Assembly (NCBI GenBank): GCA_030062745.1
Contig: CP099849.1
Span: 22,618,144-22,682,143, forward strand
DNA length: 64,000 bases
Direction: 5' to 3'
Source of the DNA: Capitulum mitella
Lineage: Eukaryota; Arthropoda; Thecostraca; Pollicipedomorpha; Pollicipedidae
The translations under genes were made by a program, and so were the position numbers. How positions within the stretch are numbered: the first letter of the stretch is position 1; each line of letters opens with the position of its first letter. Shown here piece after piece: positions 1 through 64,000 of the stretch. A model generated the notes under the pieces. It saw only the letters and a list, made by a program, of their open reading frames with translations, did no database searches and was not told the DNA's origin.

Positions 1-169
1 TCCGGCAAAGGTTAACGTCAGCCTTATGGCAATGACTGGAAAGAAATGGTCTAAAATCATAACGAAAAGTCGCCAAGTTTTTTGAAATATTATGCCAAGC
101 TTGCCGGGAATACAACAGAGTCCCCATGGAATGGAAGAAAGGCAAATGAACATATTACTAGTAGTCTGG

Positions 170-340
170 CAGGCACGTAACCAGGATTTTTCTCAGAGGA
201 CGCTATGTCAAATTTTGTCATATGCCACTGGCATGTGACGAAGTTTATAGGACAAACAGCAATTGTAAGTGATTTACCTCATATTGAGCGCAGAGGGAAA
301 CATATAATTCTTGCTTTTGCAGCACACACACATATATATG

Positions 341-398
<58 letters not shown>

Positions 399-560
399 CG
401 CTATTCCGCATTCGTGCGAAATCGCCCGTATATCTCGTAAGGGCCGCTTGGCTCAGGGGGGCATGGCCCCATGGCCCCCTGGCTACGTCCCTGTCGCCTG
501 GCCGTCGAATGACTATGAAGTGGTAAACTTAGCCATGCATCAGGTTATCAAGATCTATCA
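170..560. repeat. Interspersed repeat with (TA)n core, copy 1
   Basis: The segments around a (TA)n tract (about 333-395) are found again, inverted, at 22985-23230. Shared stretches include the GGCACGTAGCCA-like block, the run CATGGGGCCATGCCCC, GATTTCGC-GAAT-CGGAATAG and the CATATGACAAAATTT-like block. It is a non-coding dispersed element of unknown class. Confidence 0.6.
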
Positions 561-1003
561 AAGTTGTCAAAAACGGCCTTAAATTGTCGATCGGAAAATT
601 TATCTCAAAGAAGAAGTCCCACATCAGACTGTTTGTTCCTGGTAAAAACGACCTATTTGTTGGGAACATAGAAACACAGGCCGCAAAACGCGGTAGGGCG
701 GTTCTATTCTGTGTTAATTTTATTATTCGCAGATAATTAAATGTGCGCAGGAACAACAAACCAAACGTTTGCCAGCGTAACCACCTCACGGGAAGAGAGC
801 AATATATCGTATGCGCCTCGCGGAGGAAAAATATAGTTATCAGATATGATTCACTTAAGAAAAAACTTTCCATGGCACAAGAAAGGAAGAAATGAAACTT
901 CGTCGTGTTCAAGACAATCACGTTACCCCGTTAAGTCACAAATACCCCAGTTATTCACACTATAAGCACAGGCATTTATTCATTGCTGAAACTAATTTCT
1001 TAC

Positions 1004-1218
1004 CTGGTGCGAGTAGGTAGGTCGTACACTCTTGCTGTGTCGGGAGATGCTCCGGATAGCCAGGACTGCTGACAGTGCCCTCTATTGACGACATGATTTC
1101 TCCTTGACAACTGCTAACGTCTATCGACGACCACGAGAGGCTCACTCCTGCTCCGGACACGGACCAATCAGATGAGAAATCGACCGTGGCGGTGTTGGCT
1201 AGGGGGTAGATCACTTGC
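1004..1218 (-). CDS. Exon 15: end of one CUB and start of the next; gene continues off the window
   Basis: The acceptor is TTTATCTGTTTCAG and the donor GCACCAG|GTAAGA; 1 + 213 + 1 bases, matching exon 14. The first part (QVIYPLANTATVDFSSDWSV, then SGAGVSLSWSSIDVSSC) closes the exon 14 CUB with the SSD calcium residue and the G-x-x-L-x-W strand. A new CUB starts at CQGEIMSSIEGTVSSPGYPE and runs to QQECTTYLLAPG, giving its cysteines 1 and 2. The remaining half of that CUB must lie on an exon outside the window; nothing convincing was found in 1-1003. Any transmembrane segment and the stop codon are also outside. Confidence 0.84.
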
Positions 1219-4200
1219 CTGAAACAGATAAACCAGTTTCAGAATGTCTGAAAGTTAAACTTAACTTTACATAGCCTTAATTCTCGTCAGGTTATTAAAT
1301 AATTTTTTCTCTACCGCGGCCCTTACCGGCTTGCTTGTTTACTTTTGAACCGTGAAAATGAAGTGGCTTTCTGATTAAATCCTCAGAACTCAACGCGACT
1401 TTGATAACTTTGGTAACTTTGCTTAATGCTTAAGCTGAAAATGGAGTTGTCCAAAATTCAGGGTACAAAACTTCCCCTCACCTGACGTACTTTTACAGAA
1501 TGTTTTCACCGACTTTTTGTCTTGTTAATCCCTTCTCATGACACTGCCACCAACACCGGACATCAACATGTCTTCTGATTACATTCCATTGCCTCGGGTA
1601 AGGAAATATAACAATTGCGTAAAAAAGTCTGTTCTGATTTCCAGACATTTATTGATGTTCGCGAGAACAGAACGACATGCCTCAAGCAAGAAGAGTCAGG
1701 GTTTCAAACCTTACATAAATGCATCGGTCTTGGAATCAACGTTCAGGCTCCAGACCATCTTCCTGAGTGTAAATGATTGCTTGAAAACAGCTTAAAGCCG
1801 AAACTTTAGGTCATTGTTTAAATGTCAGGTTTGATATTTTACATATATTTTCTTCGTGTAGCTGCGCCACTGCTGGCATACAGAAGGTTATTCCTCATTC
1901 CCGAAATGCAACAATTTGTCAGTCTTAGTCCAGAGACCTGCACAAGTCTGAGAAACGTTGTACTGTATGGGCATGACGGCCATTTCGGGCAATTTCGGGC
2001 ATGTTCGGCTGTGCCTGGCTTCCAAAGGACAGGAAAACACTGACGAAAAATTGGCTAGGAACGAACGTGGTAATCCAACAGGGGTGAATGCACCATACAG
2101 CGCAACGGAAAGACCGAGATCTGCAGCACAACCGGGAGGACGTTCCTTCCCCGGTCCAGCAAAGACAGCTTCATTTCATCCCGAAGTTCGCTGTCCGAAG
2201 TGCCGTTCATCCGGCAGCTGGCCAGTACAAGATCAGTTTGACTACCACACAGATCTGTCGTACCTTTGACGGCAGGTCAACCTGTCGCCGCAAAATCAGC
2301 TTTAGCATGGTGTGATCATGGGAAAATGTCATTCTTCATGCCAGGAGAGGCTTTGTTTTACCTGTAAAATATATGGATGAATATTACACTGAACGTCTTG
2401 GCTGTACGGCATCTTCAGAAGTCCAAATGGCATTCGTGAAGATTCCTTAGAGCCGGAAATGTTGAGTGTAATGTTAACACATATATTCCACATGTAAAGC
2501 CCGGCCTTCTTGGGATAAGGAGGCTACTCTTGTTTTATAATCATTTCGAGAGTCCGGAAACCAATTAATACCAATTTTCATTTTATCAAGTTACTTGGAA
2601 CGTTCCAATCGAGTGTGAAATCTTAGTTTATGCAATACAAATTTTGTTAAGTACGAGCTTTGATCCCAGCTTTGCCTTAATGATAACATATCATTCGGAT
2701 CAAATAAAAAAAGATTATCCCAGAGCTGGTAACTGTATTTGGCCCGAGAGCAAAGGAATAGCCGCTTACGGACAGCCGTCTTGTCGAGTTCGATGGCACA
2801 GCAAAGATTTTTCAGCGCCCTTTGGTTCGGCGTTAAAAAATACTTGAGCATGGAATAATCCTTTTGTCCTCTCTTGTTGGGGCCAGAGCCCCACCAGTGC
2901 TAAATTCGAACCCCACCACTGCAAATTTCGGCCCGACTTAAGTAGTGATCTGGTGGCCAGAACAAGCTTAAGAGCTCGGATTTAAAATGTGACTGACGGA
3001 CAACATGATGTTGAAGCACTTCTGCGCGACATAAAGCATCTACATTTGCCCTACAGAAACACGGAGCACGTAATGCAAGTAATGTTTATAATGCCACTTG
3101 AGACATCTTTTTTAACAATAGCGTTATTAAAAAAACGTAGGGGCAAAAAAGTGGCCCAAATCCATTGCTAAATTCAACTTTGCATAAAAGTTAAGTCGTC
3201 TGACAACGTACATCGGGGCTCCACTGATTACTTCCACGAAAATAGCGCCCTGCTTATGTAGCAGGTTCACGATAGCCGAAACAGGATCGGCTAAGCATGA
3301 GCTCTGATCCTAATGCCGCGCACGTAAGCACGCTCTGCTCTCACTAAAAAAAGGAACAAAAACAAAACAAAACAAAACAAAAGGAAAAAGGGAGAACTAC
3401 GACTGAAGCACCGGACCGAGAAACCAGGTCAGGGCATGAGCAAACCGAGAGGTTGAGAGGTTCCGGCCGGCGGCTCCTGAATGAGGGACCCGACCAAAAG
3501 GACCAGACTGAGGGCAAAACTTGGAGACCAGGCCAAGAGCTTTACAGGACAGATTTAACTAAGTGGATGTCATAAATGAGGTCGTTTTCTCATAATCAAG
3601 CCAAACTGAAAGAACCAACCCGAAGAACGCCTGAAAGCACCAGACCGTACTAGCCGGCGCTGCGGTTCAACAGCGGGCAAAGTTCGCTCCCGTTCGCGGA
3701 GAGCGCGGGCAGGCCAGGCCGGCCTGACCGCCGCGCCCAGCCCATGGTTTATTCATCGCGTTCGGCGCAGATCCCGCCGGTTAACCAGCAGAAAAACGGC
3801 CCGGTCGCGAGCTCGTGGTCGGAGCGCATCCACACGGTGCTGAAAGCGCAGCCGAAAATAGCGGCTTTATACCTGGCACCACCGCCGGCCTTGTACCTGG
3901 CCGACAACAGAGCCGGATAGTTCGGTGAAATGCCAGGCTATTTTTGGTGCGCCTAAAACCATTCCTGCCTGCCCGGGAGGCGTCCGTCACAGAGACACAT
4001 CCTAGGCCATACGCCGTGGCTCGTATCGACTGACAGCAGGCGGGACTGTGCCGTCAGTCGGGCCCGGGCCAGACCTGTGACGCCACTGGGGTTCAGCTGA
4101 GCCTCGTTCCGGAACGGATCGGCGGCGCCGCCTATCCATCCGCCGCGGGCCGCCCGGTAAATAGTGCTCCCGTACGTCAGCTGCTGCCGTAACCGAGCGC

Positions 4201-7200
4201 GCACCCAGCATCACTCACCGGGCCTATTAGAATAAATATTCCACGGGCGGCGTGTGGTGACCGACGACGCAAACGGTTCGCGGCGGAGCTGTTCGGCCTT
4301 CTGGAAACTTTACGGAAAGGGGCGGCCCGCGTCACGTAGGAACAACCAAACTGGGACACGCGGCGTGGTTGTGAAATGAAAAAGGGTTCTGCCCACTTTT
4401 ACACAGATCTCAAAGTTTACATGGGTGCCAATTGTTTGGTGGCTTTATCAGTGGCATGAGATGTCGCGGCAAACCAGACAGGGACGATCTCGAATGTTTT
4501 CACTAAAAACACGGAACCTGACTGATGTAAAGGTCTCCGACTCTCAAGGACTCCGACAAAACTGATTTAACCGCATGTATTATTTTTATCACAACATGGC
4601 GAGAACTTTCGCTTTTACAGCCGGACAGCTACTTCTTTATCGCGAAAGGTTAAGTGGTTCATCAATGGTGGAAGCTTCTAGTTTAAGGCTGCTTACCGTT
4701 TTGCTTGCACGGAGAAAGATTATGGCTTGAAAACTCAAACGTCAGTTTGGCTTTCAAAATAGTCCGTAATGCTGAAAACGTTCAAACGCGACCAATGGAA
4801 AGTCAGCTTGCGGATTGTAAAATTAGATTAGACTGCTGCTGTTATGGCATTCAGGGACCTAATTGCATCTACATAGCAAAAGCGGATAAAGAGCAGTAGC
4901 GGCGTGGTTGTTTTAAACAAACTGAGTCGCGGGACAAATGGTGCAGTTCTGCTTTTCGGCGTCAGTAGATGATGTCCTAACCCTCACCATCGTGACTTTT
5001 CACCAAAATAAGGCCCGCTGCGCCGTTTTTAGCTCGAACTTAGCTACGCCGAGCATAACGATGTCCAGAGCGAGCGGTGGTGCTGGCGACGGTGAGAGCG
5101 CGTCGGTGGTGAGAGCGCGTCGACGAGAGGGTGGTGACTGGTGAGAGCTCGCCGCTAGGTTATTACTTCATGAGGCCGCCACAGAGCGGTTATTACCGCT
5201 CGAGGGTTTATCGCCGGTAGGTAGCAACCTCCAATTTTGGCGTCAGGTTTCGGCACAGAGAGGGAGGATAAGTCAACAACTTTATTACGCAGCGAGGGAA
5301 GTAAGTAGACCTGTTCAGCAAATACCGGTCGCAAAGGATCTAGTACGCTGGCAGACAGCTACCTCAAAGAATGGCATTAGCCCAGCCACACATTCAAGTC
5401 AGGACATCAAGGCGTATCTTCTCCTGGTTGCTTTCTTGCAAATAACCAATCAATTAGGCAATGGGATACTTCGACGCAAATATGTAGTTAGGACGGTTTA
5501 AATGACCTTATGTGTTACTTGCTTTGTCTAATGTCGGTTTAAATGGTAAGACATAGAAAGAAGAAAGCAACGCTGGATGTATTTGGCATGTTAATGCAGT
5601 ACTTGACATAAACAGCTCCAGGGCATGACCCAGCGGGAAGAGGTGCAAATCCTAAACATTTAATTAGTTTCACTTGAGTGATTTTATTGCACGTCACACC
5701 ACACTATCTATGATAATGCATTCAACGGACTGCTCAAAGACAATCTTCGTCGCCCAGCTTTGAGCACGTTGGCAACCCCAAAAATGTGCTGTCTAATGTA
5801 AGTTGAATCTCTGATGGCGAAACGTAAAAGCGCATTTCTGGCTCTTTGGAATCATATGCAACGATCATTTCGCCCTGGATCTGGTGGCTGCATTTCGGAG
5901 CTTTTACGGTGCCGGGCTTGAAAAGCTGCGAAAACTGCGGGATTTTCGTAGATGAAGCTTGCTGCAGCGTAGTTTTGCCCCACGGAACCAGCAGCGACAC
6001 AGAGATGGGGCTTTTGGCCGCCCATTCCCCTCCGCCGTGAGTGCCGGTAATTCCGAGCCGGCAGCGGTCGCCTCGTGGTGGAGATGTCGGACGAGACCTT
6101 GTACGCGCCATGCACACCGCGAGTGACTACACCCTACCCTAGCCGAGGCACACACCGATGAATAATGGACTCCTCTGACAGCAAAGTTCAGGATTCTTTG
6201 TGTGAGCTGTGGCTGGGGCACGAATGCTCATTTATTTAACGTTGTACAACAAAGGAAACGTTGGTCTTTGTTACAAACATAAAATGCATGGTGCGTAGTA
6301 CGGCATTATGAAGTATGCATAGGCGACAGCACGCCTTTCGCACATTTCAGGGAGCCACTTTTAGACAAAACAGTCTCCGCTACTCCACTACGACCTCACT
6401 CTTCACCCAGTGCCAAGCGATATGTTGCGGTAACGGTATGCTCTCTGATTTCGAAATGTAGTCTTGGTCAAATATTTCGATAAAGATGAATGCGGTTAAA
6501 TGAAGGCTACTTTTTGTGTTCCTCGCAGTTGTGCTGCAGCTAAATACCGCAATAAATTTGCACCGTTGTGCTGGCGCATTTTAATCAAGGCGTATACAAA
6601 TCACGTTTTAGTCTTTGCATAAAAGCAAGGTAGAATTAGAATCAAGGCATTGGCTAAGCCATCTAATAACCCGCATCAAGAAAAGTTTTATTGTTGACTC
6701 TCACTGTGTAGAAATACACTGTGGATCGCTTATGAACCTCAGGCAACTCTGACTTTTATGATTCTAAAACTGCGCTTTTTGTGTCAGGTCGACTTTGTTG
6801 CTATAGACCAACTACTGCACTTTATGAGACTGTTCCTGTTCATCTCTACCCAATGATAAGATCTCTGAGTGACTGAGCCCGCTGGTACTCGGGGGACCAC
6901 ACAAGATGTGACAGCCGTGACACGGCCAAACTGAAGTGGTCCGCGGGGACGGCTCGTGACGTCACCAGGCGACCATCGCTCGCCGAACGGACGTCCCTGC
7001 GATGCGCGGACGCGCACGCCGCGCCTCCCCGAGTACCGAGCGGCTGCAGGGTGTTTACAATGACGGCCGTTTTGGAAAAATCGGCCAACGCTCGCCTAGT
7101 GTCCGCGTATGATTTCATATTTTTTGGGGCGCGTGATTTCGGAGTGCGGCGTTATTACTATGATTGCAAGAGCACACGGACCCGCGAAGGCCATCGGACT

Positions 7201-10200
7201 CGTCTGCCATCAATCCTTGTGCCTGCCGGCGAGTCTGAGTTTTGACAGTCCCACCACCACTTAGAAAGCCCACAAATCAATAACGCTCGCGTATTCGGGG
7301 CCGCTCCACCACCGGCTCGGACGCGTACGACAACAGTGACGGCGTCGGACAGTCCCCAGTGACGGCGGCCGTCAGGAGAGCGGACAGCACCGGGCACCGT
7401 AACCAGCCGCGGGCCTGGCCCCCGGTGTAGTTCCGGTCATCCGCCCGCCACGGCCCCGCCGGCAGCGCACATCACGCCGCGGAAATAATGCATGCCCTGC
7501 GTCAGCGTGTATCGATCCGGGCGGTGCGCGCCCCGTATCGTGGGGGTGTGTTTGTGGACGTGTTCGTGTGTATGTGTGCATACGTGACAGCCAAGTGTGT
7601 GCACTTGCATGTGCGATCAAGGGTACGCATGGGCGTGCAATATTATCAGTGGTGTGCACGCTCATGAACTTGTTGCGGCACGCGTGCGCATTGGTGTGAC
7701 TGGAAAATGGGTTTGTTTATGTGCAAGAGAAGGACGTGGAAATGCGATTCCAGTATGCGAGTGCGTTGACTCACGCGCGCGAACGCATGCCCGCAATCAC
7801 GAGTGGGCAAATGCGTGAAAACATGCGCGCACCCAACTGCGCTGCGTGCGTGGATATACCTAAGCGCACTCACACTTCGGCGGCTCGAGCACAGGACATC
7901 CAGGCTGGCCTCAGCCCAGTGCCGGATCCGTCCGGACGCGGTGCACGTGGCGTGTGCTCGACCCCGCCCGAGCAGGCAGGACAGCGGAAAACAGGGCGTG
8001 GCCGCCATGTCGCAGTGACGGGGCCATTGGACCCAGAGGCTCGGTAAACAAGGCCAGGCCGGCGGCCGGCGAGTGCGGCGCGTCGTGGGACGCCTGCGAT
8101 ACGTCGGACATTCGTGGACCAGCGTTCAAACGGTGCGGTGCTGTCGGGGTACCGCACTTCGCATGCATACCGCAGCATTTGAGTAGGTGCTGGGCAGGGG
8201 CGAGGGAATAACTTCACAGTTGGGGGAGGGGCAAAGAAGCATTTCGGACCAATTCCTATCAATCGGCACCTTACAGCTAGTGCTAAATATTTAAAAAAAA
8301 GTTGAGGAGTCCCTGCCCCTCCTCCTCTTCCCGCTTCCCGCGCCCTTGGTGCTGAGACTTTCAGTTTGCAAACGACTGTAAATTACAAAACAAGCATACG
8401 TGTCCGGACACTGGAATGCCAATGGCTGCCTGAATGGCGTGGAGCCTAAATGACATGCATATAGCCAAAACCGACCGAAAAGGTCAGGCTAATTCACACA
8501 CTACATTTAACCATTCTGTTGCTGTGGGATGCCCACTGTCGGAGCTCTGCTGGTAAGGGCCAGTTTCGCTTTAGAACCTCAACCATGGACAACGGGTTGT
8601 CAACCGAGACAGCCACCTGTACGGGCAGTGTGCTTTGTCCGACTCTGAATAGGCGTTTCAAAGAAACGTTAAGTGGCCCAAATCCCCCCATGAATCTTTT
8701 AAAATGCGCGTGTGTATATGTGTTTTATCGGTGTGCTTACTCGCATTTTGTTTCATTGTCGTTTGTACCTTTTTGTGTTCTACATTTCGTTTTCACATAT
8801 CCTTTTTGCCCATCTTCATATCTTCATCCATTCAATATGACATACCAGGGCTATTTAGTCTTGTTGAGTGGACGTGGACTGCCCCAAGGCTGTAAAATAA
8901 AAAAAGTAGTAAAAAATGCTATCGCCGCAAATCACCATTGATCTCAGGTTCCCGACAAAAAAAGAGAGGTCAGCTTTCATCGAAGTAAAGCCCACGAGAC
9001 CTCGTATGTTTCACTGGAATCTGGACTTCCACCTCGAGTACCATCTTCCCAGCAGGAGCCCCTGAGAGTATCGCACGTTCCGCTGGGCGGCCCGGCGAGG
9101 CGCGCGGGGATTCGGAGTGTGGTCGGCATTTCGCGCTCGGCCGGACCGTCTCCACGCTCCGCCCAGCCATTTGGCTAAATGCCCCCACTGGCGACCTCTT
9201 CAGGTGACCGGTTCACTCGAGCGCTCTGAAGCGCCGCTACTCGCCTGCCAAGACCAGACCGAGTGCCGCCACTTGGTCACCCAGGCGAGGCTGAGTACCG
9301 ACACTCTCACTCAAGACAAACTGATGCTGCCGCTTTGTACTGCAGTGGGTATCAGGCCACATCATTCGATTTCCTGGTGAGGTTTCGTCGTATGTTCATA
9401 TTTCACGCGGAATACTGTTCCAATGTGGCCTGTCTTTTTTTGAAAGCCCGCCACTGTTTACGGGTTGTCGACTTCACGTTGCATTCGTGCAATGCCTCAA
9501 ACGCTTATTGTCTGCTCTGTGAAGTAAGTTTTCAAGACACGAAAATATTATTTGAAAGGCGAAATGTGCTGCGATATTTACAACGAGTAGCCGAGGGCTA
9601 CAGGCCCAAACGCCACCAATCGGTAGATGGCTCGTTTGAACATCTATCAGCGTGCCCTTGCGATGTTCGAGGTTGTCTGCATAGAATAATATTATTAGTT
9701 TATCGTTGGTATCACAGTTACACTAAATAAGTTTGTGAATCTACAACAGAGAGACAGCGTAACCAAGGGGGCAGGGAGGACCATTGCCATCCTCCCTTTC
9801 TTTGAGCTCCGAAAACTTTAACGCCAACCCATTGGCAATGCATGAAAAGAAAGGACTCGAAAATGCCGTTTGCCCCCATCATCATGACTTTGTTGCGCCG
9901 CCACACAGGGGCGGCAACACCGCGAGGGACGTGAGGGGCGCGTTCCCCTTAACCTTCAGAGTGTGGGGGACTGTCCCCCACAATCTTGGAAGGAGTGAGT
10001 ATTTTAGTGCGAATGCGTATTCTGGCAAGGACGCTAAATGCTCGAAATCGCTTATAAGTATAAGCAGCGACTGTTGCCGAAACGAAGAAAAGGTGAGCGC
10101 ACCGAAGACATAATTCACTTCATATTTCACCATGCTGCAGTGCCTGGAGGGGGAACAGCGCGCACGCCTACTGTAAACACAACTATTTCCGCCGCACTGT

Positions 10201-11755
10201 TTTTCTGCGCGACGCATTTCCGCTGCTTTATTTTTCCTCGCAAATGAAAGCACATGTCACAACCGACGAAAAATAGCATGTGCGTTCGCCTGTGTCCGTT
10301 GTTTGCCGCCTTCTTTATGGTTCTCGGCAGTCCGTATGCGAGTAAGTTGCAGGCGCTGTTATAAACAGATGGCAGCTGGACGTCTGGACGTTCTTTAAAA
10401 GAAATTTGGGGATTACCTTTTCCGATAACCTGCTTCAAAGAAAGTGATGTTGGGGTTCATATGGATCATTTATGTCCGGTCAAAGGCAGCTTCCTCTGTC
10501 CCGGCACGTTGAACCCACCGCCAGAGCCCTGTTCACAAGCGACCGAAGTAACGCTGTGAAGCCATCGTCGTTTCATAGTAACTTGGTTTACCACAACGAA
10601 GGCTGGGTCCCTTGTGTATACATCAAAACGTCAATACACTGCCAAGAGACGATCCGACACATCTTTATATGTCACATTAGACTTCTCAGACGAAAGGAGA
10701 AAAAAACCATCTCTGGTCATATCGACAACTTACGGTAATAGCTGACAAAATACAGGAACGAATGAGCCACATGCTTTCCTGCGTATAGGAACAAAAATCC
10801 CTTAAAACTAAATATCGAGTGGCCAAAATCCGGTATTTTTTTCATTTGTGGGTGGTGATGGTCATGTCCTACCCAAATCCCGTCCCCCACAACCAAAACT
10901 GTGTGTCAATGCCCCTGCCACTGGATAATGCCCCACAGACGCCCAGAAGCATGGAATATCTGGCATGTTTGGCACCGCCCAGATAGAGAAACTAAAAAAA
11001 CTACCTGGACTCGACCAAAAAACAATTTTGCCAAAAGCGCAAATTTCATTTGTTTATTTTCTTATCCATAGCATAAAACAGCACAAAGACGCAATTTTGT
11101 TTCTTAAATGTTCAATGTAAATGATATCCCGCAGCTTTAGACCACCCGTTTAAAGTCACGCCGATGAGTGGGGGAAATGTCGTCATTTGCAACAACATCC
11201 CTATCAGCGCCGCCACGCTGTTTGGCACTGCCTGGCTCCGATTACAGAGCAGCGTCCGTTGCGAGCGCGCCGGGGGCCTTTGACGCCGCCGTCAGCGCGG
11301 CAGGGGTCCACGATGAGCCCATTACCCGCGAACGCCACGCGCTGACACTCATTAGCGGCCTGGACGGCGCCGGGTTCACGACACGGCAGCCGGGCCGGCC
11401 GACCCGTGGCCGGCTATGCCGGTCCACACTCGGCTGAACCACGCGGCGATGGCGCCGCAGGACGGAAACCGACGTCGCCCTTCAGCAGGGGGGGGAGGCC
11501 GTCACATTATTTCCAGTGATAATACTCTGATGGATGTCCAGGGATCACGCAATGGCCGCGAATCACTACCCGGATCTTCTGGATTATTAAGGGCTCCTGC
11601 CAGTACAAATTCACGGCTTGAAGTCCTGTTGGTCTGGCAAAGCAGGGGTTGCGCACCTGTTCACTTGTGCTGGACCTTGTGCTAAACACCTTCACCACAC
11701 GTGGTGAAGGTGTTTTCAATTACGCAGCGGCAGTTATCGGCACGAGATCATAGAT
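1219..11755. other. Large intron between exons 15 and 14
   Basis: No exon could be supported. GC-rich patches (about 3650-4340, 6890-7060, 7380-8170, 11200-11480) give long but unconvincing open frames on both strands. Small features: an (AAAAC)n run near 3360-3383; a GGTGAGAGCGCGTCG duplication near 5090-5125; a TG/CG-rich stretch 7545-7880; a perfect 9-bp inverted repeat GTGGGGGAC-T-GTCCCCCAC at 9963-9981. Confidence 0.5.
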
Positions 11756-12010
11756 GGTGTACCCGCCTGTCACACAGCTGTCAGCAGACGGCGACGGTGG
11801 ACCCACCTGTGAGACCGCTATCGGCGAAAGGTCGCTATCGCTATCGGCATTGAACCCACTTGTCTGGCGGCTGGCGGCAGACAGTGACAGAGGACTCACC
11901 TGTCTGACGGCTGTCAGCAGACGGTGACGGAGGACCCACCTACCAGACAGCCGTCAGCACGTGGCAGCAGCGAACCCACCTGTCAGACCGCTGTCGGCAG
12001 ACGGTGACGT
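11756..12010 (-). repeat. 40-bp minisatellite built from the exon 14 splice donor
   Basis: Six tandem units include the true exon end. Read on the minus strand each has GTCACCGTCTGC...GAC(A)AG followed by a GTGGGT- or GTGAGT-like intron start. Donor dinucleotides lie at 11978/79 (used), 11938/39, 11898/99, 11858/59 and 11805/06; the last unit has GC at 11765/66. The spacing is 40, 40, 40, 53 and 40 bp. Confidence 0.85.
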
Positions 12011-12223
12011 TGCCGTCTGGCGGCCAGCTGACGGTCAGCGCGTCGTACAGGCACCCAGGCTGCGGCTCCAGTTGCAGCCGGTCCAGCCGCACGGCCAGCC
12101 GGTGTCCGGCCGGCGCGCGCAGCTCGCTGCTGAGCTGCAGCAGCGGCGGGTAGCCGGCCGGGAAGCCGGGCGCGCTGAGTTGGCCGGGCGACCCCAGCGA
12201 GCTCGGCCACCGCCACGGCTCAC
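11980..12223 (-). CDS. Exon 14: CUB domain, first three quarters
   Basis: The acceptor is TCCCCCTGCGGCAG and the donor TGACAG|GTGGGT; 2 + 240 + 2 bases. It encodes GSPGQLSAPGFPAGYPP, ELRAPAGHRLAVRLDRLQLE, PQPGCLYDALTV and GNVTVCRQRSD: the APG-x-P turn, the P-x-G-x-R-L-x-V strand, and the L-E ... C-x-Y-D calcium-site pattern with cysteines 3 and 4. Cysteines 1 and 2 are both absent, so the first disulphide seems lost as a pair. The 3' end of this exon, with its splice donor, is the master unit of a 40-bp tandem array. Confidence 0.82.
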
Positions 12224-13044
12224 CTGCCGCAGGGGGAGGACTCATTTCCGTGCCTGTAGCTGAGACACATGATGGAGGAGAATGCTTAAACTTTTTTTAA
12301 TTCTCATAAGACATGAAATCCCATCTAAGCAGTCTGAAAAATTGGCAAAGGTGAGTCCTTCTGTAAAAGACACTATCACTCTTTTGCATGTTCAGGTAAG
12401 TTTTCTTGAGAGCAGTCTGCAGCAATGATCTGAGGAAACTTGTATTTCACACACAAAAAATATTCCGTAGTAGCACAAGTTTTGTTCACACAGACTGAGA
12501 CTGAATCCTCTGTGTATAATTAATGTTATAACTAGCACATCACATTGCTGGTGCTAGTGTTGTCGGTTTTTAGAACAAGTGAATTTTACAACATTGCAAA
12601 CAGAAGTTGCTAAATTCGGACCGAAAGCTTGCAATTGCAAAGTTTTGCACAAAGTGGCAAATGCCGCTATGCAATGCCTGAGATTCTTTTAAATTTTTAG
12701 AAACTTCCGTCGTTTGACCTTGGCCTGGTTCAGAAAACCCAGGCATCCTTTAATATCTTCAGGTTGGTCGCCAAAACCGGAATGTTAAAAAAGTTAGCCA
12801 AAATGCTTCGCGTTGCCCTGGGAGAGGTGAGGTCACACATTGGGGACCTCACCTCTTGGGAGAGGTGAGTTCATACACATTTGGGAGAGGTGAGGTCATC
12901 GGGCCTTTGGTTCGCCCCCCCCCCCCACATTTACAGAAATCGACGTCCCTGTATAGGCAGCAAAGATAAATCATGCAAGTCACTAAAACCCAGAACTGGC
13001 AAAATGAATTGGCCCAAATCTGACGAGAAAACCATATTCAGTAG

Positions 13045-13234
13045 CGATGTCAGTTTCTGTAAACGATTGCGTGGACCGAACCGTGGGCCTGCCAACCTAA
13101 CCTCCCCCAGATGTGGGCTTCTCACCAGATTTAACCCAATTTATTTTGATATAAAATAATAACAATATAAATTTTGAGTTTTCTGTTACTGTTTTTTCAC
13201 ATAAAAAATTGCATATATCCCATGTATATAGGTA

Positions 13235-13277
<43 letters not shown>

Positions 13278-13490
13278 GATAAGAAGAAAGATAGATACAT
13301 CATTTTATGCTTTATTCTATACTTCCTGTCTATCTTTCATCTGTTGCGGCCGTTTCTTTCATTATTTTACCCAATTCCATTTAAAACTGGCAGAAAGTAT
13401 TGGAGGGGCCCAAACCAGTATAAGAGAGGCCCAAATCAACATTCAGTGGGCCAGGAAAGAATACAAAGAAACACTCTTGATATTCAGGCG
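13045..13490. repeat. Interspersed repeat A with (TA)n core, copy 1
   Basis: It matches the sequence on both sides of the hAT element at 51340-51560 and 55244-55500: TTTCTGTAAA, a GGGCC-GCCAACCTAACC block with a C-run, TTTATTTTGA, then a (TA)n core (13232-13274), GATACATC-TTTA and GGGGCCCAAACCAG. It is non-coding and of unknown class. A partial inverted piece of the same family lies at about 12920-12975. Confidence 0.7.
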
Positions 13491-14664
13491 TAGGGTAGGT
13501 TACTTTTGCGTCTCTGTGTATTCCCAGTCAAAAACACGAACCTGGCACCTGGTCCGTGCGGCCAGAGCGGAGCTCAGAAATAAACCGTTTATTAGCTAAA
13601 GAAATGCTGATGTTCAGTTGATACAGGATCAACTGCACAATTTCGTTGAACTAGTGCTGACTGCAAAACCAGGTCCTTTGTCTCCCTTGGCACAAACCTG
13701 GGACATAAATTTGCCTTGACGTTTAAATGTTGCATGTTAACGACCCTTCTGGGGAAATATATGCTGCTCATCCAGTCGTGATTCAACTCGACTGCCCGCG
13801 TATAGGCGGTTAACGGGTGCGGCTTGTCAAGCTTGTCGGCTTGCCATGTTAGACTGCGCCGCATATCACTACAATCATGCGGTACAGTCTATCTCACAAC
13901 TATCACAGGACGCCTTCCTTAGCGTGCCGTGCTGGGCTGTCCTGTTCAGTGTTCATCAGCAATAGAAGCTTAAGGCATATGCGGTCCAAAAATGACAAAG
14001 AGCTAGTTTAAAATCGACCAGAACTGGTTGGACCACTGTTACGTAGGTATAGCTGCCGCTTTATTCACTCTATGGTTATGGGCTGTTGCACGCATTATCC
14101 TACTCGTTCTATTTACGGCAATGTTTGTGATAGCATTGCAATATCTGCCTTGGTGATACTACCTTTATCTTGTGCGGTACAAAGAAAATGTAATTTCGAT
14201 AACCTCACGATAAGAGTTTCCATAAGTATCCTCAAGTTGTTGGCCATTGTGTAGAAACCTTAAATATGCTTTGGTGAACATACGAGCGTAACCTGATACA
14301 AACCTGATACAAACATAACCTGGTACAAGCCTGAACCTAACCTTAATCCTTTTCTTGCGTCTTTAAATGCCGCTATTTCAGTTTTTTCTGTTTTCTCTAA
14401 AGGCATTTACCGACATTGCTCCGGAACAACCTAAGCATTACATGACAACAAACACAAAGCGTCAAAGCGATGTCTCGTTGTCGTGTTCCGCCAAGGACTC
14501 TAAACCTTCCTTCTCGGAAATTTAAGGAATTGCGCCTCGCATACAAGCACCCCTTGCCTCGCAGTAAACAACAGACCGAGGCAGCAGGCACTGGCGGCGC
14601 AAACTCAATTATCCTGTTTCCACACCATGTCCTGTGCGCTGCCGCCCGCCCCGCCGGCCACCGC

Positions 14665-14830
14665 TGAGCAGGTTGCCCAGCACTGCCCTGGGCCTCAGCA
14701 CCCGCTGGCGGCTCCCATTTTACGGGAGTCACACGGCGGGCGGGCGCCGCTGAGCGGACTGCCCCGCACTGCCCTGGGCCTCAGCATCCGCTGACGGCTC
14801 CCATTTTACGGGAGTCACACGGCGGGCGGA
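14665..14830. repeat. Two-copy tandem duplication, about 93 bp
   Basis: A block running from GCACTGCCCTGGGCCTCAGC to GGAGTCACACGGCGGGCG occurs twice in tandem with few differences. It lies inside the intron between exons 14 and 13. Confidence 0.8.
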
Positions 14831-15447
14831 CGTCATCCCAGCGCCGGCGGGGTGGGAGCGGTCGAGAGGGCTGGGGTGCGGTTATGTCAGAGAAAAGCAG
14901 CTGGCGGCTATTCCCTGAGGAACGCGCTATAGCGGACACCAGAGGAGGTGTCAGAGGGAAACAGCGAGAGGTCGGCCGGGTCTGGGCCCAGTGGGACGGA
15001 GGACACGGAGAGGGAGATGTCGGAGAGAAACTGAAAGAAGTGTGTCTTTGATGCTCGACAAACAAACAGTGACGGAAACTGAGAGGGAAGCGAGTAGCAG
15101 ATAATATTCTATTGTGGAACCCTGGCAGGCATGTCGGTAAATATCCGAGATGTACTCAGCATAATAATGATGGCATGTACCACAGTGTCGTGAGAAATGT
15201 TGAATCAGATCGCACACCACAAACACAATTGTTTCACGTATTTCCGGTGTCAAATTTTTGTATCGAACACGATACTCTCGTGTTCGCAATACAGGAACCT
15301 TGCTGCTGAGGTACGATTTAAATGAAACAAGCAAAGAAAGCAAATTTACAGGCCAAGCATTTCAGTTGTCGCATTCACGAACAACCGATTTGGTGACTCA
15401 CGCTGATGTGTTTTCCTTTTTGCTCCAGTCAACGAGCATCAGCTTAC

Positions 15448-15637
15448 CTGTCAGCAGGCGACACACGGCTCCAGCCAACTCTTGACACTCGAGTTCTGTT
15501 TCAGTCACCTCCCCTGACTGGCTGATATTTGCCGCGCGACATTCGCCGGCGGTCGGGGACTTTACCCAGTAGGAGCCGGCACGGATAGGCGGTCCCGAGG
15601 CCAGACGGACAACCTCCTCAAAATCAGCCGGCACGCC
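15448..15637 (-). CDS. Exon 13: C-terminal part of C-type-lectin domain 3
   Basis: The acceptor is TTGGTTTGTTTGCAG and the donor CTGACAG|GTAAGC. The exon begins on a codon boundary and has 63 codons plus G. It encodes FEEVVRLASGPPIRAGSYWV, then KSPTAGECRAANIS, then ELECQELAGAVCRLLT. This gives the WIG-like strand (SYWVKS) and the last cysteines of a CTLD (GEC, ELEC, AVC). It contains one N-I-S sequon. No EPN/QPD or WND motif is present. It joins exon 12 in phase 0, as exon 8 must join its unseen partner. Confidence 0.82.
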
Positions 15638-16977
15638 CTGCAAACAAACCAACCCGACCAGTCACACATCACCTCGAGTTATAAATAACATGTCCCGGCA
15701 AAATAATAACTATCTTAAACAATAGCAGTTAGGAGTAATAAGAAACAATAATACTAAAAATAATAGTAAAACAAAACCAAGTAAGAGGCACGGATGAAGA
15801 TGCATCACTGTCCTCCCAAAAAAGACTTAGATGACAAGAAGGACTTTAAGGATGCTTGTGTAATTCTTAAATATATAATAATATATATAAATATAACATT
15901 ACATAATATAAGCATACACAAATACAATAATACAAATATAATAACTTAAATGTCATCTACATCATGTCGAAGTGTAATCCACCAATTAAACGTATTTTGA
16001 AATCAAGATCACGAAGGAAAAACATCAGTGGATTCAGAGTGAAAATCCGGATGACATGTTTTTCCAAAATCATCCGGTTCCATAGTCTGGTAAATTTCGG
16101 ACAATGCATAACTTAGAGACCTTTTCTGGGAGTTATATCGAACCGCATATTGTTGCTTATTCTCCACAGGTAATGGAAAGGTGCGGAACGAAATCAGACA
16201 TATTGGTTTCACAGCTGCATCCAACATTCACGCGAGTATTTCTTTGTAACCAGCATGACACGCCGAAGCGGGAAGATTATTTCGTTATCCAAAGCAATGA
16301 TAAACAAAGTTTTCATCCTCATTCCAACACGAAATCGATGCCTTCCTCTTCACTGCCTTACGCGTAAAAAGAGCCCGAACTTCTCTTTTCGACATAAAAG
16401 GGAAGCGTCAAATATTACTTCTGAAACCATAATCAATGACGCAGAATCAAAATCATTAGTCTGGAGTAACACAGTTACATGCAGAGACGATTGATCAGCT
16501 AAATTTGTCAGTTCATTTTCGATAAAAAAACGCGCAATTATGAGACATTCATGCTACGTAATAACAAACCCTGGTCTGTTTTTATGTACGGCACCTTTCA
16601 CTTAGACGGCAGTGGTCTTACCTTCAAAATTTGGCCTGCATTTGCTACGTGTTAGATTTTCATGACAGAAAACACATGCGAAAACCCTTTCAGTGCAATG
16701 CTCGTATACGCCACACCATGTATCGGTTTTGACTTAAGAAATAACTACTTAGATAACTGGCACAGTGGCAGACTCTCCGTGATGCAGATGTAGTGGATAG
16801 TGGACTTTCGCTTGCGTAACTCAGTTCCAGGACATCTCAACAAAAAAGCGACGAATAAACAACACGAAGCACCAACACAACAACGATCAGGTCTCCGGGG
16901 TGGCTTCCTAAGAGCATGGCGGCCGCAATCCGGATCTGACCATATCGAAAGATGTAGCAGGTACTCTTGAAACGCAC

Positions 16978-17075
16978 CTTGTGTCTGCCGCACGAGTCGT
17001 TTACTTCGTTGTGTGACATTTCAGGGCTCTCCAGGATCATGTAGCACGAGTCCTCTACAGAACAACGCTTCTCCT
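16978..17075 (-). CDS. Exon 12: N-terminal part of C-type-lectin domain 3
   Basis: The acceptor is CTCATTGTTCCAG and the donor ACAAG|GTGCGT. The 98-bp exon has 2 + 96 bases and ends on a codon boundary. It encodes EKRCSVEDSCYMILESPEMS followed by HNEVNDSCGRHK: the opening C..CY strand of a CTLD and the first helix ending in its conserved cysteine. The usual helix tryptophan is replaced by Met. Joined to exon 11 it follows the CUB after only a few residues. A missing exon in the 11-kb intron upstream cannot be excluded, although the phases match without one. Confidence 0.75.
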
Positions 17076-20000
17076 CTGGAACAATGAGGGTCATTTTATT
17101 AGAGCGATGGATGGTGGCGGACTTGGGAGAGACAGAAAGGTATTCAGCGTTGCTTGTACAAATCGCCGACGATGTCTGGACGCGAGAGCGCGTCGGTGGC
17201 ATTTATCTACTCCTATTTTATGCAAGGATCTGTTTGATCATTTGTCTAAGAAATAAATGTCTGCCCACTGTCTGGCACTTCAGTCAGATGCCAGTTCCCT
17301 TCCAGCTGTTGCAAAGTTCTGAATGCATCGGACGTCATTACCTGATTAAGCAATCTATTTTCCGCGAAAGTCCGACCCCGGAATTTCTGATCAAGATCTC
17401 CGGATGATCCCCTCTAAATTCCGTTTGGATTCTCGCGGCTCTCTGATTGTTCCCTTGAAGCGCTGCGTCCGCGGCCGCGGCCGCGCCGCGAAAGGTCAGG
17501 GGTCCCAATCGATCGGAACACAAAGAAGCGGAGCCGCCCGCCGCCGGGGGGCCGGCTGCACCTAGTCTGGTCACCTGGGCCGCCGCCGGCCGCCGCCCCG
17601 GCCGGCACCCGGGCTGCACTGTGCCGCGTCTGACCCGACAGGACGGGGGTCGGATACACGGCAATGGCACGGGTCCGGCGCGACGAGGCACGGGCAGGGC
17701 GGGGGCGCGAGCGAACACAGGAGCCGCTTCGTCTAAAGGACACGACAGAAATGGGCTGTAGGTGTTCTGATACTCTGACAGAGATGGGTCGGGAGGTATT
17801 TTGCATTTCAGACAGAGTCCACGAAGAAATAGTATTCCAACTCAATTCAAAACCGGGTTCATCTGGAAAGAGAAAGGCCCACTTTTACTTTCATCTCCGA
17901 GGAAGGTCAAGTGAAAGCAAAGGAAGGGGCTTCACGTTCATCTATAAACCACAGAGATGAAACAGAGATGAAGAAAACGGACAAAATACGGAATATGCAG
18001 CTTTTTGCACGTCATTATGCGTATTTTACATAGTACGCAACGTCTGGCTGGAAATGCAGATGTCCGATGGTTTACCACATAGGCGTAGGATTGGGTGGGG
18101 GCGGGGAACGTGTCCCCACTTTTTGGCAAATTTAACATTAGCTATATGGGGAAAACGTCTAAAGCCCCCCTACTTTTCTGGATGTTCCTACACCGCTGGT
18201 TTACAAACGAATGAAATCACTGCACCGTTTATTGGTGAACATTTTTTACAAAGCTTTCGAGCACAATGACGCAATTGGTCTAAATATCTTTGGCAATACT
18301 GGAACTGTTCGAGGAAGATGAGGATCATTTTCCACGCCTCACGTGATGTTATTCCGCATTTATCTTGAAGTATAGACACATTGACATAACAGCGTTTTAT
18401 TAAGTTCCAGGGCTGTAACGGTTTGAAACATTTTTCATGCGACATTGCAGCACTTACGTCAAAAGTCTTCAAAGTTGGAAGGGCCGCTGCACTATTGTCT
18501 ACTGAATACCAAATCCATGATAAGATAAAAACGCTTAACATTGTGGGCTAGAATCGCAGCTGCGATGACCACCGGCTGACTAGCATTCACCTCGAGTCCG
18601 ACGGCAGCGAAAATAACCAAGACCGGAACCCGACTGATCAGAGGATTTCGAGACGGAAAAGCTAATCGTTGCGTGACGCCGGTGCGCATCAACACGGTGC
18701 AAGTACACCAGACTGCCGCCGGCCGCCTCCTGAAGGGCGGATCTGACCTGGCAGCTTAAGCGGCGGCTCCGAGCCAGGGGTCCACCAAATGTCACGCGTG
18801 ACTGGCGCACGCAGAAGACGCCATAGATCGGACGCGACCAGTTCAATTATGCACGCCCCATGGCTTTACTCGATCTCCGTTGGCCCAATGGGCCGCGTCC
18901 CTGACCTGAACAGGACGGCGCCAATTTGGTGGCCGCTCCCTCCGACCCACGCCCAGACCCGATGATGATCGAGGTCGATAGCCGTACCACGGCGCCGGCG
19001 AACCGCCATGCAGATAACGGGGCGCGCTTTCGCCGGCGGCGCTGTTATGACGGCGGCGAGCCGGCGATCGGCGCCGAGCCGCGGGTCTCGGGAGGCGAGC
19101 TGCCGCAGCTGTCGCCGCGCCGGCCGCGGGGACGCCGCCGCCCGCGCCGGCCTCATTAGCCGCCGCCGGCGACCGGGCCCTGGAGACACCGGCGCTGACC
19201 GGGCCGACGCCATCTCGCCGCCGCCGGTCAGCAGCTAATGGATCCGACGATGATTGCCTTACTCGGCCGGCGGCGCCGCGCCGGCCGCCGGAAGCCGTGG
19301 ACGCCTGAGCTGTGGCTTCCGGCCGACGTCCGGGCGCGGTGCGCCCCGTTACGCCGGGCCGTCACGCCGGCCCGTCACGCCGACGTAAAAACGGTGCCGC
19401 CAAATGGATGGCCGCTTGTGTGGGGAGTTGCCGGGCAAGCGGCGTTTGGGGAACCTGACTGTCCGCAGCACGGCACTCGGCAATGCCCGCCGGCCATAAA
19501 GGATGAGAGACCGTCCGGCTGCGGGAAATGGCCGCACTGAATGCAAATTCTGGTGGGAATCGATGAAATGGCTGACGTGGGTCCGGGGCTGTTGCACAAC
19601 AATGCATGCTAAGATGCAGGCACACATGCAGCCGGCAGACGAAGAAAATGCCGCAAGCCTGGTTTGAGACTAGTGATTGCGAATAAGAACAAAGAAAACA
19701 AGCGTATAAACTGAATGCACATATTTGGTGTGCATGTACGCCATGCATGCACCAATGCACAATTTGGAACGGTCATATCTCGTCAATGGTCATATTCTCA
19801 ATATGCCACGACTCACCACTGATGGTAGTTAACTGTGTCCAATAACCATTAGAACTATTAGATACGAGACTGCCCGACTGACGATCGCATAAAGAATTAT
19901 TCCATCTCCAACATTTTTTGCACGGGAGGCCGCAGTGGTTGCAGTGGCCAATTTTTAGCTCATTGCATTGTTCCTTATAACGCTGTCACTGCGTCTGTAG

Positions 20001-23000
20001 CCAACAGTGCACAACCAATGCCTACTTCTTCAGCTCTCTGTAAACGGACGAATCTGGCCGTGCCAGCCGGGCTTACTGCTGGTTTCGCCGCGGCAGGAAA
20101 ATTGGACGCGGCCGACCACGCGCTGTGGCGTCTCGAGGGCGTCGCTTCTGCCGTCATTTGGCGGCGGTACGGTACGGCGGTACGCCAGAGCTCGATGGAC
20201 ACCGTGGAATCCTACAGATCTCAGCCCCAAGTTAGAGGAGTTATATCTGGCATCGCAGCGACCAGAAGTACCGATTGTCATTTCCGGAAGCCTTCGTGCT
20301 TTAGAAAAATCCCTAAAAAGACACTGGATCGAAGATGTGTAATCCGAATGCGATAAAGAAATTGCACTGATACAGCACATTATAATGATGCATTTCATTT
20401 TACTGACACAATGCATTTCAATTTCAACTGAGATTTGCATAGAATGCATATTAAGCTTTCTGGAAAACTACATCCCTAGACAGAACACTGAAATCAATTA
20501 CTTGGGTGCTTTCTTACCGCACAGTTTTAGCAATCCTAAATTCATTGTTCTTCTGATCAAAGAAGCAAAACAGTCGCCATTTCACACCATTAAAATCATT
20601 TCGAAAGCAGGCCATGAAAAACAGACCATTTTAAACTTAAACAACAATTAAAAAGACCAAAAGTCAAAAAGACGGTAAAGTTATTGGTTTGTGATTCTAA
20701 AAGAAATCATGATACGTTGGTTTGGTTTCGCTATTCGAAAACGGTTTTGTTTTGTGTTAGCCTAGTGGCGAAATCATCCCCTCAAAGGCTTGACACTTTT
20801 GAACACCCAAACTAAGTGATTTATGCTGAGGGGCAGCTGCCATCACCCGCCGGCCGTAGCGCGGCCGGCGTGCGGCTCACGGACGGAGGCCGCGAGGTAA
20901 CTTCCCCGCAACTCGACCCGAAGTTGGCCGCCTGAGCCGCGCCGGGCCGGGCCGAACCGGGCCGCCAGACACGATCGACCGCTCGGTACCAGGGCTCGGT
21001 CGCGGCCAGACCGGCGTCAGGTGGGAGCGATGGTCGGAGCACGCGCAGGCCGTGCCTAGCGCCGCCTCGCCCCATACCGCGCGCTGCTCTGCCCTTTGTC
21101 GACTGCCGAGTCGGCTCTGGCGTACGCACGAGGGGAGGGGAGGGTGTGGTCACCGCTGGCTGGCACGGAAAGAGCAGGTCGTTCGGGCGTAAGAGCGTGT
21201 GACATCGCCGAGGGAATTTCGAGTGCTAGTTGTGCATGCCATAGACACGCGCGGCACGGTATACGAATGACCTTTGAAATATCATTCGTTACGTATTTCT
21301 TGTGCGCCGTGGCCGCCAGATGACCAGCCTACAAACCTGACATGTATTTGCGCGGAAACGCAAGTCACGTTAGCTGCATTCAAATTCCATAAAACGACTG
21401 TGCAGTGATGAAGGCTCCGATTTTCCGATTTTCTGACAATCTGTGTCTTCATCCGAATCTTTTCGAGGCGTTAAGGTTTTATGCTTGAGTGCTTGATTAA
21501 AACCTAGATGCTTTAGATGGATGTGGGCAGGAGTTGTTCCACTTCGTCTGAATTCCTCAGCGCATGTCATTTTCGTACATTCCTTAGGCAGATCAAACAA
21601 GGGAAATGTTTCGGTGGGTTTCATGAAATTTTGAAAGATGAAAGGTGGCATCATTTGCCGAAATCAATGTTGTATGCACTATTGCACTGGCAAACAAGAC
21701 CTTGACTGGCGTCAAATAGTCACCTTTTCTTTACATAGGGTCTCCCTGCCACCTGAACACGAGTAAAATGGCTTAATTGCAGAAGAGCTTTGCTGTTCGA
21801 CATTTTCACCCTAATCCAGCGCAAAATTGTCACATGATATGGCTTGATCTTGTTTCACTTCATGTCGGTTCACTTCAAACAGCGACTGACAGAGTGTGAA
21901 CTGCAAACAAAGTTTATATAGAGGATGAGCTATAACCTGCAATAAACCAATTTCCGAGACTCATCAAGTGAGTGCCGTTTCTTTATCACCAGTTCTTACC
22001 TGCTTTTAGTTCGTTTATTGCAATAATTTCTTTTTTTGCTCAGCTCGGCATCGGCACGTCTGCGACAAGGAAACAGGGGACAAAGGCCAACACGGCTTGA
22101 ACCACTCGGACAATTACCACCCCGTGTCGCAATTACGCGCCGACAATTACCATCCCGTGTCGCAATTACGCTAAAGGCGGACGGCCGGCGGCGCGTGGCT
22201 TCGTCTTCTCGCTCCGTTCCGCGGCCGGCTCGTTCTCGGCTCGTTCTCGGCTCGTCTGCCACCGTGGCTGGCAGAGCGCGGCACGTGCGGGTGCCGGGTT
22301 GCTGCGGACGGAGCCATTTGGCCGGGCCGTGGACAGAACGAGGTCCGGGAACTGGGAGTGCTTGGGGGCCTAATATTCACTTGGGGAAGCCATGGTCCGA
22401 GCGGCGCCTCCCCAGTAGCGGCCAGCGAGAAAGCGGGGCACGTCACAGTTAATCGAATGACGCTGATTCTTGCTTTGCGGCGGACCGTTGACCATGATAG
22501 CCCACATCGACGGAGGACAGTGTTTGCGTTTTGTATGCCACTCAAGTGAAGTCCCGATACAATGTTCGGTGCTTGGTGCCCATATGCACTGTGCAGTCTT
22601 TTCCGCAAAATTCAACGTAGAGGGAATATCAACGTAGTACGCCATGGGAGTGTGCTGGAGTTCTGCAATGGTGGCTGCACATGTTAGAAGATAATTTAGT
22701 GACGCTGTTTGTAGTGTAGGGCATGATCAAAGTCAGCAACTGCTTGATAACAACAAATATGCGGCGAAGATGCAGGAAGTTTTGTTTATTTTGCACATTT
22801 GGCTAACAGGTTCAGATACCGCTCTTGGAATGTTGGAAGTGCCGCGTTGTGGTAAAACTGAATTAAAATAAGTGCCTGGAGGGCACGCAGCACCGTTTTT
22901 AGCCCAAGCCCTTACTCATCGCACATTTTCGAATAATCCGAGTGCTAACGTACAGCTCGGCGCCATCACATGCTATGATTTTACGAGAACCTAGACAGGC

Positions 23001-23570
23001 ACGTAGCCAAGAAAGGGCATGGGGCCATGCCCCTCCCCCCAACCAAGGGGCCTGCACTAGATATTGAACGATTTCGCAGGAATACGGAATAGTGATCTTG
23101 TATGTGATGCGAAAGCAAACACTATATATTTTTCCTGTAAGTTAAAGATGAGGCCATTCACATAAAGGTGCTGTTTTTCCTATACATTTTGTCACACGTC
23201 AGTAGCATATGACAGAATTTGGCATTTGACCACTCACCCCATGAGGAAGATCCTGGCTACGTGCTTTACCCAGGCCCTAGCGTAACGAGCATTTCCAGAC
23301 AAACATTTTTTCAAATCAGAACAGCTCTCTTCCACATCTTCAGATTAAACCAGACAGTAACAGCCTGTTCCGTCTACTTTAACACAACAGGCGACTTATA
23401 AACTGCATGTAATGTGCCCTGGGAGCGTCCAAGTTGCCCTCGCCCGCAGAGTATTGCGCAAACTTCTGACTGATCCTTCCGTGGCTGGCCACCCGGGGCG
23501 CGCGGACAGCGCAGTTAGAGCGTCACGTCAGATCTCCACACACGGACGGAAGCCGACGCGTCTCATGATC
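17076..23570. other. Intron between exons 12 and 11, first part
   Basis: GC-rich blocks at 17470-17720, 18700-19400 and 20820-21150 give open frames without recognisable domains. A 36-37 bp duplication (GACAATTACCA-CCCGTGTCGCAATTACG) lies at about 22108-22171. No exon could be supported. Confidence 0.45.
22985..23230. repeat. Interspersed repeat, copy 2 (inverted relative to copy 1)
   Basis: This is the inverted, diverged partner of the repeat at 170-560. In place of the long TA tract it holds only a short ACTATATATTT. It shows the tract expanded in one copy only. Confidence 0.6.
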
Positions 23571-23581
23571 CCCTGGCACCA

Positions 23582-23965
23582 GCCGTGACTGGGCTACACG
23601 ACACTGTCGCAATGTCAGCGACCCTGGCACGTGACGGTCCGTTGGTTCGTGACGGCCCCCCGGTCCGTGACGGTTCCCCGGTCCGTGACAGCCCGCCAGC
23701 CCGTGATGTGTTCCTGACCGGTGACGGTTTCCTGACTCGTGACGGCGCACGGCCCCAGATGCTCCCCTGGCCCATGAAGGTCCCCTGAGCGTGACGGTCC
23801 CCTGACTCGTAACGGTCCCGTGGCCCGCAACAGCCGCCGGCCGTCCGTGACGTCCCCTCGATCCGTGACGGTCCCTGCCGGCCCGTGACGGTCCACAGCC
23901 CGTGACGGTCCCCGGCGTTCCCTGACGGTCGCCGCCGGACCGTCACAGTGGCCGGTACGTGACGG
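23582..23965. repeat. Minisatellite, about 15-bp unit GTGACGGTCCCCGGC
   Basis: About twenty diverged copies of a CCGTGACGGTCCC-type unit lie in tandem. Because the unit is close to a multiple of three, frames stay open on both strands and give low-complexity peptides such as RTGEPSRTGGPSRTNGPSR. These are not considered genes. Confidence 0.85.
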
Positions 23966-25055
23966 CCGGCCGCCGCCTACCGCGGCTGCCGCTGCCCGTT
24001 GGCATGTCATTCAACAGATGAGGTCAAAGGTCGCGAGCCGGCGGGCGCTATCGATCACGGGTGGCGGCGCTGGACCGCCGCCTACACGTGTGCGCCCGAC
24101 CTACCGCGCCTCACCCCTTCATGTCCTCAGAGACACGGAGAAGAGCGGTAGCGGCCAGTCGGGAAAACGAAACGTGTCGTTCTCTTCGAACCACGGCCAA
24201 ATTGCTTAGACGCCGAGGAGCTCTTCAGGTAAGAATCGCCTGACACGGCCGACGTGTGGACAACCGTACCGGATTGGGGAGCTTCGTCCGTCTTGTTTCT
24301 TTTTTCTTGAAAAAAGAAAAAACTCTCTCAAAAACTGGTGGTGGATCCCATCGCTTTTCATTTATTTTGTCTTTTATTGCTCCCTTTATTTTCCCGCATT
24401 TCTCTTTCTCTTTTGTAATGTTTATGTGTGAAATCGCTGACGAAAGACGAAATCGAATTCGTCTTTTCAAATCGCATTATTTGATGGAGGACTAATAATA
24501 CCTGTTCTGCTGAATTACACAAATGCCGTTTCTCCGCTCATCAGCACACAATAAAAACAACGCCATATAAATATGGTCTAGCGACATTATAGCTTAGAGC
24601 TAGCTATCGAGGCCTGCCACTTACGTCTAATTTATTCCACAATTTACAACAAGACATAAGTGCGCTTCGATTAAGGACCAGCACATTTGGACAAATGGCC
24701 TACATTCCGGACAGTCCTGGGATGATGACCGTCTCATTTGTTCGATAGCGTTGACTGATGCTGTTCATTGCTATGTAAAAACCCCTCATAACAGCCCGGT
24801 CATTCCCTGCGGCCACCTTCACAGAAATTCATTGAAGAGATAACAAAGACGACGTTTTAATCAACGCTTGAACACGAATAGTGGCTGTGATCAAATCGAA
24901 ATGGAAGGTAAACAAATAGCCAGGTGTGAGGACTCGTGCTTCATGCAGCCGGAATCCACCACAGTTTTAAGCAAAACATGTATATGTGAATTCGCAGACT
25001 TCGAGAATCTTCAATTTTTTCCTTCCCCCTTCCTCTTTCTCACTTCATTCCTCCT

Positions 25056-25056
25056 C

Positions 25057-25100
<44 letters not shown>
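25056..25100. repeat. (TC)n microsatellite
   Basis: A run of CT dinucleotides of about 40 bp lies in the intron. Confidence 0.95.
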
Positions 25101-25101
<1 letters not shown>

Positions 25102-25668
25102 TCATTCTTTTAAAAACCGAAGTCCATTTTACCATTTTCCCAGGAGCCGATCCTTTCCGAGCCGGCGAGTTCCATTTGGCGGTGGGCGCGGGACCTTCGG
25201 ACTCAGGCGGCGGCCGGCCGTCGTTCGTCGCCCGGCGCCGCCTGCCGCAGGCCACTGTTGCTCGGCCGACCCGGTGACCGCCTCCCTCCCCGGGGCGGAA
25301 CGTCCACCGAACGGTCACGGTCACGGTCAGCCGGCGTCCAGGCCCGGCCGGGTCGTGGGGGACTGCGGGGATCGTCACCGGGGAGGTGTGCCGTCCATGG
25401 TGGTACGATAGACGGATGGGTCGTCTGAGAAAGACGTGACTCCGTGGAGCACGGAGCACGTGGGAGGAGGGAATCTGGTTTTCGGTGATTTATGAAGGTT
25501 ACCTTCGTGGTTGTGATTACGGTTACGTTTATGATCATGACATGGTTCTTGGTACGCCGAAGTTATGAAATAATAACCGACCTCCTTGAGGCAATTTTTC
25601 AACATCAAATTGCAACTGAGAGCAGTGAAGTGGTTTTCCCAGCGTCCGCTTGTGAAGACTCACGATGT

Positions 25669-26877
25669 TTAACCCTATTCCCGGCAGGGGGGCCTGAATT
25701 CGCCCCCTCGGATTTTTTGTTTGCCACCTCTAGGCTTTTTGACGCAGCTTCACCAAACTTGGTGACTTTTCCTAGCTATTCTTTCTACGCACCGTGACAA
25801 AATTTCAAAATTCTGTTTTGCTCAGGGGCGGAGCCAGGAAACGTTTTTGGGAGGCACCTCAGGCCATTTTGGCCATGTTGAGGGAAAAATGAAAATGTCT
25901 GCCAAAAACAGTGTTTTTAAGATAGAACTTAAAACTTTATATGGATGAATAGCTAAATAACTGGGCAATGTGCAGTCATAATTTTGTTTGTCTGAGGTCA
26001 CTTTACAACGTCAGGTCAAGGTCAAAAGTCAAAATTTGTTTTTTGCGATGATTTTTGCGCTGTTTTTTTTTCAAATGTCATACCCGTAATATATATGACG
26101 TAACAAGGCGCCCTCTACTTGTGTATCAAGTTTCAGCTTGATATCAGGTTGGGTCACGAAGCTATGACCTAAAATGTCAGTGCGCGTACCCTATATCGCA
26201 ATAGCCATAAAGTAAAATTTTTGAAATGGTGTGAATTCAAATGATTGAAAACGTTTACAGATAATATTAAATGCACACGAGATCATTCCAAGTGACTCCA
26301 AGGTCACTGGAGGTCATTTAAGGTCAAAGGTCACAAGTTGATCTGAAGAACGTGTGACCATGACAGTTCCGCCTTTTTCATGTCCCTGGCACCGCCTATG
26401 CTAACATTATACAAACATTGTAATGCGATTTGTACTTCTTTAGCATAACATGACTAGCAAAAGCCCAAAAAGTGTTTTTGCCTTTCTTTGTTCATTAAGT
26501 TGTAAAAAAACTAATCCTCCTATTTTTAAAACTCTGTGGACGCCCATTAATTTCCCAAAATTCCAAATGTTTGTACCAATGCTAAAAGTCCTATCCATAA
26601 TCTCTCGATTCATGCCAGTTTCATCGAAATCGGTCGATAAACAATAGAGTTATAAGAAGTCCAAAAATACCCCTGATTTTGACATTTTTGCCTCCTGTAT
26701 CTACACCTTTCAAAATTTTGAAAATTTCTTTCTATAACAATGCAGTTTACGTCATGGCCAATCGATTGCCGTTTGTAGCGATGACATCGGACGTGTGGTT
26801 CTCGAGATCTCAGGGGGGTCGAATCCCCCCCTGCCCGGAATCGACCATACCGTCTAGCCCTCCGGGAATAGGGTTAA
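25669..26877. mobile_element. TTAA-bounded piggyBac-like non-coding element 1
   Basis: It begins TTAACCCTATTCCCGGCAGG and ends CCTCCGGGAATAGGGTTAA, so 16 terminal bases including TTAA are inverted repeats. A TTAA target and ends of CCCT..AGGG form are typical of piggyBac-type elements. The 1.2-kb interior has no transposase frame and is rich in AGGTCA half-sites. The class is inferred from ends only. Confidence 0.7.
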
Positions 26878-28353
26878 TCCTCGCCGAACCATAGGGGAGC
26901 GCTTCGACGTTCCCCCTTGGCACTTTTTGTGGTAACTAAAAAACGGCACGTGCAGCGCGCTGAAATTTCCGGTGGCTTTTTCTACATCCCTTCATCATTT
27001 GAGCATGTCCTGTAAACGTTTTAACTTCCGGTCATGTCAAGACACTGGCCTAGATCACAGAAAAGAGGTCAACCTTCAGTTTTTTTTAACTGAACTGTTT
27101 TTTTTTAAGTCTTCTGCAAACCACACCGTGCTTTCGATCAACCTTAAACTTTCAAGGGTGGTAGTCAAGGATATTCCTAAGAACTGTGCTATATTGAGCT
27201 TGTTGCCAAGTTCAAGGTCAGTGACCTGAGGTCAGCTCAATGTCCCCTATTTCCAACGGTTATGAATCGTTTCTTCGGTTTGTTGGTGTGTGAAATGCAT
27301 TTCTGGGCCAAGGGAATCACTAAACATGACAAATAGTGCCGACCCACAGGAAGGGTCATGGGGTCAGATCAAGTTACATTTAGGGTGAATTAGCAAAAAA
27401 GGAGTCTAAAACCCTGTTTTAAGGATTCCTGGGGTAAGAATATGCACTGAAGTTGATTTTGCAGTCCAATATTGCGCTTAGACCGTTTCAAGCCGTTAAA
27501 TGACCCTAGGTCTTTTCTTGTCATGGTAATGTGAGATCAACATGGTAGAAGCTGAGTGCGTAAACAGATGTCCAGCTTTATTCCTCTGGCATATTTCGTG
27601 AGGCAATGACAAACCTACGCATAAAAACACGACACCCAAGCGTGTTTCAAATCAGGTCATGATCCTACGTCAGGTTAGGTCATACGGTCGACCTTATATA
27701 GCACCCTAGTGATCATGGTTGTGCAACCCAAGGGGTTTCAATCCAATGGTTCTCCTTGCCTTTTTGTGTGCATTTTTAATAATCCCCGACAAAACATGTA
27801 ATAAAGCGAAGAAAATGGCTGAATGTGTGGTCTGGTAACAAGGTCATGTCAGGTCACGTCGGGCAATGGGCGTTCTAATCTGTCATTATTTGATAAATGC
27901 TCGTACAAATCATTTCTATCGTTTCGGAAGCATGCCTGGACAGCAAGTCGCTAGTAAAGTTCAAAAACTCTTCAAATATACCGCAATGAAAAAACTGTAT
28001 TATGTCAGGTCGCCTGGCGTGATATGTCATTATCTCCATGTTATAAATTATCTGTCGCCGTAATTTGCATTCTATTAGTTTTCAACTGGCATGCTCAGAA
28101 TTGCTCTAGCTACATTAGGGGTGGAGCTAGAGGTCTCGTTAAGAAGTCCAATTTTACGTGTGGAGGCCAATTGCACTATTTTTCAACATTTCCTCAAATT
28201 TTCAGTGTTTTATGGCGTGCTCATAGCGAGCTTTTCGGTGATATAAAATTAATTTTTCTCCGGCAATTTATTTGCGAGATAGAGGGAGTATCGAAACGCC
28301 CCCCTCCCCGGACCCGCCCGCCCACGTCAGAGTACCAGTTGGGCGAGGGTTAA
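26874..28353. mobile_element. TTAA-bounded element 2, abutting element 1
   Basis: It begins TTAATCCTCGCCGAAC and ends GTTGGGCGAGGGTTAA; the ends are inverted repeats with two mismatches. Subterminal parts (AGCGCTTCGACGTTCCC against GGCGTTTCGATACTCCC) also pair. It shares the single TTAA at 26874-26877 with element 1. It has no coding frame and many GGTCA motifs. Its right end lies 117 bp from exon 11. Confidence 0.6.
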
Positions 28354-28470
28354 CAAGCTGCCAGACACTACCAGGGCTCTGTTCGCGGTGAAATTTCATG
28401 AAGAGACCGCTGGCGGCCGCTCCAGAACAGCGCAGCGCGAGTCTCTCGCCAAACTCGCAAACTTCCTCAC

Positions 28471-28655
28471 CTTTAACGAGCCGAAACACGGCTTCAAACC
28501 CGGGAAACTCGTTCAAGTAGTCGGTGACAAATACCAGGCGTAGATGATCAGCCTTGCTGACGTGTCGCAGTCGTTTCAGCCTCGCCGACCAGTCGCCGCA
28601 ATACTTCCCGACCAGGCTGTTTTTCTCAATTAAGGTCACAGAATCAAAGTCGCAG
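28471..28655 (-). CDS. Exon 11: C-terminal half of the calcium-type CUB domain
   Basis: The acceptor is TGATTTCGTTTCAG; 1 + 183 + 1 bases to the donor TAAAG|GTGAGG. It encodes CDFDSVTLIE, LVGKYCGDW, ADHLRLVFVTDYLN and FPGFEAVFRL: CUB cysteines 3 and 4, the D-S-V calcium residue, the second aspartate (TDY) and the GF-x-A closing strand. With exon 10 this is the most complete CUB of the gene. The frame stays open past the donor to a second possible donor (CCTG|GTAGTG, exon end 28372) in the same phase, adding 33 codons with two cysteines. I prefer 28471 because it joins cleanly to CTLD3. Confidence 0.83.
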
Positions 28656-28957
28656 CTGAAACGAAATCATAATGCTAGTATGTGGCACTGCTCATTTGAT
28701 AGAGATGTCTCCTTCACCATGCGAGCTGGAGATTTAAAGCCGTGAGGACTTTTCCTTGGTAATTTTAAATCCCTATAAATAATAGATTTCTCGTTAAAAA
28801 CTAGAAATATCCAGACAGCTTCAGACAAAGTTCAGATATTCACACATAGTTCAGTTTAGTTTATCACTAAAGGTCATCGCCGATTCTGCCACTAGTCTTT
28901 ATCTGAGCACATTAGCGTCATTCTGCCTCGCAACTCTTTTCTTCAACTAATACTCAC

Positions 28958-29144
28958 CCATCGTCTTCTTCAAGGATGAACCTGGTGAAGATGACTTCCA
29001 GTCTTTCCCCTGGTTGGGCGTTAACCTTTGCCACGCAGGTAAGGTCACCGGCGTAGCGGTCCGGGCGACCCGGACTTGTGACCTTGACCTCCTTGTTCGT
29101 GTCGTTCAGGTACAGTGTCTGGTTGCATACTATGTTGCTTGGCT
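28958..29144 (-). CDS. Exon 10: N-terminal half of a calcium-type CUB domain
   Basis: The acceptor is CTTTTGTTTCAG and the donor GATGG|GTGAGT; 2 + 183 + 2 bases. The protein reads PSNIVCNQTLYL, VTSPGRPDRYAGDLTC, NAQPGERLEVIFTRFILEED: CUB cysteines 1 and 2, the SPG-x-P-x-x-Y turn, and the P-G-x-x-L-x-V-x-F strand. The acidic FILEEDDG end supplies the first residue of the CUB calcium site. The first base pair completes Glu with exon 9, so the CUB follows CTLD2 after only a few residues. Confidence 0.87.
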
Positions 29145-30390
29145 CTGAAACAAAAGACCAACCCATAGGTGGTATTCTGTTTCCTTTTTTGTCGGTTTGT
29201 CTTTCTTTTTTGTTGCAGATCAGACACCACCAATAGAAATACAACACACGAACAAAGTCCACCAATTTGGAATTAGGTCTCACCGGTGCTTTTGATCGGA
29301 ATGTTTAAAAACCAAGCATGTATATGTACAACATTTTGTACTAAATTCACATCTTTTTGTTTTTCCTATTGCAACAAAGTTCGTGCTCTGAAACAACTAC
29401 CATCAAACAGCAATAACGTTCCAACATGTTCTTCGGAAATCATGGCTGTAATGAAGTTAGGTTGTCTTGCAGTATCTTGGGCGACTCGATTTTCCTGAAC
29501 AAACGACATCCCTGTGGTAGATCATTCGAGTCGTAAAGAAATGAATTTATAGCTAAGGGGAAGATGTTATGTTTGACACCCTTCTGGTAACATTTCAGCG
29601 GAAGATAAAAAAAAATGCGGGAAGTCGTATAGTCACAAAGGCTGTTGCTTCCCTAATCGTTCTCTTCCTTGGCTGGGAGACAGCGACGTCTATGATTTTA
29701 TTATGAGTTGCGCCAGTTTTTTCTCCAGGACTTGAAAATGAAACAGAAGCTGCACGAAGCCGCATGACACTTGGGAGAAATGGGCAACGAGTTTCTGGTA
29801 ATCTTACCACAGAGCCAAAAGCTCTGCGTCTTCAAACACGGCAAAGACGTGCTCATCCGTTATGGTTTCCTGTGCAGCTACGGGGCGCAAAATGGCTTCC
29901 TGGAAGTCTCGAGACCGTGCTACATTTATCTATTTCTATTCGGACGCTAGTCTGACTTTCGTTTCTTTTCGGCACCGGGATGTCTTGCATGAAATGCACT
30001 GAGGCTATGACTCCCGACGCATGCTTTTATATGAGTTTCACATTCGTAGAACCATGACAATCCCAGCGAATAATCAGTTCGTGGACATTCAGCAGTGACC
30101 TTTATTATTCAGCAGTTTGTATTCGGGAGCGTGACACCGGGAGGCTTCATCTAGATGCCATGGCTGTCATGTCATGCATCAGAATTGTTCAACGGAAAGA
30201 GCGCCGGTAGAATGCGTCAGATGTGGTGGGCTGTGCCGTGTACCTCTCTTAAGCAGGCTGGAAAAGGCCCACGTTTGTCAAGAAAATTGAATTCATGAGC
30301 CGATTTACAAGCCAAGTGCAAACCCGGCAAATCATATCTGACAATGGCGCGGTGGAGAATGTTGCTGGATATAGGACGGCATGCTACATT
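29145..30390. other. Intron between exons 10 and 9, left part
   Basis: No exon, mobile element or tandem repeat could be supported in this stretch. Confidence 0.4.
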
Positions 30391-31851
30391 TTAACCATCT
30401 CGGATGTGGAGGCAAACGATTGGTATGCTTATGACCAGATTCCTTCTTTAATCCTGGACGTGTCGGCCTCCGGATCCATCCTCGCCGGACCGATGGGGAG
30501 GGGGGAATATGAGTGCCCCAGATCTCGAGAACTCGCAAGAAAGAGTCGCACGAAAAACGCAAAAACACTGTTCCAAAAGCCTTGGTAAAAGTAGAAGAAA
30601 TCACTCAGAGTTAGAGTTAGTCCAGTCAGGTTAATATTGAGGTTACCAGGGGTCATTTCAGGTCAAATCATCTGTCGGTATTTTTGGCAAAAAGTTTTGA
30701 TAGTGAAGTCGTTTACGCGCCTCCAAAGAGTTTAGACGTAACACAAAAAGACCTGATGTACCTATTTTGTGTAACTAACGAACACTCGAGGTCAAATTTG
30801 GCCATTTCTTACGAGACTGGAAATGCGGGAAAAATTCCCCTTTTTGTATAGGCAGTTATCGTGCTTTTCCCTTGCAGAAGACTGTGTTCAGGCTAGATCA
30901 TGCCGCAGATGTGCTTAGGATGTATATCAGGTATGCAGCAATCATATTAAGTTCAAAAGAGGTCAGCCTAGGTCAAAAAGACTGTGTTTGGGTTAGGTCA
31001 CACCGCAGATGTGCTTAGGATGTATAGCAAGTATGCAGCTATCATATTCAGTTCAAATGAGGCCAACATATGTCAGACTTTTGACGTCTGTAAGTTGGAA
31101 GTTGCGACCGCAGTGTACAAGATTGCAATGTAAAATGGGATTAGGCCAATCCTGGAAAGTTCTGCCTTTGTCTAGTCTTTTAGTGCTGCCTATTTTTACC
31201 TAATTTTCTTTTAATGTAATTCAAATTCAAATAATAAGCCTCTAATTGGAATAGTATTGCCTAAAGAAAGTCCTTACCACATATCATTGCTTCTAAAGAA
31301 CATATATGGCGACTTAAAAACATTCATAATGTAAATCTATTAAGCATATTCGGCCGCGGGTTCAGAGATTCGGAATGATACGTCACCCAGCCCCAGGTCA
31401 CAGGGCAAATGTAAATTTGTATGTGCAATGGACGTGAGAAGCACCGGGACGCATATTTAAACGTTGGAATCACCAAACTAGGTCAACAATCCCAACTGAT
31501 GACGTAAAAAACGAAGAGTTGAGATGATCTAAGGTCACTGACTTCGACATTTCCAAAAAAGTCGGGACAGCAAAATTACGGCATCTGCCGTGTTCTGTCA
31601 AGTTAGCAAGTTTCATGTCCATCGATGCATTTCGCAAAAAGTTATGACACTTTACTTTTCGGGACATGGTCTTACTTGACCTGTTCTGGGTCGGTGACCT
31701 GATGTAACCTCAAGTAACAAAGTTGACACAATGTGTAAAAAAGATGTATAAGAAGATACCTCAAGTTTCATGTCTCTACGCCTCTTCTTTTTCTGATCAT
31801 CCTCAAAAAACCGGAGCGGGGGTTCTGATCAACTCGGACTCAGAGAGTTAA
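30391..31851. mobile_element. Probable TTAA-bounded element 3
   Basis: It starts TTAACCATCTCGGATGTGG; the end AGAGAGTTAA is a weak inverted match. The interior resembles elements 1 and 2 in its AGGTCA motifs and its 1.46-kb length. The boundaries are tentative. Confidence 0.4.
30880..31080. repeat. Two-copy tandem duplication, about 100 bp
   Basis: The block beginning AGACTGTGTT and containing CCGCAGATGTGCTTAGGATG occurs twice in tandem (30880-30979 and 30980-31080), within TTAA element 3. Confidence 0.8.
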
Positions 31852-32456
31852 TGATCCCACATATTTTCTTTCCATGACGCTGCTGGATAGATGTGTTCCA
31901 CGTTCAGTCTAGATGGGACTGCGACGTTAGCAAGGTCAGGCGTCCATCCATATCGCGCATTTGTCAGATTTTCTTTCATCCTGGTACTGGTTTTTCGGAA
32001 GTTCGTCGTAGGATTTTGTTCAAGCCCTCGGCTAATCTTGGCACTTGATATGCTAGCAGTCACTTGCCCCACACCCCTCACCGGCGTTTTTCGGCCTCGT
32101 AACTCGCCGCGCCAGCCTTCTGCATACGCGCAGCAACGGCCACCAGACCAAGCCGCTAAGCATGTTTCATTGCCACGGGGAACTCGAGCCGGCCCGTGGC
32201 AGCTCGGCAGACTGAGGCGAGGCACGTGACGAGCCTGCGTCCGGAGCGCGGCCCTGACGTCTCCCCAGGCGGCCGTACGGCGCCAGGTACGTGACCAGAC
32301 GCCTGCCCGGTCCGACCAGGCACGCCGGCACACGGCCAGACGGCCGGCCGATAACTGCCCGGCGGCGATACAGATCACTGTAACGTCGATAAACGGCCCC
32401 CGGCGGAACGCTAATGCTGTTGTTGTTTGTTGACTCTGTTTTAACGGCCGGGAAAT

Positions 32457-32566
32457 TGCCGCTGGTTAAAGGCTACGAGAAACTTCGACGGATCTAAGCG
32501 GTGGTTAGCAGTTAGGGGCTTGCCGCTGGTTAAGGGCTACGAGAAACTTCGACGGATCTAAGCGGT
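32457..32566. repeat. 65-bp tandem duplication
   Basis: GCCGCTGGTTAA-GGCTACGAGAAACTTCGACGG and following bases occur at 32457-32501 and again at 32522-32566, nearly identical. Confidence 0.85.
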
Positions 32567-32790
32567 GTTCTGATGGTGGCAGGGTGTTTACGAACAGATC
32601 TCGCTAGCCACATCAGTCATCTTTGTTGTAAATATGTATGCTAATGTTTTGGCCAAGTTAGTGACGACCAGAGGAAGCCTCACGCTGTTCGCTGCAAACA
32701 ACGTTCCAAAAATCACGAAGCTGAGTGAAAATACTTTCCATAAGTTATCCCAGCAAACCTAAAACCAGCTAGACATTGGATGGATGCTTT

Positions 32791-33760
32791 TACGAGGTCT
32801 GTCCGAAAAGTAACGAGACTGACTTTATAAGAACTTTATTAGAAAAAATTGAAAAGTACCAAAGTCACATTCCTTCAAAGTAATCCCCTTCCAGTCTAAC
32901 ACACTTGTGCATTCGCCTTTTCCAGGATTTATACACTCCTGGAAGGCATTTCTGGGTTTTCTGAGCTCCGTGTCGCGGCCGTTTTGATGGAATCAGTATC
33001 AAGAAAATGGGTTCCCTTCAGAACAGATTTGATCTTGGGGAAGAGGAAAAAGTCACAGGGGGTCCGTTGAGGGAATATGGAGGTTGCTCCGAATTGAATG
33101 TTCCTTTCTGCCAGAAACTGGCGAATACTCGTACCGGAAACGAAGAGACAGAGTCGTGAATGGAAAAGCCCTGGATCCCCAAGGCCAAAGAAAGCAAGGA
33201 AGTCGAAGTCGAAAGTGAAAGTGATACTCATTGTGTTTTTCGATATTCAAGGCATCGTTCACTTCGAATTCTTACCCCAAGGCCAAACAGTGAACCAAAC
33301 CGTCTACAAGGAGATTCTTTGGCGCCTCGTGAGATCAGTGCGGGACAAGAGGCGGAGCATTTGGGAAACCAACGCATGAGTGCTCCATCACGACAACGCT
33401 CCAGCTCACACAGCCCTGAGTATTCGCCAGTTTCTGGCAGAAAGGAACATTGCAACTTTGGAACAACCTCCATATTCCCCAGCCTGGTCCCCTGTGACTT
33501 TTCTCTTCCCAAGATCAATCTGTTCTGAAGGGAACCCATTTTCCTGATAGTGATTCCATCAAAACGGCCGCGACGACGGAGCTCAGAAAGATCCCAGAAG
33601 ATGCCTTCCAGGAGTGTATTGAATTCCGGAAAAGGCGAATGCACAAGTATGTCAGACTGGAAGGGGATTACTTTGAAGGATTTTGACTTTGGTACTTTTC
33701 AATTTTTTCTAATAAAGTTCTTATAAAGCCAGTCTCGTTACTTTTCGGACAGACCTTGTA
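32791..33760 (+). mobile_element. Palindromic mariner derivative
   Basis: Both ends carry AGGTCTGTCCGAAAAGTAAC, flanked by TA, and the outer ~340 bp on each side are inverted copies. The plus-strand core (about 33160-33500) encodes mariner transposase: FFDIQGIVHFEFLPQGQTVN, then HHDNAPAH, then SIRQFLAERN. The left arm encodes the same C-terminus on the minus strand (SIRQFLAERN, then TPCDFFLFPKIKSVLKG). Stops and frameshifts break the frame and the N-terminal helix-turn-helix half is missing. Thus the element is dead and appears to be made of a 3' half plus an inverted 3' end. Confidence 0.85.
33160..33525 (+). pseudogene. Broken mariner transposase fragment
   Basis: It has catalytic-core remnants only: FFDIQGIVH holds the first catalytic aspartate and HDNAPAH the second. 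The region of the third, normally YSPDLAPCD, reads YSPAWSPVT. A stop falls before HHDNAPAH, and a frameshift follows after the TFLF residues. About 160 N-terminal residues of a normal ~345-residue protein are absent. Confidence 0.8.
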
Positions 33761-34321
33761 TATCTGATTATAAACGATGTAAGATCGTAATTTCGTGTCT
33801 ATGATAAAAGCTAACTGATACATAGCAGTTAATTACAGAGGAAGAGAGAAAATAAATCTAATTGAAGAAGATCATGTTGGCCGAAGTACACTTTCAACGA
33901 TCTGGGACAAACCCATCAGGTGTCGGAGAGACGAAGGGTTTAATGAGAATCTCATACATCCTTGTGGTATCGCACCGAATTGGGGACAATCTGACGACCT
34001 TGGTGCAAATCGACGTGGTCGTTTTCCTAATCTTCAAACAGCGCGTGATTTGGTTTCTTGATCTGGCTTGTTGAAGCGAGGTTTGTTCGAAGTGACCCAG
34101 CCATGAAACCACCTTCATAGTAGTTTGCCTGGTTTACCGAAACAACCTTGTCTGAACTACAGTGCATTCTGTGTTTTCGCGGCAAGCAAGTACCGGCTAT
34201 GAAGAACCTATGCCAAGTCATGCATTTCGTAGTCACTGAACAGCGGAAAAGGGAATTGAGCTACTCTGTACGGTTCGATGTTTCATGCACTCGACTTTGT
34301 CGACTTGGAAGTAGAGAGTTT

Positions 34322-34470
<149 letters not shown>

Positions 34471-34639
34471 GGGGATTGGACGGATGGCTTCGCGGTCGGC
34501 CACCGTGTGACGAGTCTAACGCATGGTGCTCCCGGCCACGCCTCGGCCTGTGATGAACGACGCAGCGCAAATAGGTTTGGCCGCCGGCCGGCCATCAAAG
34601 GATCCGCTGATCATCCAGCTATGCCCTATCTCGTCCGGT

Positions 34640-35040
34640 GGCTTTCCATCCCAGCCAGCGGCCTCCCATGTCGGATGTCTCTCTTGGTGGTAGCCCGGCT
34701 CAATCTGCGGCGAGCCACCAGCAGTCGATCACCCGTTACAGGTTGCAGTTGCCCATCACCGTCAGCAGCGGCCCATTAAAGGCTGGCACCAGCCATTTTA
34801 ACCGAAGGCCACCCATCACAGACGGCGGCCATATCACAATCAACGCAGATGCATCACAGCCAACAGCCTCCCACAGGGGCCAACATCTATCCGTCACGGA
34901 CGGCGGTTACCGAGCAGAGCAGGCCTCCGTCACAGGCAGCTGCCGGCTGCCACAGCCGGCATCCATCCGTCACGAAAGGTGGCTGCCCGTCACAGGCAGC
35001 TCTCAGCCATCGCAGCCGACGCTCGTCCGTCATAAATTAG
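34640..35040. repeat. Degenerate minisatellite of CATCCGTCACAGGCAGC type
   Basis: Diverged repeats of CCGTCAC(A/G)G..GGC and CACAGCCGGC blocks occur with irregular spacing. No coding use could be supported. Confidence 0.55.
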
Positions 35041-35830
35041 CTGCTAATCGTTATTAACTGTCACACAGCAGGCGCAGTGCTTAGATTTGGGAACAGCAGG
35101 TCTCGTGTCCGTTGCGTAAAACAACGACTAGACAACGGACCGGCCGGAGAGCTATGGTGCGGTGTCTGCCGAAGGATTCCGTTAGAGAACATTAAAAGTC
35201 GCTTGCATACCTGGAGGTCGTCCATCACACCTGGCCGTGCCCCCAAAAATGAGCCATCGCCATGGACGCCAGGCTGCACATCGCGACTGAGTGTGCAGAC
35301 ATCATCCTCGGTGGCTGCAGTGATTTCCCAACACGACCAGCGATCACCCCTGACGGGCTCTCTTCTGACCGAGAAAAGTCTCTTCTCCCAAATAAAGGGA
35401 TACAGCCACATTTGCGTGCCGGTGAGAAATGAGGAATGTAAGCCAGAAAACGGCTGTTGAGCCGCTCTTAATGTCACGTAAATATATGAGCCTGTGCGGT
35501 CTCGATGCATTGCGTGAACTGTATCCGTGGATATTCAACCAATCACACAATTTCGCGCATTTTATGAAACCGTAAAAACGAGGTGTTTCGCCACACTCCA
35601 AATCTGCCCAAGCGCCACAGAAATCTATGTTTGTTTTTCCCACAGCCGTACAACCCTCACTCCGGGTTTTCGAACGGTGTCTTTTGATCTTCTGGATTGT
35701 TCCTCCATGATTAAAACAGTTAGGAACGCACCTCCACCACAGTTGGCCTGGTTTGATAGAGCTTTAAAGAAACAACGTCTGCAATATCCTGCTGGACGCA
35801 CGCCGCTAACCCGTAGTGTCTGGTCGATGA

Positions 35831-36175
35831 CGTCACTGTTCTGTAGTGTCCGGCCGGCTGGTGACGTCATTGGCCTGCAATGGCCGGGCGCTGGTAGATA
35901 AAGCCGGCCTCCTCGGAACACGTCACCACAGGTCAGCGACGTCACTGACCTGTGGTGGCCGGACACCGGCAGATGAAACCGATCTTCTCGGAGCACGGTT
36001 TGCCCTGTCAGTGACGTCACCGAGCTGTGATGACCGGACGCTGGCGGATGAAGCCGACCTCCTCGGAGCACGATCTGCCATGTCAGCGACGTCACTGACC
36101 TGTGACGACCGGTCGCTGGCAGATGAAGCCGGCCTCCTCGGAGCACGGTCTGCCCTGCCCAGTCAGCCGGCCGTC
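35831..36175 (-). repeat. 75-bp minisatellite built from the exon 9 splice donor
   Basis: Units are exactly 75 bp apart (exon-like/intron-like junctions at 36099/36100, 36024/25, 35949/50 and 35874/75, then a shortened unit at 35840/41). Each repeats GTGCTCCGAGGAGGCC..TTCATCTGCCAGCG..CACAG from exon 9, followed by the intron start and a GACGTCA palindrome. GT is kept at the used donor and at 35948/49. The other units read CT, GC and AA. Since 75 is a multiple of three, frames of 207 and 278 codons stay open on opposite strands. Confidence 0.88.
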
Positions 36176-36282
36176 CGCAGTCATCCTCAGCTGCAGACAC
36201 CGGCCGGAGGGGGACGGGGGCTCGCTGCCGCCCTGTGCTGTCCAGGCCGAGGTCAGGTCGTCCAGGCGCCAGAGCGCGACGT
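36100..36282 (-). CDS. Exon 9: C-terminal part of C-type-lectin domain 2
   Basis: The acceptor is GCCTGTCGCCAG and the donor GTCACAG|GTCAGT. With 2 + 180 + 1 bases it agrees with exons 8 and 10. It encodes VALWRLDDLTSAW, then PSPSGRCLQL, then RPCSEEAGFICQRPVVT: the W...GxCxxL...C...GFICQ ending typical of a CTLD. No EPN or WND calcium site is seen, so the fold may serve protein contacts. The last ~50 coding bases and the 5' splice site are repeated in tandem just downstream (35831-36175), an unusual arrangement reported separately. Confidence 0.82.
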
Positions 36283-36904
36283 CTGGCGACAGGCGGAGAC
36301 ACGGCGATCAGACAAACCGGCCGGAATTTCACACCGGGCAACGCCGTGCCAGACCGTACGACCGGGCTGTGGGACCAGACTGCCAGGCCAGATCGTTGCT
36401 TCATTTTTAGACGAAAGGCCAACGTCACGTCACACGCAGACCTACTGCGACTTTTATACATGCCGTTAGAATGACGTCATCATGTGGAGACAATATGTGT
36501 AATGTATAAATGGACCACATACACATCATGGCGTCACGTGCCTGATACGTACCAAAACCTCTTCATTGTTACGATGCGGGACAAAGTGCTCTGGCGTTCC
36601 GGCTCAATCGGATGAAGCTATCAAGTTACCATACAATTCTGGGTTAGAAGCATGTTAGCCTTGTCTACATTATCGCTCGCTTACGAAAAAAAAAACGCCA
36701 AATCGGTCGCAAACAAATTGACGGGCTCCCTTAAATGACGGCGGCGGAGCTGGATCCTGAAAACACATAGCCCAAGACCAATGGCACGTAGTCTCCGCAG
36801 CGGCCGGAAAGGCCCTCCGCGGCCTACGGTTTCCATAGGGGAGGCCGTAGTCTCCTCTGTATCTGTCTGTTTTTCAGTCTCTCTGGATATCCATTTATTT
36901 ATCT

Positions 36905-37190
36905 AACCATAAATATATCTCTGCGCATCTGCCCATCTATCTACCTATCTACCTATCTCTCTACCTATCTACCTAACTATCTACCTATCTATCTATCTAC
37001 CTGTCTATCCATCTATCCATCTATCTATCTATCCGTCTATCCATCCATCTATCCATATATCCATCTATCCATCCATCCATCTATCCATCCATCCATCTAT
37101 CCATCCATCCATCTATCCATCCATCCATCTATCCATTCATCCGTCCATCTGTCTATCTATCTATCTGTCTATCCACCTATCTACCTATTG
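36905..37190. repeat. (TCTA/TCCA)n tetranucleotide microsatellite
   Basis: About 290 bp of interspersed ATCTATCTACCT and ATCCATCCATCT repeats lie in the intron between exons 9 and 8. Confidence 0.95.
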
Positions 37191-37976
37191 CTTTTCTGAT
37201 TTTGTCTCAAATCTACCCATTTGTCGTTGCATGTCTCAGTTTCCCCGCTCTTTGCAAGCATCCAAGGTAGTCTGCTTCGTCGCTGAAATATAAATTAGCA
37301 TAACCTTGCGAATGGAAAACTTTAATGTACGACAAATCTTAACCCGACTGTTGAATACTTTCTTTTACAATGCCTTTCAGGTTACAAAGCCAAATGATTT
37401 GTTCTTTTGGTTTTTCCACTTCGGTGGTCGAAGGAGATATTCGACGTCCAGTACAGAGTGATATCAAAGGCGGAAATTTGGCGTGCTCAATTTTGCTCGT
37501 AAGAGTTCATCCCGTACGGGACATTGGTTTCACTACCTAAGTTGGCGGCTCTATGCAGACATCGAAATTTCCGTCCTGCTAAGTTTGCTAAATTTAGGCC
37601 ATCGGTACTGTAACGGCAGAATGTTTCTTGTTGCTAAAAGCCGATGACCACAAGGCACCATCCGGCGTTCAGCCCATTAAGCGACTGCCGCCGGTCTGAG
37701 AGACATCGCCTCATTCCTCGTACGAAGCGGATATCCAGGCGTCCCCTAAGTCACGGAAAATTATACTTCATCTTTTGAAAGTGGCTATGAAAACTGTTCC
37801 GAACCGCGTACAGAACTGTAACGCGATGCTTCTTTCCGCCACCCCGACAACTACAGTGACGGCGTTCAACATAGACAAACATTCGTTGTATTCGCATCTT
37901 AATTTCCATAACGTGCGAAATGCTCATGAGAATCCGGGGTGGCTGGTTGAATATACAGTGGGCGGTTGCGTAGTAT

Positions 37977-37981
<5 letters not shown>

Positions 37982-38026
<45 letters not shown>

Positions 38027-38061
38027 CTGTACTAACTGTAATATACATATATATATAGCTG

Positions 38062-38110
<49 letters not shown>
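37982..38110. repeat. Compound (TA)n tract
   Basis: Three TA runs are separated by short GTAATATA-like interruptions. Confidence 0.95.
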
Positions 38111-38111
<1 letters not shown>

Positions 38112-38623
38112 GGTAAGAGCTTCTGATTGCCAAACAGAATGCCAGCAGGCTTTTGTCGACGTGACTGCTACCATGTGAAACACCTTCCAGAAAGCAGGAA
38201 GCCAGAGAAACTGTTGCGGAAACCTTACATCAGCGGCTGGCGCATCACCGCGCTGGTGCCACGGAATCTTAGAGAAACTGCATTTCGGAGGTTACAGCCT
38301 ATTAATATCAATAAATCCTCGCCGACGCATGGACGTCTGGGGCTACGGAGTAGCTCTGGACAAAGTACCGCTCTCTGCTGAGGTTCGTGGCGCCAAGCCT
38401 CACACTTCGTGCACTAACAAAAAAAACAACAACCAAAATAAAAACGCAAACAAGAAAAACGAGCTCACCAATCTGCAGATGTTCGCCGCTAAAGAGCTAA
38501 GCCAACGGCCAATCCCCCAGACAAATCAAAGGCACCGGCAACGAGGTACGGCCAATTGGATTAGCGCGTAGCGGCGGCGGCTCGCCGGACGGCGCGCCGG
38601 CCAGCCGCGGCAGCCTCACTGAC

Positions 38624-38753
38624 CTGCAGGACTGAGCGGGAGGCCGTCCTGCCAGCGGTACGCGCCCTCTCCCTGGCGGTCGCTGGCGCCGACCCAGTGG
38701 CCGCCGCCGGCCGGCGCCGGGCTGCCGGAGAGAGAGGTCACGCGGGTCAGACC
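38624..38753 (-). CDS. Exon 8: C-type-lectin domain 2, central WIG-like segment
   Basis: The acceptor CCCCTCTCCACCAG is strong; the donor is CTGCAG|GTCAGT. The exon begins on a codon boundary and has 43 codons plus G. It encodes GGGHWVGASDRQGEGAYRWQ followed by DGLPL, a clear CTLD core: the WIG-like strand (HWVGAS), then the Y-x-W-x-DG-x-x-L hairpin. The same position and phase-0 start are seen in exon 13 of CTLD3, supporting a shared exon layout for the lectin repeats. The expected upstream exon, with the first CTLD helix and cysteine pair, was not found. I number this exon 8 to leave room for it. Confidence 0.78.
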
Positions 38754-41542
38754 CTGGTGGAGAGGGGTCGGGGCGGGTCAGAGGGGTCTGAGGCCGCGGA
38801 TGGTGTCGTTGGCTTGCGGCAACGGTTCGAACGAGACGGAACTGCAGGAGATATCGACAGATGGCATTTATCTCGAGTGATATGGTTTGCACTATAAATT
38901 CACGACATTGCGCTGGGGTTAAAGTGTGAAATTTAGGTGATGTGGGAAGCGTAAAATATTCAGCACCGCTGTAAGATCAGTCGTCGTTTTGTCACCGTTC
39001 TTAAATGCCATGGCTGCTTCACTTCTGTGAAATAAAATAAGCTTGGTTTACAGGGCACGTTGTCTCCACGGAACGGCTCAATTGATGCTTCTGGTTCCCG
39101 GAGTGTTATTGAAGGCTCACATAAATTGCTATGCAATTAAGCTGACGCATCGAATAGCGAGGAAATGGGAACAGCTGCCTCAGTAAGAAATGATTTCCTG
39201 CCACCTAAATACTTCTTTTACTGGCAGCAGTTTGGCATCGCTGTCATTAAAATACCCGTCGATATGTATGGCACACCACCAACATTAGAACCGTATGACA
39301 ACTGGAACTGTTGATGTCGCGTGAACCAACCAGGTTCGGGACTTTGTTCTTTGTAGCCGGTGGGCTTGTAGTTGTCTGGCGGTTATCCCAGGACGTCCAA
39401 TTCTCCCCAGCTGAGTAAAACAGGCAAATACAACGCCGGGACACGCATGAGGAGTCGTTAAGTGCCCAACCGCGGCAGCCGAACCACTGACTTAGCGTAA
39501 TTATGTCACGTTTCATTGCACGGACTTTAAAAATTTTCTCTGCGTGGGACATTTTAACCCGTGAGAACTGAAGAGGGCCAGTGGCCGAAACGTCCGCTCA
39601 AACCCCCGTCCTTGTAAGAGAGAGAAACCCAGGCCCCTTCTGAAGCCGGAAATTACGGCGATCGGTTCACAGAAACATGACATCAGCAAAACACATCGCA
39701 ATCAACGAAAGTCTCATCGCATTCAAAAGGCTATACACCAAATAAATTCTCGTTTTATTCACACAGTTCTTTTTAATATAGGCAAGAACACTAGTAGGTG
39801 TTATTCATCGAAGGCCAGCCACTGGGGAAATCCACCATGACTAAGCAAGGCCTGTTGTTCGGTGGACTATCCCAGCGTCGGTAGTTTTAGTGTTGGCCAA
39901 AATAAGGAAGCACACAGCACCCATGCAAACGACTCATAAACACACGATACCCAAATAAACTCACAAACTCTCAGTTTGACATAATTCCAATAGAACATTT
40001 GGCAACTTTCGAAAAAAAAGTCTTGACTGAATGGGTTTGGCTGGATATGGCTTCGAAATGCTAGAGATCCAGTAAAACGTATTAAATCTTACAATGGAAC
40101 AACAGACGTTGTCTATTGTTCCATTGCTTGCATTGCAAAAATGCTTGTCCCATTTTTATAACTGACTGAACTGTTTTTCTGGTATGATATGCTGGACCAG
40201 CGTTCATATTGATCAAATATTGTTGGATGGAGTCTGATCTCACCAATGAAGGTGAAATTCAAAGCAACCCTTGATTTTGTGGCCAAACCGAATTTCAAGC
40301 TCTCTTCAAAGATGCAACACGGCCGAGAAGTGGTCAGCGTCACGCTCTACTGGCCAGTTGCCAGCTGACCCACGGGCCACATATTGAGCGCCCAGGTGGC
40401 TCGCGTCCCTCCTGCCAGGGCAAGTATTCCACGCTCTTTTAATTAACCTACCTATAAATGTTGTCCGCATATTGAAAAGTCTTCACCACTGCAGACCGTG
40501 AAAAACCTTACGGGAGTGCTTGGAGCAGCATGAATGGTACCAACAAAGTTTGATGTATAAGATCAGAATGACGATTTTGCGAAGGAAGTGCTGAATTGTT
40601 AAAATTCGAAAAAAGGCGATGGAAGCACTTAAAAGGCCATAGCAAGGCTGAATAGCACATTTTGGAAAGAACCCCTGGCGCGTTATAAAGAACTACCATT
40701 ACGTGAAAGCGAGGGTGTCTAAAATCATTTAAGGCTAGCCAGATGCTGGCCCATTCCATGATATGGTATGGTATTCCAGGTATGGCGGCTTGTCATACCA
40801 GGTCAAGTGACTAGGACGGATGGTAAAATGTCACAGGTTGACAATCCAATTTTACAGTTAAATTGTTCGCAGTTAATCACGCAATTTTATCCCATTTGTG
40901 CGTTTCTTAAACGAATTAAATACTTTCACCAAAGCAGGGTAAATTGCATTTAAGAAATAAATAAAGATACATCCTATTCTTTTCATTTGAGCAATGCCAC
41001 AACAACGGCCCCATGTTCATTTTTAACTCATATTTCAGTAAATAAATAGCCGTTAATGAATCATCTGTAGGTGACACCAAATGTCTGCGCCCGGCTGTAA
41101 AAGGAACAACGAGATGAAAAGAACTGCTGAAAAATTCACGTTTCCATCTGTGTTCGTTTCCACGCTGCACTTAAAGCATTCCAGACACCTTCAACAACCT
41201 GATGGCCGTACTCAAGTTGAGAACTTGACAGAAACATCGTGAACCTGAGACAGGATACGTAATAAATGATCAGGTCATGGGAAAATTGTTCTGCAACATG
41301 CAAGGCTTTATTTCTGTCCAACTGAAAAATAGGCGTGGCTGCCGGCACCAGGATATGCACTGAATAAGTCATGTCAGAATTAACGGAAGGTAGGGGCATT
41401 GCAAACAAGTGTCATTGAAAAGAGCCAGCAAATTTCTGGACATTCTGAAAGTCTGGACGTCAGTTCGCCTCCTCCCGCCGTTCGTGAAACTGCGGTTGGC
41501 AATCACGTAAGTTGATATTACCTTCACGTTTACACTTGTGTA
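38754..41542. other. Intron segment that should contain part of the missing exon search space
   Basis: No exon with the required CTLD start could be found. It contains a 35-nt near-perfect hairpin (40092-40126) and a hammerhead-like motif (39568-39594). Open frames on the minus strand at 40113-40343 and 41136-41408 look protein-like but lack good splice sites. Confidence 0.4.
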
Positions 41543-44500
41543 TTCATTTATTTATTCATGTATTTATTTTCGCCATCATATCATCTTGCCAAACATGACC
41601 GAGGTCACGGAAGCTAATCTCGATCCCAAGCTATCACACGTGAAAGGTACAAGAGGTAAGAGTCCCATACACACAGAATGCGTTCGTTCGAGATATCAAG
41701 CTAACTTTATCAAAGAATGTAAAAGAGAAATCTGTCATGCAGGATTTAACATAACGTACGTCTGTAACATGTCGCAGTGAGGTGCTGCTCCATAGCGTCT
41801 GAACAGTTGAAAAGACGTGTCAGCGACGTCTGATAGTAACGTGTTGAACAACGAGGCGACGCGGTATATGAATCGCCTTTTTCCAGACACCAAACCATGG
41901 ATGCGAGGCAGACTGAGCAGGCGGTCCTGCCTGGTATGTCTCACGTGATCCACCCGTTCGCTGTTCCGACAAAACGATGCAGCAAGGTGTTCTGGTTCGC
42001 CTGTACGCCGGATCTTATGAGGTAATGTCAGCGTCTGTTGCTCAAGCATGCTGTGGGAACGAGGCCAGACGAGCTTTTCCCGCAAGGCCTGAAATGTGGG
42101 CATGTTTTCTTTTGCCGGATATCACGCGTGCAGCGAAATTGAGAATTTTTTCACGACACCAATGTTTTTGGCCGAACCGTTTCCGTAAACTGCAAAGCAT
42201 TACCGGACGTCAGAAAGAACCAGGGCAGAGACAATGACGGGAAGGGCACCGGAGAGGAGACAGTGACGCAGATGTGTGGCGTCGGTAAAAACTCCGAAAC
42301 ATTTTTGTGAAAGCTTGGAGATATGCGAGTCCCAAAAAAGAAAACGATCAAAAGTAACTCCAAGATTTTGAGCTTCAGTGCCAGGATTGTTACGAATATT
42401 CCGGAGCTTTACGGAGAATGAAGAAAGGTTTTGCATGTTTTGACGAGTTTCCAGGGGGATAAGATCGAATTTTGATTCTTTGGCCTTGAAACCATTTGAG
42501 CCAAAATACTCATCCAACGTCGCCAACGCGGTCTCAAGGTCAGAAAAACAAGAAAAGGACACGCAGATTTTGAGCCAGTGACCAGAACCTGAGTGTCGTC
42601 GGCGTATTATACCACAAAAGTATTCGGCGGCATGCAGGCTGAGGTCTCTTAAAAACAGTAAAGAGCCCGGGTTCCAGGGACAAACCGTAGAAGACCCTGA
42701 AGACCCTAGTTAAGGAGAAGACCCTGGTTAATGGGTCGCGGAGCCAAAATCTACCTGATGTTAGAAGTGTCTGTGAAGCTCACACTCTGAGTTTGACCCG
42801 TGATAAATTTTTTTAGCCATTCGTGCTGATGCAATGAAGCTGCAATTTTGCTAGTAATTTGGAGTGGTCAGAAACAGTTACTGAGGTCAATCAGACAAAG
42901 AGGCGAAATTTTGCCCTGGTTCAAAGCCGATAGAATTTTGCCCAACATGCAGAGGAGAGCGTCTTCGGTAGAGTGGAGGGACCGAAAGCCGTGCTGGGTA
43001 GGTGCAAGGAGGTGGTTAAAGGAAAGAAAGTGAGAGAGATAGTTTCGAACAATTCACTCAGCTATCTTCGAAGGTGGGATGTACAATAGCATGTTTCCAT
43101 GAGGCTGATACGTCAGTTTTGGTGAAACACGCTTTCGTGATGTGGAGTAAGACATGTTCAATTGAGCTAAAAGACATCTAAAAAACTCTAATGCAGAGTC
43201 CGCCACTACCGCACTCTGCCGAGTTCCTCATGCTAAAAATGGTACGTCACAGGTGGTCGAAGGAGATCGGCTGCACCCTGAAAGGCGCATGCGCCGACAA
43301 GGGGCAGCCCTGACTGGGAGTCTGGAAGCAGCACCACGTCCGGCAATCTCGGCGGCCACTCGTGGTCTCGCGTCGAGAAACAAGTCATCGAGGACATCAG
43401 GGCCGACAGACGGCATCACGCTCTGGCGAGGTCGTTTGCCACCTATGATGAGGCGCATGTTGCGTCACTCAGAGCCCGGTCCTTGCGAGTTTATCCTATC
43501 GACGATGACCTGTTTCGTGTCGTTCTTTATCGCAGGTCTGATAGCCCTATTCGCTTCACGACACATGTCCGAGCCGCGGCCGTGCGAGCGCAGATCTGCG
43601 GCTCTGCGAGCAGTGAGATATGTGTTGCCTCCGCGTTAGATAGCGCTGTCGGATGTTCATCGGATGTACGCAGTTTGATGTCCCTAAAGGGGGCGTGGCG
43701 ATCGAGGACAACTCGCACGTTGTCAGTGAGTGCCATCCACATGCCAGTGATACTGACGGCATTGAACAATGCATTTCAGTCACACTGCAGAAGGTCATGG
43801 CGGTATGCGGCGGTGTCGATGCAGCGTAGCAGCCTGGTACGTACAACGGTGGGTTTCTGTTGCGTTCTAGGAATATCACAGGTCATTCTAATAAAGTTGT
43901 GCGGACTTAAGCGACAGAGCTTGGTGCCAACGCGTTTAACAAAATCACGATTAACAATAGACACGTCCAGCAGCGAGCTATCCAAGTATGTTGGCTCAGC
44001 AACCATTCGAGTCAGAGAGTACCAGCTCAGAAAATCAGTCAGTCTCCAGCGTGAGAACCCGTCAACAAACTACAGTTAACAATCATGCAGCCAGGATGAT
44101 TCACGAAGACATTCTCATACTGCGCTTCTAGATCTTCAAAATCTGCTTCAAGTGCAAAATGTTTCTGGGTATACGGTACACAGCACAGACAATCAGCGTC
44201 TTTCGGGTCCACCTGAGGAAATGTCATGACGTCCGAAGTTTAGATGACGGATCTGTAGAACGAGGAGTGTTAATTTTCTTCAGGTCTATCCCATCACGGC
44301 AAAACAAATTCACACCCCTGTAACTTTGGGAGCAAATTTACGGTCACAACGCTTAAATACGAATCCTGAATATGCTAACAGCCTGTTTGGTACACAAAGT
44401 TTTAACCAAGTCTCGCATAAAACCATGATGTCATAGCCGTTCCGACGTAATTCGCTATGTATCTCGATTGTTTTGGGTTTAAGGGACTGAAAATTTATCG

Positions 44501-44909
44501 CGCAAATCTTCAGTAGTTCGGAGCTGCCGTTTCCACGACACATTTCTGCCTCTGTTGCCTCGTCGTCGGTGACGGAGCGTCGGCCGCGGCGGGTTTTCCG
44601 GGCGCAGCCTCCACGACCGGGCTTGGGGACCGCCGCAGGTTGTGGGTCAGCTGGCCTCAAGGTCAAGGCCGCTCCGTCCCCGGTGCGGTCGGGCGGTGAG
44701 CAGTGTAAAGGGCGAGAGACTGCGCAGTGACACCATGGAGTACCCGCTCCGTGGCGGCAAGACGATATGGCTGTTGCACGTACCGCAAATGTGCTGGTAC
44801 CGTCTATGGCCGAGGTGCAGGCGTAGCAGCGGTGATCAGAAAGCGGATGATCGCCAAGAACTCCCGACGCCGCGCGGTATCGCGGTGCATTTTCATGCGG
44901 TAATGTCAT
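41543..44909 (-). mobile_element. Decayed LINE retrotransposon (endonuclease and reverse transcriptase remnants)
   Basis: On the minus strand, an apurinic-type endonuclease remnant lies at about 44530-44350 (LLKICAINFQSLKPKTIEIH, then MVLCETWLK). Further endonuclease pieces lie at 44220-44090 and 44010-43870 (VAEPTYLDSSLLDV). A linker reads LDRHAPFRDIKL near 43700. RT remnants are SASWKHAIVHPTFEDS near 43100, the catalytic YADD at 42606-42595, LGVTFDRFLFWDSHISKLSQ near 42330, and SLPRIHGLVSGKRRFIYRVA-type C-terminus near 41890. Several frameshifts, one just after YADD, break the frame. The (AAATA)-like tail at 41543-41572 may mark its 3' end. Clade is uncertain (CR1/L2- or Jockey-like). Confidence 0.75.
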
Positions 44910-46189
44910 GTTTTGGTGGTGTGCTCTAGGTAACTGTAGTATCGGACGTGGATGAAAGCTGCTCTGCCCAGCGCTCAGTCAGGTTCACACTGGAAGGCCT
45001 CCTCAAACTCTTCAGTCGCTTCACGCACATCACTCGGAAAGGCACAGGAGTGGCGAATGGAGACCCACGTGGGTTGGCGCGCCAGCTCACGTCTACTCGG
45101 GCCGGACTGATTCGGATTGATTCCTTGTATTCCGAGACATGTTGAACTGCACAAAATACTTCTGATCTTTTATTCGTCATGGGCTCTATTTCATCCCTAA
45201 ACTTCTGTAACCTCATGGAAGCAAGGTTAACACTGATATTCCCTGGACTTGCCGCAGTCTGTTGCATTTCCTACAAAAGCATAACTTTCGTCCATCCAGG
45301 TGTGAAATATAAAAACGAGAATATGAGAAATGCTCAAGTGCCAAAATACATGTAACCTAAGACAGTTCGCCACGTGAAAATAAATGAGTTTCCAGACATA
45401 AATGCGTTAGTACGAAGCGTAAACTACTTGTCTTTCAGACGGTCATTACGTGGTTGACTTGAAGCCTCTTTGATATGGCAAGTCTGCTTCTGCCGGGTCG
45501 ATTATCCATCGCCACCCATTACAATGAATCGATGACAAGCGGTCATTCTGTGCCAATCATTCTATAGTTCTGAAATGAATTACCCAGCACTTCGACCCTT
45601 AGAGAGGAATTCAGTTTTCGGAAATCATGGCAGTCAGTAAAAACATTCCTTGTCATGCTTTAATCATTACAATCAGAGAAAAGAGAGTGATACCTAAAAG
45701 TACAGCGTCGTGAAAAAGCGTTGAAACAAAATTTCGTTTCTGCAAGGAAAGAACGTTTCTGGACAGGACAACGTGTTTGATACCATTTATTTTGTCCATA
45801 TTTATCCCGTTATCTATAAGTCGCAAGGTAAATGCAATGGGTAGATAGATACATAAGGAAAATGAATTAGAGACAAGATGTGTAAAAAACGACTGCCAAA
45901 TAAAGGTGTTGATATGATCGTACATATCAAGCAAAGCGAAACATGAGGCAAAAATGCACAGGTCTTTCGAAGATGAGGGTGTTTTGTGTCTCATCTATGA
46001 CATCATTTTCCTATACACAACCACGAATACAGCCACCGTGGCCAAGTAATTAAGGAGCCGGGACAAGAGAGTATGGCAGACACTGGAAACTCGCAAGTAT
46101 CTCGCGTCTACATTGCACTGAAGTTAGACGCATGGCACTGCTAGGAATATATTTGCTTGTGCTTGACTGTGTAATAATGTTAGCACAAG

Positions 46190-46270
46190 TTACCGTGATC
46201 GGTAGCTCAGTTGGTGGACCGAGTGGTTCGACAGAAATACCGACCGGCTTTCGATATCTGACCCGCGGGT
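46190..46270 (+). repeat. Possible tRNA-derived SINE head
   Basis: TAGCTCAGTTGG matches a polymerase III A box, and CGGCTTTCGATATC about 34 bases on is a weak B box. A related inverted piece with GGCCAGTTGCCAGCTGACCC lies at 40350-40375. It is too diverged to be a working tRNA. Confidence 0.35.
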
Positions 46271-46673
46271 TAGCTGGCAACTGGCCAAAAGAGGGTTAAA
46301 GTGACTACCACACGGTCGTGCTGCGCCACTGACGTCACGTTAAATTTTCACCACAAAATCAGCCGTTACTTGGAATTACTCGATGAAAGGTGTAGTGTGT
46401 ATGTTCGTGGTAGGGGTCAGAGTCTGTGCAACAGGCTATGCTTGGCACGGGCCCCGATTCCTACCAGCACCCCAGAAATCATTCGGATCAAATTAATAAA
46501 AAGAAGGTCCCGAGGTAAAGAGAAACGTTACGATGAAAAGTAGTAGATCAGAATATCTTGTTATCTTAGAGATGTAGGAAATGATATTGTGTTTACCAAG
46601 GTCGTTTGACTGTTCTGTAAGTTCTTATGGCATTTCTGAATTTTTGTAAGCTTTCCGATGTCGATGCTGATAC

Positions 46674-46859
46674 CTGACTGATAGAGCACAAAGAGGTTTG
46701 GCAGTAAAACTAAGTCGTTGCGGGACACCATGATGCTTGGCGTTTGGTAGGCAAAATATTGCCAGGATGGTATCTGATCAAACGCACCTGCTCTGATGTA
46801 GTATGTCACACCAGAGCAGAGGCCGTCGCCGCAGCTAAACGATACACACACACCCAGGT
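46674..46859 (-). CDS. Exon 6: end of CTLD1 and following cysteine-rich linker
   Basis: The acceptor is GATATCCTACAG and the donor GTCAG|GTATCA; 2 + 183 + 1 bases. The first residues DLGVCVSFSC close CTLD1. The rest (CGDGLCSGVTYYIRAG, PSWQYFAYQTPSI, NDLVLLPNLFVLY) is hydrophobic and strand-like with two more cysteines; it may be the first half of another degenerate CUB. It leaves one base, whereas exon 8 starts on a codon boundary, so these two cannot be joined directly and an exon must lie between. Base composition is much less GC-rich than exons 4 and 5. Confidence 0.62.
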
Positions 46860-48743
46860 CTGTAGGATATCTTTTATGCTTGTTGTTTTGTGAAATCTCT
46901 AATTGTTTAGTAGTCTCGTCATGTGGAGCCATTAGGCACGATCTACTCTTACCTCAAAAACGCTCATCAGAGATATCTTAATGAACCAATCAAATATTCA
47001 TAACTTTGAGTGTGGTTACACTACTAGAGTAACAAATGATAACGTCACGATATCTTCCAGTATCTTCATCTACACTTCTCAGCATTTGAAACCTGATTAG
47101 GTTTCAGAAAGGTACACCCTGACTGACGTAATGATAATGCCGTTCTTGACTGCTATTTCTAGTGATAAATTACATAATATTCGTTTCCATGAACATGTCA
47201 ATGAAGCTGGTACGCGTCATAGGCGCGCACATTAACAACAGCCGGCTCTCTGGGCAGGAATTTGGCAGGTTCCATCGCCGTTGCACGTCGGCGGGTGGGC
47301 AGCGTGCCGATATATTGCCGAGTCGGCCGTGCAATATCGCCCATTGATCGCGCTGCTCCCGAGCCGACGGGCCACCTGATCCATCAGGGGACGGCTAGAG
47401 GCCTGCAGCGGCCGCCAGCGGCGCGACCGGGCCGGCCGGGACCTCGGCTGCGGAACAGGTCCGCCGGGGACCTCAGCCCCGGAGCAGGTCCGCCGTGGAC
47501 AGTTATGAGAAACACTGTAAGAGGGCGTGGTTCAACAACTGCAGGGCAGTGGACCTTTATTTTTTGCATGTGAAAGTCAGCCTGAGGGAAAATTTCTGTC
47601 GTGTGTTCCGTTCCGTTTTCATTAGCGCTAGATAAGTCCATTAGTACATAGGTAATAACAATGCAGCGCATTAAGGGGTCCAAATTCGTGCACAAGACCA
47701 TCATTTTGGCGTGACACAACATCCATGACTTGTTTGTCTCCAAAAGTCTGGCTAGGAATGACTTCGTGTTATTTTCTGTCATTAGCTCATGCTCCTAGAG
47801 GCAAAAAAGGCTGACGCGCATGTAATATTAACACGACACGAGTGATGCATTACCAGATTACCATGACGGACCACTGCGTAATTTGCAAACAAAAAAGTAG
47901 CGATGGGTGAAATAGATTTTGTGGGCTGCTCAGAGTGTGCGCAAACGGCATGCGGGGAATGACTGTTTTGTAAAAGGCAAATTTGGGCTTTTCTTCCCTT
48001 CCCCAAAAAAAGAACTATGCAACTATACTAATACCACGAATGTCATATCACCTCATGTTAATTAACCTTATTGTGAAAATTCAGTTTGTCCACATATAGA
48101 CAGGACTGTACCGGACTACTCCACGTGCTTGAACCTACAATTGTTGCCGCTTAACGGCTGTAAATGTTTTTTTTTATCAATGAGCTTCATGAACTTTACA
48201 CTGTTTCTCCAATGCGTTTCCAAGTACATGAAGCTTAAAAATGTGAGTGATGCGATAACATAATATCCATACTCGTCCCTGGCGTTACGTCGTATCTAAA
48301 ATGCATTTCTAAAACAGATCTAACGTTCATCTGCACATCACGAGTCCGTCATTGTCATCAAGCATGTCGACAAATGGAGCGCGGGTAAAAGCGGGAAGGG
48401 GAGGGAAGGGGCGGGGCAGACCACGCCCAACCTCCATCAGGACCGCGACAAAAACTCGCCTCTGATGGCAGACACGAGGAAGCTCCGGACGAAACGCACT
48501 GCGCAGCTCATCTAATTGGCTTACGGCCATTTATCAAACGAAGTCTGGGGCCCCTTCTCACTTACTAGGCCAACGCATTCTTAAGACAAAAATTCCATCC
48601 CATATATATCGCGAGGCGGCCACGGGTGGTGGTAAAGAATAGGAAGGGCAACGTCACAGTGGCGCGGTATGCTGCAGCTAACCACCTTAGCTCGAGAGCC
48701 AGACAGCACAGCAGGGTCTTGGCGTCTCGCCGATACAGAATAC
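46860..48743. other. Intron between exons 6 and 5
   Basis: A short duplication (AACAGGTCCGCCG / AGCAGGTCCGCCG) lies at about 47452-47500. No exon could be supported. Confidence 0.5.
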
Positions 48744-48952
48744 CTCCGCACTGAGGTACAGCATACAACCGCAGGCGGCTGGGCTCGTGAGCAAGCAGTA
48801 CGGCGGCACAGCGTGCCCCCGCAGGCGGCGCGGTGGCGGTCACACCGAAGACGGTCGTGCCTGGCTCGGCGACCAGCTGGGCGGTCGCCGCACGCGCAGA
48901 GTCGATTTGCCCCTCATTACGGTGCCGCACACACTGGGCGCGGCACGCCTGG
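48744..48952 (-). CDS. Exon 5: C-type-lectin domain 1, second part
   Basis: The acceptor is CATTTGTCTTAG and the donor GCGGAG|GTATTC; lengths 1 + 207 + 1 match exons 4 and 6. The protein GTTVFGVTATAPPAGARCAA...YAVPQC aligns by pattern with the better-defined CTLD3 exon (YWVKSPTAGECRAAN...ELEC): a hydrophobic WIG-like strand, Gly-x-Arg/Glu-Cys, and a third cysteine near the end. Joined to exon 6 it reads QCG-D-LGVC, the cysteine pair that closes a CTLD. The canonical EPN/QPD and WND sugar-binding triplets are not visible, so calcium-dependent sugar binding is not supported. The frame stays open beyond the donor, so the exon end rests on the phase and cysteine match. Confidence 0.65.
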
Positions 48953-49834
48953 CTAAGACAAATGGCCGCCCCGTGCGGCTGTCACCGGCCGGCCACAAGG
49001 GTGGGGACCAGCACAGGTCAGGCGAGGACCCAGGGACGAGGATCAAGGATGCGTGTCCACCATTTTGACGTGTTTTCTTTTCTGGTACACGAAAAAACGC
49101 GTTGACTTGGAATTCAGGACTAAGAAGGGTCTATGGTCAGTTGTTTAGCCGTGTTCCCACTTCCTCAAAACCCTGTCCGCGCCTGCAGGTCTGTGGCCCC
49201 AGCGGCCGGATTGGCCGATGGCCTGCACACGTCAACAGTAATACTGGGCTGCATAACTCCCGCGCAGGGACAAAGGCTTCACGTTATGTGGCAGACCACT
49301 GATCACGCACAGCACTTCATTGATTACATTATCATCTTCAGGCGATGCAAAACGTTTCCATGCGGCGGCTTAGCTTTAGCACAGCAGTAGCAGATTGCAT
49401 TTATTTGCAATAATGAATACAAAGCACGCCCAACGTTTTTGCGCATACTACTTTCATCCTCATTCCCTTCTGAAGCATTAACAAACTTTAAGCGGAATCC
49501 ATAAAAGCAACGTTATTTTGGATGAAGCGTGATATTTACCAAAGACAGTCACTGACGGTGAGTGTTACTGTATCGATACCACAAACGTTTTCAATGGTTT
49601 TGATAAATAAATGATATTTCCTAGCGTCATTCGGACCAAAACGTCCCCTCATACTTTTCATGTTCATGTCGTATGCACGTCACACGCTCGTTTCATCCAG
49701 TATGGATCGGGCGTCCACGAAAATGTCGGAACTTTTCCGGGCGAGGGCGCACGAGACACATAACTCGCGTGGAAAATGTCAGCCGTCCGTGTGACAGGCT
49801 CCCTGAGGAGCGTCAACCAGCAGCAGTCACTCAC

Positions 49835-50732
49835 CTGGCGTCCACGGCGCGGGCCAGCAGCCGCACTTCTCCTCCGCCGCCGCCGCCACCGCCGCCGCTG
49901 CCGCCGACTCCGCCGCCGCCGCCCAGTGTCGCGTTCAGCCGGCCGCAGCGGGCGGCCGCCGCCGGCCAGGAGAGCGGGCCGCGCGCCAGGTACCAGCAGC
50001 GGCCGGCGCCGGCCGTCCACGGCCAGCCGCACGCGGCCGTGGCGTTGTCGGCCGGCTCGGCCGTCCACCGCAGCGCCAGCAGCGGGCCGGGCCGCGGCCG
50101 CCGGCCGGCCGCCGCCGTCAGCGTCACCGTCGCCCGGTTCGCGGTCACCAGCGGCTGGCGCGGCCGCAGCGCGCTCCGGTGCACACGGTCGCCGTCCCGC
50201 ACGGTCGCTATCACAGAGACGTTCTGCAGGAGCTCGGCCGTCAGCCGCGCGCGGTAGCCCGGCGGCAGGTGCAGGCGCACCCGGCACTTGAGCGAGGCCG
50301 CGCTCACCGTCAGGCCGCCCGACGGCCCGTACAAAACGCCCTCCGCACAGCCGCTCCTATCAAAATACGTCACGTGGAAAAGAAACGCGGCGCCGTCGCC
50401 GGCGCGGTGTGTGTACAGCGATAAGGCATTTGATTGGTTGGCGGCGGCGGCCGGCCGGCCGGGCGCCGGCTTTCCGCAGAGACGGTGCAGCCGGCCGGCG
50501 GCCAAGCGGTGCCGTTCGGCGGCCGGCCGCAGCTCGCCGTCCCACCGCACGTCCGTCAGCTGCACGAAGCCGAGCTCGCAGCGGCCGGGCATGCCGCGCA
50601 CCGACAGCTTCGTGAAGCGCGCGGTCTGCCGCTGTCCGGGCGCCGGCGGCCGCAGCACGAAGCAGTCCTGAGTGCGAGGCAGCGCCGCCTGGGTCAGCGA
50701 GGTCACAGTCGGCCGCAGCTGGAGCAGGCAGT
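49835..50732 (-). CDS. Exon 4: two CUB domains plus start of C-type-lectin domain 1
   Basis: This is the largest exon: 898 bp, 298 whole codons, very GC-rich. The acceptor is TCTGTCGTTCCAG and the donor GCCAG|GTGAGT. Residues 1-124 form a CUB: cysteines at CLLQL, QDCFV, GRCEL and HRLCGK, ending FLFHVTYFD. Residues about 128-225 form a second, cysteine-poor CUB (GCAEGVLYG, then LKCRVRLHLPPGYRARL, ending LLALRWTAEP). From about residue 230 a C-type-lectin fold begins (GRCWYLARG, LSWPAAAARCGRLNATL). Several N-X-S/T sequons fit an extracellular protein. A glycine run of some 18 residues, coded by a GCC/GGC microsatellite at 49870-49924, sits just after the second CTLD cysteine. Confidence 0.82.
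49870..49924. repeat. (GGC)n microsatellite coding poly-glycine inside CTLD1
   Basis: An interrupted trinucleotide tract within exon 4 encodes GGGGGVGGSGGGGGGGGG on the minus strand, interrupted only by Val and Ser. It lies between the conserved cysteine helix of CTLD1 and the exon end. Confidence 0.9.
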
Positions 50733-51164
50733 CTGGAACGACAGACGAACAGAGGATTCAGACAAGCGGTCAGCCTAGATCTAGTGGCGTTGTAGCCACA
50801 GAAGGGTTTGCTTTCGGACTTTATCGCTGCTTTCACCAAAACGTAACCCATGCAAGCTAGAAAGCGACTGATTTGTGGTAATAAACTACTGAATGCAATC
50901 TTGTCCGGTGCCGGGGGACACAGCTTCTTTTTGGAACCGCTTCAGAGAGGTTTCAGGATCAGTCGAACAAGTTCTGCCTCTCTCGGAGAATAATTCTAGC
51001 GTCGTTCACATGATCGACAATCCCGTTTCAAGTTTGTTCGCAAAGCGAAGGGCTGCTAAGATGGCTGCTGTTTGCTAGTTAACGTAATCAACGACAGCAT
51101 CATGAGCATTCTTGTTTCAGAAATTAGAGGCGATGAAGTCGTCTACTTGTGACCATGGGTTGTG

Positions 51165-51241
51165 GTAACTGTGCCTGAGGACATGGTCTGCTAGCCGCAA
51201 GACATGGTGGTGAGGACATGGTCTGCTAGCCGCAAGACACT
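51165..51241. repeat. 36-bp tandem duplication
   Basis: The block GAGGACATGGTCTGCTAGCC with following GCAAGACA occurs twice in tandem. Confidence 0.85.
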
Positions 51242-51339
51242 CGCCCGTGTTGTCTTCATGAAAAATATGTTTTGCGAGTATTTCAAATGTTATGTATTCG
51301 GCCATTCTATTTATTTGCAATCCTAGATGCTCGCAGGGA

Positions 51340-51525
51340 TGTCGATTTCTGTAAATAATCGGGGAGCTGAGCCGAGGGCCCGACAACCTAACCCCCCCCC
51401 CCCCCCCCCAATGTGGCTTTCTCAATGGATTTAGCCCCCTTTATTTTGACCCACCGCAATTTATATGTTTTTGTTACTAGTTATCAAATGAAAAATTGCA
51501 TTTATCCCCATGCATACAGGTATGC

Positions 51526-51560
<35 letters not shown>
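51340..51560. repeat. Interspersed repeat A, copy 2, left half
   Basis: This is the left half of the family seen at 13045-13490, with an expanded C-run (about 51392-51409) and TA core. It is interrupted by the hAT element. Confidence 0.7.
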
Positions 51561-51562
<2 letters not shown>

Positions 51563-52695
51563 TAGGTGGGCAACGTTACTAAAAAATGTAACTTCGTTAC
51601 TCGTTACTCCGTTACTCAAAAAAGCCAGTCCGTTACTCGTTACTCCGTTACTCTGCCTTAAAAAGTAACGAAAGTTACCGTTACTCCGTTATTCCGCTAC
51701 TTTTTTAAATGCAGTGAAAACCAAGCGAACGCGGGTTTTAAGTCTTTTATGCTGCTTTGTGGTTGTAAAACGCATTCCATATACAAAGGGAAGAAACAAA
51801 AAGCGCTTACCCAAAACACTCCGCTAGCTGCCCACTGCCCTCACCAGCCGTTGTAGAGTCGGCGGCGCCGGGACAACAGTCGCGGCGGGTATTCTACCAC
51901 TGTGTTAGCCACAATGTTCAAACCAACGAATTCCTGTTCATTGCCCGCGGCGCCGACGGAGCGGGAACAACCGGCGCTGGAGCGGACGCATGCAAAATGC
52001 GACAACAGCGGACATCTATCGACTGGGTTTGATCAACAATGCCTCTCGAAGTATCCGCCCTGAACATAATGGTCTCCGTTCAGAGCTCGTTTCGGTCTCG
52101 CAAACTTCTTGTTTTGTTTTGAAATTATGTGTGTGTATTAGTTTGTGTACGAGTGCGTGCGTGGAGGTAAGATTCCTGATACCCCTGACGTTTTTTTAAT
52201 ACCAAACGACGAAGGACTCAAAAAAACATGACTGATATGGATTTTATTATTGTGAAATAAAAGACTAAAAAAAGGTGCTTTAGTACCTTTTCAGCACCCT
52301 TGAAAAGACAAATTAGCTATAAAAACATGGTCATAAGTAAGATGCAACGGAGGATGTTAGCCGTTCACAAGTGGAACATTTTGGAACGACGACGTGACCT
52401 GACCTGACCCCTGTGAAAGGCCAAAACTGATATCAATGAACTCGCTATTGTCTTACGGTTCAGTATATGTTGCTGAAGTTCAGCTTTTCAGGGACAAGGT
52501 ATTGTGTCTATTTACCTAATTCCAAGGACGTGTTTTGACCTTTCATGGCGTCTGGTGGCCTCAAAATTGACCTGAGGTCAAAACTCTTGAATGTTTTCGT
52601 CTCGGTTTGACAAAACCTTTCCGCCGGTGTTTTCCTTTTTTCCGTGCGATATATGGGAGCCGAGATCCTGGGAGGTGCGGAAATCCGCGCTCCCC

Positions 52696-52733
52696 CTCCG
52701 GCCGGGCAGAGGGCATTCTGAGCCCGGCCGGAG
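52696..52733. repeat. GC-rich perfect 12-bp inverted repeat
   Basis: CTCCGGCCGGGC is separated by 14 bases from GCCCGGCCGGAG. It lies just before a GGGTTAA at 52736-52742, possibly the end of a further TTAA element. Confidence 0.8.
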
Positions 52734-52753
52734 ACGGGTTAAAAACACTTCAT

Positions 52754-54157
52754 TTAACCCTATTCCCTGGGGGGGGGGGGCAGATTCTGCTACCCGTTTC
52801 TTTTTGCTTGTCGCTCCCACACTGCCGCAGCGCCACAAGATTTTCTGGTATTTCATGGAATTGATACACATGTGTTTTGTCAACATTTAAAAAAAAAATC
52901 GGTCCCGCAGAGGAGGTTCCAAGCCCCCGTTTTCGGCGGTAATGTGCTGTGCGTGAAGCTGCAAAGTTGTGCGGTTCACTATCGTGACATTCTGAGTAGA
53001 AATAAAGATCACTGACTCATTTATATAGTCATACACATCCTAAATAATGCGTATGCACACACATTTTCAGGTGAACGCACACCCAGGTACTGAAAAAATG
53101 GGGGAGCACATTATTGTGCTTATAGTGCCCTCCCAATTTTGTTTACCTGGATCCACCTCTGCGCTACATATAAACTTAACTGGCTAGCTAGTTGAACATC
53201 TGATGTTTATATCACCCAAAACAAACAAAAACAAAGGAAATTTCTTATTTCAAAAATCATCCTTCTTGCCCTTCCTGGAACTGCCTATGGTTTTCTATTT
53301 TAAATTTCAGCTTGCGGTATATAAAAGAATTGGACATTCCAAGCTGAACCGTGTTATTCCCATGAAAATTGGTTGGTAAACACGGCCGCAGTGACCTTTC
53401 AAAAATCCCCAAATTTTGGAGTTTGTTTGCCCCCACGCCTTATTTTCTGAATTTTTGAATTTTTGGGGTCCGGAATTGGAGATCTCGTTGAAACATATTA
53501 AATGGCATTCATCCCATCAACATTGGACGAATGCATCTCGAGATCTCTGGAAGGGCGGGGAGGGGAGGGGACAGAATTGGTAATCTTCCCCTTTCGGCCA
53601 ATGCATGTTTTTCGAAGGTGCAAAAGTGGCAACGGCTCATATCATGTTTGAGTTTGGGTCCTCACTTCTGCGTGTACAAAAAATAATGTGTCAGCCGAAA
53701 GGTGTTTCGGCCAGTTGATATTTTTTTCGGGAACGCATGAGTGGTAACTCGAATCGCATGGACAATGTAGCCTGTCCTCCAAGTTAAAAATGATTTAACC
53801 TAACCTAACCTAAAACCTACTGTATGGTTGCAGGGACTGCCCTAGATGGGCATGTAAAACTAATTTTTTGTTAGGTTCCATTTGCCTGTTTTTTGGTTTG
53901 GTTACCTCGTATCGGCTGAAGGCAAACATGTGTCAACTGAATCAAAATTCAAGAGTAACCTAACCAAGTCAGTTTACACATCCAGTAGGGGCCAGTGCTT
54001 AGAAAAATACCTGAATGGGTTAAATTGTTTACACAACTTGTGTTGCCACTTCCGCGTCTCCAAAAATTACGCGTAAGCGTCGGCCGAAAGGTAGATTACC
54101 GCAGATCTGCCCCCCCAGGGTAATGTGAATCTCACTGCCTGCAGAGAATATGGTTAA
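52754..54157. mobile_element. TTAA-bounded element nested in the hAT
   Basis: It starts TTAACCCTATTCCCTGGGG and ends CAGAGAATATGGTTAA; the inverted ends differ at a few positions. The subterminal GGGGGGGCAGAT is also inverted. Its ends match those of element 1 at 25669. It has no coding frame and includes a short (CCTAA)n run at 53795-53812. Confidence 0.65.
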
Positions 54158-54251
54158 GGCAAATAGTCCAAGCAATAGTCGACAAGCTTCATAATTATGC
54201 TTCACTTCTGACAACTTATTGTGCACATTCTGTTCTCACCTGGAAATACCG

Positions 54252-54515
54252 TCAATAATGCTTCCTCTTGATATGTGCCTTCAGGTTTGAAAGGCTACTC
54301 TTGTAATCCTTGATTATAACCTCTTTCGGTCGGCACAGGACATACGTAAAAATGACGTTTTTCCCCTCCTCCTTAAACTCAAAGTACGTTTCTAGATGTG
54401 GCCATGGGTGACCCAGACCGGGCTCGTCCTCTGCCTCCGAAGCTGAGGCACCGTCGGACTCGGAGTCAAGGTTTTCGACCTCCAGTGGCGGCGTAAAGAC
54501 GCCTTCATGGGACAT
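54252..54515 (-). pseudogene. BED-type zinc-finger remnant of hAT transposase
   Basis: An 87-codon frame starts MSHEGVFTPP, has an acidic SESDGASASEAEDE stretch, then YFEFKEEGKNVIFTYVLC and LSNLKAHIKRKH. The C..C..NLK-x-H-x(4)-H layout is a BED finger, the usual N-terminal DNA-binding domain of hAT transposases; the first cysteine is replaced by Tyr. A CCAG|GTGAGA donor follows within 30 bp, so this may have been a first exon. No dimerisation or catalytic domain is seen elsewhere in the element. Confidence 0.7.
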
Positions 54516-55243
54516 TTTAGTGTCAGGTAGTTAAAATTTCAGGCCAGTCAAGAATCAATCACTACTCCATCGCCCCATGGACATCACAGATCCAAGGCCA
54601 TGGCGGCAGTAATCATGTGCTCAACAGCCTTGAGTGATCTTGGCGGGAACCGTGTGGCGGTGGTAAGCAATCCGTGACTGACTTGAGACAACATTGAAAA
54701 CTGCCGTCAGCTGGCTGTTCCAGTATAAATGACAATAACTTTGATATCTTTTAGCCTGAAAAATGACGACTGGTTAATTTATAATTTTAAGTCATATCAC
54801 ACTTACGCATAATTCAATACTTTTGTCCCAAAAGAGACCAAAGTCAGCTGGCCTTTATACTGAACCATTGCCGCCAGCTTGCCGTCAACGTTTATTAGCT
54901 GACGAATATTGTCAACAAGTCTACTCCGCGATTGTCAGCTGAGTGCGCGCCCAGCCGCGCTTGTATCGCCGCACGCTATTGGGTGTTGGCTATTCAAGTA
55001 GCCAATGGCGTGTGCCGATGCAAATAAAGCCGGGCGGTGTCTGTAAGGAGTTTAAAAAGTAACGGAGTAACGGAGTAACGGAGTAACGGACCAAAAAGTA
55101 ACGGAGTAACGGACCACAAAAGTAACTTCCGTTACTCAGTCCGTTACAGTAAAATAAAAGTAACGGGTCCGTTACTCCGTTACTCAAAAAAGTAACTTCG
55201 TTAGTAACGGAGTAACGGAGTAACGGACCAGTGCCCACCTATG

Positions 55244-55246
55244 CAC

Positions 55247-55280
<34 letters not shown>

Positions 55281-55500
55281 GTACATATAAGATAGAAAAA
55301 AATAGATACATCGCTTTAGACTTCATTCTTTACTTTCTGCCTATCGGTTATCCATTACGGCCGTTCTTTCCGTTATTATAACTCATTTCCTTTCAAACCG
55401 GCAGAAAATATTGATGGGGCCCAAACCAGCATTGGGTGGACCGAAATCAACATTGGGTGGGCCAGGGCCCTCTCAAAAGAATATAAATCGACACCCCTGG
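55244..55500. repeat. Interspersed repeat A, copy 2, right half
   Basis: It continues the family from the other side of the hAT element: TA/TG core, GATACATCGCTTTA, GGGGCCCAAACCAGC and a tail resembling 13400-13490. Confidence 0.7.
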
Positions 55501-55504
55501 AGGC

Positions 55505-55728
55505 TTGCAAGGCGAAGTGGTCATCAATCAGTGATATCAGGCATGTTTTAACGGATACAGCAGAGACTAGTGTTCCCCTGGCGCATTGCTGTCCTCTAGC
55601 CAGTACCGATAGCGTTTGAGTTCAGCGGTACAGTCTAAGTCGACCTCGAATCGCCAAAGGGAACATCGCGAAGGACCGTGAATGCGAAAATGTTTCAAAA
55701 TTACGAGGTGTGGCACAACCGTTTCTTC
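55505..55728. repeat. Repeat X, copy 1
   Basis: Shared blocks GTTTTAACGGATA-AGCAGA, GCGGTACAGTCTAAGTCGA and TCGAATCGCCAAAGG link it to copies at 57430-57640 and 58400-58560. Confidence 0.7.
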
Positions 55729-57284
55729 TTAACACGTTCCCGGGTGCGGGAGACCAGTTTGACCCCCTGGGATTTTCCGAGACTGGTCCCAAACGGTTCT
55801 GCGCAACCACACAAAGTTTGGCACGGTTATGCAAAACTGGACGGCAAATCTTTTCCTGTTAGAAAAATATCAAGGTTTTTCAGCATCACCGAGTTAGAAC
55901 GGGTCACAGTCAGGTCGTGGTTTTCAGAAATGGACATTTTTAAGGTAAACTTCAAACTGCTACCACAAATAGGGATTTAAAGGCAGACTTTCAAACTTTT
56001 TAGGGTGCATAGACAGCCAAATAAAAAGTGCAAGAATAGTTCGATTAATGTGAGGTCAAAACACCAGGAGAGATCGAGGTCAAAGGCCAGAAATGACTTC
56101 CAAGCGGAAAAGTTCTGTTCTAACGATCTCAGCCAAAAGAAAAATCGGAAGATATGGAAAAGGACACAATCTTCTACCTGTGTGCCAAGTTTCAGGTCGA
56201 TATCAGGTCAGGTCACGGAGAGATGGCCAAACATATGTTTGTGCGTACCCGTTTTCTGTGGAAGCAAAACAATGAAACGCCACCAGTTTGTTGTTGAGTG
56301 CGTAATTCATGGGTAAAATAGTATGAAGCAATGTCAGCGATGACTTAACGCATGTTTCGAGGATTCGATTTCTTCTGGGTCATCTTAGGCCACTGACGTA
56401 AGATGAACTTTGTGCGTCTGATTTTATGAACTTTGCGAAATTAATGAACTTAGTAAATTTATTAACTTTATTGACCTTGCTATACCCATATCTGTGGGAA
56501 CTTGCTTTCTGTGGCGTTTTTGACGCTGATTTTGAATTTAGCGCCCGAAATTACCTAGATATGGTTCACTTTGGGGTGAAAATGTGTCAATAAAAAGTGA
56601 ATCTGATGGGTTTTCATTTGGTTTAGAATTCCGTGCCCGCCTATTATTCTGACGAAGGCGAGGGACGCAGTGATGTTTGTACTTACCAGTGCAAAATCTT
56701 TAGGGGTAAAATTGTACCGAATGACGATAGTTGGCTCTGTGGAGCACATTTTCGTGGTTTTCATTTTTTTCGAGGTCACTTTAGGTCAGTACCCTAGGTT
56801 GACCCAGATAGCCTTGGGTGCCCTTGGTGGCAGAAATTTGAGCCATGAGGTATTTTTGGGTGCCAAAGTCGAATTTGACGCCAGAATTTATCTTGAGATA
56901 CCGCAAAACAAGATGCATGACACTTCGCGAAAGTATAGCCATTTGGCTTAAGTTGTGCTGAAGCACTAATTTAAGCATGGGTACTGACCCAAGCATTTCA
57001 AAATATATGACATATATTGCAGTTCTGTGTGGCCTAGAAAAGTGCTTCATACATCTTGGCCCTGCAGCAAACGGTTTTTACGGTTCAAGCGAAAGTCTGG
57101 AGGTCCGCACCAAATCTGACCTTCTTTGACGTCATTCGACCTTGGCGGTCACGCTCTAAAACATCAAACTTCTACACAAGAGAGTTCCTGTAGGGTTGCA
57201 TTTACGCTGCCAACTTGGTAGGTCTTTCCTCGTCCATTTTCAAGATCTTAGGGGGCTAAATTGATTTCCTTCCCGAGCGTGTTA
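55729..57284. mobile_element. TTAA-bounded element inserted in repeat X
   Basis: It starts TTAACACGTTCCCGGG; the right end CCCGAGCGTGTTAT is an imperfect inverted copy. An interior block (CTACCTGTGTGCCAAGTTTC, then GATATCAGGTCAGGTCACGG) matches a block of element 1 at about 26117-26158, so the two share ancestry. Confidence 0.6.
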
Positions 57285-57429
57285 TATTCGACAGGCCACC
57301 CGTGCGAGTGTTAAAATAGGATTTGTTCATGGCTACGGGGCATTGTTGTCTTTAAGTAAAATATATTTTCGCCAAGATTCCAGGTGTGATGTATTAATCT
57401 ACTTTATCCGTGTCTTTTTTTGCAATCCT

Positions 57430-57640
57430 AGAGATCTGCAAGGCATAAATCAATGATATTGGCCATGTTTTAACGGATATAGCAGACTAGTGTTTCCCTA
57501 GCACACCATCTCCGTCATATAGGCTGTACCGATAGGCGTTTGAGCTATGCGGTACAGTTCAAGTCGACATCGAATCGCCAAAGGCAAACTTGCGAAGGAC
57601 CGCCACTGCGCAAAGGTTTCCAATTACGGGTTGCGAAAAA
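57430..57640. repeat. Repeat X, copy 2
   Basis: A diverged copy of 55505-55728 in the same orientation, with GCGGTACAGTTCAAGTCGAC and TCGAATCGCCAAAGG. Confidence 0.7.
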
Positions 57641-58399
57641 ATGCTCCTAGTTCGCAAAAGTATGGCCGCGGACAGAACCTCGGTGGGGACATCGAATCTT
57701 TTGTTTCTTTCGATGCAGCGTCCGTAGGCGTAGTTCTAAATTCTACGCCGACCTCTTGAGAAAAGTGTTGGACGGCGCCCATCGGAAATCAATCTTATCA
57801 ATATCCTACAAGCGGCTCGAGGCAGCGCAGAATTCACCTTAGCAGGGGCGCGATCAGGATTTTCTTAAGGGGGAGGCCCGCAGCTCAATGTGAGCTGAAA
57901 TCATACGAAAACCGTCTGGTGGGAAGATGATGTGCAACGGTTTTCACAAAAAATGCAGGCCTAAGGGTTGGCCCAGGACCCCCGCTCCTCCCCCCCCCCC
58001 CATTTAGCTGAGGCGGTGCATCTTAGTCCCGAAAGAGTAGGTCACTGCTGGTTTACCAAGCACGGCGTGGCGGACAGAAATGAAATCATCGTTGAACGGA
58101 ATTCATCAACTCTGCATTGGCGACAACACAGCTTTTGATGCTTCGCATACTAGAGTTATTTCCCTGACAATACTTGCATGTGCAGGAACCTCGCTTTGGT
58201 TTTCACGCGACCTAAGACGCATCAGATCGCCTGTGAGTTTTAAATCCTAGCTATTGGATTAGATCCTAGTTATTATTTAGACCCTAGTTGCTATTTTTAG
58301 TTAGGACAAACTGTGTAAGCTACAAATGTCAGTCGATCACGGAGTTTTTTTTATTTTTTTAATTTGTCATTTCTATATTAAAATAAAGACTTGATTCAG

Positions 58400-58560
58400 G
58401 GGACGCGCGGGAGTCCGCGACCTGTGGCTATAGGCTGCACCGTTAGACGCTTGAGTTATGCGGTACAGTCTAAGTCGATGATGTCGAACCGCCGAAGGGA
58501 GCATTGCAGACGGTATTAATTGCGGAGAGCTTTCAAAATTACGGTGTGCAGACTGCAGAC
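58400..58560. repeat. Repeat X, copy 3
   Basis: The most diverged copy, keeping GCGGTACAGTCTAAGTCGA and CTTTCAAAATTACGG-GTG. Confidence 0.6.
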
Positions 58561-59045
58561 AGCAAACTTTTCCTTTGCATCCAAAACCACAAGGGTAGCT
58601 CAAAACAGAGGGAGCGACGGACACGCAGAACTCGCCCAACACCCCTTACCTGAGAGCATGGAACTACTGTTACGGCTTGAAAGGCGACAGCACGGCTATC
58701 CCGTAGTCTACACGACCTTTTCGCCTCGGGTAAATAGTGATTGTCTTCTTTGAGAATCAGTCCCCGTGCTCTCCTCACATTGGGTGTTAACGGTGCATGT
58801 TAAAACAGAGCTATGGGAGGGATAAGCGAACCACCAAATGAGATTTTCACTTTGGAGGCCAGAGTCAGGTTTATTATTACGAGAACTGACCTTCTATGGC
58901 AGATTGACTTGAGCCCTAAATTGAGCCGCATTCCGTCCAATAAAAAATCGGAGACAACCAGACGGCAGGCAGCTAAACCCAAAGCCGAAACCACATAATG
59001 TAAAGACGGCCTGATTGCGTTCCGCGGAGACGCGGATTAACTCAC

Positions 59046-59167
59046 CGGCCATTGCAGACCCGTTGTAGGATATTGCTTGGGCTGAGCCATCCTGCCACGC
59101 CAGAATCACCCTGTGGAAACTCGAAAAGCTAGAGCCAGCCGACGGAAACTTAAGCCTCCTAAGCGTC
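59046..59167 (-). CDS. Exon 3: N-terminal CUB-like region, continued
   Basis: The acceptor is GGACGGTTTCAG and the donor is a strong GCCG|GTGAGT. The 122-bp exon is 1 + 120 + 1 bases; its first G completes the AG left by exon 2 to give Arg. The 40 whole codons contain FHRVILAWQDGSAQAISYNG with an N-G-S sequon, and read as the second half of the CUB-like fold begun in exons 1-2. The leftover G plus AC of exon 4 gives Asp directly before a cysteine, which begins the next CUB. An earlier acceptor (CTCGACTTCAG, about 30 bases upstream) also exists but does not match the phase of exon 2. Confidence 0.68.
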
Positions 59168-59493
59168 CTGAAACCGTCCATAAAGCCACGACGAGGCTGA
59201 AGTCGAGAACACGCCACACGTGGTGGCTAACGCGCCACGTGAAAAGTTGAAATCGCATGGAGACAGTATACGGGAAAACACCAAGTTTAAGGATAACCAA
59301 CTCAGCGACCACACCCAGGAGAGCCAACGAATATGACAAGACCCATCTGATGGCAGCGCTTCACAAACATCAGAAAAGCATGGCAGAATGTTTTCGCGCA
59401 AAACGGCGGATTTCTCATTTGCTCCTCAATGTGATATTGAAATTTAACGTGTCACTGAAACGTCGATTGACAAAGCGCACGTGAAAACCGTAC

Positions 59494-59689
59494 CTGAGCT
59501 GTATCCTGACGTCCTCCCGAACCTGACGCAGCACCCAGCTCACTCCGGCGGCGCCCGAGGCGAGCTTCAGCAGCATTTCGGACGGCGAGCAGCGCGCCAC
59601 CAGCTGCTGCGACGACGCCAGCAGCTCGCCAGCCGAGGCCGCCAGCCGAGCGGTCCCCTGGTCCGACCGGCGAGCGGACCGCACCGTCA
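59494..59689 (-). CDS. Exon 2: N-terminal CUB-like region
   Basis: The acceptor is GGCTCGGCGCAG behind a pyrimidine-rich tract; the donor is CTCAG|GTACGG. The exon holds 2 + 192 + 2 bases and agrees in phase with both neighbours. It encodes an alanine/serine-rich stretch, then a segment with one cysteine (VARCSPSEMLLKLASGA), then VSWVLRQVREDVRIQL, which has the alternating hydrophobic pattern of a CUB beta strand. This would be the first, degenerate CUB-like domain, without the usual four cysteines in clear order. The extracellular role is inferred from the signal peptide and later domains. The polypyrimidine tract upstream contains three tandem CTGAC branch-site-like motifs. Confidence 0.7.
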
Positions 59690-62600
59690 CTGCGCCGAGC
59701 CGCAGAGAGGTCAGGTCAGGTCAGGGCAGGGGCAGGGGCCACAAGAGACAGATCAGCAGAAGTTCTGGAGGGGCCAAGACAGGGCACCGTATCACAGCGA
59801 GGTTTCATCGAAGCGTGGCGCCACGAGGTCAATCAAATAAAAGGGATCAAAAAGCTCATATCAACAGAATGGTCAGAGAATGGCAGACCACCGCGTGGGA
59901 AACCCAGACTATTACCTTGACACGATATAAAATGGATAGTCATTGTACAGAAATCCTATTCAACGCACCGGTTTTTAAAGAGATGGCAGTTTAATCTGGC
60001 ACGAAATGAACATCAAAATTAATCAAAGTCCTAATGTCGCTCATAAATAAATCGCTTTAGGTCCAATTCACATCACTGGCTTCCGGTAAGTACTGATTTA
60101 AACTCACTCATCTACGAATGCCATCATGCTTTCCATTTGATGGCCTCATCGGCATGACCAGTCTCACTAAACACTGTGTGCTGATTGCAATGAGCTAATT
60201 TCATCTTCTGAACATCTGGGAAATCCTGATCGTTTTCCGGAAGAACGTGCAATCACTGGGCATGATGAAACCTCGATGCTGTTGGCTTGTAATTTAGAAC
60301 GCAAAACAGTGTAACGTGCTTGAAACTGTCACCAAAGCTTGCTGGACATCACATTGTTATTAATGGAAAATAGCTTTACATCGTGGTCATGTATAGATTT
60401 TCATAGGGTCAAGGCACTTGAAGCAAAATAAGCTTTGTCAATGAACCACTAAGAATCACGTAGATGAGCTCAGTTAGTCAGGTTACTCGGTCGTATAACG
60501 GGACAAAGTTTTCTAATTTCCTTAGATACCTACATTAAACGAATACTCAATACAACAATTCAAAATTCAGCATCAGAAGAATGGTATAGATTGCGGCATG
60601 ACCAGTGGCGTAATGAGGATAGGGCCATTGAACCATGACCCCGCCCCCTTGGGTGCCGAAGGCGCCGCTATTGGCGATGATGATTGACGGTCAATAGGGC
60701 GCCGAAAGCTCCCTAATGACGGTCACTAAAACGCGGCTGCTCGATATCGCGCCGACAGCGCCTCTTCCACATAAAATGTCCCCTGGGAGCTTTGGGGACA
60801 AACCCGAGATATGAAATTGCGCCCCGAGGCTTAAAAATATCTTCGATATTTTTAAGGGCACCCTGAAGTTTAAGAGGGTTAAACGGGACTTAAAAAGGGA
60901 CTAAAAATCTTAAAATTCCCTGAGGCCTGAAAAGACATCCCATTGCCAAATTAGATCTCCTCGGCCTGAAAATGCTTCCCTAACGTCCAAAAAACAACCT
61001 AAGGGATGTTGTCAAGTAGCACACCTGGAGGTCTGGAAAACAGAAGTATATTACATCCGTCTTGGTAAAAAGACAGTCTAAAATAACCAGTAAAAAGACA
61101 TTGCTGTGGTAAACAAAAACATTTTTGGAGGACTCTGACCATAAGCAGGGGTCAAGCAGTCAAGCATGCCTCCTGACTCCCGCCTCCTCGCTACGCCTCT
61201 GGGCACCCGTGATACCTGGGAAGGATGCCTCAGGGCCTGGAAATTCGCTGTCCTTGTTTGGAAATACGACCGTTTGGTCTGAACCGGCACCTCCGTGGTT
61301 TGAAAGGTCATCCGACTTGACGGGATTTTGGGATACCCAAAAGGGTGCCACCGGGCTTGAACCTGCACCCTCAGGCATGGAGGGGCGTCCCGATATTTGA
61401 AAGGATGCTTTCAGGTGCTGAAAAATTGGTGTCTCTGAATTTGTTTGACCCTCGCCTTCGTCAGTTTGCAAATACGCCATTGAATATTACTGAGCTAGCA
61501 AAATATCCCGGTATTGTGTCAGCAACGTAAACATTAGTAACACTGACTTTCAGCCGCTACTTGGCCCCGGGCCAGAATCTGGTGGTGCATTGCAAGGCAC
61601 TTCGTGGCGGCAGTTATACAGAGATGCTGGAGCTGGTGAATCCAGACTGAGAGAAAGGAAGCCTGCCCCGCACTGAAGCCGAGGCCCAATATCCCCAGAA
61701 GACGGCGGGATTTGCGTCCAGTCAGGAGATATCCCCCGGGTGCAAACTTCATACCGCGCCGGCACGGGCTCCGGATAAAAGCCGAAAGAAACGTTAAATT
61801 GGATCGAGAGTTGCTGGCGAACCACCAACGATGCCAAGACATAATCAGGCCCGGAGGATTTTTTTCGTTCATCCGAGGCAAAAATGCCGGAAATGTTCCA
61901 TTCGTGTTTATTTTTGCATCTAGCTACCTCTTACAAGGGCGTAAGGCTTTCGGGAGTAGCGGACGAATATAATTTTTTGATGCAAATTTTACAAAAGTAA
62001 AGAGATCCACGCCATCCATAATCATTTGAACGTTACAGAAAACTACTTTTGTAAAAGAATACGGCCCATCCGTTGTTACATAATTCAATGTTCGCTATAT
62101 ATGTATAACAAAAGGCATGATTGGTCCTCCAATTTTAATCATACGTCATCATCAAGAGTTAGCTTGTGGCGCGAACGGGTTCCTAAACCGTTTGTGACGT
62201 GCAATGTCAACATTTTTCAATTCAAATTCCTTCGAAATAAATAAAAGCCAAATTTGGTCGGCTCTTCTTTTTCCGATGTTCTTCAAAAAGGAGTTCATTG
62301 GAATCAATCAGTAGACGAAGAAGAAAAACAAAATTACGTGGCAACCCCAGCATATAAATGAGACTCGGATAGCCAGTGCTATTGCTTACCTAAACATGTG
62401 CATCAAGCCTGGGAATGTTGCTGCTTATAATTAGACGATGGAGGTGATTACGATAGGTACCAAATTCGATGACGTTAACTTTTATGAGTGAAGTTTTTTA
62501 TCAGGTTACGCAGCGTGGTTCGTATGTTTGAACGCCAACACGTTTTGACGACCAAAACAACAAAGACTTGTCAATCACGCCCCGGCGCAGCATAGAAATG

Positions 62601-62959
62601 CTGCAAAGCATTTGTCAGTAAATACGTTGTGGTCTGACGATCGACTGCGCGATTAAAGAACGAAAATATCTCCTAGACTTTTATCATATCATAACCGGGT
62701 TTCCTGTGACTGATGTCGATCATATTAAGGAGATGTGGTATAGGTTAACTTTTCGCAAATAAAGCAGCGTATTTACAATCTGTGCTCTCATTCACATCAT
62801 AATGGATTTGAGACGATAAAAGCAGCTTAATCAGAGCCCAATGAGACCGATTTCTTGGACCAACACATCTGGGTCCAACTGCCAACCACATCTGGCGAGT
62901 CCATGGAACTCCCGCGGTGCGGTGAGTTTACACTCCACACACCATGCCGTTCCGCTTAC
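59690..62959. other. First intron
   Basis: Next to exon 2 it holds three CTGAC branch-site-like motifs in tandem. From about 60780 to 61440 lies a degenerate tandem repeat. A minus-strand frame at 61550-61837 looks protein-like but lacks a sound donor. Nothing else could be supported. Confidence 0.5.
60780..61440. repeat. Highly degenerate short-period tandem repeat
   Basis: Units of about 30 bp of the form (G/A)CCTGAAAAGGCATCCC recur with heavy divergence, in places as CTTGAACCTGCACCCTC or TTTGAAAGGATGC. Confidence 0.5.
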
Positions 62960-63149
62960 CATTGTAGACGACGCCCGCCACGAGACCAGGCGCAGTCTCG
63001 AACCGGTCATGCGCCACCGTCAGTCGCACGTCGGTGGCCGGCACCCAGGTGACGTTCTCGGCCGGCCGGCACCGGCCCCCGTCCAGCGAGGAGGCCGGCC
63101 TGCCCATCACGAGCACCAGCCAGACGGCGGCGGCCGCCAGGCGCCCCAT
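62960..63149 (-). CDS. Exon 1 of CUB/C-type-lectin multidomain gene: start codon and signal peptide
   Basis: First coding exon of the window-spanning minus-strand gene. The ATG at 63149-63147 sits in a near-ideal context (GCCGCCATGG). It opens with MGRLAAAAVWLVLVMG, a hydrophobic signal peptide probably cleaved around ASS-LDGG, so the product enters the secretory route. The mature start has a cysteine (GGRCRP) and an N-glycosylation sequon (NVT). The exon ends before GTAAGC with one base over (phase 1: 63 codons plus G). Its leftover G plus the TG opening exon 2 makes Val and creates a further N-V-T sequon across the junction. The region is very GC- and CpG-rich. No transcript start or 5' UTR boundary can be placed. 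Confidence 0.72.
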
Positions 63150-63480
63150 GGCGGCGGACGGCGCCCCGCTGGCCTGCCGGTCACCTCCGCTCGGCCCGCG
63201 GCCCGGTCACATGCCGCGCCGGCGGCGGCGGCGGGGGCGGTCCTGGCGCGGCGTGCGGCCGGCGGACGCTCCCGGCCGCGCAGCGCGCCGCACTGGCGGC
63301 CGCCGCCGGCCGCACCGCCGAGCCGCACAGGTGGCCACTGAATCAATGGCGGGCGCGCGGACGACACGGACAACGGACCGGCGGCCGCTCGCCGACCCGA
63401 CCCGGCCACTGCGGCGCCGGCCGTGAGCTCAGGGCGCCGGGGCGCGACGGTGGGCGGCGAACGGTGGGAGAGAAATCTGT
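62980..63480 (-). promoter_or_regulatory. CpG-rich 5' region of the CUB/lectin gene
   Basis: A dense GC and CpG block covers exon 1 and about 330 bp upstream of the ATG, then drops back to average composition. This resembles a CpG-type promoter or 5' UTR. No TATA box or initiator can be assigned, and the transcription start is unknown. Confidence 0.4.
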
Positions 63481-64000
63481 GTTGACTAGGCGGAGTACCG
63501 CAGACGATGGGGAAAGGGATCACGTTGAAGCGAATCACCGCGGTTGATTCACGATGGCGCGACTGCCGTGATGCGATTTTCATGTGTGGTAGTCGGCGTT
63601 GTTACACTGTTGCTCCACTGAAACATGGTTGCAGCGCTCCTACGTTGTTGCAAGGGATCGGTGCTGTAAATGAATGCTGGTGAATGTACGACGCGGAATT
63701 GTGCCTTTTAATTATTAAAGGTCTACTTGCGGGGATTTGGATCGGCTATAACGGGGAAAGGCGGCTGTCCACTGTGGAAGCATGAAGCGGTTATTAAACG
63801 GCCTGTGAATCTTGAACTGAGTTTAATCAATTCATGTCCGGAAAACGAAATGACTGTGAGGACGATGCATTGGTGGAACAACGCAGAAGTGAGCCGATAG
63901 ACGTAAGAAGGAAACAGCTGCAAAAAAACAAAATCTAGGCGTCCCTCTGCATTTTCAGTCTACAAAACAAATATAACTTTTTCCCCAGAGCGGAGGTTAA
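63481..64000. other. Upstream intergenic stretch
   Basis: No coding exon, repeat or regulatory site could be supported here. The short open frames show no domain or splice pattern. Confidence 0.5.

What the first reader, a model, noticed from the sequence alone, without database searches (positions are those of the whole stretch)
35831..36282. Tandem array copies an exon end and its 5' splice site every 75 bp
The last ~50 coding bases of exon 9 (CTLD2 end), the donor CACAG|GTCAGT and the first intron bases are repeated four to five times with exact 75-bp spacing. One downstream unit keeps GT (35948/49); others have decayed to CT, GC and AA. A 75-bp period keeps the reading frame, so use of the downstream GT donor could insert extra CSEEAGFICQ-like segments if no stop intervenes. 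Decoy donors could also buffer or modulate splicing.
Basis: seen in the sequence. Interest (0 to 1): 0.78.

Follow-up and report, generated by a model that had tools for sequence, protein, structure and literature searches.

The report
Repeated exon end with decoy splice sites
A short DNA segment covering the end of one exon and its splice site has been copied several times in a row; the copies cannot add protein here in the way first proposed, but similar splice-site ladders turn up elsewhere in this arthropod genome, some of them at exon ends where they could.

Summary
The array is real: on the minus strand of a CUB/C-type-lectin gene, four 75-bp units (36157-35858) plus a short remnant copy the last 58 bases of exon 9, its donor CACAG|GTCAGT and 17 intron bases (lag-75 identity 0.78; at most 0.42 in 1000 shuffles). 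The first unit holds the real donor: its phase fits exon 10. The proposed insertion isoform is excluded: four in-frame TGAs precede the unit-3 donor, and none of 8 AG-to-unit-3 cassettes is in frame and open. The structure is a minisatellite spanning an exon-intron boundary, called a "mirage" in lancelets (PMC3087553, PMC3902484). This genome is an arthropod (150 cuticle-domain matches), probably a barnacle (inferred). Such arrays recur: a second in this gene (11854-12008) and one splitting a signal-peptide exon from its lectin exon (L012). Three tandem perfect donors occur at 121 places (22 loci among those listed), against 0 for the reversed motif, which is as common singly. Of 20 loci fetched, 3 have domain matches above cut-off leading to the first donor; two of these (PDZ, VPS9) have in-frame, stop-free ladders. 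Whether any decoy donor is used needs RNA data.

The parts
49835..50757 (-). ORF holding the end of exon 7 (start of this C-type lectin domain); exon end at 49835, donor GTGAGT follows; exon start not determined
38624..38721 (-). exon 8 of the CTLD (HWVGASD region), phase 2 in, phase 1 out, donor CAG|GTCAGTGA
36100..36282 (-). exon 9, 183 nt, phase 1 in and out, ends ...CSEEAGFICQRPVVT; donor GT at 36099/36098
36083..36157 (-). unit U1: last 58 nt of exon 9, then 17 intron nt starting with the real donor GTCAGT
36008..36082 (-). unit U2, donor decayed to CT
35933..36007 (-). unit U3, donor GTCAGT intact at 35949/35948; four in-frame TGAs lie between exon 9 and it
35858..35932 (-). unit U4, donor decayed to GC; its first 9 nt are the reverse complement of part of the U3 donor region
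35823..35856 (-). truncated fifth copy (34-bp match; donor position reads AA)
35924..35957 (.). 34-bp palindrome (17-nt arms, 94% complementary) around the U3 donor
28958..29144 (-). exon 10 (start of a CUB domain, weak match), acceptor TTTTGTTTCAG, in frame with exon 9
11854..12008 (-). second exon-end array of the same gene: 40-bp units across the end of a CUB exon (exon end 11980 if the first donor is used), GT kept at 11979, 11939, 11899, 11859; next exon not identified

Best explanation
A 75-bp segment straddling the 3' end of exon 9 and the first 17 intron bases was tandemly duplicated (replication slippage or unequal crossing over; mechanism inferred). Only the first unit is coding and holds the donor used; the other units lie in intron 9 and drift, losing or keeping GT by chance. 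It is a mirage-type minisatellite: splice-site copies that are mostly inert, the kept U3 donor being a cryptic site whose use would give a truncated, decay-prone transcript. Shown: the array, frames, stops, phases, and no sign of coding constraint in the copies. Inferred: that U1 is the site used in vivo and that the array has no function.
For: Phase and domain continuity from exon 8 through exon 9 (U1 donor) to exon 10. Four in-frame TGAs before the U3 donor and 0 of 8 in-frame open cassettes ending there. Differences from U1 in the exon part fall on codon positions 1/2/3 as 3/1/2 (U2), 4/5/2 (U3) and 4/5/7 (U4): no third-position bias, though the numbers are small. Divergence of 12-29% from U1 argues against an assembly-made duplication. 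The U3 donor is paired in the predicted RNA fold. Arrays of the same kind at other exon ends in this genome and, per the literature, in lancelet genes without disturbing splicing (PMC3087553, PMC3902484, passages).
Against: No RNA data. U1 and U3 share all 17 intron-side bases including the donor while their exon parts are 81% alike, which could hint at constraint or gene conversion. Fourteen of 24 cassettes ending at another donor-like site (35731) are in frame and open; since the exon frame has a TGA in every unit, those that cross a unit read another frame and would not be CSEEAGFICQ-like.
Confidence: 0.85

Rival explanations
1. The downstream donor is used to insert extra CSEEAGFICQ-like peptide segments.
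For: One downstream unit keeps GTCAGT, and the spacing keeps the frame.
Against: Four in-frame TGAs in the extension; none of 8 AG-to-U3 cassettes is in frame and open.
Confidence: 0.02
2. The U3 donor is a regulated poison site: its use, tuned by the hairpin around it, makes a premature-stop transcript and lowers gene output.
For: Donor equal in score to the real one; first stop 142 nt before the junction; strong local fold (z -3.9).
Against: No expression data; copies look neutral; the hairpin may be a by-product of a template switch in U4.
Confidence: 0.08
3. The array is a regulatory element: repeated GACGTC-centred (CRE-like, recalled) palindromes bind a factor and act as an intronic enhancer.
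For: GACGTC in each unit; 29 in the window against about 15 expected from base composition.
Against: The excess follows partly from the duplication itself (5 of the 29 are the array's copies, 35829-36088); no binding evidence.
Confidence: 0.04
4. Assembly artefact.
For: Tandem arrays are hard to assemble; no reads were available.
Against: Full units differ by 12-36% from one another, unlike copies made by misassembly; many comparable arrays elsewhere.
Confidence: 0.01

Closest known systems
Mirage minisatellites of lancelets (Adh3, troponin C, globins, PGBD5)
   Same: Tandem units spanning an exon-intron boundary, many but not all keeping splice signals; reported not to interfere with regular splicing (passages read: PMC3087553, PMC3902484). 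Reported unit lengths (Adh3 10-72 bp, globins 150-160 bp) lie on either side of 75 bp.
   Different: Arthropod rather than cephalochordate; length polymorphism and RNA not testable here.
[quoted passage not shown] title seen in reference lists; paper not held)
   Same: Minisatellite at a 5' splice site multiplying donors.
   Different: There, by its title, several donors serve the transcript; here the extra donor leads to stops. Further details recalled only.
Intron gain by tandem duplication of an AG/GT segment (Rogers model as summarised in PMC3087553; potato RdRp case PMC4974935, search listing only)
   Same: Duplicated segment contains AG|GT.
   Different: No new intron lies between the copies; exon 9 still joins a distant exon 10 in phase.

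Membership tests
Mirage minisatellite | Tandem repeat whose unit spans an exon-intron boundary | tested here: met
   U1 covers 58 nt of exon 9 plus 17 nt of intron
Mirage minisatellite | Units carry copied splice signals, not all intact | tested here: met
   GT in U1 and U3, CT in U2, GC in U4
Mirage minisatellite | Copy-number polymorphism or somatic instability | not testable with these tools
   one assembly only
Mirage minisatellite | Normal mRNA despite the copies (RT-PCR) | not testable with these tools
   no RNA data
Mirage minisatellite | Found in cephalochordates (described range, not strictly defining) | tested here: not met
   150 PF00379 cuticle matches (150 of 627 candidates were scored) indicate an arthropod; GFP gave 0 matches, but that search rang in no control genome
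Minisatellite with several donors in use (IFI6 type) | More than one donor used in mRNA | not testable with these tools
   sequence only shows stops before the U3 donor
Intron created by tandem duplication | Spliced intron runs between AGGT copies with coding sequence on both sides | tested here: not met
   downstream copies carry stops in the exon frame and no third-position bias; exon 9 joins exon 10 in phase

The most novel reading that the evidence does not exclude
In this arthropod (probable barnacle) exon ends are recurrently turned into ladders of near-consensus 5' splice sites, and in some genes (PDZ-protein, VPS9-protein) the ladders are in frame and stop-free, so choice among donors would make length-variable proteins whose range changes as the minisatellite gains and loses units. 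The window array would be a dead-end member of that class.
Probability: 0.2. Interest if true: 0.8.

Novelty: new member of a known kind. Interest (0 to 1): 0.5.

Why it matters
Exon-end minisatellites with multiplied splice sites were described as possibly a general phenomenon in cephalochordates (PMC3087553). Finding them repeatedly in an arthropod genome, with perfect donors over-represented in tandem arrays relative to control motifs, makes two questions testable with ordinary RNA-seq: how a spliceosome picks one of many near-identical donors, and whether such arrays feed intron gain or length-variable proteins.

Tried and rejected
Rejected or inconclusive: insertion isoform (stops). Dispersed repeat or transposon origin: the array DNA has no other match but its own palindrome; array 2 has only a second match overlapping itself. 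Coding repeat in another frame: frame 2 is open across the array (283 aa), but exon 9 is fixed in frame 0 by phase and domain, so not pursued. Lancelet origin: dropped on PF00379. Enrichment inside this one gene: arrays of period >=20 cover 2.2% of the window; with an assumed 15-40 donors the chance of two or more inside arrays is 0.05-0.23, so two arrays in one gene prove little. Periods that are multiples of 3: about 10 of 21 arrays (my hand count), p 0.12: no clear selection for frame. In 40 CTLD loci no array within 400 bp of the match spanned the CTLD exon end at a donor; one (L013) covers a stop codon. A scan of 43 sequences, 257 kb, 55 array rows flagged repeated donor-like sites in six arrays: the two in the window, L012, L010, L045 and L025; I looked at L010 and L045 and saw no clear exon end there, and did not look at L025. 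Rfam: nothing at gathering score; tRNA scan: nothing. Paralogue search: best match outside this gene E 0.006, so no paralogue could polarise the duplication.

Locus counts were made by hand from the listings; the listing was cut, so 22 is a lower bound, and two of the 22 (both on C6) are copies of each other. The 160-aa lectin sequence holds one extra glycine at the exon 8/9 joint; one search gives the right joint. The next exon after array 2 was not identified.

Full report
OBSERVATION. On the minus strand four 75-bp units run from 36157 to 35858; each copies the last 58 bases of exon 9 and 17 intron bases starting with the donor. Tandem Repeats Finder scores the array 357 (period 75) and 393 (period 150). 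Lag-75 identity is 0.778, against at most 0.419 for the best lag in each of 1000 dinucleotide shuffles. A fifth copy is only a 34-bp match at spacing 34. Donor positions read GT, CT, GT, GC. In the 477-Mb, 16-contig genome the only other match to the stretch is its own palindrome.

GENE. The unit belongs to a CUB/C-type-lectin gene. Exons 7 (end 49835), 8 (38721-38624) and 9 (36282-36100) join in phase. The spliced protein matches Lectin_C at 22.5 bits (cut-off 22.6), the match reaching profile position 107 of 107; C-type lectins of the DC-SIGN/CD209 group are the best solved relatives (E 1.3e-5). Exon 10 begins at 29144 behind TTTTGTTTCAG; exon 9's phase-1 end joins it in frame, and the ORF holding exon 10 matches CUB weakly (20.2 bits, cut-off 21.4). 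This fixes U1's donor (36099) as the one that yields a continuous protein.

WHY THE INSERTION ISOFORM FAILS. The exon frame reads GGT CAG TGA across the U1 and U3 donors and meets TGA at the same place in U2 and U4. Reading to the U3 donor passes four TGAs. The 8 AGs tried as cassette starts between the exon end and the U3 donor (at least 20 nt downstream, cassette of more than 15 nt) give no in-frame open product. Fourteen of the other 24 cassettes, ending at a different donor-like site (35731), are in frame and open; they begin at AGs with 7 to 10 pyrimidines in the 15 bases tested, and where they cross a unit they must read another frame, since the exon frame is stopped in every unit. The first stop is 142 nt before the U3 junction.

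THE COPIES DRIFT. Differences from U1 in the exon part fall on codon positions 1, 2, 3 as 3/1/2, 4/5/2 and 4/5/7, not as in coding sequence; the numbers are small. U4's first 9 bases match the reverse complement of part of the U3 donor region and help form a 34-bp palindrome (32 of 34 positions self-complementary). The array RNA folds better than all 200 shuffles (z -3.9) with the U3 donor inside a long stem. A template switch is the likely cause (inference).

SECOND ARRAY IN THE SAME GENE. At 11854-12008 a 40-bp unit repeats across the end of a CUB exon (23.2 bits, cut-off 21.4); GT is kept at 11979, 11939, 11899 and 11859. The third donor scores higher than the first (8.4 against 5.9), but the exon frame meets TAG before it; a further donor-like site at 11943 (score 4.1) would add 36 nt in frame without a stop. 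The next exon was not identified, so the donor used is inferred. Given the window's share of arrays, two in one gene are not surprising by themselves.

WHICH ORGANISM. PF00379 cuticle domains give 150 matches (150 of 627 candidates scored), so this is an arthropod, not a lancelet. Sixteen chromosomes and 477 Mb fit a thoracican barnacle: Capitulum mitella has 16 chromosomes and assemblies of 463 Mb (PMC8416341, passages) and 512 Mb (PMC11331182, passages). Species not proven.

GENOME-WIDE. Three perfect donors CAGGTRAGT in tandem (gaps 16-46) occur at 74 + 47 = 121 places; the same pattern reversed occurs at 0. The single motif (6124) and its reverse (6165) are equally common. A broken donor CAGCTRAGT, 7372 single places, gives 34 tandem places in 8 loci, so arrays of non-donor motifs also occur. 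The donor places listed fall in 22 loci (hand count, listing cut; two are copies of each other). Fisher: 22/6124 against 0/6165 p 2e-7; against 8/7372 p 0.003. Among the first 100 places listed on C1, 7 donor sites lie in three same-strand clusters within 100 bp and no broken-donor site does (counted by eye). Reversed and broken motifs are imperfect controls, since real donors lie in genes, where arrays may be commoner.

ARE THESE EXON ENDS? I fetched about 450 bp at the upstream end of 20 of the 22 loci and scanned with Pfam 30 of the 40 open reading tails of 30 aa or more, from 17 of the 20. Domain matches above the curated cut-off leading to the first donor: PDZ (L068, 39.8 bits), VPS9 (L073, 27.7, cut-off 27), DEAD helicase (L079, 40.8; only one of its two phases was scanned). 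Below cut-off: I-set (L069), PDZ (L072, which matches MAGI-2 in the PDB at E 9e-12); MutL_C (L067) and Apolipoprotein (L077), which I take as noise. A PDB search with L079 found DEAD-box helicases (best E 2.9e-7); one with L073 found nothing. So 3 of 20 loci are well supported as exon ends and 2 more are probable; the other 15 have no telling domain or were not scanned.

LADDERS. In the PDZ gene four donors stand 48 bp apart and all three extensions are in frame and open. In the VPS9 gene sixteen donors of score 4.5 or more stand at multiples of 33 bp, and the frame after the first donor is open for 223 codons; this could also be an ordinary coding repeat spliced at its last donor. In the DEAD gene the 51-nt extension is open and the next has a stop; the MAGI-like one is open and in frame at +36, then out of frame; L077 goes out of frame and then meets a stop. 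In L012 a signal-peptide exon (65 coding nt) ends at the first of 11 CAGGTAAC donors, spaced 19-22 bp with one step of 41; spliced from the first donor it gives a complete lectin, and read-through meets TAA at once.

COMPARISON. PMC3087553 (passages, abstract included) describes minisatellite-like duplications of intron-exon boundaries in lancelet globin genes, uses the name mirages given for Adh3, reports that RT-PCR suggests no interference with regular splicing, and finds haplotypes of 6 and 3 units; PMC3902484 (passages) adds PGBD5 and cites troponin C. Human IFI6 is the precedent for several donors (title only). My searches for an arthropod or barnacle report showed none among the papers listed (5 of 5, 8 of 227, 10 of 167; open-licence papers only).

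VERDICT. Real structure, ordinary mechanism, known kind, new lineage as far as I could search. What deserves follow-up is the recurrence of donor ladders across this genome.

Noticed in passing
L012:1233-1525 (G000:C16, + strand): Signal-peptide exon of a small lectin gene followed by an array of 11 intact CAGGTAAC donors spaced 19-22 bp, with one step of 41.
   Followed up: yes
L073/L083 (G000:C7:25258700-25259705, minus): VPS9-domain exon followed by sixteen strong donors at multiples of 33 bp in an open frame of 223 codons; coding repeat or donor ladder.
   Followed up: partly
window 11854-12008: Second exon-end array; a downstream decoy donor (11899, CAG|GTGAGT) scores higher than the first donor, the one before the stop.
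   Followed up: partly
L013:2333-2466 (sense orientation): A 66-bp duplication that includes the stop codon of a lectin gene.
   Followed up: no
window 41700-45000, minus strand: ORFs that look like a decayed LINE-type reverse transcriptase (YADD motif, recalled) in the intron between exons 7 and 8; not tested.
   Followed up: no
window 35828, 35862, 36012, 36472: TGACGTCA (CRE-like, name recalled) clustered in and near the array: 4 of 7 in the window.
   Followed up: no
G000:C6:6607092-6607209 and 6633480-6633597: The same donor array appears twice, 26 kb apart: a duplication or an uncollapsed haplotype.
   Followed up: no
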